Positions 1 through 64,000 of a stretch of 64,000 nt of DNA are shown piece by piece. A program made the position numbers and the translations under genes. The notes under the pieces are model-generated. The model ran no database searches. It had not been told where the DNA came from and was given only the letters and a program-made list of their open reading frames with translations. How positions within the stretch are numbered: the stretch's first letter is position 1; the number at the start of each line of letters is the position of its first letter. This DNA is from Candidatus Falkowbacteria bacterium (GTDB lineage Bacteria > Patescibacteriota > Patescibacteriia > Patescibacteriales > Patescibacteriaceae). Location: contig JAPLWA010000004.1 of the NCBI GenBank assembly GCA_026396835.1, positions 310,001-374,000 of the forward strand, in the 5' to 3' direction.

Positions 1-1
1 T

Positions 2-1036
2 GAAATAGAAAAATTTCAAGAACAGTTAAAAATCTCAGTAAATAACCTTGAGCAGGCTCGGATAGATGAAAATCTATGGAAGAAAACATTACTAGAAAGA
101 GCTTCTGGATTTCCAAGTTTAATTAATAGAATTTTAGAATATGAAAAATTAAGAGATGATGGGACCTCTTATTCTCTAAGGGTTAAAAGTCACCCCGCTT
201 ATAAGGCTTCTGATGTAGTAAAAGAAGAGGCAAAAAGAAGACGAGAGGCAGAGTTTATTAGAAAAAAAACAGAAGCTATTATTGAATACTATGAATATTT
301 AGCACCGTTTTTATTAGATGTAAAAGAAGATGTTGATATAGACCAGGCTGAAATTTTTGGAGAATATACAGAAGAGGAACAGCAAGATCCAGCGATTAAC
401 TATCTTACAAAAGAAGAATATAGGAAACTGCCAGCCGTCGAGAGAAATCAATTAGCATTAGATCGATTTTGGAAGCGCCCCAATAAGTCTAAATGGCTTA
501 TTGGTAAATTATATGAAAGGTATGTTGGATATTTGTATGAAAAAGATGGTTACAATGTTGAGTACCATGGGATACAATATAAACTAGAAGATCTAGGAAT
601 AGATTTAATTTGTAAGAAAAATAATGAAATAGTATTAATACAATGTAAAAATTGGGCGAGTTTTAGAACTATTTATGAGAAACATATCTTTCAGTTTTTC
701 GGAACATTTTTTCAGTATAGAGATTCTAATCCTGGGAAAAAAATAAGAGCAGTTTTCTGCACAACTACAAAGCTATCTGAATTAGCCACAAAATTCGCAA
801 ATGCCTTGGGTATTGAATTGAAAGAAAATTTTAAATTTGATCAGTCTTACCCATGTATTAAATGTAACATAAATAATTCTACTAATGAAAAGATTTACCA
901 CCTACCATTTGATCAGCAATATGATAAAACTAAAATTCTTGGTAAAAATGAAATTTATTGCAGGACAACAAAGGAAGCTGAGGTCGCCGGATTTAGAAGG
1001 GCTTTCCGTTGGCATGGAAGCAAGAGTGATGGCTAG
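2..1036 (+). CDS. Mrr-like PD-(D/E)XK nuclease, 5' truncated by window edge
   Basis: The frame is open from the first bases of the window, so the N-terminus is missing; 344 residues are visible. The first 140 or so are charged and helical, probably coiled coil. A nuclease core follows: a Glu in KLYERYVG, then GIDLI and shortly after it LIQCKNW, the D...QxK pattern of Mrr-type endonucleases. The last 60 residues (IKCNI, EKIYHLP, YDKTKI, EAEVAGFRR) resemble the short 'sunset'-type domain found at the end of many nucleases. It probably cuts DNA. A defence role is inferred only from its place in a mobile element. An ATG at 533 lies inside this frame and is not the start. Confidence 0.75.
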   Translation, partial: EIEKFQEQLKISVNNLEQARIDENLWKKTLLERASGFPSLINRILEYEKLRDDGTSYSLRVKSHPAYKASDVVKEEAKRRREAEFIRKKTEAIIEYYEYLAPFLLDVKEDVDIDQAEIFGEYTEEEQQDPAINYLTKEEYRKLPAVERNQLALDRFWKRPNKSKWLIGKLYERYVGYLYEKDGYNVEYHGIQYKLEDLGIDLICKKNNEIVLIQCKNWASFRTIYEKHIFQFFGTFFQYRDSNPGKKIRAVFCTTTKLSELATKFANALGIELKENFKFDQSYPCIKCNINNSTNEKIYHLPFDQQYDKTKILGKNEIYCRTTKEAEVAGFRRAFRWHGSKSDG

Positions 1037-1128
1037 CAATATGGAATTTTTGAATGATCTAGAGATAATTAAAACAATATAATAAGATTGCTTTTTAATG
1101 CTACTTAAATAAATAATTATATTTTAGT

Positions 1129-2109
1129 ATGGCATCTTTATTTAGAGAAGATTTACCCGTATGTACTCCTAAAAACCTCAGACAAGTTGCCGAAAAACTT
1201 GAATTAGATTCTGGCTATCTAGCTTTGGCATCATATCCAGAGCTTGTTGAAGTAAGAAATATTTTTAATCGTTGGTACTTGGAAATAAAAGATTTTTTAG
1301 ATAAGCAATATATTAAATTTATACAAAAAGATTTTCACAGTAGATCATGGGAACTTTTTTGTGGGAAATTATTAAATACTAACTTTGGCTTAAAAACAAA
1401 AAAATCACAAATCGGGACGCCAGATTTCCTCATAGGTATTAATAGTACACCGGCCTGGATTGAATCAATGGCCCCAGAAAATGCAACCAATGCAAATAAA
1501 ATTCTACTTTTGCGTGATCAATTTAATACTGCTAATTCAGGAACAATGATATCAGGTGGCGGTCCTATAAATGAACTTGCTGATCCGGTTGTCTTTAGAA
1601 TCAAAAGTAAGATTCTTGATAAATATAAGTCATTCTTCACAACCTATTTAAATTTTGGAGTTAAAAAGAGTGATTTTTATATAATAGCTTTAAACATTCA
1701 TTCTTTTGATGACGGATTTTTAGATGAAAGGATATTCAGACAAATATTTTTTGGGCAAGGTAATAACATTGTTTTCCCCGGAGATAAAAAGAATATTACT
1801 AATAATACTAAATATGTTGAAAATAGGGCAACCGCAACTAATTTAGAGGGTAAAAATATTTCGGTAGGTATCTTCTTAGATGATAGATTTAAGTACTTAA
1901 GCGGTGTTTTAATCACTTCTAATGATGTGTTTAACCTTGCGATTAAAAAAGATATTGGCTCTAGCTTATTTTTTATTCATAACTGCAATGCCCAAAATAA
2001 AATTCCTTTAAATATTTTTTCTTTTTGTTCTCAAATAAATTATCATATAGAAAGCGGGGAAACAAAAACAACTCAACCATTCTCGATATCTAAGGTTGAG
2101 CGTGATTAA
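1129..2109 (+). CDS. Hypothetical protein with PD-(D/E)XK-like nuclease signature
   Basis: The protein has 326 residues and no family that I recognise. Residues 70-115 look like a restriction-endonuclease fold: a Glu in SWELFCG, then GTPDFLIG, then AWIESMAP. This resembles the E...PD...(E/D)x pattern of uncharacterised PD-(D/E)XK proteins, but the usual Lys after the acidic residue is replaced by Ser, so activity is uncertain. The gene starts about 90 bp after the Mrr-like gene on the same strand and ends before two minus-strand genes. Two neighbouring nuclease-fold proteins suggest a defence or element-competition module; that is inference. Confidence 0.55.
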   Translation: MASLFREDLPVCTPKNLRQVAEKLELDSGYLALASYPELVEVRNIFNRWYLEIKDFLDKQYIKFIQKDFHSRSWELFCGKLLNTNFGLKTKKSQIGTPDFLIGINSTPAWIESMAPENATNANKILLLRDQFNTANSGTMISGGGPINELADPVVFRIKSKILDKYKSFFTTYLNFGVKKSDFYIIALNIHSFDDGFLDERIFRQIFFGQGNNIVFPGDKKNITNNTKYVENRATATNLEGKNISVGIFLDDRFKYLSGVLITSNDVFNLAIKKDIGSSLFFIHNCNAQNKIPLNIFSFCSQINYHIESGETKTTQPFSISKVERD

Positions 2110-2145
2110 TAACGATTGAGAAACGTAAAATCTTTTGAGGCTGGT

Positions 2146-2304
2146 TTAATTATTTCTTTTACTTTTCGCAAATTTCTGAAAGTTTATAACTTGATCTGGA
2201 TTCTCTCTTAACTTAGCAACTATCTTCTCTAGATCTTTTTTATCGGTAATTTCACTAATACCGAACATTTCTTCTAATAACTCATCTAATGATACTTTAG
2301 GCAT
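2146..2304 (-). CDS. Small hypothetical protein, 52 aa
   Basis: An ATG at 2304 opens a 52-codon frame starting MPKVSLDELLEEMFG and ending FQKFAKSKRNN before TAA. It is hydrophilic, helical and mixed in charge, as small regulators and antitoxins often are. It lies 35 bp downstream of the membrane-protein gene at 2340-2825 on the same strand, so the two may be cotranscribed. I see no Shine-Dalgarno site, which is common here. The sensible composition and the fit between neighbours support a real gene; no function can be assigned. Confidence 0.45.
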   Translation of the reverse strand: MPKVSLDELLEEMFGISEITDKKDLEKIVAKLRENPDQVINFQKFAKSKRNN

Positions 2305-2339
2305 AATATTATATTTGTACTGTTAATAAAATTATGATA

Positions 2340-2825
2340 TTACGGCCTCCATTTTAACTCAAGCCATTCACGGCGAGATAAAGAAAAATCTTGTCCAGTA
2401 ATAAATATACCGGCGCCTTCTCTATATGAATTCCAATACTTACCTTTACTAAAACCAAATTTTTCACCATCTAATTTACATGACCAATTTTTTCTATCCT
2501 TAATAATACAATCAGTTGCTTTATTAATTGAATCCGATTCTCCGGGTTGCCAATATATTACTTCTTGACGTTTTTTTGATACTTCATAAGTCGTGGGGAA
2601 CGACATGATAGTAATTTTACCCGGACAGTTTCCTTCCTCAATTTTTTTATCACAATAAGCTGGATAATCTGTTATTCGCGATCTTAGAAATCCCCAGTCT
2701 GTACCGTAAACTATAAATCCTACAACAAAGATAAAAATAGCAATTAATATCCTTTTTCTAAGAATATAACCTTTATAGTCTTTTTTATCTTGTGCCTCCT
2801 TATCTTTATTTATTATATCTTTCAT
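2340..2825 (-). CDS. Single-pass membrane protein of unknown function
   Basis: The protein has 161 residues. A charged cytoplasmic start of about 24 residues (MKDIINKDKEAQDKK) is followed by one transmembrane helix (ILIAIFIFVVGFIVYG). An outer domain of about 115 residues has Cys in YCDKK, GNCPGK, DCIIK and WSCKL, which could form two disulfides. I do not recognise a family. It sits in the mobile element on the strand opposite to the flanking genes. A cluster of hairpins (2840-2961) lies directly upstream and may form its leader. Confidence 0.6.
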   Translation of the reverse strand: MKDIINKDKEAQDKKDYKGYILRKRILIAIFIFVVGFIVYGTDWGFLRSRITDYPAYCDKKIEEGNCPGKITIMSFPTTYEVSKKRQEVIYWQPGESDSINKATDCIIKDRKNWSCKLDGEKFGFSKGKYWNSYREGAGIFITGQDFSLSRREWLELKWRP

Positions 2826-2839
2826 AAAATGATATTAAA

Positions 2840-2961
2840 GGAGAACACAAAAGGTCTCCCGACACAGTTAACATACTCTTTCGAATATGCGCCTAGACAG
2901 CTGAAAACTGGTCAGAAGACCATCTCTGCTGTCTAGGACTTAATACCATGCCCCAAAGGGG
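2840..2961 (-). ncRNA. Cluster of hairpins; candidate structured leader or small RNA
   Basis: Four inverted repeats lie within 122 bp. They are GGAGA/TCTCC (2840-2844/2855-2859), a 7-bp stem at 2872-2889, a perfect 10-bp stem CCTAGACAGC/GCTGTCTAGG (2892-2901/2928-2937) enclosing TGGTC/GACCA (2909-2922), and CCCC-AAA-GGGG (2951-2961). The 2872-2889 stem is complete only on the minus strand, where it has a G-U pair and a GAAA tetraloop, so the RNA probably reads minus. That places it as the 5' leader of the gene at 2340-2825. No convincing promoter was found. I cannot match it to a known riboswitch. Confidence 0.4.
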
Positions 2962-3075
2962 TTTAGGCGGATTTGATTGTCACTATTAAAGTACCACCAT
3001 ATTTGCTAAAAATCAACCTTTATTGTGTTTTATCCAGCATGTTGATAACATATAAAATATTAACATTAGAGTTAT

Positions 3076-3780
3076 ATGAATAGTACAAATAATACAAACA
3101 TCTGGCTAGAAGATTTAGTTCTCAGGGGAATAGATTTATCCAAGTTTATTGAACCCGCCATCGATGGGTATGGTCGATTCAAACTTGGTTCAGGAATGTA
3201 TTCAGACTATAGTTCTGATGGTGAATATGTAAGTGAGGTTATGGGTAAATATCTTATTTGGTTAGATGATATTAAGAACGCGATAGAAAAATATAAAATT
3301 GACAAAATCGCTAACGCATATTTTTGGCAAGCCGATGGCGTACCGAGAATGATTATTTCTGGTCCCGATTATTGGAATATTAATGATGATAAACCCCAGA
3401 AACTATTGAAGAAAATTTATGAAGAAACTCTTATCAAGAATAATAAGCTAAGTGACTTAGGAAAAATTATTAATGTAGTTAAAAATAAAACAACAAAGAA
3501 AATAACAATTTATATATCAAAAGATGAAGGAATTTATATTAATAAAGATAGAAAATATCCAATAAAAAAAGGTCGGTTTGATCTAATTCAAAAACTTCGT
3601 GGAGAAAAGATAGTTATGCCACGTGAGCGAATTAACTACAGCAACCCACTCAAAGAAATTAAAAAAATAAATGAAAACTTCAAAGAAGGGCTAAATTTAA
3701 AGGAGGATATAATAATTCATGTTAGCACTGGTGGTTATAGGCTTAATCGTAATAATTATGAAATAAACTTTATTGATTAA
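3076..3780 (+). CDS. Hypothetical protein with C-terminal winged-helix-like domain
   Basis: The protein has 234 residues. The N-terminal 110 residues match no family that I know. Residues 145-234 look like the winged-helix module common in CPR proteins: a short beta segment (GIYINKDRKYPIKKG), a helical part (FDLIQKLRGEK; EIKKINENFKEGLNLK) and a closing wing with STGGYRLNRNNYEINF, much like the GYR(L/I)N end of OmpR-type domains. DNA binding and a regulatory role in the element are inferred. A U-rich hairpin terminator follows at 3826-3851. Confidence 0.6.
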   Translation: MNSTNNTNIWLEDLVLRGIDLSKFIEPAIDGYGRFKLGSGMYSDYSSDGEYVSEVMGKYLIWLDDIKNAIEKYKIDKIANAYFWQADGVPRMIISGPDYWNINDDKPQKLLKKIYEETLIKNNKLSDLGKIINVVKNKTTKKITIYISKDEGIYINKDRKYPIKKGRFDLIQKLRGEKIVMPRERINYSNPLKEIKKINENFKEGLNLKEDIIIHVSTGGYRLNRNNYEINFID

Positions 3781-3825
3781 AAATACCCTCATATGACCCC
3801 TGGGGGTTGTTAATAACTTCTAATT

Positions 3826-3851
3826 AAACGGCTTTTAATAGGCTGTTTTTT
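3826..3851 (+). terminator. Intrinsic terminator
   Basis: AAACGGC (3826-3832) pairs with GCTGTTT (3842-3848), with one G-U pair, and runs into a T tract. It lies 46 bp after the stop of the winged-helix protein gene. Confidence 0.6.
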
Positions 3852-4146
3852 AGTTTACTCAGACATCAAGGTCTCTCGAAGGTATTGATTGGTTGCATTA
3901 TTATATAAGTATAAATATAGAATAGTTTTTAATTTCTAGGAATCTGCCGGAATTTATAAAGAAGTTTTGTCCTTTTAAAGTTTTGACAATCTCTGGAAAT
4001 CGCGATTCCGCTTGACGAGATCAAACAACGAAAATGATTAAAGTGTAATCATTTTTCTCTGAGGACAAATACATTATAGGGGAGAGGGGATTAGTACCTC
4101 TCCCTCGCCTCGGAGTAATTATTTTATTTATTATTAAGAAAAAAAT
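3852..4146 (+). other. Gene-free leader region with two hairpins
   Basis: No gene is seen in these 295 bp. A perfect 10-bp inverted repeat, AAAATGATTA/TAATCATTTT (4031-4040/4046-4055), is followed by T and CTCT and could act as an attenuator. A second perfect 8-bp stem, GGGAGAGG/CCTCTCCC (4080-4087/4097-4104), lies 43 bp before the next start codon. A weak promoter-like TTGCAT about 17 bp before TATAGA occurs near 3900. Together they suggest a long, structured leader for the replication genes. Confidence 0.4.
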
Positions 4147-4383
4147 ATGAGAAATAAGATTCTATCACTGAGTGAGTGGTCATTGATCGGGAGTAAGTTT
4201 AAGGAAATATTGGAACTTATTGAGTGGGTGCTTATTAATGTTCCAGATGAATATCAAAAAAAAGAATTTACAGTATTGAGTAAAGCGTTTCAAAAGTATA
4301 GAAGTGTTCTGGAGGATCGTATGCTTAGTCAATATAAGGATGCACAGGATCATGAAGTACTACATATTTTTTATGGACAATAA
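4147..4383 (+). CDS. Small hypothetical protein upstream of the RepA-like ATPase
   Basis: The protein has 78 residues, is largely helical, and has many aromatic and charged residues (SEWSLIGSKFKEILELIEW). It has no cysteine motif or membrane segment and I do not recognise a family. It ends 12 bp before the ATPase gene, so the two are very likely cotranscribed. A helper role in replication of the element is possible but is only inferred from position. Confidence 0.6.
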   Translation: MRNKILSLSEWSLIGSKFKEILELIEWVLINVPDEYQKKEFTVLSKAFQKYRSVLEDRMLSQYKDAQDHEVLHIFYGQ

Positions 4384-4395
4384 AAATACATTTAG

Positions 4396-5592
4396 ATGGA
4401 TATCAAAAAAAGGGTAATTGAATATTTTCAAAAAGGTGATTGGCCTTTTGAAAACGAAGGCTTGAATATTCGAGCTAAGTGTATGAGTTGTAAAAACACC
4501 ACTCTTGTTTTTGATTTTGAAACCGGAAAATATACTTGTGAAAATACCTTTTGTGATAATGCTGGTGAAATAGATTCATTTCTTCCGAAAGAAATATTAT
4601 CAGACCCGATTGATTCTAATGATTTAAAAATATCTACCTGCCAAGAATTATTAAATTACGAAGTTGAGCCGGAATATTTCATCGTAAAACCATTAATACC
4701 AGAAAACGCGATCACAAATATTTGCAGTGATTCCGGCAAAGGTAAAAGTTTATTGGCCTTAATCATTGCCTACCACATTGCCTCCGGAAAGCCCTTGTTT
4801 GATGAATTCCCCGTGAAACAAGGTGGCGTTCTGTTGATTGATCAAGAGCAAAATTTGAACACCGTGGTATCTAGATTTAAAAAAGTAGTAACCGAAAATC
4901 TCCCAATAGATTATATTATAGACCAAAAGTTCCTTATAACTGATGAAGAAAACTTTGAATGTCTAATAAAAAAAATAAAAGAGCAGAAATATAAAGTTAT
5001 TATTTTTGATACTTTTACTGAAATCCACGACAAGGAAGAAAATGAAAGCGGACCAATGAAAATTGTTAACAGAAAATTATTAGAGTTAATTCGAAGAACA
5101 AATGTAAGTCTCGTCTATCTACACCATTTGAGAAAACCCTTCAAAAATGAGAAATTGTCGCAATCGAGTAGCAGGGGGAGTGGAGAGATCATAGCAAAAT
5201 GCTCGTCGAATCTTCTTTTAGAGAGCAAAAATTCTGCGGATGAGTTTGGTAATACCGTCCTTGAGATGACAATTTCTCAAGAAAAATCTAGAAGCTCAGA
5301 ACGACTAAACGGCAGAATTGCAATAAAGATTTTTAATGACCCGGAGAACGGTTTTATAAAATGGCAATTCATGGGTGAAATAGAGGAGAAGGGTAAAAGA
5401 GTTGAGGAAGCAAAAATACTTATTATGGAAACTTTACAGACAGTGCCCGGAGTAACAGTTAAAGATCTAGAAGGAAAAACAGAGATAGGCAGCAACAATC
5501 TTAGATCAGGTCTAAGAGAGTTAATGAATGAGGGGAAAATTGATTGTAGCCACCAAGGAAGGGCAAAATATTACTTTCCGCTAGAGAAATAA
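4396..5592 (+). CDS. RepA/AAA_25-type replicative ATPase with zinc ribbon
   Basis: The protein has 398 residues. Residues 28-54 form a zinc ribbon (CMSCKNT...CENTFC) like those of primases. Residues 95-300 are a RecA-fold ATPase: the Walker A loop is SDSGKGKS, followed by GGVLLIDQEQ and a Walker B KVIIFDTFTEIH, then LVYLHHLRKP and SSRGSGE, as in RepA/DnaB-like helicases. The C-terminal 60 residues look like a winged helix (GSNNLRSGLRELMNEGKI). It probably unwinds or loads on the element's origin. Repeats immediately downstream (5594-5816) fit an origin or operator. Confidence 0.8.
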   Translation: MDIKKRVIEYFQKGDWPFENEGLNIRAKCMSCKNTTLVFDFETGKYTCENTFCDNAGEIDSFLPKEILSDPIDSNDLKISTCQELLNYEVEPEYFIVKPLIPENAITNICSDSGKGKSLLALIIAYHIASGKPLFDEFPVKQGGVLLIDQEQNLNTVVSRFKKVVTENLPIDYIIDQKFLITDEENFECLIKKIKEQKYKVIIFDTFTEIHDKEENESGPMKIVNRKLLELIRRTNVSLVYLHHLRKPFKNEKLSQSSSRGSGEIIAKCSSNLLLESKNSADEFGNTVLEMTISQEKSRSSERLNGRIAIKIFNDPENGFIKWQFMGEIEEKGKRVEEAKILIMETLQTVPGVTVKDLEGKTEIGSNNLRSGLRELMNEGKIDCSHQGRAKYYFPLEK

Positions 5593-5816
5593 GCTTGTTA
5601 CTTGTTAATGTATATATACATATTAATAAACTAATAAGCTAATTATTGGTTCTTAAATGAACCAATAATATAAACTTCTCTTATAGGGAATTTTAATAAG
5701 ATAAAAATCAATTAATAATTAATATCTAATATTAAACAAAATTACTTATTAAAAATTTTTTAACAAGTAATTAACAATTAACAAGTTCTTAATCACCCCA
5801 TAACATAACAAGTTCT
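5593..5816. repeat. AT-rich region with heptamer repeats; candidate origin or operator
   Basis: The heptamer TAACAAG occurs in direct orientation at 5761, 5779 and 5806. The last two are longer copies (TAACAAGTTCT), and the third abuts the next ATG. Its complement CTTGTTA occurs twice in tandem at 5594-5607. Between them is a perfect 11-bp inverted repeat, ATTATTGGTTC/GAACCAATAAT (5642-5652/5659-5669). The rest is nearly pure A/T. Iteron-like repeats beside a RepA-like ATPase suggest a replication origin. Operator sites for the downstream gene are the alternative. Confidence 0.5.
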
Positions 5817-6194
5817 ATGAATTGTCAATTTATTAAATCGAACGGAGAGTATTGCGGAGCAAATCCCATGAGTGATTCTGAATTTTGTTATTTTCACGAT
5901 CCAAAGGTAGATCCAGAGAAAAAACTCGCGGCTAGAACTTCTGGTGGTCTTGCTAACAAAATTATTCTAAAAGAAGCTTTACCTGTTTTAGTAATTAACG
6001 AGCCCAAAGACGTGATTAACCTTCTTGCTGATACGATAGACAGAGTTCGCTCGGGAGAATTAGAAATTCGCACGGCAAATTGTTTAGGAGTTTTGGCAAA
6101 TGTACTAATAAAAGCTTTTGAGATGTGTCAAATTTCTGATCGAGTGGAGATCGTCGAGCAGAAAATTTTAGAAAAAAAGACTACTTATAATTAA
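5817..6194 (+). CDS. Zinc-finger-like mobile-element protein
   Basis: The protein has 125 residues. The start carries a likely zinc site (CQFIKSNGEYCGAN...FCYFHDP), with spacing like that in short proteins common in phages and integrative elements. There the motif is followed by a basic Gly-rich link, here ARTSGGLANK, and a helical tail (VINLLADTIDRVRSGE...LGVLANVLIKAFEM). The tail resembles the partner-binding region of those proteins. The function of this group is not known to me. It lies between the candidate origin and the integrase genes and ends 4 bp before the next gene. Confidence 0.65.
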   Translation: MNCQFIKSNGEYCGANPMSDSEFCYFHDPKVDPEKKLAARTSGGLANKIILKEALPVLVINEPKDVINLLADTIDRVRSGELEIRTANCLGVLANVLIKAFEMCQISDRVEIVEQKILEKKTTYN

Positions 6195-6198
6195 TATT

Positions 6199-6432
6199 AT
6201 GATTACAAAACAAAAGATTAAACAATTAGAAGAGTCATTGAGTAATCTAAGAGGCGATAAGATCTTCTGTTGTATGAAAAAATATAATGAAGAAGTGTAT
6301 TCTTATAATGGGAAAATTTACTATAATCTGCAAAACGTGGAGAAAGACATAAATTTCTGTACAGGTGACTTCTTAGTTGTACTTACTGACTTCGGAAACT
6401 CTTCTTTTAATAATAAAACTCAATTAAATTAG
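6199..6432 (+). CDS. Small hypothetical protein
   Basis: The protein has 77 residues. A helical start (KQKIKQLEESLSNLRGDK) leads to a beta-rich part with FCCMKKYNEEVYSYNGKIYYN. There is no clear motif and I do not recognise it. It follows the zinc-finger-like gene after 4 bp, which suggests one operon running toward the excisionase and integrase. Confidence 0.5.
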   Translation: MITKQKIKQLEESLSNLRGDKIFCCMKKYNEEVYSYNGKIYYNLQNVEKDINFCTGDFLVVLTDFGNSSFNNKTQLN

Positions 6433-6482
6433 TAAAATAATGGTATAATACAGTTACCCTGTATTGCCCATTGAAAATTTAA

Positions 6483-6680
6483 ATGAACGATGTTTCTAAC
6501 ACAAATGATTTGATAACACCTGAAGAACTGGCATTGATTATAAAAATGTCTAAGTCTTCAATTTATCGATTAGTTAAAGAACGAAAGATCCCATTTTATA
6601 AAATAAGTGGCAGCTTAAGATTTAGAATATCTGATATAGAAAAATGCATAGATAGCTCCCGTGTTGAAGCAATCGTTTAA
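6483..6680 (+). CDS. Excisionase-family helix-turn-helix protein
   Basis: The protein has 65 residues. Residues 10-55 follow the excisionase/MerR-like pattern: LITPEELALIIKMSKSSIYRLVKERKIPFYKI, then a wing SLRFRISDIEKCID. Such proteins bind beside attachment sites and set the direction of integrase action, or act as small repressors. It ends 9 bp before the integrase start, the usual xis-int order. The function follows from motif and position. Confidence 0.8.
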   Translation: MNDVSNTNDLITPEELALIIKMSKSSIYRLVKERKIPFYKISGSLRFRISDIEKCIDSSRVEAIV

Positions 6681-6689
6681 TAAAATAAT

Positions 6690-7796
6690 ATGAGTATATA
6701 TAAAAGTAAAAATAAATATTGGGTCAGTATTTATCTTCACAACAAGAGGTATCGAAGAGTGAGTCCGGATAACACTAGCAACGGAGCCCGAGCCTATGAG
6801 GCTGTTTTAAGGCAAAAATTAGCCCGGGGCGAGCCTATAGTTGCTAAGCTTGATAAGATTGAGGTTATTCCAAATTTTAAAGATTTTTCTGAGAAATGGT
6901 TTAATGTTTATGTTAAAACTAATAATAAATATTCAGAGGTTTTAAATAAACAGAGCGTGCTGAGAGCTCACTTAAATCCATTTTTTGGAGACAAGAGATT
7001 AGATAAAATAAGTAACCTAGATATTGAAAGTTATAAGGCTAAAAAATTACAATCCAGTCAAGCTAATAAAAGCGTGAATAATCATCTAATTATTCTAAAT
7101 AAGTGTTTCAGGACAGCTCAAGAGTGGGGAGTGATTGATAATATACCAAAGATTAAACTGCTCAAGGTTCAGCCACAAAAGTTTGATTTTCTTAGCGCAG
7201 AAGAATGCCAGTTGTTATTAGATAATTGTGACGGGGTATTAAGAGAGATGGTGTTAGTTGGTCTTAAGACTGGTCTTCGTTTCGGCGAACTAATCGCCTT
7301 AGAGTGGAGCGATATAGATTTTAAGAGTAATCTTATGACAGTTCAAAAATCAATCGCTAGGGGACGCTTAGGGAGCCCCAAGAGCAATAAGATTAGATAT
7401 GTTCCTTTGTTAGATGATGTTAGTAAAGTACTTAATGCAAGATCAAAAAAACGTGGTTTAGTTTTTAGCAAGGACGGTAAAAAACATTTAGGTCCGGTGC
7501 TTTGTCTAAGATGGTTACACCTAGCTTGCAAAACAGCAGGACTAAGAAAAATAGGTTGGCACACATTGCGTCACACCTTTGCATCTCACTTAGCTCAGAA
7601 TGGAGTGTCTATAGTTTTGATAAAAGAGTTGCTAGGTCATGCTGATATAAAAACCACGATGAGATATTCTCATTTAACATCATTAGCTATCAGAGGAGCA
7701 GTTGAGACTCTAAATCAGAAATTTAGTCATCATTTAGTCATCCCACTAGTATCTGAGAGTAAAAAGATTTCTATCCCTAGTATTGCATCAGCTTAA
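6690..7796 (+). CDS. Tyrosine-type site-specific integrase
   Basis: The protein has 368 residues. It starts with an Arm-type DNA-binding segment (SIYKSKNKYWVSIYLHNKRY), followed by a SAM-like core-binding domain (about 70-155). The catalytic domain (about 165-340) has the expected set: Arg in TGLRFGEL, Lys near PKSNKIRYVPL, HTLRHTFASHL, and GHADIKTTMRYSHL with the nucleophile Tyr. It would recombine the element with the tRNA site just downstream. A short U-rich hairpin terminator follows. The length and catalytic set are normal, so the enzyme is probably active. Confidence 0.93.
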   Translation: MSIYKSKNKYWVSIYLHNKRYRRVSPDNTSNGARAYEAVLRQKLARGEPIVAKLDKIEVIPNFKDFSEKWFNVYVKTNNKYSEVLNKQSVLRAHLNPFFGDKRLDKISNLDIESYKAKKLQSSQANKSVNNHLIILNKCFRTAQEWGVIDNIPKIKLLKVQPQKFDFLSAEECQLLLDNCDGVLREMVLVGLKTGLRFGELIALEWSDIDFKSNLMTVQKSIARGRLGSPKSNKIRYVPLLDDVSKVLNARSKKRGLVFSKDGKKHLGPVLCLRWLHLACKTAGLRKIGWHTLRHTFASHLAQNGVSIVLIKELLGHADIKTTMRYSHLTSLAIRGAVETLNQKFSHHLVIPLVSESKKISIPSIASA

Positions 7797-7823
7797 TAAA
7801 TTGTAAAAAGCTTAACAAAAAAC

Positions 7824-7844
7824 AGGCTTTCGCCTATTTTTTTT
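7824..7844 (+). terminator. Terminator after integrase
   Basis: A short AGGC-TTTC-GCCT hairpin (7824-7835) runs into eight T residues (7837-7844). The stem is weak, but its place after the integrase stop and before the tRNA fragment fits termination. Confidence 0.5.
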
Positions 7845-7848
7845 CTCG

Positions 7849-7895
7849 TAGTCCCAAGGGGAATCGAACCCCTATTACCAGGATGAGAACCTGGT
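7849..7895 (-). tRNA. 3' fragment of tRNA-Glu(CTC); likely attachment site
   Basis: Read on the minus strand, this contains an anticodon stem-loop (CCAGG-TTCTCAT-CCTGG, anticodon CTC), a short variable loop, a T arm (AGGGG-TTCGATT-CCCCT) and the acceptor 3' strand TGGGACT plus discriminator A. No D arm or matching acceptor 5' strand (AGTCCCA) lies beyond 7895; a coding sequence runs there instead. CCA is not encoded. It is therefore a partial tRNA, as left at an attachment site by an integrase acting on tRNA 3' ends. It is unlikely to be functional. Confidence 0.8.
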
Positions 7896-8322
7896 ATTAT
7901 ACTTTTTGCGGGCGCTTCAAAGTGACCGTATACCGGGTTAGGTCTTGTTCCTAAAGTTATTGGCCTGCCTTGATAACCTAAGCTGACTTTAAAGTTGCCG
8001 ATATTTTTTTCAGCCCACAATTGTCCGAATGATCCGGAAGCCTGTGTGGTGAAGATACCTCTTGCAACAAAATTCAGCCCAAGATAGTGTGTTTGTACTT
8101 CCGCAGCCGCTCTAAACGTAGTGTTGTGACTCATGACACCTGTAGTATCATAGATCAAGCAACTGAGAACACCAAAATACGTTTTTGTTGCGATACTGGA
8201 GTCGTTCTGTGAGAATGACACTGTTGTCGATAGTAAAACTATCGCAAATACTACTACTGATATTAATCTTTTCAAGTTTCTATCCTTTCGGGTTAATTTA
8301 TTTTCAATTTTTTAATAACTAT

Positions 8323-8351
8323 ATTATAGCACCTATCTTAAATCTTGTCAA
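8323..8351 (-). promoter_or_regulatory. Consensus sigma70 promoter of the truncated secreted gene
   Basis: On the minus strand TTGACA (8351-8346) and TATAAT (8328-8323) are separated by exactly 17 bp. Transcription would start near 8316, about 40 bp before the TTG start codon. Confidence 0.8.
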
Positions 8352-8391
8352 TAGATAGGCCAAATATATAGCAAAAGCGGGGGATAAATAA

Positions 8392-8493
8392 CAAAACCGG
8401 CTATAAGAGTCTTGTATACACCAGGTTGGGACGAAGTGTTTTTAAAGTGGTTCTTAGTAGCCGGCTTTTTAAAAGGTACAACAAATTATTCGT
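8392..8493 (-). ncRNA. Candidate small structured RNA
   Basis: A minus-strand promoter, TTGACT (8528-8523), 17 bp, TAGTAT (8505-8500), predicts a start near 8493. The following 100 bases have no reading frame. They fold into a long closing helix: CCGGCTA (8397-8403) with TAGCCGG (8458-8464), extended by TAAGA/TCTTA with one bulge. Downstream of the helix the minus strand reads TTTTGTT, so it may also end transcription. The plus strand has a T run too, so a bidirectional terminator is the alternative. It matches no RNA family that I know. Confidence 0.4.
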
Positions 8494-8528
8494 GCTCATA
8501 TACTATACAAACATATTGTAAGAGTCAA

Positions 8529-8862
8529 GTTGGTAGGTAAGCCTAAATAGACCTAGATTGAGAAAAAGCATCATGTCGCACAATATAACTTATACGACAT
8601 GGTATATAATTAAATCAGGCTTTTAACACTACTATATCTAAATTTCTTTTTCTCAGGCTCTTTGATTGCTATGTTATGTTCTACTCTTAGGTAGCTGCTA
8701 CTAGTCCTCTCCTATGATAGTAAAAATAAAAAATAAGAACTAAAATTTTTTAGCTTAAAGGTATGAACATACCACCGAGCCTAATAAATTTTAGTTCAAT
8801 TTGAGACAGTAGGAGCCAAAAAACAGTTTTGTGAGATTAGGGGACTCACTCTCCCCTATTTT
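8529..8862. other. Highly structured intergenic region with candidate pseudoknot
   Basis: No gene is seen. Perfect inverted repeats are TGAGAAAAAG/CTTTTTCTCA (8559-8568/8646-8655), CATGTCG/CGACATG (8572-8578/8595-8601), and GAACTAAAATTT/AAATTTTAGTTC (8737-8748/8786-8797) enclosing GGTATG-AA-CATACC (8760-8773). At the end GTGAG/CTCAC (8831-8835/8845-8849) and AGGGGA/TCCCCT (8839-8844/8852-8857) interleave as an H-type pseudoknot, with ATTTTCT after it on the plus strand. This density suggests a non-coding RNA or a recombination region. Strand and ends are not settled. Confidence 0.4.
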
Positions 8863-9728
8863 CTGTCATTAAAGAAAGCCGAAACTTTTTTTAGTCTATC
8901 TTTTACTTTCTGTGGAACTGATTCAAGCTGTAAAAGCATTTCTGCCTGTTGAATAATAGTTGAGGCAAATTTAACAAAAAGTTCATGTTCAAAATCAGTC
9001 GCATTATTGATATCTTTAGCATTAATTTTTTGCAAATCTTTCTTTAGTTGATCCGGGTCAGATGAAATATAAAAAACAGGCAAATTATTATAACTAGCTT
9101 TTTCAACATTACCGTTGATAAATTTAACGCCATCTTTAATACTTTGACCGCCTTTAACAGCAATATCTATGATCTTTATATTTTTATTACCCAATCTTTT
9201 TCCTACCAATGTTGGCTCTTGAACTTCGTCAAAAGCACAAATTACTTCATTAGTTTTAGTGTTGATTATAATGTTATCTACTCCGTTTTGATAATCATCA
9301 CGCTTTGATGAACGCATGACTAAGTAATCCTCACCCAAAGCTTTCCTAAAAATCACAGTAACCATCATCTCAAATATTGCACCATTACCTGTCTGAGTGT
9401 TTTTGTGCCAATAATCAACCATGGTTTTTTTGAGCTCCTCTTCATCTAACTGCTCTGGATCGCCTAAATTATGGAATTTAGCAAAGGTCGCTCGAGCATC
9501 AGGGCTGTCCGCACCAGCCCAATAATTAATCCTATTATTTATAAAACGGACATCTTCTTCGCTAAGCGAACCAAAAACCTCAGAATTGGCTGAGCCATCC
9601 GAATTTAAAAGCCTAACACCATACCTTGCCTCAGCCTCATCGGCTAAAGCTTCCATGGCAAAATTAAGCTCGCCTATTGATTCTTGTTTACTCTTTGGTT
9701 TTTCTTGAGAAATGATTTCTTTTGTCAT
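8856..9728 (-). CDS. Conserved-looking CPR hypothetical protein
   Basis: I start the protein at the ATG at 9728 (MTKEIISQEKPKSK, 290 aa) rather than the TTG at 9776. Residues 120-200 hold an acidic, nuclease-like pattern: a Glu in IFEMMVTVIF, then NGVDNIIINTKTNEVICAFDEVQ, where D and E sit as in PD-(D/E)XK folds but the Lys is missing. The rest is helical and soluble. No family is recognised. It stands alone on the minus strand and shares its upstream region with the divergent small acidic gene. Confidence 0.6.
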   Translation of the reverse strand: MTKEIISQEKPKSKQESIGELNFAMEALADEAEARYGVRLLNSDGSANSEVFGSLSEEDVRFINNRINYWAGADSPDARATFAKFHNLGDPEQLDEEELKKTMVDYWHKNTQTGNGAIFEMMVTVIFRKALGEDYLVMRSSKRDDYQNGVDNIIINTKTNEVICAFDEVQEPTLVGKRLGNKNIKIIDIAVKGGQSIKDGVKFINGNVEKASYNNLPVFYISSDPDQLKKDLQKINAKDINNATDFEHELFVKFASTIIQQAEMLLQLESVPQKVKDRLKKVSAFFNDRK

Positions 9729-9781
9729 AAATATATTTATAGAATATATCTTAGTATTTTTAAACCCATCTAGCAATAGCC

Positions 9782-9810
9782 TTGACGCATCGTAATAAAT
9801 CTAGTAATAT
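9782..9810 (+). promoter_or_regulatory. Strong promoter of the small acidic protein gene
   Basis: TTGACG (9782-9787) and TAATAT (9805-9810) are spaced 17 bp apart. The leader (about 53 nt) holds a perfect 7-bp hairpin, GCTGCTT/AAGCAGC, just before the start codon region. Confidence 0.75.
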
Positions 9811-9869
9811 ATCTTCAAGGCGTTAGCCTGCTGCTTTATTTAAGCAGCCTATAAAGTAAGTGTATATCT

Positions 9870-10025
9870 ATGACAGACGAACTAAACGTCAACCCAGTTT
9901 CCATGAATGATGGAGACGAGGAAAACGACGAAACATTAGGAGAGGAAGAAGAAAATACTGACGCTGACCTCGTGGCTGACGAAGAAGACGAAGCCGACGA
10001 AGAAGATGCTGAAGAAGCTATATAG
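9870..10025 (+). CDS. Small highly acidic protein, 51 aa
   Basis: An ATG at 9870 opens a 51-codon frame (MTDELNVNPV to EEDAEEAI). Roughly half of the residues are Asp or Glu and there is only one aromatic-free core, so it is probably disordered. It has its own near-consensus promoter, a hairpin in its leader and a strong terminator 18 bp after the stop, which makes it a complete one-gene unit and suggests high expression. The function is unknown. Acidic mini-proteins can bind basic proteins or metal ions, but nothing here shows that. Confidence 0.65.
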   Translation: MTDELNVNPVSMNDGDEENDETLGEEEENTDADLVADEEDEADEEDAEEAI

Positions 10026-10043
10026 TTTTTCTCTGAAAAAATT

Positions 10044-10079
10044 AATAACGACCCCTTAAACCGGGTCGTTATTTTTTTA
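10044..10079 (+). terminator. Strong intrinsic terminator
   Basis: AATAACGACCC (10044-10054) pairs perfectly with GGGTCGTTATT (10063-10073) and is followed by a T run to 10078. Confidence 0.9.
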
Positions 10080-10103
10080 ATCCTTTGCTATACTTAGAGT
10101 ATT

Positions 10104-10736
10104 ATGATTGATATTATATCTTTAGTAAAAGCCGCTGGCTATTTGGGTCTAAGCGGCATTATATTTGCTGAATCAGGCTTGTTAATAGGTTTCTTCTTGC
10201 CAGGAGATAGTGTTTTATTCACAGCAGGATTTTTGGCTTCCCAGGGTCTGCTTGATATTAAGATACTTATTCCTTTGCTTTTTGTTTGTGCTGTTTTTGG
10301 CGACAGCGTAGGTTACACTTTTGGTTATCGCTTGGGACCAAAAATTTTCAAAAAAGAAGACTCATTTTTCTTTGCTAAAGAAAATATTGAACGCGCACAA
10401 TTATTTTTTGAGAAGCATGGCGGCAAAACTATAATTCTTGCTCGCTTTATTCCTGTGGTTCGCACCTTTGCTCCAATTATTGCCGGGGTCGGAAAGATGA
10501 AATATGGTACCTTTGTTTTTTACAATATTATAGGCGGTTTACTCTGGGCAGTTGGTTTATTAGTCTTAGGCTATTCTTTGGGCAATTTTATTCCTAATGT
10601 TGATCGTTACTTAATACCAATAATCTTAGCAATTATAATTATTTCTGTTTTGCCAAACATTATCCATTTAATAAAAAACAAAACAATGCGTGATGCATTG
10701 TTAAAAAAAGCTATTAACTTATTCAAAAGTCGATAA
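10104..10736 (+). CDS. DedA family membrane protein
   Basis: The protein has 210 residues with five or six hydrophobic segments. Family marks are ESGLLIGFFLPGDSVLFTAG near the start, FGDSVGYTFGYRLG, and the RFIPVVRTFAPIIAGVGKM signature at about 115-140. DedA/SNARE-associated proteins are membrane transporters implicated in lipid-carrier recycling and envelope upkeep. Recycling of undecaprenyl phosphate would suit the glycan genes nearby, but that link is inferred. The stop codon abuts the convergent CAP-domain gene. Confidence 0.92.
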   Translation: MIDIISLVKAAGYLGLSGIIFAESGLLIGFFLPGDSVLFTAGFLASQGLLDIKILIPLLFVCAVFGDSVGYTFGYRLGPKIFKKEDSFFFAKENIERAQLFFEKHGGKTIILARFIPVVRTFAPIIAGVGKMKYGTFVFYNIIGGLLWAVGLLVLGYSLGNFIPNVDRYLIPIILAIIIISVLPNIIHLIKNKTMRDALLKKAINLFKSR

Positions 10737-11633
10737 TTATTTAGAATATCTGACTAAACAATCATTATAAACCTCAGCCTGAGAATTATACTCCCCTACT
10801 TTCAATTTAGTTTCAGCGACTAAAGCATTATATCTTTGTATTAAACTATTATATTCTTGAACCAACTGTGCGTAAGCAGCGTTGGTTTTTGGATTATAGG
10901 CATCAAGTTCTAGCTTCTTTTGATTCATTACTAATTCTTGTTTGGTCAGTTCTAGCTTATTGTCGTCAAGCAGCTTAGCTAGCATTGTATCTGGTTTAGG
11001 ACAACTAACTGAAGGCGCGCCAAATTCTTGAACTGCTAACCATGTCATATGGCCTTCAAACATGCCTTCACGAACCGCGACACCAATCTCCTCGTACCCA
11101 TTTCTTAAAATATTTTCTCTGTGGCCTGGACTGGCCATCCAGCCCGCCACTAAATCTTTGTCATCATCAAAATTACCTAAAGCTAAATTTTCACCAATTA
11201 TAACGAAATCATAATTAACTTTTTTGGCTAAATCAGACGGTCCTTGGCCACTTGGCGAAATATGTTCAAAGTACTGATTAGTAAACATATCATCGATTTT
11301 TAATTCAGCTGACTTATTCAATAGTAGTGATGGCTTTAGCGCTGGTAAATTCACCGACTCTCTTTCAATATTTGTTTGCTTAACTACGCCAGCAACCGTT
11401 AAAACACTTTTATCTACCACTGATTCTTCTTTTTTTCTCAAAGGTTCATCAGCGGTAAAAATACGATCTTTAGCTACAGTAACATCTCTTTTGATTGAGC
11501 CAATAGCAGGGTCATTAGCTATAAATTCATTGCTACTATTGAAAAAGGGGTCTAAATCTTTTCGAAATATAAAAAAAGCACCAGCGCCAACGGCGATTAG
11601 TAGCAATAGAATCAGTAGTAACTTTTTAGCCAT
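10737..11633 (-). CDS. Secreted CAP/SCP-domain protein
   Basis: The protein has 298 residues. An N-terminal hydrophobic anchor (LLLILLLLIAVGAGAFFIF) is followed by a linker. The CAP domain (about 90-215) has LLNKSAELKIDDMF, YFEHISPSGQGPSDL, IGENLALG, GWMASPGHRENIL and YEEIGVAVREG, with the usual His and Glu residues. The C-terminal 70 residues are a predicted coiled coil (LTKQELVMNQKKLELDAYN). CAP proteins are extracellular and of mixed function; here it is probably anchored at the surface. Transcription is divergent from the Gmad2 gene. Confidence 0.9.
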   Translation of the reverse strand: MAKKLLLILLLLIAVGAGAFFIFRKDLDPFFNSSNEFIANDPAIGSIKRDVTVAKDRIFTADEPLRKKEESVVDKSVLTVAGVVKQTNIERESVNLPALKPSLLLNKSAELKIDDMFTNQYFEHISPSGQGPSDLAKKVNYDFVIIGENLALGNFDDDKDLVAGWMASPGHRENILRNGYEEIGVAVREGMFEGHMTWLAVQEFGAPSVSCPKPDTMLAKLLDDNKLELTKQELVMNQKKLELDAYNPKTNAAYAQLVQEYNSLIQRYNALVAETKLKVGEYNSQAEVYNDCLVRYSK

Positions 11634-11677
11634 ATTCTTTGTTTAATTCTAGCATTTTTGTGCTATACTGACCATGC

Positions 11678-12244
11678 ATGAAAAATAAAAACTTCATTTT
11701 CGCCTACATTGTTATATTATTGCTAATTGCAGCAGTCGTTATTTATCGCGACCAATTGCTTAAGGATTTTCCAATAAAGAATCGCCCAATTGAAAAGCTG
11801 CCAAATAGCTTCAATGAATGCATAGCCACTGGTCTGCCAGTTCAAGAGACTTATCCAAGAATATGTGTTTTACCAAATGGACAGAGTTTTTCCGAAGATA
11901 TTGGTAACGAACTTGAAAAAATTGATTTAATTAGAGTCGATAGCCCTCGACCAAACAGTAACATAAAGAATCCTATTGTCATTACTGGTAAAGCTAGGGG
12001 TCTGTGGTTTTTTGAGGCCTCCTTTCCCGTAAGCTTAGTAGATGAAAATAATCTGGAGGTTACTTCAAGTACAGCGCAAGCTCAGGGTAATTGGATGACT
12101 GAAGAATTTGTAGATTTTACAGCTAATTTAATTATTCCAAATTCCTTTTCTGGTAAAGCTACATTAATTTTAAAAAAAGACAATCCATCGGGTGACAGCT
12201 CGAAGGATGATGAACTAATAATTCCTGTAAATATTTTTAACTAA
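11678..12244 (+). CDS. Gmad2 immunoglobulin-like domain lipoprotein-type protein
   Basis: The protein has 188 residues. It starts with one signal or anchor helix (FIFAYIVILLLIAAVVIY) and a short region with NSFNECIATGLPVQETYPRICVLPNGQSF, a motif that often precedes Gmad domains. Residues 88-186 match the Gmad2 beta-sandwich: RVDSPRPNSNIKNPIVITGKA, FFEASFPVSLVD, and SFSGKATLILKKDNPSG. It is exported, probably as a cell-surface binding module. A hairpin follows the stop. Confidence 0.8.
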   Translation: MKNKNFIFAYIVILLLIAAVVIYRDQLLKDFPIKNRPIEKLPNSFNECIATGLPVQETYPRICVLPNGQSFSEDIGNELEKIDLIRVDSPRPNSNIKNPIVITGKARGLWFFEASFPVSLVDENNLEVTSSTAQAQGNWMTEEFVDFTANLIIPNSFSGKATLILKKDNPSGDSSKDDELIIPVNIFN

Positions 12245-12248
12245 AAAA

Positions 12249-12296
12249 TAAAAAACCGGCTTCTCTTTTTGGAGCAACCGGCTTTTATACTTTAAA
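12249..12296. terminator. Bidirectional terminator between convergent genes
   Basis: AAAACCGGCTTCTC and GAGCAACCGGCTTTT form an imperfect stem (one bulge, two mismatches) flanked by A and T runs on both sides. It lies between the Gmad2 gene and the convergent zinc-ribbon-like gene. Confidence 0.6.
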
Positions 12297-12315
12297 AAAG
12301 TATATTTGCAAAAAA

Positions 12316-12621
12316 TTAATTTGCAAGCTCTGCTATATCTTTTAACTCAACCGTTACCTCGTCGTCTGTGTTATCACAGAACATGCAAAGACTTGTCTGA
12401 AAGTATTTTCCAGTCAAATCATCTGGTAAATCAGTTTTTGCTGCAACCGCTAGTGACATTGCGGCTTTTTGAGTCCCTTCAATCACTGAATGACAGTTTT
12501 TGCACATAATATTAACCGCGGAATCATCATTATCTAATGACAACAGCTGATTAACATCAAAGACTTTATTAGCCTTGGCGTGAGTACTGTCGACGGAACC
12601 TACATAATCTGACTTGTTCAT
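12316..12621 (-). CDS. Small protein with two CxxC pairs
   Basis: The protein has 101 residues. MCKNCHS (about 39-45) and LCMFCDNTDD (about 77-86) form a four-cysteine zinc-ribbon-like site. The stretch between is helical (KAAMSLAVAAKTDL). I do not recognise a family. It follows the gene at 12631-13173 after 9 bp, so they form one small operon with a shared terminator at 12249-12296. Metal binding is inferred from the Cys spacing only. Confidence 0.6.
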   Translation of the reverse strand: MNKSDYVGSVDSTHAKANKVFDVNQLLSLDNDDSAVNIMCKNCHSVIEGTQKAAMSLAVAAKTDLPDDLTGKYFQTSLCMFCDNTDDEVTVELKDIAELAN

Positions 12622-12630
12622 TTTTTTGTT

Positions 12631-13173
12631 TTAATTTATTTGGTTATTAAATTTTTTAAAAATATCATTGGCAACCTCTTTTACTTTACTGAGATATTCT
12701 TTACCGTTTTCCTTTCGGCTTAATAAGTATCCAGACGGAACATGAACTAAAACATCTGCATTAGTAGTATACTTGTTATCATTCGAGGTTAAGTCAAAGC
12801 TAACAATCATATCTTCTTTACCATCTAGTTTAAGTTTGAAAAAAGCATCAATTCCCTTTTCATCTAACAAACTATCAACGGCGGTATAAAATTCAAGATT
12901 ACTGTATTCCTCTACTTTTAGCCCCAGTCTTTCGGCTATTGTAGCATGTAAATCATTAGCAAAGTCTGGATCTGGATCACTTGGATCTGGCCAGCGTTGT
13001 ATGGTTTCTACCATTTGAAATAGCTTTTTGAAATCGTCTTTTTCAAGAACTTTCTTATATCTAATTTCATCAAGAGAGCTGAATAATTTTTTATATTTGA
13101 CTTCATTAACATTAGATAGATATTCCTTCTCTATCATCTTTCCCTCTTTTAAAATGGAGCTTTCTTGAAACAT
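12631..13173 (-). CDS. Hypothetical soluble protein
   Basis: The protein has 180 residues, with a helical N-terminal half rich in Lys and Glu (YKKLFSSLDEIRYKKVLEKD). A beta segment follows with DGKEDMIVSFDLTSNDNKYTTNADVLVHVPSG, which could be a small nuclease-like or substrate-binding fold. I do not recognise it. An ATG at 13173 is the first start; a second in-frame Met (MIEKEYLS) 12 codons on is also possible. It is the first gene of a two-gene operon with the CxxC protein. Confidence 0.55.
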   Translation of the reverse strand: MFQESSILKEGKMIEKEYLSNVNEVKYKKLFSSLDEIRYKKVLEKDDFKKLFQMVETIQRWPDPSDPDPDFANDLHATIAERLGLKVEEYSNLEFYTAVDSLLDEKGIDAFFKLKLDGKEDMIVSFDLTSNDNKYTTNADVLVHVPSGYLLSRKENGKEYLSKVKEVANDIFKKFNNQIN

Positions 13174-13243
13174 ATATTTAGATTAGATATATTTAACACA
13201 AAAAATAAAGACTGTCAAGTGCTATATTTAAAACCTTTTCTGT

Positions 13244-13384
13244 TTATGAGATAATAAAGCCCATAAAATGAACCTGCGGTTGAAACATGAGTATTATCTT
13301 AACAATTACTAGAAAAACGCCAACCGATAGCAGCCCAAATAGGAAAACTCCGAAAGCGAATAGAAATTTAAATGCTGTCTCCAT
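13244..13384 (-). CDS. Small membrane protein, 46 aa
   Basis: An ATG at 13384 opens a 46-codon frame. After METAFK it is almost wholly hydrophobic (FLFAFGVFLFGLLSVGVF...), giving one or two transmembrane helices, and it ends MGFIIS. It fills the gap between ftsQ and the gene at 13173 on the same strand, 75 bp after ftsQ. The single-frame hydrophobic composition and the fit make it plausible. It may be a small envelope or division peptide, but no function can be shown. Confidence 0.45.
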   Translation of the reverse strand: METAFKFLFAFGVFLFGLLSVGVFLVIVKIILMFQPQVHFMGFIIS

Positions 13385-13459
13385 ATAGTTAATTTTCAAT
13401 TATATTATCTTGCAATTTAACAAAGCTATATATTTATAGTCTGAAGTCTTTGCGAAGGA

Positions 13460-14332
13460 CTACTGATAGTATACCTTATCTCCGAAACGCAAATCAATAT
13501 TGCGAACTTTTTCAAATCGATCTTTTAACTCAGAGCGTAAAAGTAGATCAAGCCGGTCAAGCTGTTTATTCAAATCATCACTAGTAGAAAAGTAAATCAT
13601 CGCTCCCCTTTCAGGTACTAATTTAATAGTGTCTTGTTCGTTATCAACAGCAAGTTGTTTTATCTTTATACCTGAAAAACGATTAACAAATTCGGGTGTC
13701 AGATTTTTAGCAAATACTATAATCTTGTCTGCGCCGTCAATTTTTTTATCATTAATTTTTGGAAAACCGTTATTAAAAATAATTGGTAAATTCTCAACCG
13801 GACCAGCGACTGGAACCAAAATCCAACCTGAAGCATCTATCTGTTGATAAGTATCAGCTTCAAACCAAACAGCAGCCGGAGCTTTTTCGGAAATAATAAC
13901 CTGCAAGGTAGAAGGAATTTTTTTAACAACCTTTATGTTATCTAGAGCATAGCGATCATTAATTTCTTGCTTTAAAGAGTTAGAGTCAAAAACAGCTAAG
14001 CGAGATTCGGATAAAAATAGAAGTCTGCTTCTATCTAAATGATCGCTTGCCAGAGTTTCAACATCGGAGCTAGAAATTAAATTAGTTCCTTTGACTTCGA
14101 TGTTTTTAACAACTAACACATTAGAGAATAACAGCAACCACGCTAAAAAAATAAATACTATTATAAAAAGAAAAAACCAAAGCCAAACGCGTGGTGAAAT
14201 ATGAGCCAAAGTATTTTTCATAACTGAGGCGCCAAAATTATCCTTTTTTTTGTTAGCAAAATACGGATTACCCCGGCGTCGTGCCCCGGCAGCAGTGTTA
14301 TACAAACGATGGCGCGGTGATGGAGCTATCAT
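13460..14332 (-). CDS. ftsQ: FtsQ/DivIB-like cell division protein
   Basis: The protein has 290 residues. A basic cytoplasmic tail precedes one transmembrane helix (VWLWFFLFIIVFIFLAWLLL). A POTRA-type domain follows (VVKNIEVKGTNLISSSDVETLA), then the beta domain with KVVKKIPSTLQVIISEKAPAAVW and WILVP. FtsQ links early and late division proteins on the outer face. The start overlaps the stop of the MurF-like gene by ATGA, the normal neighbourhood in a division/cell-wall cluster. An internal ATG (MKNTLAHIS) about 38 codons in is an alternative start. Confidence 0.85.
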   Translation of the reverse strand: MIAPSPRHRLYNTAAGARRRGNPYFANKKKDNFGASVMKNTLAHISPRVWLWFFLFIIVFIFLAWLLLFSNVLVVKNIEVKGTNLISSSDVETLASDHLDRSRLLFLSESRLAVFDSNSLKQEINDRYALDNIKVVKKIPSTLQVIISEKAPAAVWFEADTYQQIDASGWILVPVAGPVENLPIIFNNGFPKINDKKIDGADKIIVFAKNLTPEFVNRFSGIKIKQLAVDNEQDTIKLVPERGAMIYFSTSDDLNKQLDRLDLLLRSELKDRFEKVRNIDLRFGDKVYYQ

Positions 14333-15081
14333 AAAATAAGATCATCAATTACAGCGCTAGCCGCGGCGTAAGCCAAAGCGTTGTGTTTACCAAAACGATT
14401 AAGTGCAAAATCTTTTTTGATATCATTGTTAACTAAATTTCCGACTATCCCCTGCTCGGTTATTTTGAAATTAGAAATTAACCAACTATTTTCATCAGCT
14501 GAAATATTTTCTTCACTAATTCCAAAGAAAACAGTTTTAGCACGACTGACAATTTGCAAATGTTTAACTTCCGGAATATCGTTATTCAAAACTATTAAAC
14601 CATTTTTACCCACACTCTTAACTAAAATTTGATATTCGTGAGCAGCTTTATCAATCCCGCCAAACTGTTCTAAATAACGTTGCGTTATAGATGCTATTAC
14701 CACGACTTTTGGTGGTGCTAAACTAATAAGATAAGACAAATCACCAGGTCGATCAGCTCCAAACTCAAAAACCACTATTTTTGGCAGCTTTACATAAAAT
14801 GCCTTAAATGGGGCTAAAAACATGATCGCCAACCAGCGTTGATATGAATTATAGCCACTTGGAAGCCCTAAAATGGCCAGAGGAAGGCCTATTTCAGTAT
14901 TAAAGCTTGGTACAGCTAAAGTCTCTCCCCTAGCCCTTAAAAACGATTCTATCGCTTGCTTAGTAAAAGTCTTATTCGTCGTTCCAGCTACTGCAATAAT
15001 AAAGGGTTGCCTTAATAGCAAAGCTAATTTAGCAAAGATAAATAAATAATATTGAAGAATTATTTTAGCAAATCGTTTCAT
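14329..15081 (-). CDS. Truncated MurF-like Mur ligase domain protein
   Basis: The protein has 250 residues, where MurF has about 450. It carries only the central ATPase-type domain. The P-loop reads AGTTNKTFTKQ where active Mur ligases have GTNGKTTT-like sequence, so the Gly before Lys is Asn. Later marks are kept: VFEFGADRPGDL, VVVIASITQRYLEQFGG, LVLNND-like GLIVLNND, and FGKHNALAYAAA. The frame then stops, four bases into ftsQ, with no C-terminal ligase domain. It may have a reduced or regulatory role in peptidoglycan synthesis. Loss of activity is equally possible. Confidence 0.7.
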   Translation of the reverse strand: MKRFAKIILQYYLFIFAKLALLLRQPFIIAVAGTTNKTFTKQAIESFLRARGETLAVPSFNTEIGLPLAILGLPSGYNSYQRWLAIMFLAPFKAFYVKLPKIVVFEFGADRPGDLSYLISLAPPKVVVIASITQRYLEQFGGIDKAAHEYQILVKSVGKNGLIVLNNDIPEVKHLQIVSRAKTVFFGISEENISADENSWLISNFKITEQGIVGNLVNNDIKKDFALNRFGKHNALAYAAASAVIDDLIL

Positions 15082-15085
15082 GATT

Positions 15086-16234
15086 TTATTGAAAATATTT
15101 TTCTAAACGCTTCATGCCTTCGATGATGTCTTCTTCTTTGCGACCAAAACTTAAACGTAAATGATTTTCGCCTGATGGACCAAAAGCAGAACCTGGTACG
15201 GTCGCTAATTTTACTTTATCTAAAATATTAACCGCCATATCAAAGCTTGGCTTATTACCATTATATCTTGGCATAACAAAGTAAGCGCTGTTTGGTCGAG
15301 CATAAGTTAATTTTTCACTGCCAATTCTGTCGAGTGCTTCACACATTAAGTCGCGGCGCTTTTCATATTCTTTTTTAAAGAAATCAATCCATTCTTGACC
15401 CATCTCTAAGGCGCCCATAGCAGCATATTGTGAAACAACTGGCGCACAAGTTACTAAGCAATCATGCACCTTCATTATCTCGCGAATTATTGAAGCGTCA
15501 GAATGAACATAACCAACACGCCAACCAGTCATGGCATAAGCCTTAGAAAAACTAAAAACTCTAATAAACCTTTTCCTATAACGCTGATCTTGACCTAGAG
15601 TAAAATATTCTCCACCATCATAAATAAAATCTTTGTAAGCCTCATCAGAAATAATAAATAAATCATGCTGTTCAGCTAACTGTGCTAAAGCTAATAACTG
15701 TTCTTTAGTATAAACAGTTCCGGTTGGGTTATTAGGATTACAAAAAAAGATGGCTTTAGTTTTAGGCGTAATAGTTTTTTCAACCATCTTGATATCAAAA
15801 GCCCAACCACCTGCTTCATCCAATGGTGCATAAACTGGCTCACAACCAGCTAAGCGAATTGCTTCTCTATAACTTGTATAAGTTGGGTCAGGGATAATAA
15901 CTTCATCACCTGGCATTGTGATGGTTAAAAGCGTAGCTGTTAAAGCTTCAATTGAACCAGCGGTAACAATAATTTCGCTTTGCCAATCATAATACATATT
16001 TTCACTTGCCAAAGACAATTCAATTAATTCTCGTAACTCAGGCAATCCTGGAGATAATGAATATTTAGCAACCACGCCGTCATCTAAAGCACGTGAGGCT
16101 CGTCTTTTAATGGCTGAGGGCGTATCAAAACTAGGTATGCCCTGAGCTAGAGATACCACATTAGCGTAACGAGAAGCTAAAAGCTCCATTTGTTTAATCA
16201 CGCTTAATTGAATTGATTTTGTTCGTTCAAACAT
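15086..16234 (-). CDS. PLP-dependent class I aminotransferase
   Basis: The protein has 382 residues, full length for the aspartate/aromatic aminotransferase fold I group. Signature regions are LAQGIPSFDTP, YSLSPGLPELREL, VTAGSIEALTA, FFCNPNNPTGTVY, ISDEAYKDFIYDG and FSFSKAYAMTGWRVGY, where the Lys binds PLP; LRLSFGR near the end binds the substrate carboxylate. It transfers amino groups between amino acids and 2-oxo acids; the exact substrate cannot be read. It lies 4 bp upstream of the MurF-like gene, so it is probably cotranscribed with the wall genes. Confidence 0.92.
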   Translation of the reverse strand: MFERTKSIQLSVIKQMELLASRYANVVSLAQGIPSFDTPSAIKRRASRALDDGVVAKYSLSPGLPELRELIELSLASENMYYDWQSEIIVTAGSIEALTATLLTITMPGDEVIIPDPTYTSYREAIRLAGCEPVYAPLDEAGGWAFDIKMVEKTITPKTKAIFFCNPNNPTGTVYTKEQLLALAQLAEQHDLFIISDEAYKDFIYDGGEYFTLGQDQRYRKRFIRVFSFSKAYAMTGWRVGYVHSDASIIREIMKVHDCLVTCAPVVSQYAAMGALEMGQEWIDFFKKEYEKRRDLMCEALDRIGSEKLTYARPNSAYFVMPRYNGNKPSFDMAVNILDKVKLATVPGSAFGPSGENHLRLSFGRKEEDIIEGMKRLEKYFQ

Positions 16235-16291
16235 AATTAAGACAGTTTCAGTTCACGGCTGCAACTTGCTTTTTAGTTACAATAATCCGAA

Positions 16292-17086
16292 TTAATTTTT
16301 AAGCTCTTTATACCACGTATACAATTGATCTGCTAAAATATGCGCGTCTTCTCGTGCCTTTTTGACATAAGATGGATTAAAATCCTTTTCTCTTTCAGAT
16401 AACAGGTTGCCGGCTATTTTAGTCACACCCGATAAATGAGGAGATTTATAAATTCCCGGAACAGCCTTAGAAAAGTTGGTAAATATTTCTCCTTTTTTCG
16501 TATAATTTTTATCGTGATATGCTAATTTTACTTCAAGAGCTTTAAATTGCATTTTATCTATCTCGGGATCATCGCGCTTTGGATGTATCAGGGTAGAAAT
16601 TGACGCAATATCATATTTCATGCCCTCCTCTTCAAGTGTCCGTGTTATTGGATATATACCATCTCCTGAATTTAGTGTGTCTGTTACAATTAATATCCTT
16701 TCAGGATCCTTCAAGTTCTTAGAAATGTGTTCTTTCATTTGCTTAAAGATCGAAATTTTTTTAACCATTCTACCGTCAACCCATTCTTCATTTTCTCTCC
16801 AAGTAGACTTTTGACCAGCTATAAAAAGTAGCTTAGGTTTTTCAATGTGGTTATCATTATTAATCTTGCCTATAACCTCGTTGAAAATAAGTGCTGGTAT
16901 CCTGCCGGAAGCATCATCACAAATAATGGTTCCATATTTAGCTTCTTTTAAGTCCATTTGCTCTATAATCTTTTGTATTGGTTCTCTCATGTTCTCAATA
17001 TCCTGAAGCGTAATCTCTTCTGTTGCAGAGATGTCTTCTTGGGCATTATCTTGATTGGTATATTCGAGTCTTTCTGCGTGGCCCAT
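16292..17086 (-). CDS. Phosphoribosyltransferase-like protein
   Basis: The protein has 264 residues. The PRPP-loop-like motif is RILIVTDTLNSGDGI, close to the type I PRTase pattern (hydrophobic strand, two acidic or polar residues, small loop). YGTIICDDASGRIPALIF earlier could form the first nucleotide-binding turn. The rest of the sequence is not like a named salvage enzyme. CPR genomes often carry such PRTase-like proteins of unknown substrate. It stands alone between the aminotransferase and serS. Confidence 0.6.
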   Translation of the reverse strand: MGHAERLEYTNQDNAQEDISATEEITLQDIENMREPIQKIIEQMDLKEAKYGTIICDDASGRIPALIFNEVIGKINNDNHIEKPKLLFIAGQKSTWRENEEWVDGRMVKKISIFKQMKEHISKNLKDPERILIVTDTLNSGDGIYPITRTLEEEGMKYDIASISTLIHPKRDDPEIDKMQFKALEVKLAYHDKNYTKKGEIFTNFSKAVPGIYKSPHLSGVTKIAGNLLSEREKDFNPSYVKKAREDAHILADQLYTWYKELKN

Positions 17087-17118
17087 ATTCTCTACGACAA
17101 TAAGAATAATAAATTGAA

Positions 17119-18384
17119 CTATCTACTGATCTTTTTGAATGGCAAATAGGGTCGCAAAACTTTTGGAATTTCAATTGAACCATCTTTAGTCTGATAATTT
17201 TCCATGATAGCAATCAAAGCTCGAGGCAAAGCAATGGCCGTTCCGTTTAATGTGTAAACCAGCTTCTTTTCTCCATCACTATCAACAAATTTAATATTCA
17301 AAGCTCTTGATTGATAATCTGTGCAATTCGAGGTTGAAGTAATTTCTGCCCAATCGCCTTTGCCGTTCTCAGTATTTGGTTTACCCGGTAGCCAAGCTTC
17401 TAAATCAAAAGTTCTAAAAGATGGTGTGCCTAAATCAGCCGTACAATGATCGATTACTCTAAAAGGTATGTCTAACCCTGAAAAAATTTCTTTTTCAATT
17501 TTTAACATTTCATCATGAATCTTTTCGGCCTCATTAGGTTTGCAATAAATAAATAATTCTAATTTTTCAAATTGGTGAACTCTAAAAATGCCTTTTGAAA
17601 ATTTAGAATAGCTACCAGCTTCAGTTCTAAAGCAATGAGACAAACCAACATATTTGATTGGAGCCTCTTTTAAGTCAAGAATCTCATCAGCGTGATAACC
17701 GCCTAAAGTGATTTCAGCCGTACCAATTAAACTTAAGTCATTATTTTCAATCTGATAAACTTGGCTTGATTCTCCACGCGGATTATAACCCAATCCTTCA
17801 ACCATTGAAGTCTTGGCTAAATCCGGAGTTAGCATGGGTTTAAATCCATGCTTCATAGCAATGCTTAATGAATATTGAATTAGTGCTTGATTAAGTAAGA
17901 CCAATTCATTCTTTAAATAATAAAACTTAGCACCAGCGACTTTTGTAGCTCTGTCGAAATCTATTAAATCAAGTGACTCAGCTAACTCAACATGATCCTT
18001 GGCTTCAAAATTAAATTTATTAATTTTACCCGAAGTAGCCAAAACTGGATTATCATCTTCATCAGCACTTACTTTAACATCTTTATGAGTTAGATTAGGT
18101 ATGGCGATCATTAACTCTTTAAGAGAATTTTCAATGTCTAATTGCTTTTCTTCTAAAACAGATATTTTTTCACCAACCTGTTTCATATTCGCTATCTCTT
18201 CTGGGCTTGGTTTAGTTTTTGAGGTTTTATTTCTTTGTGAACGTAATTCCTGTACTTCAGCTTGAAGTTTACGCCATGATTCATCTAAAGAAATAAGCTT
18301 ATCAACATCAACCAAAGCCTTGCGATCAGCTGAGTTCTTTTTTACCAAATCAATATTTTCTCTAATGAATTTAATATCTAACAT
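17119..18384 (-). CDS. serS: Serine--tRNA ligase
   Basis: The protein has 421 residues, full length. The N-terminal 110 residues form the tRNA-binding coiled coil (DIKFIRENIDLVKKNSADRK...LEEKQLDIENSLKEL). The class II core shows TSMVEGLGYNPRGESSQVY, IGTAEITLGGYH, FRTEAGSYSKFSKGIFRVHQF (motif 2) and a motif 3 LNGTAIALPRALIAIMENYQ. It charges tRNA-Ser and tRNA-Sec-type acceptors with serine in the cytoplasm. It follows lysS after 16 bp, suggesting a shared transcript. Confidence 0.97.
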   Translation of the reverse strand: MLDIKFIRENIDLVKKNSADRKALVDVDKLISLDESWRKLQAEVQELRSQRNKTSKTKPSPEEIANMKQVGEKISVLEEKQLDIENSLKELMIAIPNLTHKDVKVSADEDDNPVLATSGKINKFNFEAKDHVELAESLDLIDFDRATKVAGAKFYYLKNELVLLNQALIQYSLSIAMKHGFKPMLTPDLAKTSMVEGLGYNPRGESSQVYQIENNDLSLIGTAEITLGGYHADEILDLKEAPIKYVGLSHCFRTEAGSYSKFSKGIFRVHQFEKLELFIYCKPNEAEKIHDEMLKIEKEIFSGLDIPFRVIDHCTADLGTPSFRTFDLEAWLPGKPNTENGKGDWAEITSTSNCTDYQSRALNIKFVDSDGEKKLVYTLNGTAIALPRALIAIMENYQTKDGSIEIPKVLRPYLPFKKISR

Positions 18385-18400
18385 AATAATGAAATTATTT

Positions 18401-19897
18401 TTATTTACCGTCCGCAGCTTCAGCGGAGGGCTGGTCCTTTGGTCTTAATAAAGGAAAAATCTGACATTCTCTTATTGGTTTGCCACACAAGAATGAGAAC
18501 AAACGTTCAGAAATACCAAAACCACAAGTTGGTGGCATACCGTATTCAAGTGCTTCAACAAAATCTTTATCAAACATTTGTGCTTCATCATCCCCTGCTT
18601 CACGCAATTCTTGTTGATCAGCAAAGCGTCCAGCTTGATCAATCGGATCATTAAGCTCGCTATAACCTTTACCTAATTCAGAGCCAGCAATAATTACTTG
18701 GAAGCGTTGAACAAAGTTTGGATTCTCAACCTGTCTTTTAGCTAAAGGTTCCATTACAACCGGTACATTAACCAAGAAACCTGGACCACCTAAAGACTTA
18801 CGACAATACTTCCAAAGATTATCAATGCCTCTGGTGATATTAAATCCTTTCTTGTCGTAATCAATTTTTAATTTTTTTAAAGTCTCCTCAATTTCTTTCA
18901 AATCAGTTTTTGTTATATCAACTTTAGTTTTTTCTTTAATAATTGAAGTAAAATCATAAATTTCCCATTCACGCGCTAAATCAACTTCAAAACCATTAAT
19001 ATCAAACTTTAGTTTACCAAAAGTTTCTTTAGCAACATGACGGTATAATTCTGTAACAAGCTCCATGCCCTTAGTATAGTCAGCATAACCCCAATAAAAT
19101 TCCATTTGCGTATAATCTTGCAAATGCTCAGCACTCATACCTTCGTTTCTAAATTGTCTGCCAATTTCAAATGTTTTATCAAAGCCAGCAACCATTAAAC
19201 GCTTCTGCCATAATTCTCCAGCTGAGATACGAAGAAAAACATCAATATCAAGTGCATTGTGATGAGTAACAAAAGGACGAGCATCAGCTCCGCCAGTGGT
19301 GGTTTCTAAAACCGGAGTTTCAACTTCTAAGAAGTCACGCGCCATTAAAAATTCGCGCATTGATGACCAAAAACGAGAACGCTTTCTGATTGTGTCTTTA
19401 AGTTCATCGTTAGTTAGAATATCTAAATAACGTTTGCGCAATTTTTCCTCTTTATCTTCTAGGCCATGCCACTTATCTGGCAATGGTCTTAAAGCTTTAG
19501 TTAAAATTTTCCATTCAGTCACAGCCAAACTCTGTTGACCAGCCTTGGTCGTAAAAGCCGTACCTTGAACCTCTATAAAATCACCAACATCAATATATTT
19601 TTCAAAAAGTTTATACTGTTCAGCACCAACCTCTTGTTTAGAAAAAACAAGCTGTAAGCGGCCGCTGTCATCTTCTAGGTCGGCAAAACTTAAATTGCCA
19701 TGACCTCTTGAGCTGCGAAGACGACCAGCTAAAGTAACAACTTTTTTTGAAGCTTCAAAATCATTAAAATCAACTAAAATAGCGCCGATCATATGATCGC
19801 GGTTAGTCTTAGCTGGGTATGGATCAAGGCCTAGCTTTCGTAAAGCTTCTAACTTGGCTAGTCTATCTGATCGTTCACTAACTTTAATTTCACTCAT
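18401..19897 (-). CDS. lysS: Lysine--tRNA ligase, class II
   Basis: From the ATG at 19897 (MSEIKVSERSDRL) the protein has 498 residues. The longer frame from a TTG at 19918 is unlikely because the -10 box covers it. The OB-fold anticodon-binding domain (VVTLAGRLRSSRGHGNLSFADL) is followed by the class II core: FLEVETPVLETTTGGADARPF, RISAGELWQKRLMVAGF, FEIGRQFRNEGMS, and motif 3 GFGISERLF. It charges tRNA-Lys. It is first in a lysS-serS unit with its own promoter. Confidence 0.97.
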   Translation of the reverse strand: MSEIKVSERSDRLAKLEALRKLGLDPYPAKTNRDHMIGAILVDFNDFEASKKVVTLAGRLRSSRGHGNLSFADLEDDSGRLQLVFSKQEVGAEQYKLFEKYIDVGDFIEVQGTAFTTKAGQQSLAVTEWKILTKALRPLPDKWHGLEDKEEKLRKRYLDILTNDELKDTIRKRSRFWSSMREFLMARDFLEVETPVLETTTGGADARPFVTHHNALDIDVFLRISAGELWQKRLMVAGFDKTFEIGRQFRNEGMSAEHLQDYTQMEFYWGYADYTKGMELVTELYRHVAKETFGKLKFDINGFEVDLAREWEIYDFTSIIKEKTKVDITKTDLKEIEETLKKLKIDYDKKGFNITRGIDNLWKYCRKSLGGPGFLVNVPVVMEPLAKRQVENPNFVQRFQVIIAGSELGKGYSELNDPIDQAGRFADQQELREAGDDEAQMFDKDFVEALEYGMPPTCGFGISERLFSFLCGKPIRECQIFPLLRPKDQPSAEAADGK

Positions 19898-19917
19898 AGT
19901 ATTTGAATATGTACTCA

Positions 19918-19946
19918 ATTTTATATTAAAAACAGGCTTAAGTCAA
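19918..19946 (-). promoter_or_regulatory. Promoter of lysS-serS
   Basis: On the minus strand TTGACT (19946-19941) and TAAAAT (19923-19918) are spaced 17 bp apart. The start near 19911 leaves a short leader of about 14 nt before the ATG at 19897. Confidence 0.7.
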
Positions 19947-19975
19947 AGTTTTTAGGCTAAAATACTACAAAACAA

Positions 19976-20010
19976 AAGACTCTATTTTGCAAGTCGCAAA
20001 ATAGAGTCTT
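19976..20010 (-). terminator. Terminator of greA
   Basis: A perfect 15-bp inverted repeat, AAGACTCTATTTTGC/GCAAAATAGAGTCTT, surrounds the loop AAGTC. On the minus strand it is followed by TTGTTTTG. It lies 18 bp after the greA stop. Confidence 0.85.
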
Positions 20011-20028
20011 AAGACCAATAATAGTTAA

Positions 20029-20487
20029 TTAACTAATATGGGTTATTTTATATTTAATATCTCCTTTAGGTGTATGAACTGTGACCATATCACCGGTTTT
20101 CTTATTTAAGAAAGCTAGGCCCATTGGTGATTCATTAGAAACTTTACCAGACAAAGGGTCAGCTTCATTAAAGCTTACAATTGTAAATTCCTTTTCTTTG
20201 CCATGAGCTTCAACTGTAATTTTTGAACCCATACCAATTTCATTCTTACCATGAGTTTTAACTACTGTGATGTTCTTTAAAAGACTGGTTATTTCAGAGA
20301 CGCGACCTTCGTTAAATGCCTGCGCTTCCTTAGCATCTGAATATTCAGCGTTCTCACTTAAGTCGCCAAGCTCTTTTGCCTTTTCAATTCGATCGGCAAT
20401 TTCTCGACGTTTAGTAGTACAAAGTTGATGAAGTTCTTCTTGTAGTTTTTGAAAACCTTCTTCGGAAATTATTTGCTGTTCTCCCAT
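20029..20487 (-). CDS. greA: Transcription elongation factor GreA
   Basis: The protein has 152 residues, normal for GreA. The N-terminal coiled coil holds EEGFQKLQEELHQLCTTKRREIADRIEKAKELGDLSENAEYSDAKE, with the DLSENAEY tip whose acidic residues enter the RNA polymerase channel. The C-terminal FKBP-like domain has GSKITVEAHGKEKEFTIV and LSGKVSNESPMGLAFLNKK. It rescues backtracked polymerase by stimulating transcript cleavage. A leader with stacked hairpins lies upstream (20525-20565). Confidence 0.96.
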   Translation of the reverse strand: MGEQQIISEEGFQKLQEELHQLCTTKRREIADRIEKAKELGDLSENAEYSDAKEAQAFNEGRVSEITSLLKNITVVKTHGKNEIGMGSKITVEAHGKEKEFTIVSFNEADPLSGKVSNESPMGLAFLNKKTGDMVTVHTPKGDIKYKITHIS

Positions 20488-20524
20488 AAAATTATTTATA
20501 AACCCAACTTATATTTTTGGGTCT

Positions 20525-20565
20525 CTCCTACTAATATAGGAGTAAACTCCAGCTATTTGTGGAGT
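20525..20565 (-). promoter_or_regulatory. Two hairpins in the greA leader with an alternative pairing
   Basis: CTCCTA/TAGGAG (20525-20530/20537-20542) and ACTCCA/TGGAGT (20546-20551/20560-20565) each form a 6-bp stem. The middle arms can instead pair with each other (GGAGT-TT-ACTCC on the minus strand). This is the geometry of an attenuator. No ligand or T run is visible, so a role is only possible. Confidence 0.3.
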
Positions 20566-20613
20566 AAGTATAAAAACAAATATACAACAAAATTGAAAAC
20601 TAGGCAATACCCC

Positions 20614-22095
20614 CTACTCCTCCATGGACAAATTAACCATAATAATAGCTAAATAAGCAAAACCTAAAGGATGATTAAGGTATGGCGTAAAAATATTTAA
20701 AGCTATTAAAGCAAACATTGCGCCAATACTAGCTACTGATTTATAAGGATTAGTTTTAATTTTAAGAATGGCTTGCTTCATGATACTTAACAAAAACCAA
20801 AGATAGGCCAGCATTCCCAGGCTGCCAAGTTTAAGCCAGATGTCTAACCAACCCCATTCAAATGCATTGGTCGTGTAAGTTCCATTAGTTGAGGATTTAA
20901 CAACACGTGGATCACTTGATTTATAAGTTAAAGTTTTACCTAAACCATAACCCATAATTGGGTGCTTAAAAATTGCCTGATTCATGACTGGCAAAAGTGC
21001 CCAACGTGAATCCGCCGCGGCGTCGTTCGCGTTAGCTCTATCAGACAATAAAGAAGCATTAAAACCAAACAGTGGTTTAGGAAATGGAAATTCTAAAGTA
21101 ATAAACAAAATCACAATTGTTGTTAAAGCAACCGCGGCTAAAGCCAACATAGCTTTTAGACATTGTTTAATGTTAGGTCTAAATACTGCAAAAATAGTAA
21201 ATAGAATAACTAAAGCACCCACCGCTAAACCAAACCAAAAACTACGAGACAAACTAATAATGATAACTGATAAAAATAAAGCTGAAGCTATAGCGTAGCC
21301 AACAACTGATTTAGTAATTTTCCAATTTTTGTTGATTAAAGTTTTTAAAAAAATCACTGCAGAAAAGATAAAAGCCGGTACGGCAAAAACTTGAGATTGC
21401 AAGAAAACACGGGAAAAGCCATTAGCTAAAGTCGTAATCTCGCCTAATAAATCAGCTCTTGTCCAAGCGTAAATAACTTCTGAAACAACTAAACCATGAG
21501 AAAAAATATAAAGTAGTAAAAGTGTTTTTAAGGCTAGCCAAGTACAAGCCGCAGCAATAACGATTGAAAAATCTTGACGCATTCCCTTTTCTCTCAATGT
21601 CAAAAGTAAAGGAATTATAGTTAAAATATATAGCCAACGTTTGGCTTCAATAAAAATTAAATTACTATCATTATGAAATAAAAAGCCATTAACCGTAGCG
21701 ACGATTAATGCTATGAGCAGAAGCAAAAATGGAAAATAAACCGATAAACTAATCCAATTTTTAACTAAGTCTTTTTCTTTTACATAGCGCTCAATCTCTT
21801 TAACAAACCAAATCACCATGACAATAATCCATAAAGCAATGCGCAAAGAAATATGATTACCAGTTTCACCTATCCATAATAAATAACCCTGAGAACCAAC
21901 TAAAAGCTCAGCCAATAAAATCAAGAATCCATAAGCTGGTTTTTTCAAGGTTATAAAAAGCGTGGCTAAAATAACTAAAGCCGTAAAAATATTAACTACC
22001 TGCGGAATAAAAAATCCAGTGAAAGAAATTACTTCACATATTGCAATAGCGCCTAGAACTAAAAAGAATAAATTTTTGTTATTAATTTTTTTCAT
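20614..22095 (-). CDS. O-antigen ligase/polymerase-like membrane protein (Wzy/WaaL)
   Basis: The protein has 493 residues with about 12 transmembrane segments. The large loop near residues 360-410 carries the pattern typical of O-antigen ligases and polymerases: DSRWALLPVMNQAIFKHPIMGYGLGKTLTYKS, then NAFEWGWLDIWLKLGSLGMLAYL. Such proteins join or polymerise lipid-linked sugar units at the outer membrane face. It is the last gene of the operon 26786-20614, after a flippase and glycosyltransferases. Start overlap with the DUF192 gene is 14 bp. Confidence 0.85.
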   Translation of the reverse strand: MKKINNKNLFFLVLGAIAICEVISFTGFFIPQVVNIFTALVILATLFITLKKPAYGFLILLAELLVGSQGYLLWIGETGNHISLRIALWIIVMVIWFVKEIERYVKEKDLVKNWISLSVYFPFLLLLIALIVATVNGFLFHNDSNLIFIEAKRWLYILTIIPLLLTLREKGMRQDFSIVIAAACTWLALKTLLLLYIFSHGLVVSEVIYAWTRADLLGEITTLANGFSRVFLQSQVFAVPAFIFSAVIFLKTLINKNWKITKSVVGYAIASALFLSVIIISLSRSFWFGLAVGALVILFTIFAVFRPNIKQCLKAMLALAAVALTTIVILFITLEFPFPKPLFGFNASLLSDRANANDAAADSRWALLPVMNQAIFKHPIMGYGLGKTLTYKSSDPRVVKSSTNGTYTTNAFEWGWLDIWLKLGSLGMLAYLWFLLSIMKQAILKIKTNPYKSVASIGAMFALIALNIFTPYLNHPLGFAYLAIIMVNLSMEE

Positions 22096-22537
22096 AGATT
22101 AATTGATCGTCTATTTTAATATTGTGTTTTTTAACAAAACCAGCATTAATCTCTAAAACATAATTAACCTCAGCTGGAGATTTATAAAGTGTATAAGGTT
22201 CAGTTGTCTCAGGTCGCAAATTTTCATTATAACCAATTATTTTTTTATCATTTAACCAAACCATATCAAGCGGGAAATTCATTTCTCTCATTACAAAAGT
22301 TTGCAGCTTTGATTCTGGAAAAACAAATAGCATGCCGCAATTATCACAAAGACTTGAACGACGGCTTAGACCATCAAACCATTGTTGTTCGTTAGTAGCT
22401 AGCTCTAGCCTCAATGGCACTTGGTTAATTGTAGCTGCTACAGAATTTCTCGAATCAAATGAATTATTTGTTTTAACAAAAAACAGACTAAGAACAGAAA
22501 ATATTACAGTCACAATAATAAAAACTCGTAAAAACAT
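22082..22537 (-). CDS. DUF192 family secreted protein
   Basis: The protein has 151 residues. A signal or anchor helix (FIIVTVIFSVLSLFFV) precedes a DUF192 domain: LRLELATNEQQWFDGLSRR, CGMLFVFPESKLQTFVMREMNFPLDMVWL, and PAEVNYVLEINAGFVKKHNI. The 'GLMhR...MlFvF...fwMknt..PLDi.Fi' pattern is clear. The function is unknown in general; an exported location is likely. It is embedded in the polysaccharide operon, overlapping the O-antigen ligase gene downstream. Confidence 0.9.
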   Translation of the reverse strand: MFLRVFIIVTVIFSVLSLFFVKTNNSFDSRNSVAATINQVPLRLELATNEQQWFDGLSRRSSLCDNCGMLFVFPESKLQTFVMREMNFPLDMVWLNDKKIIGYNENLRPETTEPYTLYKSPAEVNYVLEINAGFVKKHNIKIDDQLIYEKN

Positions 22538-22538
22538 T

Positions 22539-23234
22539 TTATAATAAATTATGTTTTTCTTTTATTTTACTAACTGCTAACTTATATTTTTTCACAGCTG
22601 GTAAGAATGGCAAAATTTTATAAGTAATTGATGGTAGCCAACTACTAAAGTGTCCGCCTCCAATTTGTGCTGTGAATAAAGGCTTGTCAATGAAGACACC
22701 CTTTTTATTATTTTCCATCATCGTTAACCATAAGTCCCAATCTTGCAAACGTTTAATAGCTGGATCAAAGTTAGGAAAATCTTGGCGCCTAATTAATGAG
22801 CTGGTGTGAATAAAAGGCATTTTTTTCAAACGATCCTCACTGTAAGGAAAAAGCTTAAATAATTTTGTACCATAGTTAAATGAACTATAAGCAAAACTTG
22901 CCTCAGGGTTTGCTTTTAAAGTGTCTATCATTTTTTCTAACATATAAGGCTCCATGATAATATCAGCGTCACAGAATATAACATACTCGCCACTAGATTT
23001 AGTAAAACCATAGTTACGTGTAATTTGTGAGCCTTCATTCTCTTTCGAAAAAAATTGGAAGTTTTTACCAAAAAAATTATTAGACCATTTATCGAGCACT
23101 TTTTCTATATTGTCGGTTGAACCATCATTAACCACAATCAATTCCCACTCTTTGTAAGTTTGAGTAAGGATACTTTTCAGACAAGCGCCGATCTTATCAG
23201 CTTGATTATGAACTGGAATAATAATTGAAATCAT
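22539..23234 (-). CDS. Family 2 glycosyltransferase
   Basis: The protein has 231 residues. A GT-A fold is shown by ISIIIPVHNQADKIGACLKSIL, WELIVVNDGSTDN and the DxD-type YVIFCDADIIM, then SSLIRRQDFPNFD and LQDWDLWLTMM. There is no transmembrane segment. It would add a sugar to a lipid carrier or glycan at the inner membrane face. It sits between a GT4 enzyme and DUF192 with 1-bp gaps, so it belongs to the polysaccharide operon. Confidence 0.93.
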   Translation of the reverse strand: MISIIIPVHNQADKIGACLKSILTQTYKEWELIVVNDGSTDNIEKVLDKWSNNFFGKNFQFFSKENEGSQITRNYGFTKSSGEYVIFCDADIIMEPYMLEKMIDTLKANPEASFAYSSFNYGTKLFKLFPYSEDRLKKMPFIHTSSLIRRQDFPNFDPAIKRLQDWDLWLTMMENNKKGVFIDKPLFTAQIGGGHFSSWLPSITYKILPFLPAVKKYKLAVSKIKEKHNLL

Positions 23235-23235
23235 A

Positions 23236-24321
23236 TTAAATATTTTCTTTTAATAATTCATAAATTGTTTTAACCTTGTCTGACCAAGCAAAGTCTTTGA
23301 GTGCTCGTGTCTTACCTTGCTGTCCAAGCTTAGAACATAACTCTCGATTATTAGTTAGCTCTATAATGGCTTGTTTTAGGGCCATAGCATCCCCTGCTTC
23401 AATCAAACGTCCATTTAGCCCATCAACAACCGCATCCGCCACACCGCCGCTTCTGGTGGCAATAACAGGCTTGGAAAATAGATTGGCTTCAAGATAAACA
23501 ATACCAAAGCCTTCGTAGTCGCCATTGATTTCACTTGTCGGCAAAACAAAGATATCGCTTAACTCTAACCAAGCCCATTTCTCTTCTTCAGAAACATTAC
23601 TTAACAGAAACACTCTACTCTTTAGCGCTGGATCAGCTAATAATTTTTTAATATTATTTTCTTCTGGTCCATTGCCAATAATAATATAGCGAATATTTTC
23701 TTGCTCTAATAAAATTTCTGGTAAAACAGCTAAGACATCGCTAACGCCTTTTCTTTTAACTAAACGTCCGATGCTAATTAAAACCTTATTGCCAGCTAAA
23801 CCATAATTATTTCTTAAACCTGACACTAATTCTGGTCTAATAAGTGGTAGCTGTGGATTTATACCTGGATTAACAATCTTTACTTTAGAGTTAGCGCCAA
23901 TAAAAGCATTAACTAGTTCGGCGGTTTTACTGTTAGCACAAAGAATTAATTTAGCACGTTTTAATATTTTTTTAGTGATAAACTTTTTCCAGGCAGATTT
24001 TGTTGCCATAGAGAAATCCAAACCATGAAGAAAAACAGCATACTTAAAAGAAGCAAAAAAAGAAGCCAAATAAGTAGCCGTGCCAATTGGTAAAATTTCG
24101 CCAACAATAACCCAATCAGGCTGAGCCTTTTTTGCGGTTGAGAGTATTGTAAAAAAGCCTTTTAACCATTTTAGTGTTAAAGCATTTTTACTAAGCAATT
24201 TATTTTCACTATTATCAAGTACAATAAATTCATCTGGCCAAAAATTAGCCAGATTTTGATAGTAATTTTCTACTCCACCAAAAGCCGGCGGAAATTCAAG
24301 TGCTGCTAAAATAGTCTTCAT
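23236..24321 (-). CDS. Family 4 glycosyltransferase
   Basis: I start the protein at the ATG at 24321 (MKTILAALEFPPAFGGVENY, 361 aa); a TTG three codons earlier is less likely. It is a GT-B fold enzyme: an N-terminal FPPAFGGVENYY acceptor loop, a central VNPGINPQLP, and ISIGRLVKRKGVSDVLAVL, IGNGPEE, then SEINGDYEGFGIVYLEANLFSKPVIAT, the EX7E-like donor site. It transfers a nucleotide-activated sugar. It lies in the operon between the flippase and the GT2 gene. Confidence 0.93.
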   Translation of the reverse strand: MKTILAALEFPPAFGGVENYYQNLANFWPDEFIVLDNSENKLLSKNALTLKWLKGFFTILSTAKKAQPDWVIVGEILPIGTATYLASFFASFKYAVFLHGLDFSMATKSAWKKFITKKILKRAKLILCANSKTAELVNAFIGANSKVKIVNPGINPQLPLIRPELVSGLRNNYGLAGNKVLISIGRLVKRKGVSDVLAVLPEILLEQENIRYIIIGNGPEENNIKKLLADPALKSRVFLLSNVSEEEKWAWLELSDIFVLPTSEINGDYEGFGIVYLEANLFSKPVIATRSGGVADAVVDGLNGRLIEAGDAMALKQAIIELTNNRELCSKLGQQGKTRALKDFAWSDKVKTIYELLKENI

Positions 24322-24322
24322 A

Positions 24323-25771
24323 TTAATCAATTAGTTCTTCACCGTCCTTGCCTTTGATTGATAAAATAAAACCCTTAATATCATCTCGCGTCACAGCACG
24401 GAAAACATAAACCGCTACAACATAGACTAAACCAGCAATTGCAATCGTAATAAATGGATTTAGATGACTCTTAATTAATTCAACAACTAAAAGCATAGTT
24501 AAACCAGCAGCCAAGATCTTAAACAATGACCATAAAATTGCGCGCCAATGTAGTTTTGTAATTTGTGGAATAACAACCCAACCTAAAACCAACATTAAAA
24601 TACTGGTCACTAAAGTTGTTATACAAGCACCAAGCACGCCGTAACGAGGAATTAAAACAAGATTTAAAACAGCGCTTACAATGGCGGTAATTGTCATGTT
24701 AATAGTATTTCTTTTCTGACGGTCGCAGGCATTTAACATTGAACCAACCGGAAAACCTAAAAACATGAACGGCGCCGCCATCATAGAAATTCTTAGCAGC
24801 AGACCGGTTTCAGAATATTGTTCTTTAAATAGCAAAACTATTTTATCAGCCATAGCAAATGAACCAAGACTAACTGGAATAGCTAAAAGTAAACAATAAG
24901 TAATAGCTTTTTCGAAAGCTAAGGCTAATTTTTCTCGGTTACTATGCCAATAAGTACTCAACACTGGATATAGCGAAGCTACAAAAGCCATCGGTAGAAA
25001 TTGCAAAGCCACGATTATTTTGAACGGGACTTGATACAAACCAACAGCTTTATCCCCTGCTAGCTTAAATAATAAAACTGAATCAAAGTAAGTATAGAAA
25101 CGTTGAACAATAACAAAGAGACCAAATGGCAGAGCCATGGAAAATAACTTCTTTATAAGCGGCTTATCCCAAATTGGAGTAACTGATAATTTCCAAAACA
25201 GTTTTATAACCGAAAAAGAATAAACAAAATTGAAAATACTGGCGATTAGTAAAGCTGCCATCAAATAATTAATTGATCCACCTCTATCTAAAATTACTAA
25301 ACTCAAAACTAAAATAATCAGCTGGAATATAATTGAAGAAATACTCTCAAATTTTAAATTATGAAAACCTCGGGACACTGAATAAAAAATACCAGTAAAA
25401 CTATCAAACACCATGGCAAGAGATGAAATGTAAATCAATTGCTTAATAATTGGACTGTAGCCCCAAGCAAAAGACCAAGCCACAACAGCTAAAACAGTTA
25501 ATATAGCTAATGGTAATTTTACAGCTATAGTGCTCGCTAAAATTGATCTAGCTTTTTCAGGATATTTAGCAACTTCGCGTGTAACAACATTACTTAAACC
25601 AAGATCAATAAAAATTGAAAAGATTGAAGTAATAGACAAAGCAAAATAGTACTGACCCAAATCAGCTGGTCCTAAAGCTCGCGCGTAAATCGTAAAATAA
25701 GTTAATGATATTATTTTTTGTAATACCAAAGCGAGTGTAAAATATGAAGTATTTTTTGCAATGTTGGCCAT
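24323..25771 (-). CDS. Wzx-type polysaccharide flippase (MOP superfamily)
   Basis: From the ATG at 25771 (MANIAKNTSYFTLAL) the protein has 482 residues; the TTG at 25792 overlaps the upstream gene and is unlikely. Twelve to fourteen hydrophobic helices and the start region YFTLALVLQKIISLTYFTIYARALGPADLGQYYFA fit the polysaccharide biosynthesis branch of MOP exporters. It would flip lipid-linked glycan units to the outer face for the O-antigen ligase-like enzyme encoded downstream in the operon. Confidence 0.92.
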   Translation of the reverse strand: MANIAKNTSYFTLALVLQKIISLTYFTIYARALGPADLGQYYFALSITSIFSIFIDLGLSNVVTREVAKYPEKARSILASTIAVKLPLAILTVLAVVAWSFAWGYSPIIKQLIYISSLAMVFDSFTGIFYSVSRGFHNLKFESISSIIFQLIILVLSLVILDRGGSINYLMAALLIASIFNFVYSFSVIKLFWKLSVTPIWDKPLIKKLFSMALPFGLFVIVQRFYTYFDSVLLFKLAGDKAVGLYQVPFKIIVALQFLPMAFVASLYPVLSTYWHSNREKLALAFEKAITYCLLLAIPVSLGSFAMADKIVLLFKEQYSETGLLLRISMMAAPFMFLGFPVGSMLNACDRQKRNTINMTITAIVSAVLNLVLIPRYGVLGACITTLVTSILMLVLGWVVIPQITKLHWRAILWSLFKILAAGLTMLLVVELIKSHLNPFITIAIAGLVYVVAVYVFRAVTRDDIKGFILSIKGKDGEELID

Positions 25772-25772
25772 A

Positions 25773-26786
25773 TTAAATAGTGCGTGATTCAATTAAGCTT
25801 TCTATAATCTTCTTTGGCTTTTTATTCTTAAGAACAATCTCTTGCATAGCTAGTAAAAACGGATAAGACGAAAAATCTTTGCACAACTTTTTTAAAATCG
25901 AAATAGAGGTTAGACCTTCAACGGTTCTATTTCGCTTAGCCATATCGGCTTTAGCTTGATTAACTGTCATGCCTTTGCCAACCAAGTAGCCGAATTCCCT
26001 ATTTCTAGTTTTGCCAGTACAACTCATCCATAAATCATTACCCCAACATTGGCTATCCATGCTAAAAGTATCTAGGTGCCCACGCAATTCTTTGACTACA
26101 AAACGTTCAACCTCGCGACTAAAACGTGAAATAAAAAATGTCTCTGAGCCATACGGCCAACCTAAGCCTGAAACCAATCCGGCAAAGATAGACACAATAT
26201 TTTTAAAAGCCCCGCAGTATTCAGCGCCGCTTACATCGGATGTTTTATATAAACGTAAATTCGGTGAAGCTAATAAATCCTCGGTTACTTTTAAGGCTGG
26301 CTTATTGTAGGAAGCAATCGTAGCGCCTAAAGGATGAGAATTATACAAATCATCAGCAATTGTACCGCCGGCAAAATAAACGTATGAATGAGTATGTTTA
26401 AGATGCTTTTTAATAATCAACTCTAATCTACTACCGGTTTTGGCGTCCAGTGCCTTAGCCGCGTTTATTACAATAAGTTTTTTTCTAGAGCGTTTTGTCT
26501 TACTAAGAATTCTTACAATCTCAGGAATCGCATTAGCTGTTACTGCTAAAATCAAAATATCAGCCTTGTCAAAAATGTCAGACGGAGATTCAGGCAAAAG
26601 GACTTGTTTAGAAATAGATTGATCAAGTTGATGACGAGGATGACTTCTTTTTTTACGTAAAGAATCCATGACCTTTTTATCACGATCATAGCCGGCTATA
26701 ACATAAGAAGACCGTTTGTGACGATCTAAATGCTTAAGGATGGCATACCCAAAAGCGCCTAATCCATAGACAAATACTACTGGCAT
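25773..26786 (-). CDS. gpsA: NAD(P)-dependent glycerol-3-phosphate dehydrogenase-like protein
   Basis: The protein has 337 residues. The N-terminal Rossmann fold begins VYGLGAFGYAILKHL; LILAVTANAIPEIVR and AGGTIADDLYNSHPLGATIAS correspond to the GpsA nucleotide and substrate regions. The C-terminal catalytic domain has EYCGAFKNIVSIFAGL with the active Lys, and DLWMSCTGKTRNREFG. It makes sn-glycerol 3-phosphate for lipid or teichoic-type polymers. It heads the polysaccharide operon, so a glycan role is possible. Several usual residues differ, so the substrate could differ. Confidence 0.8.
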   Translation of the reverse strand: MPVVFVYGLGAFGYAILKHLDRHKRSSYVIAGYDRDKKVMDSLRKKRSHPRHQLDQSISKQVLLPESPSDIFDKADILILAVTANAIPEIVRILSKTKRSRKKLIVINAAKALDAKTGSRLELIIKKHLKHTHSYVYFAGGTIADDLYNSHPLGATIASYNKPALKVTEDLLASPNLRLYKTSDVSGAEYCGAFKNIVSIFAGLVSGLGWPYGSETFFISRFSREVERFVVKELRGHLDTFSMDSQCWGNDLWMSCTGKTRNREFGYLVGKGMTVNQAKADMAKRNRTVEGLTSISILKKLCKDFSSYPFLLAMQEIVLKNKKPKKIIESLIESRTI

Positions 26787-26831
26787 AATAGCTTAATAGT
26801 ATCATTTTTAAGGCTTATTTAGCAATAAAAA

Positions 26832-26855
26832 ACGGCAGAATCACTGTTCTGCCGT
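26832..26855. terminator. Hairpin terminator
   Basis: ACGGCAGAA (26832-26840) pairs perfectly with TTCTGCCGT (26847-26855). The minus strand continues TTTTTTATTG, so it would end the transcript of the gene at 26879-27262. Confidence 0.75.
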
Positions 26856-26878
26856 AATAACACATTATCAAAATTCGA

Positions 26879-27262
26879 TTATCTATTACATTTTTCTATA
26901 TGCTCTCTGAGGGCTTTATTTTTTTGTCCCTCTTTGTGCCTTTCATTAATTTTTCTTTCATTTTTATCATTAGCAGCCTTCCTTAGCTCCTCTATTGTTA
27001 AATGTAGACTGTTATAATATAAGTTATTAGTCACGCCCCACAAATATTTTTCAATATCCGAAGCTAACTTAACGAACAACCACCTGTCTTTTACAAAGAT
27101 AAAATGATAAAGTTTCCTAAGAATCGCGAATATAGCCAGTACTAATACAGTTAACACGAGATATACCATGAGCGGTGAAGGTTTATCAATGACACCGATA
27201 AATGATACGGCTAATATTACAACCAAAATGTTGTAAATTAAATTATAAATTAATCTTTTCAT
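26879..27262 (-). CDS. Two-helix membrane protein of unknown function
   Basis: The protein has 127 residues. Two N-terminal transmembrane helices (IYNILVVILAVSFIGVID; LMVYLVLTVLVLAIFAIL) are followed by a soluble helical tail rich in Lys, Arg and Glu (IEELRKAANDKNERKINERHKEGQ), probably a coiled coil on the cytoplasmic side. I do not recognise a family. It is a one-gene unit, with a terminator downstream at 26832-26855. Confidence 0.6.
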   Translation of the reverse strand: MKRLIYNLIYNILVVILAVSFIGVIDKPSPLMVYLVLTVLVLAIFAILRKLYHFIFVKDRWLFVKLASDIEKYLWGVTNNLYYNSLHLTIEELRKAANDKNERKINERHKEGQKNKALREHIEKCNR

Positions 27263-27415
27263 TATTAATGATTTTAAATTAACAAATATATAAGTTATTT
27301 TAAGCTCCTAAAATTTAAGAGATTAGAAAAACCTATATACCATTATTCAAAATCCGTCTTTCAAAGAACTTGTTGATACAAGACAATACCATTCTATTAT
27401 ATTTTTGTCAATACA

Positions 27416-27444
27416 AAAAGACCCTCTAAAATAGAGGGTCTTTT
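27416..27444 (-). terminator. Terminator of the ribosomal protein operon
   Basis: A perfect 13-bp stem, AAAAGACCCTCTA/TAGAGGGTCTTTT, has a three-base loop and T runs on either side. It lies 14 bp after the rpsI stop. Confidence 0.92.
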
Positions 27445-27457
27445 GAAATAATTTAAA

Positions 27458-27904
27458 TTAACGCTTGCTCCACTGTGGGGCTTTGCGAGCTTTTTTCAAA
27501 CCTGGTTTCTTTCTTTCTTTCTTACGAGCATCACGAGTTAACCAGCGTTGAGCTTTTAATACTGGACGCAATTCAACATCAAGTACTAATAAAGCGCGAG
27601 CAATACCATGACGAAGAGCTTCAGCTTGACCTTGCTTTCCACCACCACAAACCATAGCTGTAATATCAAATTGACCTTCTAAAGAAGTTCCCTTTAAAGG
27701 ATCTTGAATAATCATCTGCATTAGTGGAGTCTTGAAATATTCAGCCATTGGAGCACCATTAACAGTAATAACTCCTTTGCCACCCTTAAATAAGCGAACA
27801 CGCGCAGAAGCTGTTTTACGCTTACCAATTGTTTGGATGTAAGTTCCAGCTGGTGCGTCAGCCTTCACTTTCTTAACTACAGTTTTAGTCTTAACTTCAG
27901 TCAT
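27458..27904 (-). CDS. rpsI: 30S ribosomal protein S9
   Basis: The protein has 148 residues. Family marks are GKRKTASARVRLFKGG, VNGAPMAEYF, VCGGGKQGQAEALRHGIARAL and the basic end RDARKKERKKPGLKKARKAPQWSKR, whose last Lys-Arg reaches the P-site tRNA. A 20-residue N-terminal extension precedes the S9 core. It is the last gene of the infA-to-rpsI operon, 6 bp after rplM. Confidence 0.97.
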   Translation of the reverse strand: MTEVKTKTVVKKVKADAPAGTYIQTIGKRKTASARVRLFKGGKGVITVNGAPMAEYFKTPLMQMIIQDPLKGTSLEGQFDITAMVCGGGKQGQAEALRHGIARALLVLDVELRPVLKAQRWLTRDARKKERKKPGLKKARKAPQWSKR

Positions 27905-27910
27905 AGTCGT

Positions 27911-28273
27911 TTATTTGATAATCAAACGCTTAATCATAGCGGGACGCAACCTGTTGTCAGGCAACATTTCATGAACCGCGCGGCGCAAAATTTCATCTGG
28001 TTTATTTTTAAAAATGTCAGCTATCTTTCTTGTCTTCAAACCACCTGGGTAACCAGAATAATGATGATAAACTTTTTGTTCCATTTTCTTTCCTGAGAAC
28101 TTTACCTTTGAGACATTTGAAACTTCAACAATATCACCGCCATCAATATGTGGTTCAAAAGTAACCTTATGTTTACCACGCAATAATGTGGCAATTTTAC
28201 TTGCCAAACGACCCATGGTCTGATCAGTGGCGTCAATCTTTATTCTGTCGCGATTAATAGCTGGTCTAGGCAT
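27911..28273 (-). CDS. rplM: 50S ribosomal protein L13
   Basis: The protein has 120 residues, shorter than the usual 142 or so. It shows DATDQTMGRLASKIATLLRGKHK, VEVSNVSKVKFSGKKMEQKVYHHYSGYPGGLK and RAVHEMLPDNRLRPAMIKRL. L13 is an early assembly protein of the large subunit. It directly precedes rpsI, the usual pair, and follows rplQ after 4 bp. Confidence 0.97.
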   Translation of the reverse strand: MPRPAINRDRIKIDATDQTMGRLASKIATLLRGKHKVTFEPHIDGGDIVEVSNVSKVKFSGKKMEQKVYHHYSGYPGGLKTRKIADIFKNKPDEILRRAVHEMLPDNRLRPAMIKRLIIK

Positions 28274-28277
28274 ATAT

Positions 28278-28628
28278 TTATACTAATTCAATTTGAACGA
28301 CGCTAGCGCCGTCTCCAACACGTGAACCTAACTTAACAATTCTGGTGTAACCACCTTTACGTGTCTTATAACGCTCACCTAAAACATCCATAGCTTTCTT
28401 AACAGCTAAAGGCTGAGGCAAAGTACTGATCAATTGACGACGAGCAGCCAAATCACCGGCTTTAGAAACTGTAATCAAATGCTCAACCAAGGAACGAACT
28501 GTCTTGGCCTTGGCTTCAGTTGTTTTAACTTTTTCGTACATTAAAACGCTAGCCGCGAGGTTACGAAGCATCATCTCTCGAGGAGCTTTCTTACGATCTA
28601 AAATTTTTCCTTTATTACGGTGACGCAT
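28278..28628 (-). CDS. rplQ: 50S ribosomal protein L17
   Basis: The protein has 116 residues. It begins MRHRNKGKILDRKKAPREMMLRNLAASVLMYEKVKTTEAKAKTVR and ends with the GGYTRIVKLGSRVGDGASVVQIELV core, both standard for L17. It lies near the peptide exit tunnel. It is 6 bp downstream of rpoA, the conserved rpoA-rplQ order. Confidence 0.97.
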   Translation of the reverse strand: MRHRNKGKILDRKKAPREMMLRNLAASVLMYEKVKTTEAKAKTVRSLVEHLITVSKAGDLAARRQLISTLPQPLAVKKAMDVLGERYKTRKGGYTRIVKLGSRVGDGASVVQIELV

Positions 28629-28634
28629 AATGTG

Positions 28635-29468
28635 TTATATTTTTTTACTCTTTTTAACTTTAGCAACTGGAGCTTCTTCAGTTTCATCAGCAACCACTTC
28701 TTCAGCAGCAACTTCCTCAGTCATAGCTTCGGCAGGTTCAGCAACTTCTTCTGTAAGGTCAGCTACTGGATTATTGCTAATTTCTTTCAAACCTGTAAAT
28801 TGATCAATCAAAGTGTCGTTAGCATAACGGAAAGCATCTTCAAAAGAAACAGTTCCGTCAGTTTCCATATCAAGTACTAATTTTTCCCAGTTGACCATTT
28901 TACCAACACGAACGTTTTGAATAGCTAATGAGACATGTAGAACTGGTGAAAAAATTGAATCAATTTCAATGTAACCAAGTTCTTTCTTACCTTCTTCACG
29001 GCTTTCAATTGTTTCATAGCCAAATCCGCGGCGTACAAAAATCTCCATATTTAACTTTCCGCTCATATCGGTGATATGGGCAATAACTAAATCTGGATTG
29101 ACAACTTGAACACCAGCTTGCTTTTCAACATCTTTAGCAGTGACTTCCTTTTCACCAAAAGCTGATAGTGTTAAACGAACTTCATCGACACCTTCATCAA
29201 GTTTAAAACGGATCTTTTTTAAATTAAGCATGATTTCCAAAACGTCTTCTTTAACATTTGGAATAGCCATAAATTCATGACTAGCACCTTCAATCTTGGC
29301 TCCAATCACGGCAATACCAGGCAAAGAAGCTAAGAGAACACGACGCAAAGCATTACCAACAGTTGTTCCATAGCCAGGGGCTAATGGCTCAACGATAACT
29401 TGGCCTTGATTTAATACGTCACCAGGGACGAATGATATCTTCTTAGGTAAAGCGATTATGTGTTGCAT
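28635..29468 (-). CDS. rpoA: RNA polymerase alpha subunit lacking a recognisable C-terminal domain
   Basis: From the ATG at 29468 (MQHIIALPKKISF) the protein has 277 residues; a TTG 13 codons earlier is not the likely start. The assembly domain is complete: LAPGYGTTVGNALRRVLLASLPG, FMAIPNVKEDVLEIMLNLKKI, FSPVLHVSLAIQNVRVGK and YANDTLIDQF. After LKEISNNPVAD there is only a low-complexity acidic tail (EEVAEPAEAMTEEVAAEE) ending KVKKSKKI. The usual helix-hairpin-helix alpha-CTD that binds UP elements and activators is not seen. Confidence 0.95.
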   Translation of the reverse strand: MQHIIALPKKISFVPGDVLNQGQVIVEPLAPGYGTTVGNALRRVLLASLPGIAVIGAKIEGASHEFMAIPNVKEDVLEIMLNLKKIRFKLDEGVDEVRLTLSAFGEKEVTAKDVEKQAGVQVVNPDLVIAHITDMSGKLNMEIFVRRGFGYETIESREEGKKELGYIEIDSIFSPVLHVSLAIQNVRVGKMVNWEKLVLDMETDGTVSFEDAFRYANDTLIDQFTGLKEISNNPVADLTEEVAEPAEAMTEEVAAEEVVADETEEAPVAKVKKSKKI

Positions 29469-29509
29469 ATGGCTTAAAATAGCAGGCCCAAAGGGCTTTA
29501 ATATCAAAA

Positions 29510-30034
29510 TTAACGGGAATAGAATTCAACGATCAACTGACTGTTGATAGATTGATCTAAATCTTCTTTCTTTGGTTCACCAAGAATCTTACCTGACATT
29601 TCCTTTGGATCGAAATTTAACCAACCAGGAATATTGGCTTTCTTTAATCTTTCTTCAAGATTTACAAAAGTTTTCTTTTCTTTCTTATTCTTACGAACAG
29701 CAATAACATCATTAGGCTTTACTTGGTAAGAAGGAATGTTTACTTTTTGGTCATTAACTAAAAACTGAGCATGGCTTACCATTTGACGAGCTTGAGCGCG
29801 GGTAATAGCTAAACCAAAACGGTAAATAACATTATCTAAACGCATTTCTAAAAGACGCAATAAACTTTCACCAGCATCACTGCTTTTCTTTTGTCCTTTT
29901 AGGTAGGTTAGTTTAAATTGTTTTTCGCGCAAACCATACATTTCCTTAGTCTTCTGCTTTTCGCGTAATTGAAGACCGTAAGTACTTTGCTTCTTTGGTC
30001 GAGCTGAGCTCTGTTGTTTTGCTAATGGAGACAT
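29510..30034 (-). CDS. rpsD: 30S ribosomal protein S4
   Basis: The protein has 174 residues, shorter than the usual 200 or so, with the N-terminal part reduced. The S4 RNA-binding region is clear: RLDNVIYRFGLAITRAQARQMVSHAQFLVNDQKVNIPSYQVKPNDVI, and the end has GEPKKEDLDQSINSQLIVEFYSR. It binds 16S rRNA early in assembly. It stands 2 to 41 bp before rpoA depending on the rpoA start, in the conserved order rpsM-rpsK-rpsD-rpoA. Confidence 0.97.
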   Translation of the reverse strand: MSPLAKQQSSARPKKQSTYGLQLREKQKTKEMYGLREKQFKLTYLKGQKKSSDAGESLLRLLEMRLDNVIYRFGLAITRAQARQMVSHAQFLVNDQKVNIPSYQVKPNDVIAVRKNKKEKKTFVNLEERLKKANIPGWLNFDPKEMSGKILGEPKKEDLDQSINSQLIVEFYSR

Positions 30035-30046
30035 AAAATCTTTAAC

Positions 30047-30613
30047 TTAAACGCGACGCGGTTTGCGTGAGCGGCAACCATTGTGTGGTAAAGGAGTAAT
30101 ATCTTTAATGTAAGTAATGTTTAAACCATTGGCATTCAAAGCTCTGACAGCTGATTCGCGGCCAGTACCAACACCTTTAACAAAAACTTTAACTTCTGAT
30201 AGACCATATTCTTCCTTAGCTTTATCAACTGCAATACGAGTAATAATCTGAGCGGCGTATGGAGTAGCTTTCTTTGGTCCTTTGAAACCAGCCAAACCTG
30301 CATTAGCCCAAGATAAAACGTTTCCATCATTATCAGTCAGGGTAATAACAGTGTTGTTGTAAGTTGATCGAACAAAAGCCTTACCAGAGCTAACACGCTT
30401 CTTTTCAGTCTTTTTCTTACGCTTACCTTTCATTGGAGTACGGGCAGCTTTCTGTTTTTCTAATTTCTTCTTAATTTCTTCTGGTAATTCTTCAGCACCT
30501 GAAGCATCAGAATCATTCTTTGTTTCTGGTACAACTTCAATAGCAGTACCATCGTCAATGATCTCTTCTTTAACTTCCTTAACTTCTTTAGTTGTCTTCT
30601 TTTCTTCTGTCAT
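30047..30613 (-). CDS. rpsK: 30S ribosomal protein S11 with acidic N-terminal extension
   Basis: The protein has 188 residues. The S11 core runs from about residue 70: SSGKAFVRSTYNNTVITLTDNDGNVLSWANAG, FKGPKKATPYAAQ, VKGVGTGRESAVRALNANG and ITPLPHNGCRSRKPRRV. Before it lies an extension of about 65 residues that goes from acidic (EEIIDDGTAIEVVPE) to strongly basic (MKGKRKKKTEKKR). An internal Met at that basic stretch is a possible alternative start, but the upstream frame is open and sensible. S11 lines the platform near the E site. Confidence 0.96.
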   Translation of the reverse strand: MTEEKKTTKEVKEVKEEIIDDGTAIEVVPETKNDSDASGAEELPEEIKKKLEKQKAARTPMKGKRKKKTEKKRVSSGKAFVRSTYNNTVITLTDNDGNVLSWANAGLAGFKGPKKATPYAAQIITRIAVDKAKEEYGLSEVKVFVKGVGTGRESAVRALNANGLNITYIKDITPLPHNGCRSRKPRRV

Positions 30614-30626
30614 AGTAATAAAATGG

Positions 30627-30677
30627 CTAAATGGTTAATCGTTAAAGCTTTTAACAATTAGCCACTTAACCATTTAG
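30627..30677. promoter_or_regulatory. Perfect inverted repeat between rpsM and rpsK
   Basis: CTAAATGGTTAA (30627-30638) pairs perfectly with TTAACCATTTAG (30666-30677). An overlapping TGGCTAA/TTAGCCA pair (30624-30630/30658-30664) offers an alternative fold. It fills most of the only gap above 60 bp inside this part of the operon and may tune expression of the genes downstream of rpsM. Confidence 0.45.
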
Positions 30678-30680
30678 TAA

Positions 30681-31073
30681 TTAAGTCTTTTGGGCTGACA
30701 TCTTCTTACCTGAAGTAGCTGTACGACGAACGTTGCCGCGAACTGTGCGGTTATTAGTCTTAGTACGCTGACCACGAACTGGTAAGTGTTTAGTGTGACG
30801 AGAGCCACGGTATGAACCAATATCTTTCAAGCGCTTAATGTTAGCTGAAACTTCACGTCTTAGGTCGCCTTCGACTTTCATGTCTTTTTCAATCAAAACG
30901 CGCAAACGGTTAACATCTTCTTCTTTAAGATCTTTAACTCTAGTATTTTTATCAATCTTAGCAGCTGCTAAAACTTTGTTAGAAGTTACTCTGCCGATAC
31001 CATAAACATAAGTCAACGCGATTTCAACGCGTTTCTCATTTGGGATCATTACTCCTGCAATACGTACTGCCAT
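30681..31073 (-). CDS. rpsM: 30S ribosomal protein S13
   Basis: The protein has 130 residues. It reads [28 protein letters not shown] at the start, then [15 protein letters not shown], and closes with the basic [28 protein letters not shown] tail typical of S13, which contacts the P-site tRNA and bridges to the large subunit. It follows rpmJ after 2 bp. Confidence 0.97.
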
Positions 31074-31075
31074 AG

Positions 31076-31189
31076 TTATCCTTGACGTTGCTTATGTTTA
31101 GGAGTTTTACAAATAACCATAACTCGTCCTTTACGACGAATTGTTTTACAGTCTTTGCAAATTTTCTTAACAGAAGCTCGTACTTTCAT
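31076..31189 (-). CDS. rpmJ: 50S ribosomal protein L36
   Basis: The gene has 37 codons, starting at the ATG at 31189. The protein reads [17 protein letters not shown] then [24 protein letters not shown], the later Cys and the His make the L36 zinc site. It lies between infA and rpsM, its usual place. Confidence 0.96.
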
Positions 31190-31199
31190 GATAAATAAA

Positions 31200-31424
31200 T
31201 TAGAGTCGGTAAGTGATACGGCCCTTAGTTAGATCATAAGGACTCATCTCAACCTTAACGCGGTCACCTGGAGCAATGCGGATTTTAAACATCCTCATTT
31301 TCCCAGATAGATGAGCCAATATTTCATGGCCGTTATCCAGTTTTAATTTGAAGGTAGCGGCTGGCATAAGTTCCAACACTTCCCCTTCCATTTCAATAAA
31401 ATCTTTTGAATTGTTCTCTGACAT
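31200..31424 (-). CDS. infA: Translation initiation factor IF-1
   Basis: From the ATG at 31424 ([18 protein letters not shown]) the protein has 74 residues, the standard size. The frame is open further upstream to 31466, but that would place the start in the leader. The OB fold is evident: [60 protein letters not shown]. It occupies the A site during initiation. It is the first gene of the operon, about 95 bp after a consensus promoter. Confidence 0.97.
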
Positions 31425-31526
31425 CAAAACGACAAAAATTTTGGCAAATGTTAAATCTTTTACCAAAATTTCTTATTTAAGAAAATGTAAAATTGAGAAA
31501 TTTTCAATATTTTTACGTGTAGAACT

Positions 31527-31555
31527 ATTATAGAGGCAAATTAAAATAGTGTCAA
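31527..31555 (-). promoter_or_regulatory. Consensus sigma70 promoter of the infA-rpsI operon
   Basis: On the minus strand TTGACA (31555-31550) and TATAAT (31532-31527) are separated by 17 bp, a perfect match to consensus. Transcription would begin near 31520, leaving a leader of about 95 nt. Confidence 0.92.
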
Positions 31556-31617
31556 GAGACTTAAGGCTCTTAATTTATCTAATTAATAATTAACTAATAT
31601 TAGCCAAATATTTAAGA

Positions 31618-32517
31618 CTAAGCATTATACACTTCTTTCACTCTTTTACCCTCTTCAATAATTTCTTGCAAAATATTCAGCGGAACTGCCTTTTCAAATG
31701 AATAAATAACTTCTCCGTTCGTTTTAGATCTCTTTTCAAAAGATATAAAAACAATCTTTTCTTCATTGTATTTTCCGATATCTACAGAGAAGCCTTCGGT
31801 TTCACTAAAGCACTGCGAATCTAAGACTTTCACAAATTCGTCTCGCTCTGCCTTGCCCAAGGTCTTTTCGATAACTTTGGCAACGAATGATTCACATAAA
31901 CCCCTATGAGTTCCCAGAAAACGCTCTAAAGTCGAAGAATCATACTCCTCTGGCTTTGACTCAAGTATAGATTCCCAGTTATCAACGGCCTTGAGATATT
32001 TTTCAATAACCTGAGCAATTTGACTAGCCATACGAGAGTAAGTAGCTCCGCCTTCATCGTTTAACATTTCAGCAATATAATCACTTTCCTCAACCAAAAA
32101 TTTTAATGGTTCTTTTCTATCAAAAGACTCTCGCAATTTAAGATGATAGCCAGTTTCATGACTATTCTTAAACGCTAATCGATCATCTTGTCCTAGACGG
32201 CTGCCATATTTAAGATCTTGATTAACCTGCTCACTTGTTTCAATTAAACTATCAGTCTCCATATCACCACCAAAAGCCATCAACAGGGCTGTTTCTTTGG
32301 TACGATCATCTTTATCAGCAAAAGCTAAGGCATAGCTGTCTTTGGCGTGAAATTTAGATTTAGCCAATTCCCTGCCTTCCTGAGTTAGCTGAACATCTTT
32401 ATTTTCCTTATTACCCCGCGGCTCTTTTATTGAATGCCTGAAAAAATTCAAAATAATTCTTGGGACTACTAATTTTTCTTTATTCAATTGCTCGAAGTGA
32501 TCAAAATTTTTAGCCAT
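31618..32517 (-). CDS. Histidine phosphatase superfamily-like protein
   Basis: The protein has 299 residues. ILNFFRHSIKEPRG and QLTQEGRELAKSKF match the phosphoglycerate mutase/histidine phosphatase start (normally RHG...LTxxG). FADKDDRTKETALLMAFGG fits the second conserved Arg with ETA. GTHRGLCESF would supply the later His. The catalytic RHG is RHS here. The mid region is helical and unfamiliar. It may act on a phosphorylated small molecule or protein; the substrate is unknown. It lies 24 bp downstream of alaS and may share its transcript. Confidence 0.65.
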   Translation of the reverse strand: MAKNFDHFEQLNKEKLVVPRIILNFFRHSIKEPRGNKENKDVQLTQEGRELAKSKFHAKDSYALAFADKDDRTKETALLMAFGGDMETDSLIETSEQVNQDLKYGSRLGQDDRLAFKNSHETGYHLKLRESFDRKEPLKFLVEESDYIAEMLNDEGGATYSRMASQIAQVIEKYLKAVDNWESILESKPEEYDSSTLERFLGTHRGLCESFVAKVIEKTLGKAERDEFVKVLDSQCFSETEGFSVDIGKYNEEKIVFISFEKRSKTNGEVIYSFEKAVPLNILQEIIEEGKRVKEVYNA

Positions 32518-32541
32518 AAAATTATATTATGATTTAATTTT

Positions 32542-34398
32542 TTAATCGAGGATTGCCTTTATTCTTCTAATGCCAGAGGATGAACTTTCTTCCTTAGTAA
32601 TTTTAAAGTGATGCAATTCACTGGTATTCTCAACATGGGGGCCGCCGCATATTTCCTTGCTAAACTCTTCACCTGGATTACCTATAAAATAAACTTTTAC
32701 CTTATCTCCATATTTAGAATCAAATACACCAGTCGCGCCAATCTCTCGTGCTTTGTCTAAAGTCATTTCTTCAAAGTGAACTGGTAAGGCTTGTTCTATA
32801 GCGCCATTAACCAAATCTTCGACTTGGATAATCTGTTCAGGCGTTAATTTATCTGGATTTGGGAAATCAAAACGTAAACGTTCGGCTGTAATATTACTAC
32901 CTCTCTGAGAAACCTGATCATTCAAGACACGTCGTAAAGCAGCTAATAAAAGATGTGAGGCTGTATGCAAGCGAGTTGTTTCAACGCTACTATCAGCTAA
33001 ACCACCCTTAAATTTGCCAGCTGATGCCGTGCGTGATAAGTCTTGGTGTTTTTTTAACTCTTCATAAAAACCAGGCTCATCAACCGTGAAGTTTTTTTCT
33101 TTAGCTAATTCAATAGTCATTTCAATCGGAAAACCATAGCTTTGATATAAATCAAAAGCTTGCTCGCCGGAAATATTGCTAGATAGTTTTTCAAACTCTT
33201 TCTCTCCTTTTTCTAAGGTTGCACTAAACTTTTTTTCTTCCTTACTCAATTGTTCAATAATAAAAGTCTTATTTAAATTAAGCTCTGGATAAATCTCTTT
33301 ATAAAAGTTGATATAGATACTAGCCACTTCTTTCGTCCAATCTTCAGCTGTTATACCTAAAAGTCTAGCAAAACGCAGAGCACGCCTAATTAAGCGTCTA
33401 ACGATATAACCCTGATCGGTGTTTGATGGTGCGACACCTTTTTCATCACCCATGATGAAGGTCGCCGCTTTCAAGTGGTCAGCAATAATTCTAAATGCCT
33501 TATTATCATCCTCATATTTTTTTAGAGAAAGCTCTTCTATTTTTTTAATTGCATCACTAAATAAATCAGTCTGAAAAGCATCACTTTTAGCTTGAATTGC
33601 TGTGCACAATCTTTCCAATCCCCCACCAAAGTCAACATTTTTATTGGTTAATTCTTTCCAGCCATCAGCCGCTTTTTGATATTGCATGAAAACTGAATTT
33701 CCGATTTCAATAAAACGTCCGCAATCACAATTAGGATGACAATACTTACCAAATTTTTCATCATGAATCTTGCCAGTATCAAAAAAAGTTTCTGAGTCGG
33801 GTCCACCTAATTCACCAACCGCATCACCTCTTTGCCACCAACACTTTTTTTCGTAAGCAAAAATCCTATAATTGCTCATGCCCAATTTCAAGTCTTCACT
33901 AGGTCCGGCGTCAGCATCAAAATCAGGTGCCTCATCGGCATTAATGTCATATTTATCAAAAATCTGTAACATAATCTCAGCCGACTCGGTATCGCGTGGG
34001 ATATTGCCGTCTTCACTACCAATATAAATTGTTTGAAATAGTTTTTTTGGGTCAATTTTTATTTCCTCAACTAAAAATTCATACCACCAATTTAATTGTT
34101 CGCTTTTCCAATAGCCTGAACCTAATGCCCAGTTGCCTAACATTTCAAAAAAAGTATGATGCCGGTTATCTCCAATTTCATCAATATCTTCTGAGCGAAA
34201 AGATTTTTGACTATCAACTACACAATTACCAGCTGGGTGTTTAGCGCCTAGTAGATACGGCACCAAAGGAAACATGCCAGAGTTAACAAATAGTAATGTT
34301 GAGTCGTTTTCAGGAATTAAAGAAGCGCTCGGAATAATATTATGTCCTCGAGCCTTAAAAAATTCTAAATACTTTTGTCTAATATCAAATGAATTCAT
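32542..34398 (-). CDS. alaS: Alanine--tRNA ligase, short form
   Basis: The protein has 618 residues, where most bacterial AlaRS have about 870. The class II core is present (RQKYLEFFKARGHNIIPSAS, FVNSGMFPLVPYLLG, RHHTFFEMLGNWALG, FGGGLERL). The editing domain is present too, with TRLHTASHLLLAALR and CGGPHVENT carrying the zinc ligands. The C-terminal C-Ala domain is missing. This short form is common in CPR and resembles mitochondrial reductions. It charges tRNA-Ala and removes mischarged Ser and Gly. Confidence 0.95.
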   Translation of the reverse strand: MNSFDIRQKYLEFFKARGHNIIPSASLIPENDSTLLFVNSGMFPLVPYLLGAKHPAGNCVVDSQKSFRSEDIDEIGDNRHHTFFEMLGNWALGSGYWKSEQLNWWYEFLVEEIKIDPKKLFQTIYIGSEDGNIPRDTESAEIMLQIFDKYDINADEAPDFDADAGPSEDLKLGMSNYRIFAYEKKCWWQRGDAVGELGGPDSETFFDTGKIHDEKFGKYCHPNCDCGRFIEIGNSVFMQYQKAADGWKELTNKNVDFGGGLERLCTAIQAKSDAFQTDLFSDAIKKIEELSLKKYEDDNKAFRIIADHLKAATFIMGDEKGVAPSNTDQGYIVRRLIRRALRFARLLGITAEDWTKEVASIYINFYKEIYPELNLNKTFIIEQLSKEEKKFSATLEKGEKEFEKLSSNISGEQAFDLYQSYGFPIEMTIELAKEKNFTVDEPGFYEELKKHQDLSRTASAGKFKGGLADSSVETTRLHTASHLLLAALRRVLNDQVSQRGSNITAERLRFDFPNPDKLTPEQIIQVEDLVNGAIEQALPVHFEEMTLDKAREIGATGVFDSKYGDKVKVYFIGNPGEEFSKEICGGPHVENTSELHHFKITKEESSSSGIRRIKAILD

Positions 34399-34408
34399 GT
34401 TTTTAAAA

Positions 34409-34993
34409 TTATTTACATTTACCCCAAAGGCCTAATTTATTTGCTTTTGCTTCTTTTTCTATTTCCTTAAATAGACTAGCTTTAGCTGTGTCAGGCTCGA
34501 AGGGCGCCGCAATGGCAAAACCATTTTTAACTAATTCCATATTTACAAAGGTTCCGTCTTCTAAATAAACATAACCAAGTAAACGACCGAATTTATCACG
34601 CTCCGAAATATCTTTTTCAATTCTAATTTTTTTACCTTCAACTAAACGCTGATTTTCGTTAGCTGCTTCAAGGGAAAAACAATCAATCTTTTCGGTTTTA
34701 TTAAGCTCAGGAGCATCGACGCCGATATAACGTAATTTGTCATTATTTTCTAAGATAACAGTTTCACCATCAAGCACCTTGGCAACCCTTATAAAGCTTC
34801 CATATTGATAGGGTTGATCTTGAATCGTGGTATTTATTTTATCAGAAACTAGTCCCACTAAAGATAATGCCTTTTTACCTAAGTCTGATAAAGCCAGGGG
34901 TTTTTGCTTAAAAATAAAAATTACAACTATTACAGCAATAATTCCTAAAACAATAAGGGATCCGATGAATTTTAGTAATCTAAAATGTAGCAT
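34409..34993 (-). CDS. Secreted or anchored thermonuclease (SNase) family protein
   Basis: The protein has 194 residues. An N-terminal helix (LIVLGIIAVIVVIFIF) anchors or exports it. The SNase domain runs from about residue 68: RVAKVLDGETVILENNDKLRYIGVDAPEL, RLVEGKKIRIEKDISERDKFGRLLGYVYLEDGTFVNMELVKNGFA and KANKLGLWG. The catalytic Arg-Glu-Arg set looks intact (LRYIG, ERDKFGRLL). It may cut environmental DNA for nucleotide scavenging. A TATAAT box lies 5 bp before the ATG, so its mRNA is probably leaderless. Confidence 0.88.
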   Translation of the reverse strand: MLHFRLLKFIGSLIVLGIIAVIVVIFIFKQKPLALSDLGKKALSLVGLVSDKINTTIQDQPYQYGSFIRVAKVLDGETVILENNDKLRYIGVDAPELNKTEKIDCFSLEAANENQRLVEGKKIRIEKDISERDKFGRLLGYVYLEDGTFVNMELVKNGFAIAAPFEPDTAKASLFKEIEKEAKANKLGLWGKCK

Positions 34994-35023
34994 ATCTAAT
35001 TATATTGTCACTTTTTAAAGCGA

Positions 35024-35052
35024 TTGACAATAGCTATAAAAGCGAATAATAT
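35024..35052 (+). promoter_or_regulatory. Consensus promoter of an orphan RNA
   Basis: TTGACA (35024-35029) and TAATAT (35047-35052) are spaced 17 bp apart. The -35 box overlaps an inverted TTGTCA on the minus strand that may serve the divergent thermonuclease gene. The predicted start is near 35059. Confidence 0.85.
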
Positions 35053-35058
35053 CAAAAT

Positions 35059-35352
35059 ATTAGTTTAGTATTGTTCTTTCGAACCTTCCACAGGTCGGTG
35101 ATTTCTAGGGGTCACTTATCGAATAAGCTTTATTCTTTGTTTTGAAAAATGGGGTTAAGTAAAGGGATCAGGGCAAATCATCCATTAAAGCTACCTAGAA
35201 TAACAATTTTTTGCAGGAAGAATCTCTTCGGAGTGTAAACTGCTTGTTTGCCGGGAAACATCTAGGCTTATAAACACGTTACTTTAACTACGGTTATACG
35301 TGGATACGAATTGTTATTAAAGCGTCAGACAAACATCATCTGGCGCTTTTTT
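35059..35352 (+). ncRNA. Unidentified stand-alone structured RNA, about 294 nt
   Basis: A consensus promoter at 35024-35052 and a terminator at 35319-35352 bound a segment with no plausible gene on either strand. The 3' half folds as one domain: AATAACAATT (35199-35208) pairs perfectly with AATTGTTATT (35309-35318), right next to the terminator stem. Inside are GAAGA-ATC-TCTTC, enclosed by GCAG/CTGC, and TGTTT/AAACA. The 5' half has GAATAA/TTATTC and an overlapping CTTAT/ATAAG. It lacks the tmRNA tag and T arm, the RNase P core and the SRP GGAAG motif. A new RNA class is possible. Confidence 0.65.
35319..35352 (+). terminator. Terminator of the orphan RNA
   Basis: AAAGCGTCAGA (35319-35329) pairs with TCTGGCGCTTT (35339-35349) through 11 bp with one G-U, followed by T residues. 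It lies just before the convergent tgt stop. Confidence 0.88.
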
Positions 35353-35363
35353 ATTTATTCAAA

Positions 35364-36509
35364 CTAAATCGATTTTCTTATCTCAGTCATTAAGTCAAGA
35401 TAGAATTCTAAATTATTTAAAGTTGCCAATCTCTTGCCTAAAGGTTCATTTATTTGAAATAGATAATGCAAATAAGCTAAAGATAATTTACGTAATTCAG
35501 GAATCTTGGAATTTTTATTTATTAAATTTTTATCATTAGCATATTTAGCGTTGGTGATCGTAATTGTTTTATAAAAATCTTTTGTCGCTACTTTCTTAGA
35601 AGCTAGAAGTTGTTTAATTTTTTTACTAGTATCTTTATCAAAAGAAAATAGTCTACCGTGGCGCCCTTCACGAGTTGGAATAACACAATCAAACATATCA
35701 ACTCCCCTCTTAACGGCTTCAATAATATTTTCTGGATAACCAACACCCATCAAATATCTAGGTTTATCCTTTGGTAAAGCATCGGTTAAGTAATCAAGGA
35801 CTTTATACATCTCGTCATTAGTTTCACCAACCGCTAAACCGCCAATATTATAACCATCGAATTTAAGCGCGCTTAATTCAGCTGCACTTTTTAAACGCAA
35901 ATCTTTCTCAGTACCACCCTGAACAACCGCAAAAATCAATGGTTTATTATTTTTAATCTTTTTTGAGTAAATTTTTGTGCGTTTGGCCCACTCAGTTGTT
36001 AAATCGACTGAATGTTCTAAATATTTTCGTTTAGCAGGTAAGGCCACGCATTCGTCTAAGACAACGGCGATATCAACACCTAAGTCAGCTTGAATCTGCA
36101 AAGATCTTTCAGGAGTTAAATAATGCTTTGAGCCATCAATATATGAAGAAAATTTAACACCCTGTTTACTTAATTCAACTAAGCTTTTACCGCTTTTAGT
36201 TCTATCAGCAGCTAATGAGAAAATTTGAAAACCACCGGAGTCTGTCAGAATAGCACCATCCCAATTCATGAATTTATGCAAACCACCAAACTTTTTAACA
36301 TACTTTTCACCAGGTCTCAACATTAAATGATAGGTATTAGACAAAAGAATTGGTGAACCAAGTTCACGAACATCATGAGTTGAAGCAAACTTAATTGTCG
36401 CCTGTGTTGCCACCGGCATAAAAAAAGGCGTTTCCAAACTGCCGTGGCGAGTTTTTAAACTACCACGGCGGGCTAGATTATATTTATTTGTTTTCTTCAA
36501 TATGAACAT
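35364..36509 (-). CDS. tgt: tRNA-guanine transglycosylase lacking the zinc ligands
   Basis: The protein has 381 residues. The TIM-barrel and catalytic marks of bacterial Tgt are kept: LSNTYHLMLRPG, ILTDSGGFQIFSLA, AVVQGGTEKDLR, IGGLAVGETNDEM, YLMGVGYPENI, and FDCVIPTREGRHGRLF with the nucleophile Asp. The C-terminal zinc site (normally CxCxxC plus a His) reads NSKIPELRKL and TLNNL, so all four ligands are lost. An insertion of about 18 residues precedes this part. It would place queuine or preQ1 in tRNA, if it still folds without zinc. Two orphan RNAs flank it. Confidence 0.93.
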   Translation of the reverse strand: MFILKKTNKYNLARRGSLKTRHGSLETPFFMPVATQATIKFASTHDVRELGSPILLSNTYHLMLRPGEKYVKKFGGLHKFMNWDGAILTDSGGFQIFSLAADRTKSGKSLVELSKQGVKFSSYIDGSKHYLTPERSLQIQADLGVDIAVVLDECVALPAKRKYLEHSVDLTTEWAKRTKIYSKKIKNNKPLIFAVVQGGTEKDLRLKSAAELSALKFDGYNIGGLAVGETNDEMYKVLDYLTDALPKDKPRYLMGVGYPENIIEAVKRGVDMFDCVIPTREGRHGRLFSFDKDTSKKIKQLLASKKVATKDFYKTITITNAKYANDKNLINKNSKIPELRKLSLAYLHYLFQINEPLGKRLATLNNLEFYLDLMTEIRKSI

Positions 36510-36620
36510 CTTTTATTTATGATTCTTTTAACCTTTTTAGGGGGGGGTCTTTATCTATAAACTGTGGAAAAAGAGCCTAATGCCACTATTTTGTGCTAAT
36601 TTTATGCTAATATTAAACGA

Positions 36621-36649
36621 TTGACTTTTCACTAAAAACAGTATATAAT
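36621..36649 (+). promoter_or_regulatory. Near-consensus promoter of a small RNA
   Basis: TTGACT (36621-36626) and TATAAT (36644-36649) are spaced 17 bp apart. The predicted start is near 36656, at the first base pairs of the RNA's closing stem. Confidence 0.88.
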
Positions 36650-36655
36650 AATAAT

Positions 36656-36745
36656 GTGTTCATGAAGCGAAAGCTTTATTCAGCTAAGGAATCTCCAATG
36701 CTGAAAATGAGCACATAAAAGAACCGCTTACAAAGCGGTTTTTTT
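36656..36745 (+). ncRNA. Unidentified small RNA with three-way junction, about 90 nt
   Basis: Promoter and terminator frame a compact RNA. P1 is TGTGTTCAT/ATGAGCACA (36655-36663/36707-36715, one G-U). Inside are P2, AAGC-GAAA-GCTT (36665-36676, GNRA tetraloop), and P3, TTCAGC/GCTGAA (36679-36684/36700-36705), with a 15-base loop holding AAGGAATCTCC. The terminator AACCGCTT-ACA-AAGCGGTT and seven T residues follow. No reading frame uses it. The fold resembles a riboswitch aptamer, but no gene lies downstream on this strand, so it is probably a trans-acting RNA. I know no matching family. Confidence 0.7.
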
Positions 36746-37156
36746 ATTTTTTTCATAAACGCTGTTCTTTTCTCGAGCCTTCATAATACTATAAAAAGTT
36801 ATCTCACCATCTCCTATTTTTCGCAAAACTACTGTAACTATTGGACTATTATTCCCTACACTTGCCTTTAACCCCCAAAACTTTGCGTACTTTCCTTCTT
36901 GCTTCAAATATCTCTCTTCGTATTTAAAAATACTAACAGCTTTCTTAATCACAGGAACTGCCAATGGCAATAAATTTAATCTATATATCTGCTCTTTCTT
37001 CAATCTCTCATGGCCCGCCCCATTGTATCTAAGATGATAAAAGCCCTTAGAATTAAAGTTAACCATCGCCTGAAGAACTTGACAAAATACTGGTCTTAAA
37101 GTTTTGTAGTAAGCCCTTCTTTCTTGGATGAATTCTTTGTGTGTATCTAGCGACAT
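36728..37156 (-). CDS. Hypothetical basic protein
   Basis: The protein has 142 residues, rich in Lys, Arg and Tyr. It starts MSLDTHKEFIQERRAYYKTLRPVFCQVLQA; residues 75-130 are beta-rich (AKFWGLKASVGNNSPIVTVVLRKIGDGEITFYSIMKAR). The second half could be a small nuclease or toxin-like fold of the YafQ/BrnT sort, but no motif proves this. Its stop codon lies inside the terminator of the convergent small RNA at 36656-36745. It stands alone. Confidence 0.5.
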   Translation of the reverse strand: MSLDTHKEFIQERRAYYKTLRPVFCQVLQAMVNFNSKGFYHLRYNGAGHERLKKEQIYRLNLLPLAVPVIKKAVSIFKYEERYLKQEGKYAKFWGLKASVGNNSPIVTVVLRKIGDGEITFYSIMKAREKNSVYEKNKKTAL

Positions 37157-37199
37157 GCAATTATGCTAACAAATAAATAATAGAATTACAACATTAAAA

Positions 37200-39146
37200 C
37201 TATTGCACAATTCCATCAGTTTCAGCAATATCATCTTTTTCTAACTTAGTTGTTTGTGCTTTTAAGATTTGAGAAATTGGAAAACTAGTTGTATTATCAG
37301 TGCCCGTTAAGGTGGTTCCAGAAACCAAAACTAATAACTTGTTTCGATCAGTCGCCCTTGGCTTTATAGAAATACTAAATTGACCTTGAGTGTGAGCAGC
37401 TGACAAAGGCAATCGACCGATATCCCAGGTAACTTCATTAGTATCTTGGTTATAGCTCAGAGTTCCAACATCAGCTTGATCCTTACCGTCCCAAGCAACG
37501 TAGTCAGGCAATTTTGTTTTAATTTTAATATCTCCGAGCTCGTGCAAGGAATTTGAAAGATTCCAATAAATCTTAAAGGTTGAAGTCTGACCAACCTGCG
37601 GCGGCAAAGGTCCGGTTCCGACAGCAATATTATCTTGATCAAAATAGCGAACCGCTTCATCAAGTTTAGTGTCACTGTTTAATTTAATAGTTAACTGATT
37701 AGAGCGATTAACCTCATTAGTTTGCGAAAGTTCTTCAGCCTTACCACTGACAGCAAATTGAGCATAACTTTTAATTTCATAAGTTCTAATTAGGCCAGCT
37801 TCAGATACATCTCGCACAGGAATTGAGAAATCAATACTTCCGGTTTGATCCTTGGCTAAAGATTTTAATTCTGGAATTTGATCTTTAGTCCAAGTGATAG
37901 TTCTACCAGTGACACTACCATCATTTTTATCAAGCAATTTTCGCCAATCAAGCGCTTCGCCATCCAAGACCGCCATAATAATAACATCGTCCATTACTTT
38001 TTCTCCCTTATTAACATATGAAATTGAATAATTAATCGTTTGACCAAAATCAATACCTTGATCAGACGGTTGGCCATTAGCAACAACGGTTAAGTTAAGA
38101 GAATTTTTAACAACTTCAACCGTGAAAGATTTTTCATCAAAAGAATAAGCTTTCTCTGAACCTGTCGGCTGATATTCAAAATTAACCTTAAAATCTTCAG
38201 TGTCATTTTTCTTATCAGTAAACTTAAATTTGATGCGTAGCTCCTGATCAGTGTTGGTTAAATTACTGATTGCATAAACTCCAGGACTAACAACTGTGAC
38301 ATCCTTGCCATAATCAGCTGTTGGGAAACTAAGATTATCTAATGCAGGGAAACGAATATTAAAATGGTCCAAGAAGTTAGTATCAGTTGTCTTAAACTTA
38401 ACCAGCAATTCAGAATCTTGCCCAACCATTATACTAGTAGGAACCACGGCGCTTAAATCTAAACCAGATCCGGCTAAAACAGTATCCAAGCTGGTTGATT
38501 TCTTAAACTCGCTACTAATATTTATTGGCTTATAAGTTAAATCAGCAAACATTACGTTAGAAGAACCTGTCGGAGATATTAAGCGTCCCTTAATTTTTAC
38601 TTGGCCACTAGAAAATTGACGCAAATCTTCTAAGCTCCACTTATTGTTATCATTGCTTGCAGTTGGAAAACTTGATTCAAAAATAAAGTTATCGGGATAA
38701 ACCACGGCTAATTCAAGATTGCCTAGTGCAACTTTATCTTTATTTTGATAATCAATCACATACTCAAATTCCTGATTAGCAATTAATTTTTCTGGGGCAG
38801 AAATTTTAAGATCTACTGAAGTTGAATCTGCATTACGACTAATAAACCAATAATAAGCTCCGGCTGTTATGGCTGCCACTATCAATACATAAATCAAAAT
38901 AATACCCAAACGAACAAAAAATCCCTTCTTGGGCTGGATATCAACTTGTTTAACGTTAATTCTTTTGCCTCCATCATCTTGATAAATTTCCGAAAGACTT
39001 TCATCTATCGTGCCTTCATCCAAGCCTTTTTTTAAATAACGATCAAAACGTTTAGATTGATTGTCGGTCGGCAAATCACGTGCTACAAACTGAGCGACTT
39101 GCGAAGGTTCACGTTTAACATTACTGTTCGTTTTATTTTTTGGCAT
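37200..39146 (-). CDS. Anchored surface protein with DUF11/Ig-like repeats
   Basis: The protein has 648 residues. A charged cytoplasmic part of about 70 residues (QVAQFVARDLPTDNQSKRFDRYLKKG) precedes one membrane helix (LGIILIYVLIVAAITAGAYYWF). The outside is a series of beta-sandwich repeats of the DUF11 or COG1361 kind, each with a phrase such as FEYVIDYQNKDKVALGNLELAVVYPDNFIF, INYSISYVNKGEKVMDDVIIMAVLDG or FKIYWNLSNSLHELGDIKIKTKLPDYV. It is probably a cell-surface scaffold or adhesin. It ends an operon with the DUF4012 and GT4 genes. Confidence 0.7.
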   Translation of the reverse strand: MPKNKTNSNVKREPSQVAQFVARDLPTDNQSKRFDRYLKKGLDEGTIDESLSEIYQDDGGKRINVKQVDIQPKKGFFVRLGIILIYVLIVAAITAGAYYWFISRNADSTSVDLKISAPEKLIANQEFEYVIDYQNKDKVALGNLELAVVYPDNFIFESSFPTASNDNNKWSLEDLRQFSSGQVKIKGRLISPTGSSNVMFADLTYKPINISSEFKKSTSLDTVLAGSGLDLSAVVPTSIMVGQDSELLVKFKTTDTNFLDHFNIRFPALDNLSFPTADYGKDVTVVSPGVYAISNLTNTDQELRIKFKFTDKKNDTEDFKVNFEYQPTGSEKAYSFDEKSFTVEVVKNSLNLTVVANGQPSDQGIDFGQTINYSISYVNKGEKVMDDVIIMAVLDGEALDWRKLLDKNDGSVTGRTITWTKDQIPELKSLAKDQTGSIDFSIPVRDVSEAGLIRTYEIKSYAQFAVSGKAEELSQTNEVNRSNQLTIKLNSDTKLDEAVRYFDQDNIAVGTGPLPPQVGQTSTFKIYWNLSNSLHELGDIKIKTKLPDYVAWDGKDQADVGTLSYNQDTNEVTWDIGRLPLSAAHTQGQFSISIKPRATDRNKLLVLVSGTTLTGTDNTTSFPISQILKAQTTKLEKDDIAETDGIVQ

Positions 39147-39173
39147 AATTTTAGCTTTGTTTTATGGTTTGAT

Positions 39174-41603
39174 TTAATTTTTGTTGAATAAAACCGTGGC
39201 GTATAAATCAGTATTTAGCGAACGACTAAGTGTCCAGCCGCTTTCATTTACTTGTAAGTCATCAGGATATTTCCAAAGAGTTTTCCAACCGCGATCAATT
39301 ACTATTTTTGAAACTATACTCGTTTGATTTGCGCCCGGCTGTTTCTGAACTAATAAACTAAATTTATTCGAGCTGTCCGGGAAAATATATTTTTTTATTT
39401 TACCAATTAAATTCTTTGGTTCTTCGTTAGCTTTTAAAGTAAATGGCAAACGATATTTTATTTCAATCGTCGCAGTCTCTCCTGGATCAACCATGGTCCA
39501 ATTAGCAAATACAGTCTTGTTATTTTCTTTGTAAATTTTTGTGCCACTTGCTGGATCAGTTATCGCTTGTCTTTCGTTAGCTAAATCAACATCAAGTTCC
39601 CATTTTGGATCAGGTTTTTCAAAGTAAGATTGCTCTGGTGTTCGCCAACCAGTTGCAGAAATTAACTTACTATCTTCTGGCACATAAACTCTTAACCAAT
39701 CAACATTTCTAAAACCAACAAAAGTTTGATTTTTCGGTGCTGTGTGCTGTCTTGTAATAGTAAGATTAACAATAATTTGACCGTCGGGCAAGATTTCTGC
39801 GCTATGATTAAGCGTTTCTATAATTGCGCGATCGCTTTTTTGTCCACCAAGATTTGATGAGACTACCATTAAATAATCATGATCAGTTTTTTTAATCGCA
39901 CCATCCCAGCCAAAAGCTTTGGCCGAAGTCTCAAGTGTTGAATCATTAAAATACAAAAGGATCTGTTTCTCGTTCAAGCTTTGTTCCAAGACACCAACTA
40001 AAGCCAAGCTTTTAGCTAGGTCAAGATTCTTTGGCAACTCTTCCATTAATTTTGACATTAAGTCACCAATAATCTTTTTTGGCTCCTTTGTCACACTTGG
40101 TTTCTGTTCAGAAAAAGTTTGCGTTGTTTCCCAAAAATTATCAGCTGTAATTGTAACGCCATAATCTTTTGTCATGTCGACTGGGCCATGAACACGTAAT
40201 AAATTCTCAATCACTGTTGGAGTCAAACTAACTACACCATCGACGGTTGAACCATCGCTTTTTTCATAAAACCATTCTAATTTTTTAGCCGTGGTTGGCC
40301 AATCAGGCCACCAGTTAGCATCCCAAAAATGCCACAAAGGATTTAACAACCATAGTGGCTCAGGCGCGACAACGCGAGTATATAAGCCAGCTTCGGTGTC
40401 ATAGCTACCACCTTTTGGCACAGTTAAATTTTTCATTTCGCCTTTACTAAAATCAACGATTGCGAAACTACCGATAAAACCGCCGGAAGCTCGTTTCTCG
40501 GAATTGTTTTGGAAAACTAATAAATATCTTTTGTCAGTTTGTTTACCAAGAAAACTAGCTGCTTGTTGAGACAAATCAATAGCCTCTCTTAATGATGGTG
40601 CTAAAAATTCTGCCTGACTTTTTAGTTTAGTAAACTTTTCCTGATATTCAGTTGGTAGATTACTTAGTTTTATTTTATTAAGTTCATCCGACAAAGCAGC
40701 TGCTTCATCAGCTGCTGGAATTGCATGTTTTACGAAACGATCCAAATATGAACCTAAATTTGAATTAGCGACCGGCGCGACCGCTGCCGCAAGTTCAGCT
40801 CCAATACTGGCTGACAAAGAGCCAGCCTTTAATAAATGTTCACTTTCAGAAGCTAACTTGAATTTTTTATCAGGCACAAGTCCGGCTAATTCTAATAAGC
40901 CACTATTAATATCTTTTAGGTTGGTTTGCGCTGTAACAAAGCCCTCCCCTGCTTTCTCAAAAGCAGTTTCTGCTCCAGAAAAATTCTTCTTTTCTATTAA
41001 ATCTTTAGCAGAAAATAAACCAGCAAAAGCCTCGTTAGCCGAACTTATAATTGAGTTACGAGTTGGTTCTAATTTTTGCCAAATCGTGACTAGAAAAAAT
41101 GGCGCAGCAATTAAACAAAGTAAAGCGGCGAAATTAAGAATTTGCCAAGAAAAATTCGGCTTCTGTTTGACGACTGGTTTAGCTAATATTTTTGACTCAC
41201 GTTTCAACCCAATTTCTACTCGGTTTGTTGTTTTTTTAAATAAATTAAATATTCTTAGAATCAATTTTACGATTGCCCTAGGAATTATTAATATAAAATT
41301 AAAGATAAATAGAAAAAATCTTTTTAGTTTTATGCCTTGTTCAGCACCGGTATATTTTAAATTCAGAGCCAGGTCTTTAACGCCAAAAACAAGATCAACA
41401 AAAAACTCGGCTAAAGATTTTACTAATCTATAAAAAAGATCAAAAGCTACAATTACTAAACGCAATATTAAACGACCGATGAAAGTTATGATTCTAACGG
41501 CTGTTAGATCTTGCCAAGTTAAGGTTAAACGACTTGGCTTAGGTCTTAAGTCAATAACATTTTCAGGATTAATACCATGGTAATTATATGGTGGCTTGTT
41601 CAT
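39174..41603 (-). CDS. DUF4012 domain membrane protein
   Basis: The protein has 809 residues. The first 190 residues hold amphipathic and hydrophobic stretches (VDLVFGVKDL; FLFIFNFILIIPRAIVKLIL) and a main membrane helix (ILNFAALLCLIAAPFFLVTIW). The DUF4012 domain follows, with KRYLLVFQNNSEKRASGGFIGSFAIVDF, PKGGSYDTEAGLY, WWPDWPTTAKKLEWFYEKSDGSTVDGVVSLTPTVIENLLRVHGPV and VVSSNLGGQKSDRAI, and a beta-rich tail. It is external and of unknown function, probably in envelope assembly. It overlaps the GT4 gene by 20 bp. Confidence 0.92.
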   Translation of the reverse strand: MNKPPYNYHGINPENVIDLRPKPSRLTLTWQDLTAVRIITFIGRLILRLVIVAFDLFYRLVKSLAEFFVDLVFGVKDLALNLKYTGAEQGIKLKRFFLFIFNFILIIPRAIVKLILRIFNLFKKTTNRVEIGLKRESKILAKPVVKQKPNFSWQILNFAALLCLIAAPFFLVTIWQKLEPTRNSIISSANEAFAGLFSAKDLIEKKNFSGAETAFEKAGEGFVTAQTNLKDINSGLLELAGLVPDKKFKLASESEHLLKAGSLSASIGAELAAAVAPVANSNLGSYLDRFVKHAIPAADEAAALSDELNKIKLSNLPTEYQEKFTKLKSQAEFLAPSLREAIDLSQQAASFLGKQTDKRYLLVFQNNSEKRASGGFIGSFAIVDFSKGEMKNLTVPKGGSYDTEAGLYTRVVAPEPLWLLNPLWHFWDANWWPDWPTTAKKLEWFYEKSDGSTVDGVVSLTPTVIENLLRVHGPVDMTKDYGVTITADNFWETTQTFSEQKPSVTKEPKKIIGDLMSKLMEELPKNLDLAKSLALVGVLEQSLNEKQILLYFNDSTLETSAKAFGWDGAIKKTDHDYLMVVSSNLGGQKSDRAIIETLNHSAEILPDGQIIVNLTITRQHTAPKNQTFVGFRNVDWLRVYVPEDSKLISATGWRTPEQSYFEKPDPKWELDVDLANERQAITDPASGTKIYKENNKTVFANWTMVDPGETATIEIKYRLPFTLKANEEPKNLIGKIKKYIFPDSSNKFSLLVQKQPGANQTSIVSKIVIDRGWKTLWKYPDDLQVNESGWTLSRSLNTDLYATVLFNKN

Positions 41604-42774
41604 AAACTTCTTTGGTCTTATTAGCGCACTCCCACCAATCGTACTTTTTAACTTGCTCTAATCCTTTAGCGATTAAATCTTCGCGTAAAATATCGTCTTT
41701 AATAATTTTTAATATCTTATTAGTCATGTCTTTCTCATCATAAGGATCAAAGTACAAAGCGGCAGTGCCTAATATTTCTGGTAAAGAAGTTTTATCAGAA
41801 CTAACCACTGGACAAGCACGTGACATAGCCTCTAAAGGCGGTAAACCAAAGCCTTCATATTTTGAAGGAAAAACATAAGCTAGGGCGCGCTTGAAAAGAA
41901 TTTCTAATTTTTGGTCTGGCACATAGCCAGGAAAAATAACTGGCGTTTTGAAGGTTTCATTATCAACCGAAGACCACAGGCCTAGATCTTTAGCATAATC
42001 TTTAAGACGAGAATAAAAATAATCATCGCGTCCAACTAAGACTAATTTAATTTCTTTTTGCTGAGCATGAATGTCTTTAAAAACTTTAATTAAAGATTCA
42101 AGATTTTTATGAGGATAAGCATTGCCAACATATAGCAAATAAGGTTCGTCGATTTGATAGTCAGACAGAGTTTCATCGGGATCCAGTTTTGCCGCAAAAA
42201 GTGAATCGTTGCCGCGAGCTAAGTTAGCCGCTCCTTCGTAAGTCACAACAATTTTTTCTGCTTTAACCTTAAACTGTTCAATTATATCTTGTTTAGTAAA
42301 TTCTGAAATGGCAATAATTTTTTTAGCGCGCCAAGCAGCATGTGAAATTATTATTCGATAAAATAAATTTTTTACAAAGTATAAAACTGGTCCTAAGGTC
42401 GTAGCCCGCATGGTCGGGAATTTTGTCAAAATTAAATCATGAATTGTCACAACAAATTTAGTTGGACAAAAAACTGGCACATTAAAATGCGGAAAGTGCA
42501 TTAAATCTAAACGCTCACGAGCAATTAAAAATGGCATTACAAATTGTTCGGCTAAACCATACCAGCGCACATCGGCTAAAACTTTTTTAACATTGCTTTG
42601 TTTAATCTCTAATTCGTCAAAATTTTCCTTGCCTAGAAAAATAACATATTCATTTAACTGATCAATTCTAAGAACATTATCAACCACTTCTTGGGTATAA
42701 CGACCAAGGCCCTTGCCTAAAGGACCATAAAAACGGGCATCTATTCCAATGCGATGAGGTTTGTTATTTTTCAT
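41584..42774 (-). CDS. Family 4 glycosyltransferase
   Basis: The protein has 396 residues with a GT-B fold: RIGIDARFYGPLGKGLGRYTQEV at the acceptor side, HFPHFNVPVFC, VTIHDLILTKFP, AISEFTKQDIIEQF, LLYVGNAYPHKNLESLIKVF, and the donor site PSKYEGFGLPPLEAMSRACPVVSSDKTSLPEI. It probably acts on a surface glycan. It is first in an operon with the DUF4012 and repeat proteins; a TATAAT box lies 15 bp before its ATG. Confidence 0.94.
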   Translation of the reverse strand: MKNNKPHRIGIDARFYGPLGKGLGRYTQEVVDNVLRIDQLNEYVIFLGKENFDELEIKQSNVKKVLADVRWYGLAEQFVMPFLIARERLDLMHFPHFNVPVFCPTKFVVTIHDLILTKFPTMRATTLGPVLYFVKNLFYRIIISHAAWRAKKIIAISEFTKQDIIEQFKVKAEKIVVTYEGAANLARGNDSLFAAKLDPDETLSDYQIDEPYLLYVGNAYPHKNLESLIKVFKDIHAQQKEIKLVLVGRDDYFYSRLKDYAKDLGLWSSVDNETFKTPVIFPGYVPDQKLEILFKRALAYVFPSKYEGFGLPPLEAMSRACPVVSSDKTSLPEILGTAALYFDPYDEKDMTNKILKIIKDDILREDLIAKGLEQVKKYDWWECANKTKEVYEQATI

Positions 42775-42788
42775 AAATGATATATTAT

Positions 42789-42794
42789 ATTATA
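42789..42794 (-). promoter_or_regulatory. -10 box of the GT4-DUF4012 operon
   Basis: TATAAT reads on the minus strand 15 bp before the ATG at 42774. No good -35 box is seen. The very short leader predicts an almost leaderless mRNA. Confidence 0.5.
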
Positions 42795-42827
42795 CCATAA
42801 ACGCTGAAAAAAAATTGTGTAAGAAAA

Positions 42828-42864
42828 AAGGCTTGAAGCAGTAATAATAAATACTTCAAGCCTT
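42828..42864 (-). terminator. Terminator of the gene at 42888-43367
   Basis: AAGGCTTGAAG and CTTCAAGCCTT form a perfect 11-bp stem. The minus strand continues with six T residues. Confidence 0.9.
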
Positions 42865-42887
42865 AACGATATTTCAATCAAACTTAT

Positions 42888-43367
42888 TTATCCTTCTGTT
42901 TTGAAAAACCTTATACTGTAACCTTCATCTGAGTTTACATCCGAAGGTTTTATCTCCTCATAGGATAAATTGAAATACTTCATCATAGGAGAAAGAATGA
43001 GACCCCAGTAGTAATGGAAGTTCATATTCTCAGCTTTACTTCCCGGACAAATAAACTTTTCGTAGCCGATAACCATTGTCGCATTCGTGAGGGCAAAAAA
43101 TATTACTTTTGAAAAATAATCCAAATAAGTATCATTTTCTCCCGCAGAGAAATCAATTACCATTTTTTCAGAAATTTTTTCTTGCAGTACTTTAGTAAAT
43201 GCCGGTATGGTTTGTTCTTTTATTGCCTGTTTAATTGAGCTGATGAGTTGCTCTTTCTTTCTTTTCATTTCTTCTTCTGCTTTTCTAAAAAGCATTGAGA
43301 GAGCTTCTACGTTTTCTTCTACGTCTTCATACTCCGCTAAACTTACGGGAAAATTTTTTGTGTTCAT
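42888..43367 (-). CDS. Hypothetical protein with its own structured leader
   Basis: The protein has 159 residues. Residues 15-60 form a charged coiled coil (DVEENVEALSMLFRKAEEEMKRKKEQL). The rest mixes helices and aromatics (FSAGENDTYLDYFSKVIFFALTNATMVIGYEKFICPG). I recognise no family. It is a complete unit: a TTGACA/TATAAA promoter at 43471-43499, a leader of about 97 nt with a 10-bp stem-loop, a GAAAGG ribosome site 9 bp before the ATG, and a strong terminator. That investment suggests regulated or high expression. Confidence 0.6.
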   Translation of the reverse strand: MNTKNFPVSLAEYEDVEENVEALSMLFRKAEEEMKRKKEQLISSIKQAIKEQTIPAFTKVLQEKISEKMVIDFSAGENDTYLDYFSKVIFFALTNATMVIGYEKFICPGSKAENMNFHYYWGLILSPMMKYFNLSYEEIKPSDVNSDEGYSIRFFKTEG

Positions 43368-43395
43368 CTTTCTTAACCTTTCTTTTTAATTTTAA

Positions 43396-43499
43396 TTAAG
43401 TTGTTTTTTCTGACATCCTCCTAGAAATCAAAAAGAACAACTTAATATATTTATTAATGAGCAGTTTATTTTTATATCATAAAACTTCTAATCTGTCAA
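43396..43499 (-). promoter_or_regulatory. Promoter and stem-loop leader with AGGAGG in the loop
   Basis: TTGACA (43499-43494), 17 bp, TATAAA (43476-43471). In the leader TTAAGTTGTT/AACAACTTAA (43445-43436/43405-43396) is a perfect 10-bp stem with a 30-base loop. The loop carries AGGAGG (43422-43417) running straight into an ATG that opens a six-codon frame. The real gene starts downstream at 43367. Confidence 0.55.
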
Positions 43500-43565
43500 G
43501 TAATAGTGACAATGTCTATGCGCATATTGCACTTTCTTATGACAAAAACAGCCATATACTGAAAT

Positions 43566-43834
43566 GCCTCACCCCTTCCCCTCTCTATTCTACCCTACCC
43601 CCAACCCCTCCCCGCGCAGAGCGTAGGGAGGGGTGACCTGTATTAACGTAAACACTGAGATAGATATTTATATAGACTAAGAACTATTAGGGTATTAAAA
43701 ACATCAAGGGGTTGGGGGGGGCTGAATCGAGCGCCGTGATTGGCTATATAAAAAGTGAACAGAAATACTAGCGAGTTGAAGCCCCCAAAACTTTTGTTAC
43801 TTTTAGTTATAAAAGTAAGCCCTAGCGGCAGCGT
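43566..43834. repeat. Dispersed repeat, copy A
   Basis: About 230 bp closely resembles a second copy at 55049-55290: TAAACACTGA, AGACTAAGAACTATT, GAGCGCCGTGATTGGC, TATAAAAAGTGAACA and GAAGCCCCCAAAACTTTTGTT are shared. GGGGGCT pairs with AGCCCCC across the middle, and a perfect hairpin TTACTTTTA-GTTA-TAAAAGTAA lies at 43797-43818. C- and G-rich tracts border it (43566-43640). A peptide frame seen in copy B is broken here by a stop and a frameshift, so the repeat is not a gene. Confidence 0.75.
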
Positions 43835-43888
43835 TTATTAAAAAAGTAGAATTTCTAAATAAGAAATTCTACTAAAAATAATGCTAAT

Positions 43889-44971
43889 TTAATCCTTAAG
43901 GCAACGTACCGCAAAACTCCAACCTTGAGGTTCATATGATCGTCCGACTGTATTAAGGCCTAAATCTAATGAACGATACCAAGCGCTACCACCAACCATT
44001 GTTGATGTCCAAATAAATGCAGTGCCTAAACGATAATAAAATGTTGCCCCATCCCAGTAAGCTCGAATTCCTGAAAGAGGTCCATTATAACCAGATGATG
44101 CGCATGAAGTTCCCCCGCTACAATCTGCAAGCTTTTTTAATTTATCTCCCTCACTATGCGTTCCGCGGGCAAGCGTAGCATCTGCTTCAGCTTGACTCAT
44201 ACCTAAACTCATTTCTAATATTTTATAATCAGCATCGCTCGGTAAATGCCAACCAATAGGACAGATACCCTGCGCACCCGCTACAGTAGAATTATTCATA
44301 GCAACAGGCCATGTATACAAAGCTCCATCACTAGTACAATTTGCCTCTACGTTACTATAACAAGATCTACCCAGAGTGTTATCAGCGATTGACGCATCTG
44401 GACAGTTGGAATTTATACAATTTCCATTGGGATATTTTTTTGTTCTAAGATTTGACCCCATCCAGCACTGACCACCGATTTGTACTGTAGTATAAGAATA
44501 ACCATCTAAGTCGGTAATTGACTGACCACAACTAAACAAACCATTTGGTGAATAAGAGGCTAGACCAGCATTAATATTCGAGTTAGCTGAACCCAAACAA
44601 GCGGAAACTGAAAAGAATGAATTATTACTATTAATAGAATATGCGTAATCATTCGTACCACAATTTCCTTCATTTCTAGGCGTAGGATTACTGGGTATCT
44701 TACCCATATAGGTCTTAGTACCGTCTGGTGATACTAAACTATTACCTGGTGTAATAATAGTAGGATAGCTATTATTATCGGCGTAGTATAATTCTAATGC
44801 CGTACTTATTTGTTTTATATCGGCCACTCTTTTAGTGTCCCTGGCTTTAGTTCTTGCATTACCCAAAGCAATTATTGCCATGGTTGAGAGAACACCAATA
44901 ATTGCTATTACCACTAGTAGTTCTATTAAGGTAAAACCAAATTTAAATTTTTTACGGCTTAGAGGCATCAT
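43889..44971 (-). CDS. Type IV prepilin-like protein with FISUMP domain (array gene 6)
   Basis: I start the gene at the ATG at 44971 or the ATG at 44968 (MPLSRKKFKFGFTLIELL), not the longer 45025 frame, because the prepilin leader is short. Cleavage would fall at G-FTLIELL; the hydrophobic spine VVIAIIGVLSTMAIIALGNAR follows. Residues 50-125 are the conserved pilin neck (LYYADNNSYPTIITPG). The rest is a FISUMP domain (DLDGYSYTTVQIGGQCWM, GICPIGWHLPSD, SFAVRCLKD). It is the last gene of a six-gene array and overlaps its neighbour by about 20 bp. Confidence 0.85.
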   Translation of the reverse strand: MMPLSRKKFKFGFTLIELLVVIAIIGVLSTMAIIALGNARTKARDTKRVADIKQISTALELYYADNNSYPTIITPGNSLVSPDGTKTYMGKIPSNPTPRNEGNCGTNDYAYSINSNNSFFSVSACLGSANSNINAGLASYSPNGLFSCGQSITDLDGYSYTTVQIGGQCWMGSNLRTKKYPNGNCINSNCPDASIADNTLGRSCYSNVEANCTSDGALYTWPVAMNNSTVAGAQGICPIGWHLPSDADYKILEMSLGMSQAEADATLARGTHSEGDKLKKLADCSGGTSCASSGYNGPLSGIRAYWDGATFYYRLGTAFIWTSTMVGGSAWYRSLDLGLNTVGRSYEPQGWSFAVRCLKD

Positions 44972-46046
44972 AGATTGCTTTAATTTCAGTGTCAGATAGA
45001 GCACGATTATATATTCTAACATCATCTAAGTATCCTCTAGAATTGACCCAACTACCTCCACCAATAAATAAATTAGATTCATTGTTTATATTTCCAAAGC
45101 CACTTAACGAATCTGGCGTGCCCGACACAGCACCATTCAGGTATTTGATGTAATTATTTGATACCCTATTAGTAACAAAAGCTACATGAACCCACTTATC
45201 GATATACGAGTTTCCGATGATTACATAACCACCACCCGAATTAACTCCGTCACCTATTCTATTGGCAATAATTAGATTTAAGTCACCCTCCATCCAAAGA
45301 TGGAAACCGGGGGCAGTCGTGCTCATGCTTTTATTAGCAATAATGTCACCTCTAGCGCGAGCAGCTAAATTTACCCAAAGTAGTATTGTGAAACTTTGCA
45401 TGCCAAAGGCAGCCGGATAATTTGTGTAAACGTAATTTCCTCCAGGGTTAGGATAATCTCCGTTGAACTGTCCTGAATAAGAGCCTATATTTCCTGGCCC
45501 ATAATATGGAGCAGCTCCTGTCCAGGTGCCATTGTTATTATTTCCAGACGAATCATACGCCGTAGTACCAGAACCTTCATCAAATTTATACCATGCAACT
45601 AAACCTGGAGCGGTGCCTACACCAGAGCTAGAGGCAGAATTAATTCCAGATGGAGTAGAACTAACATTGTTACCAAGACAAAAGTTAAGGCTATAGTTTG
45701 TATTATCTGGAGTTGAAGCATAAGTATAATTATTGTTACCACAGTTATTATCATTTCTAGGTGTTGGGTTATTAGGTACAGTAGCCATATAAGTTTTCGT
45801 TCCGTCAGGTGAAACAATACTATTACCTGGAGTAATAATAGTAGGATAGCTATTATTGTCTGCGTAATATAATTCTAATGCCGTACTTATTTGTTTTATG
45901 TCAGCTACTCTTTTGCTATCTCTAGCTTTAGATCTAGCATTACCTAAAGCAATTATTGCCATAGTCGATAAAACACCGATTATCGCGATGACAACCAGGA
46001 GCTCAATGAGGGTAAAGCCTAATTTTAGTTTTTTATTTTGCGGCAT
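44952..46046 (-). CDS. Type IV prepilin-like protein with LamG domain (array gene 5)
   Basis: The protein has 364 residues, starting MPQNKKLKLGFTLIELL, with cleavage after Gly. The first 125 residues nearly match the other array members. The C-terminal 210 residues are a concanavalin-like LamG domain: PGLVAWYKFDEGSGTTAYDSSGNNNNGTW, FTILLWVNL, DKWVHVAFV and YLDDVRIYNRALSDTEIKAIYDA. Such domains bind sugars or proteins, so this subunit may tip or decorate a pilus. The start overlaps the previous gene by 14 bp. Confidence 0.88.
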   Translation of the reverse strand: MPQNKKLKLGFTLIELLVVIAIIGVLSTMAIIALGNARSKARDSKRVADIKQISTALELYYADNNSYPTIITPGNSIVSPDGTKTYMATVPNNPTPRNDNNCGNNNYTYASTPDNTNYSLNFCLGNNVSSTPSGINSASSSGVGTAPGLVAWYKFDEGSGTTAYDSSGNNNNGTWTGAAPYYGPGNIGSYSGQFNGDYPNPGGNYVYTNYPAAFGMQSFTILLWVNLAARARGDIIANKSMSTTAPGFHLWMEGDLNLIIANRIGDGVNSGGGYVIIGNSYIDKWVHVAFVTNRVSNNYIKYLNGAVSGTPDSLSGFGNINNESNLFIGGGSWVNSRGYLDDVRIYNRALSDTEIKAIYDASKP

Positions 46047-47091
46047 TGTATAAAGCTAGAATTTCAGCGGCTGAAAGCGCACGATTATATATACGCACAT
46101 CATCCATTAAGCCAGGCAAGAAATACAAACTTAATGGAGAGTATGCGCCTAGCATATGATTATTTGTTACGACATTGCCTATACTGCTAATATTTGTCGG
46201 CGTACCACTGACAGCTCCATCAACATATGTTTGACCATTGCCAGCTCGACTAAAAACAGCTCCGACTTGATGCCAATTACCATCACTTATACCAGGAGAA
46301 GAGTAAAAACTTAAAGCACCAACACCATCATTTAGATATCCATAAATTCTTCCGCCAGATAAATAAAACTGCCATAAACCAGTACCAACACCAGCGCATA
46401 ATTCGATTACTGCATTAGAGCTAGTTTTTACCCAAGCTAATATAGTCCAATCGCTAGTAGCCATGCTTAAAGTGCTACTTGATCCAAGGGCAATCCGGTC
46501 ATCTGTTCCGTTAAATTGACCTGCATAAGCTCCGGTCTTTCCGGCAGTATAATGAGTTCCAGTTCCATACCAAGTACCGGTATTATTATTGCCAGATAAA
46601 TCAGTCAAAGAAGACCCCGTTCCCTCGTCAAACTTCCACCAACCAACTAAACCAGGAGCGGTGTTAAAGCCAGAACTAGAGCTTGAGTTGATACCTGCCG
46701 GAGTAGAGGCAACATTATTACCAAGACAGAAGTTAAGACTGTAATTTGTATTATCAGAAGTAGAAGCGTAAGTATAGTTATTATTACCACAGCCTGAGTC
46801 ATTTCTTGGGGTAGGATTATTAGGAACACTGGCCATATATACTTTAGTACCATCTGGTGATGTTAGGCTATTACCTGGAGTTATAAGAGTAGGATAGCTA
46901 TTACTATCTGCGTAATATAATTCTAATGCTGTACTTATTTGTTTTATATCGGCCACTCTTTTACTATCTCTTGCTTTAGCTCTGGCATTACCAAGGGCAA
47001 TAATAGCCATGGTAGAGAGTACGCCAATAATTGCTATTACTACTAGTAGTTCGATAAGGGTGAAAGCTTTTTTGTTGTTATAACGATTCAT
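46033..47091 (-). CDS. Type IV prepilin-like protein with LamG domain (array gene 4)
   Basis: The protein has 352 residues, starting MNRYNNKKAFTLIELL, with cleavage after Ala. The N-terminal 130 residues follow the array consensus. The LamG part has LVGWWKFDEGTGSSLTDLSGNNNTGTWYGT, WTILAWVKTSSNAVIEL, GNWHQVGAVFSR and LMDDVRIYNRALSAAEILALYNA. Its LamG body differs clearly from that of the next gene, while the pilin parts are almost the same. This is consistent with domain exchange or repeated duplication. Confidence 0.88.
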   Translation of the reverse strand: MNRYNNKKAFTLIELLVVIAIIGVLSTMAIIALGNARAKARDSKRVADIKQISTALELYYADSNSYPTLITPGNSLTSPDGTKVYMASVPNNPTPRNDSGCGNNNYTYASTSDNTNYSLNFCLGNNVASTPAGINSSSSSGFNTAPGLVGWWKFDEGTGSSLTDLSGNNNTGTWYGTGTHYTAGKTGAYAGQFNGTDDRIALGSSSTLSMATSDWTILAWVKTSSNAVIELCAGVGTGLWQFYLSGGRIYGYLNDGVGALSFYSSPGISDGNWHQVGAVFSRAGNGQTYVDGAVSGTPTNISSIGNVVTNNHMLGAYSPLSLYFLPGLMDDVRIYNRALSAAEILALYNAAK

Positions 47092-47093
47092 TG

Positions 47094-48131
47094 CTAATTC
47101 TTAATACATCGTAACGAAAGATTAAAACCACTTATAGTACCTCGTGCTACAGTTGCTCCTGAACTTATCCCTCTATAAACATATCCGGAAGATGACCAAA
47201 ATATCGTTTGGCCATTTCTATTAGCAAAAGTTGTGCCATCAGGATTTCTATAGCCTGCTATAACAGCATTAAAACCAGATGAGCCACTTAGCTTTAACTT
47301 CGTTCCCGCAGCAGAACACTCCCAAGCTCCATTACGTGAAGAGTTACAAGTTTGTCCAACGTCAGTTAAATATTGATCTAAAGTATTCTGTTCCGAATCT
47401 GTTGGAACATGCCAACCATTAGGGCAAATACCTTGAGCACCCTCTGTGACAGAACTATTCATAGCAGATGTTAAAGTGTAAAGCGCTCCATCAGACGTGC
47501 AGATAGATTCGGCATTGTTATAACAAGCTCTACCCAAACCATTATCCGAGCTAGATGCATCTGGGCAACCAGGATTTATACAATTTCCATTAGGATATCT
47601 TTTAGATCTCATGTTTTGTTGCATCCAGCATTGTGTACCAATCTGCACAGTGTTGTAAGTGTAGCCGTCTATGTCTATGACAGTGGCTTGGCCACAAGCA
47701 AGAGGGCCGCTGTTGTTCGCTGAAAAAAATGCGCCAGCACTCATGTTACCAGAGCCAGAACCAAGACAAGAGCCTAAGCTATAGTTTGTGCCAGTTAAAG
47801 AAGATTGGTAGCTATAATCTATATTACCGCAGTTACCATCGTTTCTAGGTGCTGGGTTAGATGGAATAGCTGCCATATAAGTAGTATTACCATCTGGTGA
47901 TCTTAGTGATTGGCCTGGTGTTATAATCGTTGGATAAGAATTGTAATCTGAATAATATAGTTCTAGTGCGGTAGATATTTGTTTTAGATCCGCTACTCTT
48001 TTAGCGTCTCTAGCTTTAGTACGTGCATTACCCAAAGCTATTATTGCCATAGTAGAAAGTACGCCAATAATTGCTATTACGACGAGTAGTTCGATGAGGG
48101 TGAAGGCTTTTTTGTTATTGCAAATATTCAT
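47094..48131 (-). CDS. Type IV prepilin-like protein with FISUMP domain (array gene 3)
   Basis: From the ATG at 48131 (MNICNNKKAFTLIELL) the protein has 345 residues; this start lies 2 bp after the preceding stop, as with its neighbours. The pilin half is followed by a linker rich in Gly, Ser and Asn (CLGSGSGNMSAGAFF) nearly identical to that of gene 2. The FISUMP domain then shows DIDGYTYNTVQIGTQCWM, GICPNGWHVPTDSEQ, TIFWSSSGYVYRGIS and LSLRCIKN. It is exported and probably built into a pilus or surface fibre. Confidence 0.88.
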   Translation of the reverse strand: MNICNNKKAFTLIELLVVIAIIGVLSTMAIIALGNARTKARDAKRVADLKQISTALELYYSDYNSYPTIITPGQSLRSPDGNTTYMAAIPSNPAPRNDGNCGNIDYSYQSSLTGTNYSLGSCLGSGSGNMSAGAFFSANNSGPLACGQATVIDIDGYTYNTVQIGTQCWMQQNMRSKRYPNGNCINPGCPDASSSDNGLGRACYNNAESICTSDGALYTLTSAMNSSVTEGAQGICPNGWHVPTDSEQNTLDQYLTDVGQTCNSSRNGAWECSAAGTKLKLSGSSGFNAVIAGYRNPDGTTFANRNGQTIFWSSSGYVYRGISSGATVARGTISGFNLSLRCIKN

Positions 48132-48133
48132 AG

Positions 48134-49171
48134 CTAATCTTTTATACAACGAAGAGAGAAAGAAAATGCGGAGCTATATGCTCGTCTATCAGTAGTTGTA
48201 AGACTCGTGTATATTGCACGCGTTTTAAAGCCAGATGAAGACCAAAAATAGCTGGACAAAGTTCTCTCTGCTAATGTCGATCCATTACTCATTCGAGCAC
48301 CCGTTAGAACCCCCTGGAAACCACTAGTTCCGCCTATTTTTAATTTTGTTCCCGCAGAAGAACATTCCCATGAATATGATCTAGAGTTACTACAAGAGCC
48401 AGTTCCGTCCCATAAATAACTTTCTAAGGTATATTGTTCCTCATCGGTAGGCACATGCCAACCAGCCGGACAAATACCCCTTGCACCTGGAGTTGCTGAG
48501 CCATTCATGACCACAACACCAGTGTATAAAGTATATCCCGCATCACAATCAGCTTCCGTGCCTCTAGCATTTGCAGCTGAAATGCAATCTCTTTCAGAAC
48601 CATCAACAAGATTGGTCATAGCAGTTCCATTTGGCTTAGTTTTAGTTCTTAAATTCTCTTTGATCCAACACTGTGTACCAATCTGAACAGTGTTATAGCT
48701 GTTGCCGTCTATATCTACGACAGTGGCTTGGCCACAAGCTAGCGGTCCACTATTGTTAGAAGTGAAAAACGCACCAGCACTCATGTTACCAGAACCAGAA
48801 CCAAGACAAGAGCCTAAGCTATAGTTTGTGCCAGTTAAAGAAGATTGATAACTATAATCTACGTTACCGCAGTTACCATCGTTTCTAGGAGTAGGGTTAT
48901 TTGGGATGTTCGCCATATAAACCTTGGTTCCGTCCGGAGAAGAAATACTATTGCCTGGCGTTATAATCGTTGGATATGAATTATAGTCAGAATAATATAA
49001 TTCTAGGGCTGTGCTTATTTGTTTTATATCAGCAACACGCTTAGCATCTCTAGCTTTTGCTCTAGCATTACCCAAAGCAATAATTGCCATGGTAGACAAA
49101 ACTCCGATTATTGCAATAACAACCAAAAGCTCTATTAAGGTAAAGGCTTTTTTGTTTTTATAAAAAAACAT
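48134..49171 (-). CDS. Type IV prepilin-like protein with FISUMP domain (array gene 2)
   Basis: From the ATG at 49171 (MFFYKNKKAFTLIELL) the protein has 345 residues. The first 165 residues closely match gene 3, including the linker and CGQATV. The FISUMP domain then diverges (MTNLVDGSERDCISAANARG; GICPAGWHVPTDEEQYTLESYLW; YFWSSSGFKTRAIYTSL; FSLRCIKD). FISUMP domains occur in surface proteins and probably bind ligands. The start is 2 bp after the gene 1 stop, so translation is likely coupled. Confidence 0.88.
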   Translation of the reverse strand: MFFYKNKKAFTLIELLVVIAIIGVLSTMAIIALGNARAKARDAKRVADIKQISTALELYYSDYNSYPTIITPGNSISSPDGTKVYMANIPNNPTPRNDGNCGNVDYSYQSSLTGTNYSLGSCLGSGSGNMSAGAFFTSNNSGPLACGQATVVDIDGNSYNTVQIGTQCWIKENLRTKTKPNGTAMTNLVDGSERDCISAANARGTEADCDAGYTLYTGVVVMNGSATPGARGICPAGWHVPTDEEQYTLESYLWDGTGSCSNSRSYSWECSSAGTKLKIGGTSGFQGVLTGARMSNGSTLAERTLSSYFWSSSGFKTRAIYTSLTTTDRRAYSSAFSFSLRCIKD

Positions 49172-49173
49172 AA

Positions 49174-50244
49174 TTAGTTTTTGATGCATCTTAAGGATAA
49201 TGAATATATTGGAACAAAAGAATCATGATAGCGAAGTATAACGTCAGATGAAAAATATATTCTTCTAAAAATAATAGGACCACCAACCCAGGAGCGAGAT
49301 GAAGTCCAGGCGTAATGGCTCTGGCTATTTTCTCCAAATGATACTCCATCAGTGCTTCTTACTCCATTTAAAATAAAATTTAACGAGCTATTTCCTCCTA
49401 CTTTTAGCTTTGTCCCAGCGCTCGAACATTCCCATGTCCCCATTCTAACAACATCACAGGCCTGTCCGTTATCAGTAAAGTAACTTTCTAAAATCCCCCA
49501 ATCTCCATCACTTGGGACATGCCAACCAGCAGGACAAATTCCTTGTGCACCTGCAGCAACAGAACCATTCATTATAGCTGGCCAAGTATAAAGAGCTCCC
49601 TCTGTTGTACAGATTGATTCAGTATTATTACGGCAAGCTCTGCCTAAATTATTATCAGCTACTGAGGCATCTGGGCATGGCGGCGACTGCCCGGCGTTTA
49701 TACAGGTTCCATCAGGTTTTGATTTTGTGCGCAAACCTAATGCCATCCAGCATTGACCACCGGCTTGTACGGTTGGGTAAGAATAACCATCTAAGTCAGT
49801 GACAGATTGGCCACAATTAAACAAACCATTTGGCGAATATGATGCTAATCCTGAATTTATATTGCTTGATCCTGAACCAAGGCAAGCAGAAACACTATAA
49901 GTGTTAGTAGCTGTAATAAAACTGTAACTGTAATCAATATTTGAACATGAGCCATCATTTCTAGGTGTTGGATTAGTTGGAATCTTTGACATGTAAGTTT
50001 TAGTACCATCGGGTGATGTTAGGCTGTTCCCAGGAGTGATTATTGTAGGATAAGAATTATTGTCAGAATAATATAATTCCAAAGCCGTGCTAATTTGTTT
50101 TATATCTGCAACACGCTTAGCATCTCTAGCTTTAGTACGTGCATTACCCAAAGCTATTATTGCCATAGTAGAAAGTACGCCAATAATTGCTATTACTACG
50201 AGTAGTTCGATGAGAGTGAAGCCTGATTTTTTAAACTTGGGCAT
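49174..50244 (-). CDS. Type IV prepilin-like protein with FISUMP domain (array gene 1)
   Basis: From the ATG at 50244 (MPKFKKSGFTLIELL) the protein has 356 residues. It is the first gene after the array promoter. Cleavage would fall at G-FTLIELL. The FISUMP part has DLDGYSYPTVQAGGQCWMALGLRTK, CPDASVADNNLGRACRN, GICPAGWHVPSDGDWGILESYF, YAWTSSRSWVGGPIIF and YSLSLRCIKN. The linker (ASYSPNGLFNCGQSVTD) matches that of array gene 6, not genes 2 and 3, so the array looks mosaic. Confidence 0.88.
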   Translation of the reverse strand: MPKFKKSGFTLIELLVVIAIIGVLSTMAIIALGNARTKARDAKRVADIKQISTALELYYSDNNSYPTIITPGNSLTSPDGTKTYMSKIPTNPTPRNDGSCSNIDYSYSFITATNTYSVSACLGSGSSNINSGLASYSPNGLFNCGQSVTDLDGYSYPTVQAGGQCWMALGLRTKSKPDGTCINAGQSPPCPDASVADNNLGRACRNNTESICTTEGALYTWPAIMNGSVAAGAQGICPAGWHVPSDGDWGILESYFTDNGQACDVVRMGTWECSSAGTKLKVGGNSSLNFILNGVRSTDGVSFGENSQSHYAWTSSRSWVGGPIIFRRIYFSSDVILRYHDSFVPIYSLSLRCIKN

Positions 50245-50273
50245 AATAAAAAAACACAATATCTTGCGTTTTA

Positions 50274-50279
50274 ATTATA
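50274..50279 (-). promoter_or_regulatory. Extended -10 promoter of the prepilin array
   Basis: The minus strand reads ATGTTATAAT, a TATAAT box with the upstream TG of extended -10 promoters. The -35 region is poor. It lies 30 bp before the first prepilin start. Confidence 0.6.
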
Positions 50280-50309
50280 ACATAAATTAAGAAAGTAATA
50301 ATTTGTTGT

Positions 50310-50354
50310 TAGTTGTTGGTTGTTGGGCTCCTAATACCTAACTACTAACAACTA
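50310..50354 (-). terminator. Long hairpin between the GT39 gene and the prepilin array
   Basis: An 18-bp stem with two G-U pairs and one mismatch joins 50310-50327 (TAGTTGTTGGTTGTTGGG) and 50337-50354. It begins at the stop codon of the glycosyltransferase gene. There is no clean T run, so it may insulate transcripts rather than end them fully. Confidence 0.5.
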
Positions 50355-52106
50355 TTTTCTCTTCTTTACCTTATCTTTCTCAACCGTAACTTGATTTAAC
50401 TTATACAAACTGAACCTATCTGTTATTGGCTCAACTAACTTAAGAGCTATTCCATGCTCTTTTAAAACACCGTTATTCAAATAATCAACATCCTCAGGCT
50501 TATAGGAAAAATTGTAATAATAGGTTGGAATTTTTTTAGCAAGTATTGCGTATTCAGCGATCATATTTTTATCATCAAATAATCCAATGATAACTTTTCT
50601 TTCTGGAAAAAGTAATTTGTCACTATAACGAGTTATGATAACTGAATTATTTTCAGTAACATCTAAAATCTTAGCCCACTCGGATTTAGCGTCTTTCTGC
50701 TTCTGTATAGATACAGCTAAACCTTCTGCCGGATCAAGCCAAACAAACTGAACAGATAAGGTAGCTAAGACTGCTATAAGTGCCATTCTAAGGCCCCAAA
50801 TGGCTGCTGGACGCCTTAAAAAGCCTGTCAGGCGTATCAATGCTAGACTAACAAAAGGCAGAGCGCCGAAGTATAAAGGCAGCCAATAACGAGTATAAGA
50901 ATTACCAATCGTAAAGCTTTTTGGATCAGGATTATCATAAAATACCCAGCTGCCATAATAGATAACCAGGACGGCAGACAAACCAAGCCAGCCAATCAAA
51001 AATAGCCAGCGACTTTTTTTATAATCCTTGAAATAAGCTAGAAAGAAAACAATGCCAACTCCCGTTGACCAAAATAGCCAGGGGAACATATTTCTAACAT
51101 AAGCATTAAACATTTTATAACTCTGAGCTAAATTAAAACCGAAATGAAAAATAGTTTGTTTAATGCTAATAAGAATACTTTTAAGCTCAACAAACTTTCC
51201 GCCAACGACGTTCGATGCTAAAGAGCTTCCGTCTTTACCTAAAGAGAACAAAGAACTATTTAATTCTGGATAACCGCTTGAAATAAAAGAACCATACAAA
51301 ACATTGTTCCAGTAAATTATTGGCATGAAAGCCATAAATATTCCATACAAGAAAATAAAAGGCCGAACAATACCAAGGCGCTTAATATTAAACAACCATA
51401 AAAAAACAAGTAGCGGACCAAGCCAAAGTAATTCTGATGTTCTAACCGCTAAAGCAATACCAATAAATAAGCCTGACAAAAAAGTAAATAAAAAGCCAAA
51501 GCCATTACGTTTAAAATAATTTTTATGCTCATCATTTCTATTCAGAATATTAACCAAAAAATACAGCCCAATAATTAAAGCAACCATGAACAAAACATTA
51601 TGAAACATGCTGCGCGAAGAATAGTAAGTATAAATCGGAAAAACGCTAGCTAATAAAGTAGAGATTAAAGCATTAGACTGACCAAAAATATTCTTGATTA
51701 GAAGATAGAAAAATATCAAACCAATAGCAGCAAACAAGGGTGTGAGGTAAGGCAAGACAGTAATGCCGAATATGTCAGCGATTGTTCCGTAAATAATTGG
51801 TAGGCCCAAAAAACTAACTGGTTTAATTAAACCCCAATCAGAACGAAAGCTACGAGGATGAATAATATCCTTAACCAATAAATTATATTTTTCAAAAAAA
51901 GCTAAACTACCAGTCTGAGCGTAAATTTTAGAAATTGTATAGTTAGCTGTTTCATCAGGCGATAACCATTTAACAAAATTGCTGGATTGACTTAAGTAGT
52001 TAAAACTAGAAGTAAAAACAAAAAAACCAATAGCTACTGGAATAATAATAAGCCAGGGCCATTGATTCTTGAATAGTTTATAAAAAATGTCTTTGGTTAA
52101 TTTCAT
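50352..52106 (-). CDS. GT39/GT-C-type membrane glycosyltransferase
   Basis: The protein has 584 residues with about 11 transmembrane helices. After the first helix a loop carries WLSPDETANYTISKIYAQTGSLAFFEKYN, where the acidic pair in SPDE fits the catalytic loop of GT-C enzymes of the PMT/ArnT kind. SRSMFHNVLFMVALIIGLYFL and VRTSELLWLGPLLVFLWL are typical later segments. A C-terminal outer domain follows. It would take sugar from a polyprenyl-phosphate carrier and attach it to protein or glycan, possibly to the pilins encoded next door. Confidence 0.82.
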   Translation of the reverse strand: MKLTKDIFYKLFKNQWPWLIIIPVAIGFFVFTSSFNYLSQSSNFVKWLSPDETANYTISKIYAQTGSLAFFEKYNLLVKDIIHPRSFRSDWGLIKPVSFLGLPIIYGTIADIFGITVLPYLTPLFAAIGLIFFYLLIKNIFGQSNALISTLLASVFPIYTYYSSRSMFHNVLFMVALIIGLYFLVNILNRNDEHKNYFKRNGFGFLFTFLSGLFIGIALAVRTSELLWLGPLLVFLWLFNIKRLGIVRPFIFLYGIFMAFMPIIYWNNVLYGSFISSGYPELNSSLFSLGKDGSSLASNVVGGKFVELKSILISIKQTIFHFGFNLAQSYKMFNAYVRNMFPWLFWSTGVGIVFFLAYFKDYKKSRWLFLIGWLGLSAVLVIYYGSWVFYDNPDPKSFTIGNSYTRYWLPLYFGALPFVSLALIRLTGFLRRPAAIWGLRMALIAVLATLSVQFVWLDPAEGLAVSIQKQKDAKSEWAKILDVTENNSVIITRYSDKLLFPERKVIIGLFDDKNMIAEYAILAKKIPTYYYNFSYKPEDVDYLNNGVLKEHGIALKLVEPITDRFSLYKLNQVTVEKDKVKKRK

Positions 52107-52151
52107 AGCTTCTTTATGTTAGCAATGAAAACAATATTTTTCAAATATAAA

Positions 52152-52180
52152 AGGAGTTGCTAATTTCTGAAGCAACTCCT
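52152..52180 (-). terminator. Terminator of the gene at 52199-52699
   Basis: AGGAGTTGCT (52152-52161) pairs perfectly with AGCAACTCCT (52171-52180). The minus strand continues TTTTATATTT. Confidence 0.88.
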
Positions 52181-52198
52181 CTTATTAAAATGAACATT

Positions 52199-52699
52199 TT
52201 AAGCGATGCACTTGTATGCACCCTTTAAATCTGTACTGTAGTCAGGTATTCCTTGCTCATTAATTATTTCTAATAAGCCACTCACTACTTTGTCTTTTGT
52301 GTGTATGCCGAGACCCAATTCGTACTTGTACATATCATCATCTTTCAGGAATGACCATAAAATTGTAGCAAGGGCAGCAGTGTAGAAGAGATTCCACTCT
52401 GCTGGGCTATAGCCGCAATTACGATGTCCTGGTTTTAATGAAATGATCTTTTTATCTTGATCTTCATTAAATACCTTAACACTACCGTTCTGAAGATGAT
52501 CATAAAGTGCGAAATGGCTTTTTACAACTGAAAGAGCTTTCATAAAATCTCTCTCAATTAGAGCGTTGCAAAAGTATCCGTTTTTCGAGATGTCTATTTC
52601 AAGTTTCCTGCCGGAATATGGCGACCAAAACTCAAAAATAAAGTCATGACTTTTTAGACCAAAAAGTCTACTAATAATAAAGTCTCTGATTAATGTCAT
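52199..52699 (-). CDS. Hypothetical soluble protein
   Basis: I choose the ATG at 52699 (MTLIRDFIISRLFGLKSHD, 166 aa) because AGGAG lies 6-7 bases before it and a TATAAT box (52768-52763) lies 64 bp upstream. The longer TTG frame from 52801 would start before this promoter's start site. The protein mixes helices and aromatics (FIFEFWSPYSGRKLEI; AEWNLFYTAALATILWSF) with several Cys. I recognise no family. Like the gene at 42888, it is a single-gene unit with a good ribosome site and terminator. Confidence 0.6.
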   Translation of the reverse strand: MTLIRDFIISRLFGLKSHDFIFEFWSPYSGRKLEIDISKNGYFCNALIERDFMKALSVVKSHFALYDHLQNGSVKVFNEDQDKKIISLKPGHRNCGYSPAEWNLFYTAALATILWSFLKDDDMYKYELGLGIHTKDKVVSGLLEIINEQGIPDYSTDLKGAYKCIA

Positions 52700-52797
52700 T
52701 ACTGACTCCTGTTTTAATTTACTATAAAAGTTATTTGAATTGTAAGAACTATCTTTGTTTTGATTATACCTCAATAAATCATTTTTTGAATAAATTG

Positions 52798-53097
52798 TCA
52801 ATAGAACTTCACGATCAAAGCCCCCTCCCCACCTTCATTAATTTTCGCGTTTTTATATGAATAGCCATAGTCTGCTAGTTTACCAACTACAAAAGCTCTT
52901 AAGACTGCTTTACCGTCAGGTGAATTCCAACCTTTGCCAACAATAATCTTTACTGTTTGCCAGTTCATTTGCTCAGCTTTTAATAAAAAGCTATCTAACT
53001 CAGGCTCAGCCTCTCTTTTGGTTAAACCATGTAAATCAAGCTCAGCCTCGGGCTTAGCCAGAAGTCTATTAAGTGAATGTTTAGCTAGTTTTACCAT
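52798..53097 (-). CDS. Smr domain protein
   Basis: The protein has 99 residues, almost wholly a Smr domain: ELDLHGLTKREAEPELDSFL has the LDLHG motif, VKIIVGKGWNSPDGKAVLRAFVV matches the usual GKG(x)HS...L segment, and NEGGEGALIVKF ends it. Stand-alone Smr domains can act as nucleases on branched or collided substrates, or at ribosomes. It is transcribed divergently from the membrane protein at 53150. Confidence 0.88.
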   Translation of the reverse strand: MVKLAKHSLNRLLAKPEAELDLHGLTKREAEPELDSFLLKAEQMNWQTVKIIVGKGWNSPDGKAVLRAFVVGKLADYGYSYKNAKINEGGEGALIVKFY

Positions 53098-53149
53098 ATG
53101 GTTCTAAAAGTCATTTATCTGCTATTATAATAATACAGCAATCGCGAAT

Positions 53150-55039
53150 ATGAACAAACTATTTCAATCAATTTTTATTTTCATTATTAGCGCCCCGGCG
53201 ACGGTCGCGGTTATTGGAGCTGCCATCTATGTTTTTTATGGTCTAAATATTGCTGGCGTTTATGCCACAGCCTTACTGTCTCTAATAATTATTTCATTTT
53301 TAATAAAAAATAATTTAAACAAAGAAACGAATCATAATCTCAAAGAAATACCAAAAAATGAATGGCTAAGCTTTGCTCTCTTTTTAATAAGCTGGATAAT
53401 CGCTTTATGGTTTTTATACAGTGGCCGCTCAGATCGCGCCATTATTACTCCTTGGCAAGTTGTTTCCAGTTGGTTTTTCCTGTTCTATGGTTTAGGAATT
53501 ATTTGCATTTTTACTCTAAGTCGTTACTCATCAAAGTTGTTAGCCGCTGCCTTAGTGCTTCAATCTCTTTTATTGTTTGGCGTCGCCGCAGTTGTTTATC
53601 GCATCGGTTATGGCTTTGATCCTTTTATTCATGAAGCTGCCGTCAAAGCTATTGAACAATTAGGACAAATAAAACCAATCACGCCTTATTATCTTGGTCA
53701 ATATAGCATCATTACAGTTTTGCATGGCTTAACTAATATTAGTTTGTCTTTTTGGTCAAAAATTTTAGTACCAGGCTTAGCCGCTTTAATGTTGCCGCAA
53801 ATTATTGTGCGTTGGTTAAAGAATCATCACGGCGCTGAAAAAGCTTGGGGTCTAGCCGCGGTTAGTTTATTAATTTTACCAGCCACAATTTTTATTATCA
53901 CCACACCACAAAATCTAGCCTATTTATTTTTGTTAATCGTTATTTTTTGGCCAAGCCCAAAACAAACAGTTAATGAAAGAGTTATTGTTTGGCTTTGCGC
54001 AATCGCGGCGCTCATCACGCAACCAATTGCTGGAATTCCTGCCATCTTACTAGTTTTAGCTGATTCATTTCAAAACAAAAAACTTGATAAGTATATTTAT
54101 CCATTAATAATTTTAGCTTGCGCCACGGCTTTGCCTTTTGCTTTTTATGTATTTACAGCCCTTGATTCAAGCACCGCCGTGTCTTTAAGTTGGCCTAATC
54201 TTAAATTCCTGAGCATTTTAATTCCAACAAATCCTAATCAAGAAAATTGGTGGCTTAACTTTATTTATTTTTTTAATGGTCTTTGGAGTTTAATTATTTT
54301 CTTATTAGCTTTAGCCGGGGCTTGGCTAACAATTGTTAAGAAAAATCTAGAGCTTAGACGTCGTTTCTTCTGGCCAGCCGTGGCTTTAGTAGTTGCTGCT
54401 ATTATTAGCTCTTGTATTAATTTTCATTTTTTAATTGATTATGAAAGGTCTGATTATTCAGAACGACTTATTATAACAGCTATTCTTTTTGCTTTGCCTT
54501 TAATCATTAACGCTTTTAGAGAGCTAGCGATTCTAATTGAAAAATCAAATAAAGTTATTATGATTAGCTGTCTACTAATAATTGTGCTAGCTTCAGTCGC
54601 TTCAATTTATTTATCTTATCCCCGCTTTGATCATTATTATAATAGTCATGGTTATGCTAGTTCTAAAGCTGATGCTCTGGCCGTGAAATGGATTGAAGAA
54701 AACAGTAATAATGAACCTTACGTGGTTTTAGCTAATCAGCAGGTTAGCGCCGCGGCTTTACAAGAATATGGTTTTAAAACATATTACAAAGATAATATTT
54801 TCTATTATCCAATTCCAACTGGCGGAGAACTTTATCAAAACTTCTTAAGCATGGTTGCAAAACCAGATCTAAAAATAATAAAAAGCACCAGAGATTTAAC
54901 TGGCGTAAAAAGAGTTTATTTTGTTTTAGATTCTTATTGGTGGGAATTTCCTAGAGTGGCAGCTGAAGCAGCTTTCATTGCCAATGAAACAAAAAATATT
55001 GGCGATGGCCAAGTCATGGTTTTTAAGTTTGAGAAATAA
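53150..55039 (+). CDS. Polytopic membrane protein, GT-C glycosyltransferase-like
   Basis: The protein has 629 residues with about 14 transmembrane helices and a soluble C-terminal part of about 125 residues. A loop with VYRIGYGFDPFIHEAAVKAIEQLGQIKPITPYYLGQYSI contains the FDPF(x)HE acidic pattern seen in the first loop of GT-C enzymes. The end (VKWIEENSNNEPYVVLANQQVSAAALQEYGFKTYYK) resembles their outer domains. It probably transfers a lipid-linked sugar at the outer face. The exact family is not certain. It is a plus-strand gene in an otherwise minus-strand region. Confidence 0.65.
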   Translation: MNKLFQSIFIFIISAPATVAVIGAAIYVFYGLNIAGVYATALLSLIIISFLIKNNLNKETNHNLKEIPKNEWLSFALFLISWIIALWFLYSGRSDRAIITPWQVVSSWFFLFYGLGIICIFTLSRYSSKLLAAALVLQSLLLFGVAAVVYRIGYGFDPFIHEAAVKAIEQLGQIKPITPYYLGQYSIITVLHGLTNISLSFWSKILVPGLAALMLPQIIVRWLKNHHGAEKAWGLAAVSLLILPATIFIITTPQNLAYLFLLIVIFWPSPKQTVNERVIVWLCAIAALITQPIAGIPAILLVLADSFQNKKLDKYIYPLIILACATALPFAFYVFTALDSSTAVSLSWPNLKFLSILIPTNPNQENWWLNFIYFFNGLWSLIIFLLALAGAWLTIVKKNLELRRRFFWPAVALVVAAIISSCINFHFLIDYERSDYSERLIITAILFALPLIINAFRELAILIEKSNKVIMISCLLIIVLASVASIYLSYPRFDHYYNSHGYASSKADALAVKWIEENSNNEPYVVLANQQVSAAALQEYGFKTYYKDNIFYYPIPTGGELYQNFLSMVAKPDLKIIKSTRDLTGVKRVYFVLDSYWWEFPRVAAEAAFIANETKNIGDGQVMVFKFEK

Positions 55040-55048
55040 TAGAAGCCT

Positions 55049-55395
55049 TACCTCACCCCCTTCCCCTCTCCATCTTTGATGGAGAGGGGTGTCTTGTATT
55101 CACGTAAACACTGATATGAATAAGTTAAATAGACTAAGAACTATTTCGGTGTTAAAAGAGTCATGGGGTATGGGGGCTGAATTGAGCGCCGTGATTGGCG
55201 ATATAAAAAGTGAACAATGTAATAGCGAATTGAAGCCCCCAAAACTTTTGTTGCTTTTGGTTACAAAAGCAAGCCCCGCGGCAGCGCTATAGATAAAATG
55301 CTTTAATTATTAAAAAGCTAAACACAAATGTGCTTAGGTGAATAACAGTTAACAGTCCTTGTGCTCTGCGTGGGGAGGGGTTGGGGGTAGGATAA
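55049..55395. repeat. Dispersed repeat, copy B, with inverted end segment
   Basis: The core at 55049-55290 matches copy A (43566-43834). Its hairpin TTGCTTTTG-GTTA-CAAAAGCAA (55251-55272) keeps perfect pairing although two of the nine pairs differ from copy A. TGGGGGCT/AGCCCCCA flank the centre. At 55361-55395 a G-rich segment (GCTCTGCGTGGGGAGG...) is the reverse complement of 43588-43622 in copy A with about one mismatch in 30 bases. A 67-codon frame inside (55089-55292) is part of the repeat and not accepted as a gene. Confidence 0.75.
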
Positions 55396-55408
55396 GACTT
55401 AAATGGTT

Positions 55409-56554
55409 TTAAAAACTAATCCCAACTATTTTGCCGATTGTTTCAAGATAAGAATCAGTGTTAGGAATATTAATTTGTTGTCGCGCATTTGCGGCAACTT
55501 TTTTTAATCCCTCTTTGTTAGTCAAACACCAATTTAATTTTTCCATTAATGATTCTTTGTTTGGTTCAAACAATAAACTATCATCACCGATCGCCTCAGG
55601 AATGCCGCCTAGATTAGAACCGATAACTGGCAATTCAGTATTTGCTGCTTCTAGCGCCACGGTTGGTAAATTTTCATAACAAAGTGATGGCACAACTAAA
55701 CAGTTAGCATTCTTAAAAGCAATTTCGGCTGATGCAACTTTGCCTAAAAAAATAATATTAGAATTGGTCTGATACTTAGTCTTCAATTCCGTTTCCATTA
55801 ATCCAGAGCCGGCGATAAGTAACTTAGCGTTTGAATTGTCCAATAACAAAAATGATTCAATTAAAAGCTCAATCCCCTTGTGCTTTTCTAACTGTCCTAA
55901 ATATAGAAAATTAAATGTTTCATTTTTCTGTTCAGTTTTTATGACAGATTTATGATCCATTGGATTTTTCAAAACAAGACTATTTTTTGGCAATAAATAA
56001 TACTTACTATAAATTGACTTGAGCCAATTTGAAGGAAAAACACCTAAAGCAGATGCCGGAAAAACGAGCCGAGAAAATAACTGATAAAGTTGAGATGAAA
56101 AATTATCAAGCCTAGCTTCTTTTCCATAAAGCATTAAGCCCGAAGGATGTAGTAATTGAATATCATGGAAAGTGTGAATTTTTTTGGCTTTACCTAAAAA
56201 CTTAAATGACAAAAGATTAAGACCAACTAAATTATGTGTCCAAACAAGATCAAACTTTTCTTGTTTAATAATTCTCCCTAAACGTTGAGTGCTAATAATA
56301 TTAAAAAAACTAAAAAAATGAAAAAACAATTTATATAAAGTTGATTTGTTTACTAAAAGAGAATACTTACTAGGTAAATAAACATACTTTAAATTAGCAG
56401 TTGTAGAGTTAGCTACACTAGTTTTTAAAGCGCCGGAAATAATTGTCAGCTCATGACCTTTAGTTAACAAGTTATTAACCAATCGTTCAATAACTTTTTC
56501 AGCTCCACCGCGCGCTGACTCGCCATAAATATTATTTACAAAACAAATTTTCAT
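55409..56554 (-). CDS. Family 4 glycosyltransferase
   Basis: The protein has 381 residues with a GT-B fold: KICFVNNIYGESARGGAEKVIERLVNNL at the start, FDLVWTHNLVGLNLL, TFHDIQLLHPSG, LYLGQLEKHKGIELLIESF, IAGSGLMETEL and VVPSLCYENLPTVALEAANTELPVIGSNLGGIPEAI, the EX7E-type donor site. It is the last gene of the eight-gene glycan operon. Its ATG overlaps the preceding stop by four bases (ATGA). Confidence 0.94.
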   Translation of the reverse strand: MKICFVNNIYGESARGGAEKVIERLVNNLLTKGHELTIISGALKTSVANSTTANLKYVYLPSKYSLLVNKSTLYKLFFHFFSFFNIISTQRLGRIIKQEKFDLVWTHNLVGLNLLSFKFLGKAKKIHTFHDIQLLHPSGLMLYGKEARLDNFSSQLYQLFSRLVFPASALGVFPSNWLKSIYSKYYLLPKNSLVLKNPMDHKSVIKTEQKNETFNFLYLGQLEKHKGIELLIESFLLLDNSNAKLLIAGSGLMETELKTKYQTNSNIIFLGKVASAEIAFKNANCLVVPSLCYENLPTVALEAANTELPVIGSNLGGIPEAIGDDSLLFEPNKESLMEKLNWCLTNKEGLKKVAANARQQINIPNTDSYLETIGKIVGISF

Positions 56555-57693
56555 GATATTTTTTTAGGCACGTATAAAACTCTAAAATAGGCGGCTTCTA
56601 ATCTTTCACCTACCTTTTCCCAGTTATAACGTTCTTCAATAAAGTCACGAGCAGCCTCGCCCATCTTACGAGCTTCTAGTGGATTCTCAAGGATAAATGA
56701 TATTTTATCAGCCAAAGCAACTGCGTCGTTAGGTTTAATTAAGAAACCATGTTCTTTGTTTTTGAAAACATTTCTAACGCCGGGTAAATTCGAGGCAACA
56801 ACTGGCGTAGCGCATGACATCGCTTCAAGCAGAACTAAACCAAAGGCTTCACTTTTATTAATCGAAGGTAACACGGAAACACTAGCCTGACGATACCAAT
56901 TAGCCAATTCCTCGTCTGATGCTTTGTTTACGATTTGCAATTGTTTCTCAATCTTATTCTTAACAGCTAACTTATAATAATATTTTTCTAAATCTCCTTT
57001 ACCAACTAAAACTAGTTTAGCTAAAGGATTTTTTACTGAAACAAGAGCAAAGGCTTCAATCAGTTTTTCCACACCTTTGAAATAGTGAGCCTTATCAAGC
57101 GCACCGACAAATAAAACAATTGGTTCACGATCAGATGCTCCTGGGTAGAAACGATCAGAATCGACGCCAAAAGGAACCTCTATGAAAAGATTTTCATGGT
57201 TCACAAAAAAAGCATCTAATTGAGAATGTCTAATATAATCGATTGAGGCACAAGTTATAGCATTAGCTAAACGAACAACAACCGGCAAGAAGAAGAATGA
57301 ATAAAACCAAAAAATTGCACCTTTCCAACCACGAGTCACCGCGTCCATATGATAATGAATCACTAATTTTGTCTTTCGTAATAATGTAAGAATAGCGACA
57401 ATATCAGCCGTGCCATAAAAAGGATAATGAAGATGAACAACATCAAAGTCTTTAAGTAAGTAAAAAAGCTGTGGCAAAACCGCCGCGTTGCCAATGGACA
57501 ATAGTGGTTTAAGTCTGACAACTTTTGTATTTTCGCCAATTGTTTCTTCGCCAGGTGTAAGACCATTATAAGCAGGTGTAAAGACAACGGTTTCATGACC
57601 GCGCTTACCAAGTTGAATTGCGGCGTGAAACACGCTGTTTCCCATACCACCTTTATACGGCGGAAACGTACATATAACTTGAGCTATTCTCAT
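56551..57693 (-). CDS. Family 4 glycosyltransferase
   Basis: The protein has 380 residues: MRIAQVICTFPPYKGGMGNSVFH with the acceptor Gly loop, DVVHLHYPFYGTADI, IHYHMDAVTRGW, EVPFGVDSDRFYPGAS, LFVGALDKAHYFKGVEKLIEAF, and PSINKSEAFGLVLLEAMSCATPVVASNLPGVRNVF. The order of motifs is standard for GT4. It adds sugars to a surface glycan and is cotranscribed with its neighbours (1-bp gap and 4-bp overlap). Confidence 0.94.
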   Translation of the reverse strand: MRIAQVICTFPPYKGGMGNSVFHAAIQLGKRGHETVVFTPAYNGLTPGEETIGENTKVVRLKPLLSIGNAAVLPQLFYLLKDFDVVHLHYPFYGTADIVAILTLLRKTKLVIHYHMDAVTRGWKGAIFWFYSFFFLPVVVRLANAITCASIDYIRHSQLDAFFVNHENLFIEVPFGVDSDRFYPGASDREPIVLFVGALDKAHYFKGVEKLIEAFALVSVKNPLAKLVLVGKGDLEKYYYKLAVKNKIEKQLQIVNKASDEELANWYRQASVSVLPSINKSEAFGLVLLEAMSCATPVVASNLPGVRNVFKNKEHGFLIKPNDAVALADKISFILENPLEARKMGEAARDFIEERYNWEKVGERLEAAYFRVLYVPKKIS

Positions 57694-57694
57694 A

Positions 57695-58105
57695 TTATCT
57701 TGCTCTTAACCATAAATATTTATGCCAAGCATAAACAATAGCTAAAACAACAAGCGCTTGAATAATATCAAGAGCATCTACCCCTGTATCTGACAAGGCA
57801 GCGACAAGTAAAATCGACAAGGGGCAAGCAAAAACAACTAATTCAGCTTTCATTTTATCAGCAAACGTAAGGTTGAGAGTTCTTAAATCCATTCCGTTGC
57901 TTTCCCCTCTTTTCTTTTCATTGTTAGTCAATTGTAATTTAAAAGCCAAGACAGCAAGAAGAAAAGCAATCGGCCAGGCTGAGCGCAAAAAAATCGCAAA
58001 TTCAGAAAAGCGATTGCCTTGAATAAAAAATAAGATTGCTCCACCAACTAATAAAACAAGAAATGCTAAATAGAGAAAGTTTATTATCAGTTCTTTAGGA
58101 GTCAT
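57695..58105 (-). CDS. Small four-helix membrane protein
   Basis: The protein has 136 residues with four hydrophobic segments (FLYLAFLVLLVGGAILFF; AWPIAFLLAVLAFKL; LVVFACPLSILLVAAL; IIQALVVLAIVYAWHKYLWL). I do not recognise a family. It overlaps the DUF2304 gene by 11 bp within the glycan operon, so it may assist a membrane-bound sugar transfer or export step. That is inference from position. Confidence 0.65.
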   Translation of the reverse strand: MTPKELIINFLYLAFLVLLVGGAILFFIQGNRFSEFAIFLRSAWPIAFLLAVLAFKLQLTNNEKKRGESNGMDLRTLNLTFADKMKAELVVFACPLSILLVAALSDTGVDALDIIQALVVLAIVYAWHKYLWLRAR

Positions 58106-58445
58106 ATTTTTTACTATTTTCTACTACCGTGTTAAGCGCCACGGCTTGAGTTATTTTTGTGATATCCTTTTCCAAAGAAGCAACCTTAAGTCTTAATCTA
58201 AATATAAAATAAAAAATAATAGCTACAGCGACGTATAATAGCAACTGGATACCAGAACTAGAAAAACCGAAACGAGCGGCTAATTGGTCAATTGTTTTAA
58301 TAAACAAAACTAATAAACCAGTAACAAACCAAAAAACTAGCCAAAAAATAAACTGATTCTTAGGAATCTGATCTTTATAAAATTGCCAACCAAGTCTTAC
58401 TAGAAAAAATAAGACGACGGCTAAAGCGAGTAATTCTTGAAACAT
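58095..58445 (-). CDS. DUF2304 family membrane protein
   Basis: The protein has 116 residues with three hydrophobic helices, then a short coiled coil (LRLKVASLEKDITKITQAVAL). The pattern FFLVRLGWQFYKDQIPKNQFIFWLVFW and the final K-V-A-x-LE-x-DI-x-x-L region match DUF2304, which is usually found next to a GT2 dolichyl-phosphate-mannose synthase-like gene, as here (58456). It probably partners with that enzyme at the membrane. Confidence 0.85.
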   Translation of the reverse strand: MFQELLALAVVLFFLVRLGWQFYKDQIPKNQFIFWLVFWFVTGLLVLFIKTIDQLAARFGFSSSGIQLLLYVAVAIIFYFIFRLRLKVASLEKDITKITQAVALNTVVENSKKYDS

Positions 58446-58455
58446 AAAATAAAAA

Positions 58456-59118
58456 TTAATTATTCATTTTAGCTAAAAATAGGTCACGCAAAATCTTAAA
58501 TCCCCCGCTAAAGCGTTGACCAAAATCATGATACAAAACTGTAATTGGAACTTCTGTTAGTGGTAAGTCTGATCTATGGGCTACAACAAGTATTTCACTG
58601 CAGTGTGCCATTCTGTCTTGACTCCAATCAATCTTTTCGGCCGCTCGACGGCTAAAGGCTCGAAAACCACTTTGTGGGTCAGATAATTTAATATTTAAAA
58701 ACACGCGGTTTACCAAACGAGCCAAGGGCATAATAACTTTCTTCTTAAAACCAGGCATTTTGGTTGTGCTATCAAGAAAACGGGATCCAAAAACGATATC
58801 TGCAATTTGGCTACGAATTGGCTCAATTACTTTTTCTATATCCTCTACTCTAAATTGTCCGTCTGCATCAAAGTGAACAATGATATCAGCTCCGCTTCTA
58901 AGAGCGTGAATCGTGCCTGTTCTTAAAGCTGCACCCTGACCTCGGTTTACCAGGTGACTCAAAACATCAACCGGTAAATCACTCAAAACATCTTTAGTAT
59001 CATCATTTGAACCATCATCAACAACAACAATCTGATCAACGACGTTTTGAAGGTCATTAACCACTTTTGCTAAAGTCGCAGCGTGATTGTAAGTTGGTAT
59101 AACGCAGGTAACTTTCAT
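58456..59118 (-). CDS. GT2 dolichyl-phosphate mannose synthase-like glycosyltransferase
   Basis: The protein has 220 residues: VTCVIPTYNHAATLAKVV, QIVVVDDGSNDDTKDVL, NRGQGAALRTGTIHAL, ADIIVHFDADGQF (DxD site) and LSDPQSGFRAFSRRAAEKI, the pattern of DPM1-like enzymes without a membrane anchor. It would load a sugar onto polyprenyl phosphate, feeding the GT-C enzymes at 50352 and 53150. The DUF2304 protein encoded 10 bp downstream is its usual partner. Confidence 0.93.
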   Translation of the reverse strand: MKVTCVIPTYNHAATLAKVVNDLQNVVDQIVVVDDGSNDDTKDVLSDLPVDVLSHLVNRGQGAALRTGTIHALRSGADIIVHFDADGQFRVEDIEKVIEPIRSQIADIVFGSRFLDSTTKMPGFKKKVIMPLARLVNRVFLNIKLSDPQSGFRAFSRRAAEKIDWSQDRMAHCSEILVVAHRSDLPLTEVPITVLYHDFGQRFSGGFKILRDLFLAKMNN

Positions 59119-59127
59119 GATCTAAAA

Positions 59128-60153
59128 TTATACTTCGTATCCACCAATAATACGTTTTACGCCTTTATTTGCTTGCAAGTCTCTAATTGTTTTAGCTAAA
59201 CCGTCTTCTAAAGTAACTAGTGGCATCCAGCCGAGTAGATCTCTAGCTTTGCCAGTGTCGGGTAATCTTAACGGGGTCATGAAGAGCATCTTCTCAGCAT
59301 AAACTACTTTTGATTTAGAACCAGTCAATTTAATAATTTTGTTGGCTAATTCAGAAACATTTACATCTTGATCGGAACCAACATTAATTGGACCAAATGA
59401 ATCTGACTGCATCATTTTTGTAACCGCATCTAAACAGTCTGAGATATAGCAGAAAGATGAAGAGAATGATTCATCGCCATAAATAACTAAATCTTTATTG
59501 TCCAAGGCATCGGAAATAAAATCTGGCAACATATGACCTTGATCAAGTGGCATGCGTGGACCATAAGCTCTAAATAGTCTTACAATTTTAGCATCAATTC
59601 CATAAACATCTTTATAGGTCTTAACCATGCTTTCAGCAAAACGTTTTCCTTCATCATAAGAGCAGCGATCAGACAACATATCAACCACACCAACATTATC
59701 TTCTTTAACCAAGCTATTATCATTACTACGAGAACCATAAACAACGGATGAAGAGAATTGCATGAACTTAGCTTTATATTTAACTGCTAAATCAAGCGCG
59801 TTCTTTACTGCATAAGAGTTGGCCAACAAATTAGCAATTCTATTTTTTTCAAAATGAATCGGCGAAGTTGGACAAGCCATATTATATATTTCTTGCAATC
59901 CCTGAAATTCAATTTTAAATTCTTGTAATTCAGCAAATTTTTCTAAATCAATTGGTTCAGACATGTCATGACGAATGAAACGAAAATCTGGGTTAGCTAA
60001 TAAGTTATCAATATTTTTTTCTTCGCCTGAAGAAAAGTTATCAATACAAATAACTTTAGCTGACTGAACTAATTCGTCACACAAGTGAGAGCCGAGGAAA
60101 CCAGCTCCACCAATGACCAAAACATTTTTTTTATCAAAAATTGCTCGTTTCAT
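59128..60153 (-). CDS. NAD-dependent epimerase/UDP-glucuronate decarboxylase-like
   Basis: The protein has 341 residues, an extended SDR enzyme. The Rossmann motif is VLVIGGAGFLGSHL; IYNMACPTSPIHFEKNRIANLL is like the 'ACPASP' stretch of UDP-xylose synthase; SSSVVYGS and YDEGKRFAES give the Ser and YxxxK catalytic set; VRLFRAYGPRM and INVGSDQDVNVSELA complete the fold. It probably makes a UDP-sugar for the glycan operon. Specificity for UDP-glucuronate is likely but not proven. Confidence 0.88.
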   Translation of the reverse strand: MKRAIFDKKNVLVIGGAGFLGSHLCDELVQSAKVICIDNFSSGEEKNIDNLLANPDFRFIRHDMSEPIDLEKFAELQEFKIEFQGLQEIYNMACPTSPIHFEKNRIANLLANSYAVKNALDLAVKYKAKFMQFSSSVVYGSRSNDNSLVKEDNVGVVDMLSDRCSYDEGKRFAESMVKTYKDVYGIDAKIVRLFRAYGPRMPLDQGHMLPDFISDALDNKDLVIYGDESFSSSFCYISDCLDAVTKMMQSDSFGPINVGSDQDVNVSELANKIIKLTGSKSKVVYAEKMLFMTPLRLPDTGKARDLLGWMPLVTLEDGLAKTIRDLQANKGVKRIIGGYEV

Positions 60154-60161
60154 AATTTATG

Positions 60162-62393
60162 TTAATTATTAGTTAAAAATACCGTGCCCGCTAAGCCATG
60201 ATTATATTCGGGTGGATATGGATAAAATGACCACTCGAAATCCCCTCGATAGTTAAAGACTCTAACATGAGGGCCGCCTCCAGAGACCGGTATAGTAATA
60301 ATATCGGTAAATCCGTCTCGATTCAAATCTACAGCAATAACATTAACATTTCCGCTAAAGGGCGAGGAATAAGCTGACCACTGACGACGTTTGGCTCCTC
60401 TGAAATCATAAGCTCCAATAATTGGCGCTCCACTCTGGCGGCTAATAATAATTTCGGATTGCAGGCGTCTTGGATTACCGTCTAAATCCCCTAATGCTAA
60501 ATTAAAACCAAAATTTTCGTTACGTGCGGCCACCATAAAATCGTTTAATAAAATACCTTGGTTGGAGAATATTTTAATTTGGGGAATGCCGCCTTTTCCG
60601 GGAGCTGTAACAATTTCATTTTTTTTATCATCGCGCACATCGCCAACAGCTATTGAAACTCCACCTTTAAATGTTTTAGGATAAGCTAAGAATGAACGGA
60701 CTAATTTTCCATTTTGTTCAAAAATTTTAACCATTGGTTCAAAGCCGGCTTTTGGCGCTGTAACAATCTCAGCCTTACCATCACCATCAATATCAGCTGT
60801 GGCAATATTTACTCCGCCTTTATAGGTATAAGGATAGGCTAAGAAGTTACTTAACATAACACCATCGCTGTTAAAAACTTTAACATTAGCTTCCATATCC
60901 TTTACTGGAGCCACAACAATGTCTTGGTTACCGTTACCAGTAAAATCTCCAGCCGCCAAGCTAAGCCCACCTAAAAATGATTCATTATAAACTAAGAATT
61001 CTTTTTCTTTATTTCCTCCACTATCAGTAATTCTAACAAGTGGCTTTTCTCCAATAGTTTGTGCAAAAGCAAACTGAGCGCGACGATTTTTGATTTTCAA
61101 GGCGGCTTCTAACACGGCTTGAGCAAGATTAACTCGTCCAGCTCCTAATTGACTAAGATACTCTGGATTAAGCTGATTAATATCATCAGAAGTAGATAAC
61201 AATATATCAATAACTTCTTGAGCAGATAAATTTGGGTTGGTTCCTTCAATTAAAGCCAATGCTCCGCTGATGATAGGTACAGCCATTGATGTACCAGACC
61301 AATAACCATCGTAATATTGATTGAAGAATTTTCCTGCCGCAGATTTATCAGGCGCATAAACGCTGGTTGAGAAAAAACTAACACCAGGCGCCGCAATATC
61401 AATACAGTTACTTCCATAACCAGAAAAGTTTGTTTTTTGATCTATACCGTCAGTCGCTGCTACACCAATTACTAATTTCTTACCGGCTTGGTCATGATAA
61501 CAAGCTGGGTAAACTGGTTTTTGATTTAGGTTAAGTCCGTGAACCGAAGCTTGTTCATTGCCCGCTGGGGCGACGACAATTACGCCAGCTTTTTTTGCAC
61601 GAAGCAAAGCTTCTTCTAAAGCTCGACTATAATTAAAACCAACAAAACTCAAATTAATAATGTTAGCGCCTTTAGCTACAGCGTAATCAACAGATTTAAT
61701 AACCGCTGACATATTGCCATTGCCCTGATCATCCAAAGCCTTTAAAGCCATTATTTTTGTTTGCCAGGTCACGCCAGCCACGCCCTGGTTGTTATTTCCC
61801 GCTGAGGCTGCAATTCCGGCAATAACCGTACCGTGAATAGCTCCGCCTTCAGTAAAACCTTTTTTAAACTTCGGTGATGGATCAGAAAAATTATTTACAA
61901 AATCCCAGCCATTTATATCATCAACCAATCCGTTCTTATCATCATCTTTGTTGTTGCCAATAACTTCTGCACCATTAACCCAAATATTTGGCTTTATATC
62001 TGGGTGCAGTACTTGTACGCCAGAATCAACGATAGCAATAATAATAGTCTGGCTTTTGTTATTTATGTTCCAAGCGTCTGGTGCATTAATTCTTTTCAAA
62101 TACCATTGGTTAGTAAAATAAGTATCAGACGGAATCATTGATGCTCTAACAATATAATTTGGCTCAGCATATTCTACGTTAGCAAGACTTGAATAATATG
62201 CCAGCATTTTCTCAACAGTTTGCTTTTTTGTTAAAACAATTTCTCTAGCATTTTTTTCATTACGAAATTTAACTATTATTGAGTTAGTACTCATATCAGG
62301 GTTATTTGTTGCTGCTGAAGTTTGATCAAACTTAAAAACAGGCACAACAAGCACCATGATAATTAAAGCAATAAAAAATTTATAAAATTTCAT
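60162..62393 (-). CDS. Secreted subtilisin-like protease with FG-GAP/VCBS repeats
   Basis: The protein has 743 residues. A signal peptide (FFIALIIMVLVVPVF) and a short propeptide-like part (NAREIVLTKKQTVEKML...VEYAEPNY) precede the S8 domain with the triad IAIVDSGVQVLHP (Asp), GGAIHGTVIAGIAA (His) and YWSGTSMAVPIISG (Ser). From about residue 470, FG-GAP/VCBS-type repeats follow (GDFTGNGNQDIVVAP, ADIDGDGKAEIVTAP, VDLNRDGFTDIITIP), a predicted Ca-binding propeller. It is extracellular and may process surface proteins or host-cell material. It lies inside the glycan operon. Confidence 0.92.
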   Translation of the reverse strand: MKFYKFFIALIIMVLVVPVFKFDQTSAATNNPDMSTNSIIVKFRNEKNAREIVLTKKQTVEKMLAYYSSLANVEYAEPNYIVRASMIPSDTYFTNQWYLKRINAPDAWNINNKSQTIIIAIVDSGVQVLHPDIKPNIWVNGAEVIGNNKDDDKNGLVDDINGWDFVNNFSDPSPKFKKGFTEGGAIHGTVIAGIAASAGNNNQGVAGVTWQTKIMALKALDDQGNGNMSAVIKSVDYAVAKGANIINLSFVGFNYSRALEEALLRAKKAGVIVVAPAGNEQASVHGLNLNQKPVYPACYHDQAGKKLVIGVAATDGIDQKTNFSGYGSNCIDIAAPGVSFFSTSVYAPDKSAAGKFFNQYYDGYWSGTSMAVPIISGALALIEGTNPNLSAQEVIDILLSTSDDINQLNPEYLSQLGAGRVNLAQAVLEAALKIKNRRAQFAFAQTIGEKPLVRITDSGGNKEKEFLVYNESFLGGLSLAAGDFTGNGNQDIVVAPVKDMEANVKVFNSDGVMLSNFLAYPYTYKGGVNIATADIDGDGKAEIVTAPKAGFEPMVKIFEQNGKLVRSFLAYPKTFKGGVSIAVGDVRDDKKNEIVTAPGKGGIPQIKIFSNQGILLNDFMVAARNENFGFNLALGDLDGNPRRLQSEIIISRQSGAPIIGAYDFRGAKRRQWSAYSSPFSGNVNVIAVDLNRDGFTDIITIPVSGGGPHVRVFNYRGDFEWSFYPYPPEYNHGLAGTVFLTNN

Positions 62394-62398
62394 AAAAA

Positions 62399-63667
62399 CT
62401 AAACGATGGAACTAATAAAATCCAAAGTCTCTTTCGCACATTTTGACCAACTATAGTTAGTAATTCTCTGACTACCTTTTACAATGAGATCTTTTCTTAC
62501 ATTTTCATCACTCAAAACATTGGCTAAAGCATCGGCCATATCAGACGGACTAGCAGGATCAAACAAAACTGCGGCGTCGCCGACCACTTCTGGAATTGAA
62601 GCAGCTCGCGAGGCAACAATCGGAACACCTGAAGCCATAGCCTGCAATAAAGGAATTCCGAAACCTTCGTAATTAGAAGGGAAAATAAAAGCAGTGGCGC
62701 AATTAAAAATATATGGCAAATCATGCTCTTTAACCCAACCAGTAGTAGAAATAACATTTTGTAAACCAAAACCATGAATCGAATATTTTATATCATCAAA
62801 ACCAAAACTTGCGTCACCGACTAAATATAATCGGTGTGGTAAATCAGTGTGATGAGTTTTAAGAATATGGAAAGCTTCAATCAATGTTGCGATGTTCTTC
62901 TTTTTTTCTAAACGTCCAACATAAAAAATGTAAGGCTGTTTAATACCATACGAAGATAAAACTCTTTCGGCCTCAGGCTTATTACTTAATGGTTTATATA
63001 AATCGCTTGGATAACCATTATAAATAACTTTGATTTTTGTATTATCAGCTTTATATAATTCCTTAATTTCATTTTTAGTAAACTCAGAAATAGTGATAAT
63101 GGCTTTGGCGTGCTTAAGTGAAAATTCAGTTGACCAATCAAGATAATCAAAACTATTTGCTCCAAACTTACCTAAAGTTAAGCAACGAACCAAAAAATCT
63201 ATCACGGCTTGATAGGTATTTCTTTCAGCTCCAATACCGGATCTTTCGTAAAGTTTTTCTTCACGCTTAAAACCAATATCATGAATCGTAACTAATGATT
63301 TTTTAGGATGAATAATTGGTAAAGCATGAGCTGGCACAAATAGAACATCTGGTGAATTAAATAGCATTTCCAGTGACAATCTGCCCTGTGTCCAAAAAAA
63401 AGTAAAAGGCCAAGCTAAAACCTTGGCTTTAAAATTATTATGTGGACTCTTAATAACTTGAAAACCTTTCTTAAAAATCGGAGACTCGCAGTCTGTTTTT
63501 TCTGAAGACAAATCAGACAAGCCACCCAGTAGCGGTTTGTCAGTGTATAATATATATTGATTTTCTTTATCCAGCTTAGCTAACTCTCTAATAATGTAAT
63601 AGGAATACCATTCAGTTCCACTTTTATGAGAACGATTAGCTCGACTGGCATCAATGCCAATTAACAT
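62399..63667 (-). CDS. Family 4 glycosyltransferase
   Basis: The protein has 422 residues with a GT-B fold: MLIGIDASRANRSHKSGTEWYSYYIIREL, VPAHALPIIHPKKSLVTIHDIGFK, TISEFTKNEIKELY, FYVGRLEKKKNIATLIEAF, STTGWVKEHDLPYIF and PSNYEGFGIPLLQAMASGVPIVASRAASIPEVVGDAA. It resembles the enzyme at 41584 (same EFTK, YEGFG and IPE(V/I) phrases), so the two may be paralogues. It is the first gene of the eight-gene operon that runs to 55409. Confidence 0.94.
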   Translation of the reverse strand: MLIGIDASRANRSHKSGTEWYSYYIIRELAKLDKENQYILYTDKPLLGGLSDLSSEKTDCESPIFKKGFQVIKSPHNNFKAKVLAWPFTFFWTQGRLSLEMLFNSPDVLFVPAHALPIIHPKKSLVTIHDIGFKREEKLYERSGIGAERNTYQAVIDFLVRCLTLGKFGANSFDYLDWSTEFSLKHAKAIITISEFTKNEIKELYKADNTKIKVIYNGYPSDLYKPLSNKPEAERVLSSYGIKQPYIFYVGRLEKKKNIATLIEAFHILKTHHTDLPHRLYLVGDASFGFDDIKYSIHGFGLQNVISTTGWVKEHDLPYIFNCATAFIFPSNYEGFGIPLLQAMASGVPIVASRAASIPEVVGDAAVLFDPASPSDMADALANVLSDENVRKDLIVKGSQRITNYSWSKCAKETLDFISSIV

Positions 63668-63784
63668 AATTTTATAATTTTATAGTTCTTAATTTTATAA
63701 TTAATTTTTAATAACTAAATTTTTTAATTGAAATTAGAAAATTCAAAAATTAACTAAAAATTACAAAATTAAAAACTATAAAAT
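63668..63784. other. AT-rich spacer without a visible gene
   Basis: About 117 bp, nearly all A and T, with short repeats of AATTTTATAATT and AAAATTAAAAACTATAAAAT types. It separates mreB from the glycan operon and may hold the operon promoter, but no clear -35/-10 pair stands out. Confidence 0.4.
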
Positions 63785-64000
63785 TTACTTAGTAGCGAAA
63801 ATACTTCTCTTATAAGAATCCAAATTTTCTAAAGCGATGCCCGTACCCTTGGCCACGCATAAAAGTGCTTCGTCAGCTACATAAGCCGGTACATCAGTTG
63901 TACGATATAAAAGTTGATCAAGATTTCTTAGCAAAGAACTTCCGCCAGATAAGACCATGCCTTTATCCATAATATCTGACGCTAATTCTGGCGGTGTGTC
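63785..64000 (-). CDS. mreB: Rod shape-determining protein MreB, C-terminal part
   Basis: Seventy-one residues are visible; the gene continues past the window edge. The sequence reads [20 protein letters not shown], then [41 protein letters not shown], which matches the end of MreB (PPELA-DI-D-GI-L-GGG-LL--LD, AxxPLxCVAxGTG). MreB is the actin-like filament that guides lateral wall synthesis. A TGG-type 'GGS' replaces the usual GGG in the phosphate loop region. Being partial, its start and promoter cannot be seen. Confidence 0.9.

Follow-up and report, generated by a model that had tools for sequence, protein, structure and literature searches.

A putative standalone RNA gene beside tgt in Candidatus Falkowbacteria resembles a shortened 16S rRNA 5′ domain and may mimic the uS4 site

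A segment at positions 35024-35352 of the 64,000-nt stretch of Candidatus Falkowbacteria DNA analysed here (the window) appears to be a standalone RNA gene. Judged by sequence and predicted folding, its 3′ domain (35199-35318) is a shortened 16S rRNA 5′ domain, pared down to the h3/h16/h17/h18 junction, whether by derivation or by mimicry. We consider this anatomy and the relationship to 16S, taken jointly, to be very probable. The best explanation for the whole chain of observations is a trans-encoded 16S mimic that binds ribosomal protein uS4, which we regard as a real possibility that still falls short of being probable. The original prediction was that the segment may be a new structured RNA of this lineage. 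A structured, standalone gene that Rfam does not name is what we find, while the novelty has to be qualified, as the 3′ half is related to 16S, a similarity that the prediction had missed.

Results

Anatomy of the gene

The segment and its neighbours are arranged as follows.

35024-35052, + strand: sigma-70-type promoter, TTGACA (35024-35029), 17-nt spacer, TAATAT (35047-35052), 10/12 matches
35319-35352, + strand: intrinsic terminator, 11-bp stem (35319-35329/35339-35349) and a U run to 35352
34409-34993, − strand: SNase-family nuclease gene, divergent neighbour of the RNA gene
35364-36509, − strand: tgt, neighbour convergent with the RNA gene

The TTGACA-17-TAATAT promoter, the U-tailed 11-bp terminator and the lack of a gene between them had all been predicted, and each is borne out. 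No other + strand position in the 64 kb combines a perfect −35 element and 16-18 nt spacing with 10 or more of the 12 consensus matches. The terminator, AAAGCGTCAGA-CAAACATCA-TCTGGCGCTTTTTT, has a loop of 9 and a stability of −13.6 kcal/mol (z −5.6); counting this one, five strong terminator loci were found on the + strand of the window. The promoter-terminator segment holds no + strand ORF that reaches 40 aa. This anatomy is best read as that of a standalone structured RNA gene, which would be transcribed from a predicted start near 35059.

Several features of the surrounding DNA were recorded along the way. Perfect 12/12 sigma-70 promoters occur on the − strand at 31555-31527, upstream of infA and the alpha operon, and at 8351. 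The alanyl-tRNA synthetase gene (32542-34398, −) is short, encoding 618 aa that stop at the SAD editing domain and lack a C-terminal domain, and the ORFs at 31618-32517 and 36728-37156 (both −) have no Pfam match. The nearest named relatives of the tgt product are from Candidatus Falkowbacteria (66%).

A comparison with Rfam, as proposed with the original prediction, left the RNA gene without a name: there was no match in the window at the gathering threshold, and relaxing the limit to E ≤ 10 gave only noise. This agrees with the earlier view that the gene is not tmRNA, RNase P, SRP or 6S RNA. The first two identities are rejected also on the ground that the true genes are present elsewhere in the genome, and SRP RNA is rejected for want of an Rfam match at the gene. 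No SRP RNA (RF00169) was found in the whole genome (G000), where it may be diverged or missing, although RNase P RNA and tmRNA are present.

Relationship of the 3′ domain to 16S rRNA

When the segment was compared by BLAST with 61 related genomes no orthologue was found, and the best matches were 16S rRNA genes, with 88-91% identity over 34 nt and E values from 1e-5 to 3.5e-7. The matching 34-nt stretch is h16. Apart from h16, the part that follows also matches the 16S of this genome and of relatives: positions 35266-35317 align with the genome's own 16S without gaps at 32/52 identical positions, the homologous offset being picked among all positions; the next-best offset gives 23/52, and none of 2000 shuffles reaches 32. 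When the entire segment was aligned pairwise to 16S with loose gaps, the result carried no information. A covariance model built from the window element alone (R1) found matches in 59 of the 111 genomes searched from the order. Most fell at model positions 19-110, and 58 of the 59 genomes had one match each, the own genome giving both the element and its 16S. The same pattern was seen in the class, where 103 of 381 genomes matched, and all 55 non-self R1 loci inspected were 16S genes. Because a model made from the element alone retrieves 16S, the element is recognisably 16S.

That the gene encodes a new structured RNA whose resemblance to 16S is due to chance seems to us scarcely credible. Such a reading would fit the silence of the Rfam SSU model (RF00177), which does not report the element up to E=10, but it is contradicted by the retrieval of 16S with R1 and by the fact that independent segments both fall on the correct 16S positions, in order. 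Over the retained region, sequence and structural homology to 16S are present; a full-length gene with an intact 530 loop is not what we see, the element being ~120 nt long with the 530 loop lost.

Retained and lost parts of the junction

The helix names and E. coli numbering below were matched by hand to the established 16S secondary structure.

35199-35208, + strand: h3-like closing helix, 5′ strand (hand-matched to E. coli 28-37 without the bulged G31)
35213-35243, + strand: h16-like hairpin GCAGGAAGAAUCUCUUCGGAGUGUAAACUGC (BLAST, alignment), GUAA at 35235-35238
35244-35273, + strand: h17-like hairpin, 28 nt shorter than 16S h17 (MFE)
35275-35302, + strand: h18-like hairpin CACGU/ACGUG, 16S h18 length kept, 530 loop sequence lost
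35309-35318, + strand: h3-like closing helix, 3′ strand (E. coli ~546-555), abutting the terminator

The 10-bp helix 35199-35208/35309-35318 is exactly as predicted, as is its stacking against the terminator, the two being directly adjacent at 35318/35319 with no spacer. A perfect 10-bp repeat anywhere in 294 AT-rich nucleotides is expected ~0.07 times by chance, and one that flanks the 16S-like core ~3e-4 times. The MFE structure of 35195-35322, obtained without 16S guidance, places this helix around three hairpins that match h16, h17 and h18, and the 10-bp helix is therefore the counterpart of h3. Compared with shuffled sequences, the core (35195-35322) shows a stronger fold (z −2.7), whereas the segment as a whole does not (z −1.2). 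Relative to 16S, nucleotides ~38-400 (h4-h15) are missing, so that the ~360 nt between the h3 5′ strand and h16 are represented by four U's. The 3′ strand of h3 is reached by continuous alignment with 16S; for the 5′ strand, descent from 16S h3 rather than re-evolution is inferred on ten nucleotides.

Among the pairs formed by the genome's own 16S in h3, h16 and h18, 21 of 24 are kept, five of them through double changes (three in h3, one each in h16 and h18). In a neutral simulation that placed the same number of substitutions randomly, five double changes had P ~3.5e-5, for a set of 24 pairs that was selected after the sequence had been inspected. The h16 and h18 double changes are seen in the 16S genes of other lineages too and may therefore have been inherited from a donor, leaving only the three in h3 as particular to the window RNA. 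The h3 statistics that rest on alignment A6 lean towards the model, since the h3 bulge was removed and the U linker supplied in its 16S rows. Covariation in the 35199/35309 helix, which the original prediction proposed to look for among related genomes, is seen in comparison with 16S and not among orthologues.

A line of evidence that is independent of pairing comes from the distribution of divergence. In h16 the element differs from 16S genes by 0.13, against 0.14 among 16S genes themselves; in the 530 loop the corresponding values are 0.49 and 0.035. Counted as differences, h16 has 4/34 and the 530 loop region 20/52 (Fisher P 0.007), the reverse of the constraint on 16S. With the helices and h16 kept and the 530 loop, elsewhere invariant, destroyed, the side of the uS4 site is retained and the decoding side lost.

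These data bear on the main rival explanation, namely that an incomplete copy of 16S, either the genome's own or a foreign one, was inserted between the nuclease gene and tgt and is now decaying, drifting without function. We judge this unlikely, but it carries real weight: the RNA is found in one genome and is missing at the same place in a second genome of the genus (G001), it has suffered a large internal deletion and lost the 530 loop, and its 5′ half has no folding signal. Against decay stand the pairing maintained through double changes, a promoter and a terminator placed at the two ends, and the far better preservation of h16, as drift alone is not expected to spare h16 yet ruin the 530 loop.

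The 5′ half and a probable second member

The remaining features concern the 5′ half of the RNA and an orphan RNA in a genome of the same family (G011).

35059-35194, + strand: 5′ domain of the RNA, without folding signal and without similarity to 16S or to any other sequence found
35170-35183, + strand: AGGGCAAATCATCC, 13/14 matches to the 5′ terminus of the G011 orphan RNA
G011 contig C30, locus L250, 1030-1249, − strand, at the contig end: orphan RNA of at least 220 nt with its own terminator

Folding of the 5′ half does not exceed that of shuffles (z +1.0), and a 16S nhmmer profile gave no support for an rRNA origin; likenesses to h11 and h17 noted by eye were rejected as unsupported by that profile. 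Target prediction for the 5′ half returned nothing above the spread.

In G001 the gene order orf-tgt-nuclease-alaS is kept, with a tgt-nuclease gap of 100 nt that lacks the RNA, and no copy beside tgt was present in the relatives examined. A search of 800 of the 870 kb of G001 (~92%) found only its own 16S, as did a search of the whole of the assembled pieces of G008, a genome of the same genus as G011, where three weak further matches were rejected as chance. The 16S genes of G001 and G091 (L004, L066, L080) carry a ~0.9-kb intron-like insertion with an ORF, inside h18 right after CUCGU. Across the 111 genomes of the order, the class sample and the phylum sample, no second copy was found among the matches listed, other than the probable member in G011. 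Matches to a second covariance model (R2), built from the element and spliced 16S rows, were opened for the order and, among the matches listed, for the phylum sample; all were 16S genes, whole or intron-split, with the exception of the G011 locus. Extra R2 matches in G074, G062, G053 and G054 were rejected as neither 16S nor RNA genes, the one in G031 was a real 16S at a contig end, and those in G563, G585, G504, G522, G536, G476, G663, G540 and G790 were real or intron-split 16S. Searches of phage, plasmid and IMG/VR sequences for the origin of the element gave no matches.

The G011 orphan, truncated at its 5′ end where the contig stops, folds well (z −2.2) and converges with a DEAD-box helicase gene. 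Within it lies a 16S h18 whose 530 loop is intact; the Rfam SSU model scores this at 29.2 bits (E 4.7e-7), short of the gathering score of 50. No h16 can be recognised in the orphan. The h18 stem reads CACGU/ACGUGG in both orphans versus CUCGU/ACGAG in the 16S genes of the genus that were examined. Both also contain AGGGCAAAT(C/T)ATCC, at 35170-35183 in the window, which holds the sole 9-mer that they have in common. The motif GGGCAAATNATCC has 25 matches in the 111 genomes and is accompanied by 16S similarity in G000 and G011 only, the other matches being mostly chance or coding. The estimated probability that the 14-mer is shared by chance is ~1%, so a common origin of the two RNAs is likely, and the G011 orphan is probably a second member of this RNA family. 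Conservation within the lineage is sparse, with one probable relative in the same family and no tgt-adjacent copy in the relatives examined.

The G011 orphan also gives substance to another rival explanation, in which the RNA mimics 16S for a different ligand, such as uS12, an rRNA-modifying or assembly factor that acts on h18, or an RNA partner, its likeness to the uS4 site being incidental. This we consider improbable, though distinctly less so than a chance resemblance to 16S. As this probable member keeps h18, with its 530 loop intact, rather than h16, a different 16S ligand is conceivable, but the window RNA has lost precisely the 530 loop, and its retained core is the uS4 junction.

Discussion

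In 16S rRNA, uS4 binds the five-way junction of the 5′ domain; the same protein regulates both rrn antitermination and the alpha operon (PMC10931766). In Firmicutes and Fusobacteria, known S4 leaders mimic a GUAA within the uS4 site (PMC7247131), and the element retains this GUAA at 35235-35238 along with the pairing of h3, h16 and h18. An RNA that has preserved h16, h3 and the h18 stem but not the decoding loop is best matched by uS4 as ligand; binding of uS4 by the RNA, and any regulatory effect of that binding, are what we infer from this pattern. The 3′ domain (35199-35318) would descend from the 16S uS4-binding junction h3-h16-h17-h18 by removal of h4-h15 and of everything downstream of h3 and by shortening of the h17 tip, the helices and h16 being retained while the 530 decoding loop decayed. 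The RNA might then capture free uS4 in trans, as a decoy, and hence buffer it; alternatively, it may alter how much uS4 is available to autoregulate the alpha operon or to act in antitermination. Several observations run against a uS4 decoy: the RNA lacks h4, which in 16S belongs to the uS4 site, so that the junction is not one of five helices; no orthologue occupies the locus in G001 or was found elsewhere in ~92% of that genome or in G008; and a probable family member with an intact 530 loop and no recognisable h16, as in G011, is not predicted by a pure decoy model.

The gene of the proposed ligand lies within the window.

29510-30034, − strand: rpsD (uS4), 5 kb from the RNA gene

The order around it is that of an alpha operon, rpsM-rpsK-rpsD-rpoA-rplQ. 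The encoded uS4 has 174 aa, and its match to the Pfam N-terminal S4 domain starts at profile position 40/95, indicating a shortened N-terminus. Since rpsD is 5 kb away and on the other strand, the RNA is not located in the 5′ UTR of an operon that contains it. With no + strand gene downstream, a role in trans, as decoy or buffer, is likelier than control in cis. It is conceivable that the RNA is a uS4-responsive attenuator, in which uS4 bound beside the terminator controls read-through into the strand antisense to tgt, and the direct contact of h3 with the terminator at 35318/35319 would suit such an arrangement. We think this very improbable, however, as tgt is convergent and a + strand gene to be controlled is lacking.

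Returning to a uS4 mimic that acts in trans, comparison with known systems shows where it would be familiar and where it would differ. From the five-way junction of 16S (h3, h4, h16, h17, h18; RF00177) the element has the same order of h3, h16 and h18 with their pairing kept, the same length of h18, and an h16 within the range of 16S divergence. Unlike the 16S 5′ domain, it lacks h4-h15, has a shortened h17 and a lost 530 loop, ends after h3, and possesses its own promoter and terminator, unlinked to an rRNA operon. With the uS4 leaders, namely the alpha-operon pseudoknot of Gammaproteobacteria, the rpsD leader of Firmicutes and the S4 motif of Fusobacteriales, it would share the binding of uS4 through imitation of rRNA, and the GUAA is likewise kept in the latter two (PMC7247131). 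In contrast to these leaders, the element is outside a 5′ UTR, has no r-protein gene downstream, and bears a far more extensive similarity to 16S, from which it is evidently derived. The proposed mode of action, a standalone RNA that titrates an RNA-binding protein, is that of the decoy sRNAs CsrB/RsmZ and CrcZ (PMC8058203), although protein and fold are different, the element has a single site, and sequestration is here a proposal. 6S RNA is also a standalone RNA that mimics a natural nucleic-acid ligand; it imitates promoter DNA for RNA polymerase and has no relation in sequence or structure to the element.

In bacteria, rRNA mimicry has been described for mRNA leaders that are bound in cis by ribosomal proteins (PMC7247131, PMC10931766), and searches of the openly accessible literature turned up no case of a separate 16S-derived RNA gene. 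We speculate, as a doubtful extension, that the window RNA and its probable relative belong to a small, family-level set of 16S-derived standalone RNAs that mimic the uS4 site in trans and would set the balance of ribosomal proteins in place of an mRNA leader. If true, the element would represent a natural minimal uS4 site and would show how pieces of rRNA turn into regulators, with the protein site kept and the decoding loop discarded.

Follow-up and report, generated by a model that had tools for sequence, protein, structure and literature searches.

A conserved structured RNA convergent with a small protein gene in Patescibacteria: a candidate RNA-antitoxin/toxin module

RESULTS

A small RNA and a convergent reading frame next to tgt

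Between tgt and a gene for a 648-aa protein, the window (the whole stretch of 64,000 nucleotides analysed here, from a Candidatus Falkowbacteria genome) holds a predicted small RNA and, running against it from the opposite strand, a 142-aa open reading frame (ORF) (Table 1). The first-pass annotation of this DNA had described the RNA as a discrete unit with a promoter and a terminator of its own, and the promoter site, the fold and the predicted terminator are all consistent with such a unit. The promoter is the top-scoring site within 34500-38500 (4 kb), and the start of transcription is estimated at ~36656. From 36656 to 36746 the sequence folds at -38.0 kcal/mol, compared with -15.2 +/- 2.9 kcal/mol for shuffled sequences (z -7.9; none of 200 shuffles equaled it). 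The core without the terminator has a fold z of -5.2, and the strand opposite the RNA folds too, more weakly (z -3.3).

Table 1. Coordinates of the features of the locus within the window
Feature	Position	Strand	Details
Sigma-70-type promoter of the RNA	36621..36649	+	TTGACT (36621-36626), 17-nt spacer, TATAAT (36644-36649); 11/12 consensus matches
RNA core, three-way junction	36654..36716	+	Fold, covariation, match of leave-window-out model (36652-36717)
P1	36654-36663 pairs 36707-36716	+	8 bp in fold, 10 counting 36654/36655
P2	36664-36668 pairs 36673-36677	+	5 bp, GAAA loop
P3	36679-36684 pairs 36700-36705	+	6 bp, apical GGA/UCC possible
Intrinsic terminator (predicted)	36715..36747	both	Terminator scanner; terminator-like sites on each strand
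142-aa ORF, predicted partner of the RNA	36728..37156	-	Putative BECR/RelE-like RNase toxin, diverged member; tail-to-tail homologs
Segment with RNA and ORF, between tgt and the 648-aa gene	36510..37199		Absent from relatives' tgt loci

The three-way junction with its closing stem and the GNRA-capped hairpin of the earlier description were both recovered, and so was the 15-nt loop on P3; the loop had been called purine-rich, but only 8 of its 15 bases are purines, and a GGA/UCC pairing is possible within it. The absence of a downstream gene holds for the same strand, whereas the convergent ORF, whose stop codon (36728-36730) falls inside the terminator, had been overlooked. Since the terminator is predicted on both strands, it probably serves both the RNA and the convergent protein gene. 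The 1.05-Mb genome has one copy of the RNA, a single unit at which no repeat was found. None of the Rfam 15 covariance models matched the window at the gathering score, and the same search of 20 relatives' loci returned tRNA only. At relaxed thresholds the Rfam matches were all sub-threshold, barring a tRNA gene (locus L214) and a DUF3800-II RNA (locus L196, beside another protein).

The RNA belongs to a covarying family

When the RNA was searched at the DNA level against 98 relatives, the best matches were to the terminator, and homologs were therefore sought through the convergent ORF instead. A contig scan with the single 142-aa ORF as the query found no relatives. Homologs of the ORF are present in 22 of 145 genomes, its own included, at 25-40% identity and with a patchy spread. 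In all 20 usable homologs (after exclusion of L052, L056 and L058, which are fragmentary or probably spurious), an RNA of the same plan lies on the opposite strand, 3' of the stop codon: a -10 box, a closing stem, a short capped hairpin, a second hairpin beginning CGG and the closing strand. The label "orphan RNA" given by the first-pass annotation consequently has to be withdrawn, since the RNA has a convergent protein partner in every one of these cases.

In the alignment of the 21 sequences, 98.4% of the pair cells are standard and two-sided changes occur in 14 of the 18 pairs; none of 500 shuffles matched the observed pairing and covariation, and shifting the pairing partners by 1-3 columns lowered the pairing to 29-45%. 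A GTDB profile search yielded 80 loci, two of them with two RNA hits each. In the alignment of 80 sequences, 96.5% of the cells are paired, and two-sided changes extend to 15 of the 18 pairs. The earlier proposal had been made to depend on homologs with conserved pairing; such homologs exist, and covariation was found in all three helices (P1, P2 and P3). The P2 loop and the P3 apex are unconserved, the latter being variable in both length and sequence, and no guide-like variable segment is evident. A docking of the P2 GAAA tetraloop into a UAAG motif of P3 was considered and dropped because P2 loops and the P3 apex vary among relatives.

The paired columns of the 80 RNAs contain 122 G-U cells versus 23 A-C cells, an excess that identifies the modelled strand as the functional one. 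A promoter score of at least 9/12 was found just upstream of 65 of the 80 family RNAs, versus 20 of 400 random positions, and in 77 of 80 relatives a T run of at least five follows the core within 70 nt on its 3' side. Two covariance models were used: R1, built from the 21 sequences with the window RNA among them, and R2, built from the 80-hit alignment without the window sequence, its hits having been collected with R1. When R2 was run against the window, it recovered the RNA at 37.0 bits (E 5e-7), with the runner-up at 11.2 bits. The window RNA is a genuine, conserved structured RNA.

Almost all of the 80 GTDB loci are labelled as Patescibacteria groups or as unclassified; three carry the labels Dysgonamonadaceae, Bacteroidetes and Nitrospira, which may be binning errors. 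The RNA occurs in at least 45 of 380 genomes of the class (53 hits) and in at least 25 of 379 genomes sampled across the phylum, with one or two copies per surveyed genome. These genome counts are lower bounds, since R2 and the stricter filters of the surveys missed the window's own RNA. No relative was found in viral contigs, phage records or plasmid records.

RNA and protein are paired, and their loss is asymmetric

The RNA was found on the opposite strand, just past the protein, in 78 of the 80 GTDB protein loci, 14 of whose contigs had also served to train the RNA model. Of the two misses, the L120 contig stops 25 bases after the stop codon, too early for a judgement, and at L137 no RNA was detectable beside the protein. 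A further locus, L213, showed none by eye. In the survey of 380 genomes of the class, the protein was recovered at 45 loci in 39 genomes, and the 40 RNA hits lying within 400 nt of a protein were convergent with it without exception (gaps of 11-201 nt). The co-occurrence of RNA and protein across these genomes is highly significant (Fisher p 2e-38). A partner of the RNA family is present at 43 of the 45 protein loci, counting as paired G000, where the RNA was detected with R1, and L198 and L199, where it was located directly. The two proteins without a family member (L196 and L197) are diverged and have a different, longer convergent structured RNA.

The opposite situation is more frequent, as 13 of the 53 RNA hits in the class survey have no protein. 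Altogether, 22 distinct solo RNA loci were collected, 13 from a survey of the order and 9 more from that of the class. Just past the terminator of five of these, C-terminal residues of the protein family remain in frame with a stop codon (for example, HSGNPDND and HEGDPETQ), and these five tails outscore all 2701 control stretches. Of the other tails, two stand at 0.0011 and three at 0.014-0.036; the sixth-ranked tail (L205) equals the top control. At least some solo RNAs are thus complete modules minus the protein, and protein loss is established for a minority of them, given that the tail is missing or weak in 15 of the 22. Solo RNAs reach model scores of up to 66.4 bits and have promoter-like sites by eye; one hit of 29.4 bits (L208) may be false. 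At L059 and L085 the protein looks frameshifted, and the RNA is still detected. The distances among RNAs and among proteins are correlated over 74 loci (Spearman 0.78; 0 of 999 permutations), which fits co-evolution and also simple co-inheritance.

Some solo loci have further features. By eye, the tail of the lost protein at L206 (FIGDPEVD) seems to continue the frame of a neighbouring gene, as if a deletion had fused that gene to the remnant. Several solo RNAs (L156, L162, L164, L166, L167 and L221) adjoin ORFs that, in our estimation, resemble Fic, RhuM, AbiE or MazF. At L221:1729-1847 (+), a transcript-like stretch contains a tandem of two different RNA units from the family; no protein of the family was recognised beside them, and they might be a double antidote.

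Predicted structure of the convergent protein

Alignments A6 and A7 were made with relatives fetched through the motif FWS[VI][MI]P[FYA]W, so that conservation at the motif is biased there, and they omit L059, L068, L085 and L101 (frameshifted, short or without an ATG). In the 21-member protein alignment, made without the motif, S123 is invariant, and W122, P126 and W128 are nearly so. The window ORF retains F34, G38, H41, R51, Q56, F121 and S123, of which H41 and R51 correspond to an invariant His and Arg, whereas positions 26, 75, 77, 122, 126 and 128 deviate from the family. Because residues diverge at conserved positions and the ORF ends inside the terminator, it may be degenerate, and the window protein may be decaying.

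The structure models of the window ORF and of a typical member (L090) have mean pLDDT values of 90.4 and 87.9, respectively, and both are predicted to begin with helices and to continue into a sheet of four long strands. Foldseek found no match in the PDB for either model at E <= 0.001. In a second structural comparison, three toxins head the ranking for the window ORF, nearly tied: 7vd7 (Z 5.2, rmsd 3.5 over 84), 6cp9 (Z 4.7, rmsd 4.4 over 98) and 3u97, BrnT (Z 4.1, rmsd 3.6 over 75), with the fourth row at Z 3.8. For L090, 6cp9, which we take to be a BECR tRNase, stands alone in front (Z 5.1, 4.2 over 99; next 3.0), and according to the note of the tool a Z near 5 may reflect a common arrangement. 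Among the rows listed for both models, other RNase toxins come first, at low Z, and neither ToxN-type proteins nor transposases appear. The models are weakly suggestive of a resemblance to BECR/RelE-type RNase toxins, at Z about 5. The Pfam domain LPD3 (PF18798) matches 10 of the 21 family members (best E 2.7e-7), and the window ORF reaches 13.8 bits against it, under the Pfam cut-off of 27. The protein had no match in NCBIfam or PHROGs and nothing convincing in PADLOC.

The tgt locus

The first-pass annotation had associated the RNA with tgt, and this link was rejected. Whereas tgt is present in 12 of the 13 genomes of the family, the segment carrying the RNA and the ORF has no match in the 11 relatives whose tgt 5' side could be compared, and 7 of these have tgt immediately after a homolog of the gene for the 648-aa protein. 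RNA and ORF together thus represent an insertion in the window genome, and on this genomic comparison the proximity to tgt is incidental. Elsewhere, the neighbours of the module are scattered: 60 neighbour proteins, scanned out of 153 selected ORFs and without a control set, fell into 88 Pfam families, one of them TGT, and no third conserved gene was found among the neighbours scanned.

Across tgt, another RNA candidate lies at 35020-35360 (+), with a promoter-like TTGACA-17-TAATAT at 35024-35052, a strong fold and a terminator-like hairpin at its end. It had no near-threshold match in Rfam and no BLAST match in the relatives' tgt loci.

Other convergent RNAs at relatives' loci

A second kind of convergent RNA, some 80-95 nt in length, accompanies the diverged proteins of three loci (L196, 3' of ORF 595-1002; L197; and L214); its closing stem resembles TAGCGCTG...CAGCGCTA, and it contains a GGGAGACAGC motif. 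A third architecture was seen at L218, where a convergent RNA 3' of the ORF, with a closing stem AGCCCTG...CAGGGCT and several hairpins, adjoins an open frame of 195 residues. At L137:468-698 (-), counted relative to the ORF frame start, a convergent ORF, presumably HicB-like, stands in place of the RNA, and an ORF resembling an MNT nucleotidyltransferase lies behind it.

DISCUSSION

A candidate RNA-antitoxin/toxin module and its alternatives

We lean, with moderate confidence, toward the view that the RNA and its convergent protein constitute an RNA-antitoxin/toxin module of Patescibacteria, type-III-like in its mode of action but with a single-unit RNA in convergent orientation. The RNA also occurs without the protein, whereas the protein very rarely occurs without the RNA, and such an asymmetry is the signature of a toxin and its antitoxin.

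An almost obligate pairing and a conserved fold would also suit a ribonucleoprotein whose RNA serves a non-toxin protein as the guide, scaffold or cofactor required for its activity, as in CRISPR/OMEGA systems. We consider this unlikely because a pure cofactor is expected to decay after its protein is lost, yet the solo RNAs keep high scores and, by eye, promoter-like sites, several of them next to remains of the protein gene; the variable segment expected of a guide is not evident either. Convergent genes with a common terminator region could alternatively point to a type-I-like antisense RNA that anneals to the toxin mRNA at its 3' end. However, in all 20 loci measured the RNA core sits beyond the stop codon, by 3 to 43 nt, so that the shared part is the self-complementary terminator only, and a covarying three-way junction would be unneeded for such pairing. 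The covarying fold, the promoter of its own and the lack of coding overlap instead favor a direct action on the protein, and antisense regulation appears distinctly improbable.

The patchy distribution, the solo copies and the insertion at the tgt locus could be accommodated by a DNA-level mobility hairpin in the style of REP/RAYT or IS200/IS605, with the solo copies as non-autonomous elements. We give very little credence to this explanation: the excess of G-U over A-C cells indicates one strand acting as RNA, the promoter is conserved, genomes contain one or two copies, and the structural rows include no transposase. As for the suggestion in the first-pass annotation of an orphan riboswitch aptamer, which the three-way junction, the GNRA loop and the terminator after them had made attractive, it is scarcely tenable for an RNA that is followed by no gene on its strand, whose relatives are convergent with one protein family, whose P2 loop and P3 apex are unconserved, and for which no Rfam riboswitch reached threshold.

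Proposed mechanism

Under the toxin/antitoxin reading, the protein would be an endoribonuclease toxin of the BECR/RelE type, and the RNA, transcribed in vivo from its strong promoter, would bind and inhibit it directly, like the antitoxins of type III systems. The promoter on the opposite strand would let the RNA build up regardless of whether the toxin gene is transcribed. A halt in RNA synthesis, whether by phage take-over, stress or loss of the module, would set the toxic protein free to cut RNA. A solo RNA would then be an antidote kept once the toxin is gone, and the window copy, its protein lacking conserved residues, may be becoming such a solo RNA.

More tentatively, and with slightly less than even credence, we propose that a superfamily of convergent RNA-antitoxin/RNase-toxin modules exists in Patescibacteria. 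Each protein branch would have its own 3' structured RNA, sometimes of a wholly different architecture; RNA and toxin would co-evolve or swap partners, and solo RNAs would persist as antidotes.

These results turn an apparent orphan RNA into half of a two-gene module in organisms that are hard to culture and about whose conflict systems and small RNAs little has been learned. Should the RNA neutralise the protein, the module would be a toxin-antitoxin arrangement in which the RNA antitoxin is a single unit encoded convergently, and it would offer natural matched RNA/protein pairs for the study of RNase inhibition by RNA. A testable reading is also suggested for other RNAs that face a small protein tail-to-tail, the DUF3800 motifs among them.

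Comparison with known systems

No earlier description of the RNA-protein pair was found in searches of mostly non-subscription literature on Patescibacteria/CPR RNAs and toxins, LPD3, type III systems, orphan antitoxins and DUF3800; as far as could be checked, neither the RNA nor the protein has been named previously. Riboswitches differ in being part of the 5' UTR of a same-strand gene, whereas what comes after the window RNA is a terminator and an ORF that converges on it. Type I antitoxins are antisense to the coding region of the toxin, while the module RNA has its core outside it and only the terminator overlaps the window ORF.

The likeness to type III systems (ToxIN, CptIN and TenpIN) is that a structured noncoding RNA is proposed to hold an endoribonuclease directly. 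In these systems, a multi-repeat RNA antitoxin inhibits the toxin by assembling with it (PMC8860590). The module departs from them in that its RNA is a single unit instead of a repeat array and lies on the opposite strand at the 3' end of the protein gene, with its own terminator, instead of upstream on the toxin's strand. The predicted model of the module protein is also closer to the RelE/BrnT/CdiA toxins. Among the BECR-fold toxins, CdiA-CT of Klebsiella pneumoniae 342 (6cp9) and BrnT (3u97) are top structural neighbours, at low Z and with 11-16% identity to the module models; such toxins differ in being neutralised by proteins. The LPD3 matches connect the family to polyvalent proteins; in Helicobacter, such proteins contain LPD3 next to PBECR RNase domains (PMC5512222). 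In contrast, the module proteins stand alone and are paired with an RNA.

The DUF3800 motifs of Rfam (for example, RF02961, DUF3800-II), which reportedly go back to Weinberg and others in 2017, are alike in being small structured RNAs with a promoter-like site of their own, convergent at the 3' end of a small protein gene. They differ in the RNA, as no DUF3800 family is among the Rfam matches of the window RNA, and in the predicted fold of the protein. At locus L196, a DUF3800-II RNA (RF02961, 61.7 bits) at 1408-1477 (+) is convergent with an ORF at 1460-2035 (-) that starts with FIDESG and, as we assume, resembles DUF3800; this RNA and ORF adjoin a protein of the superfamily of the window ORF. 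DUF3800 is associated with putative noncoding RNAs and has an RNase H-like fold (PMC10910872). The function of the DUF3800 pairs is putative as well. The DUF3800-II RNA of L196 is the nearest arrangement to the module seen in this analysis.
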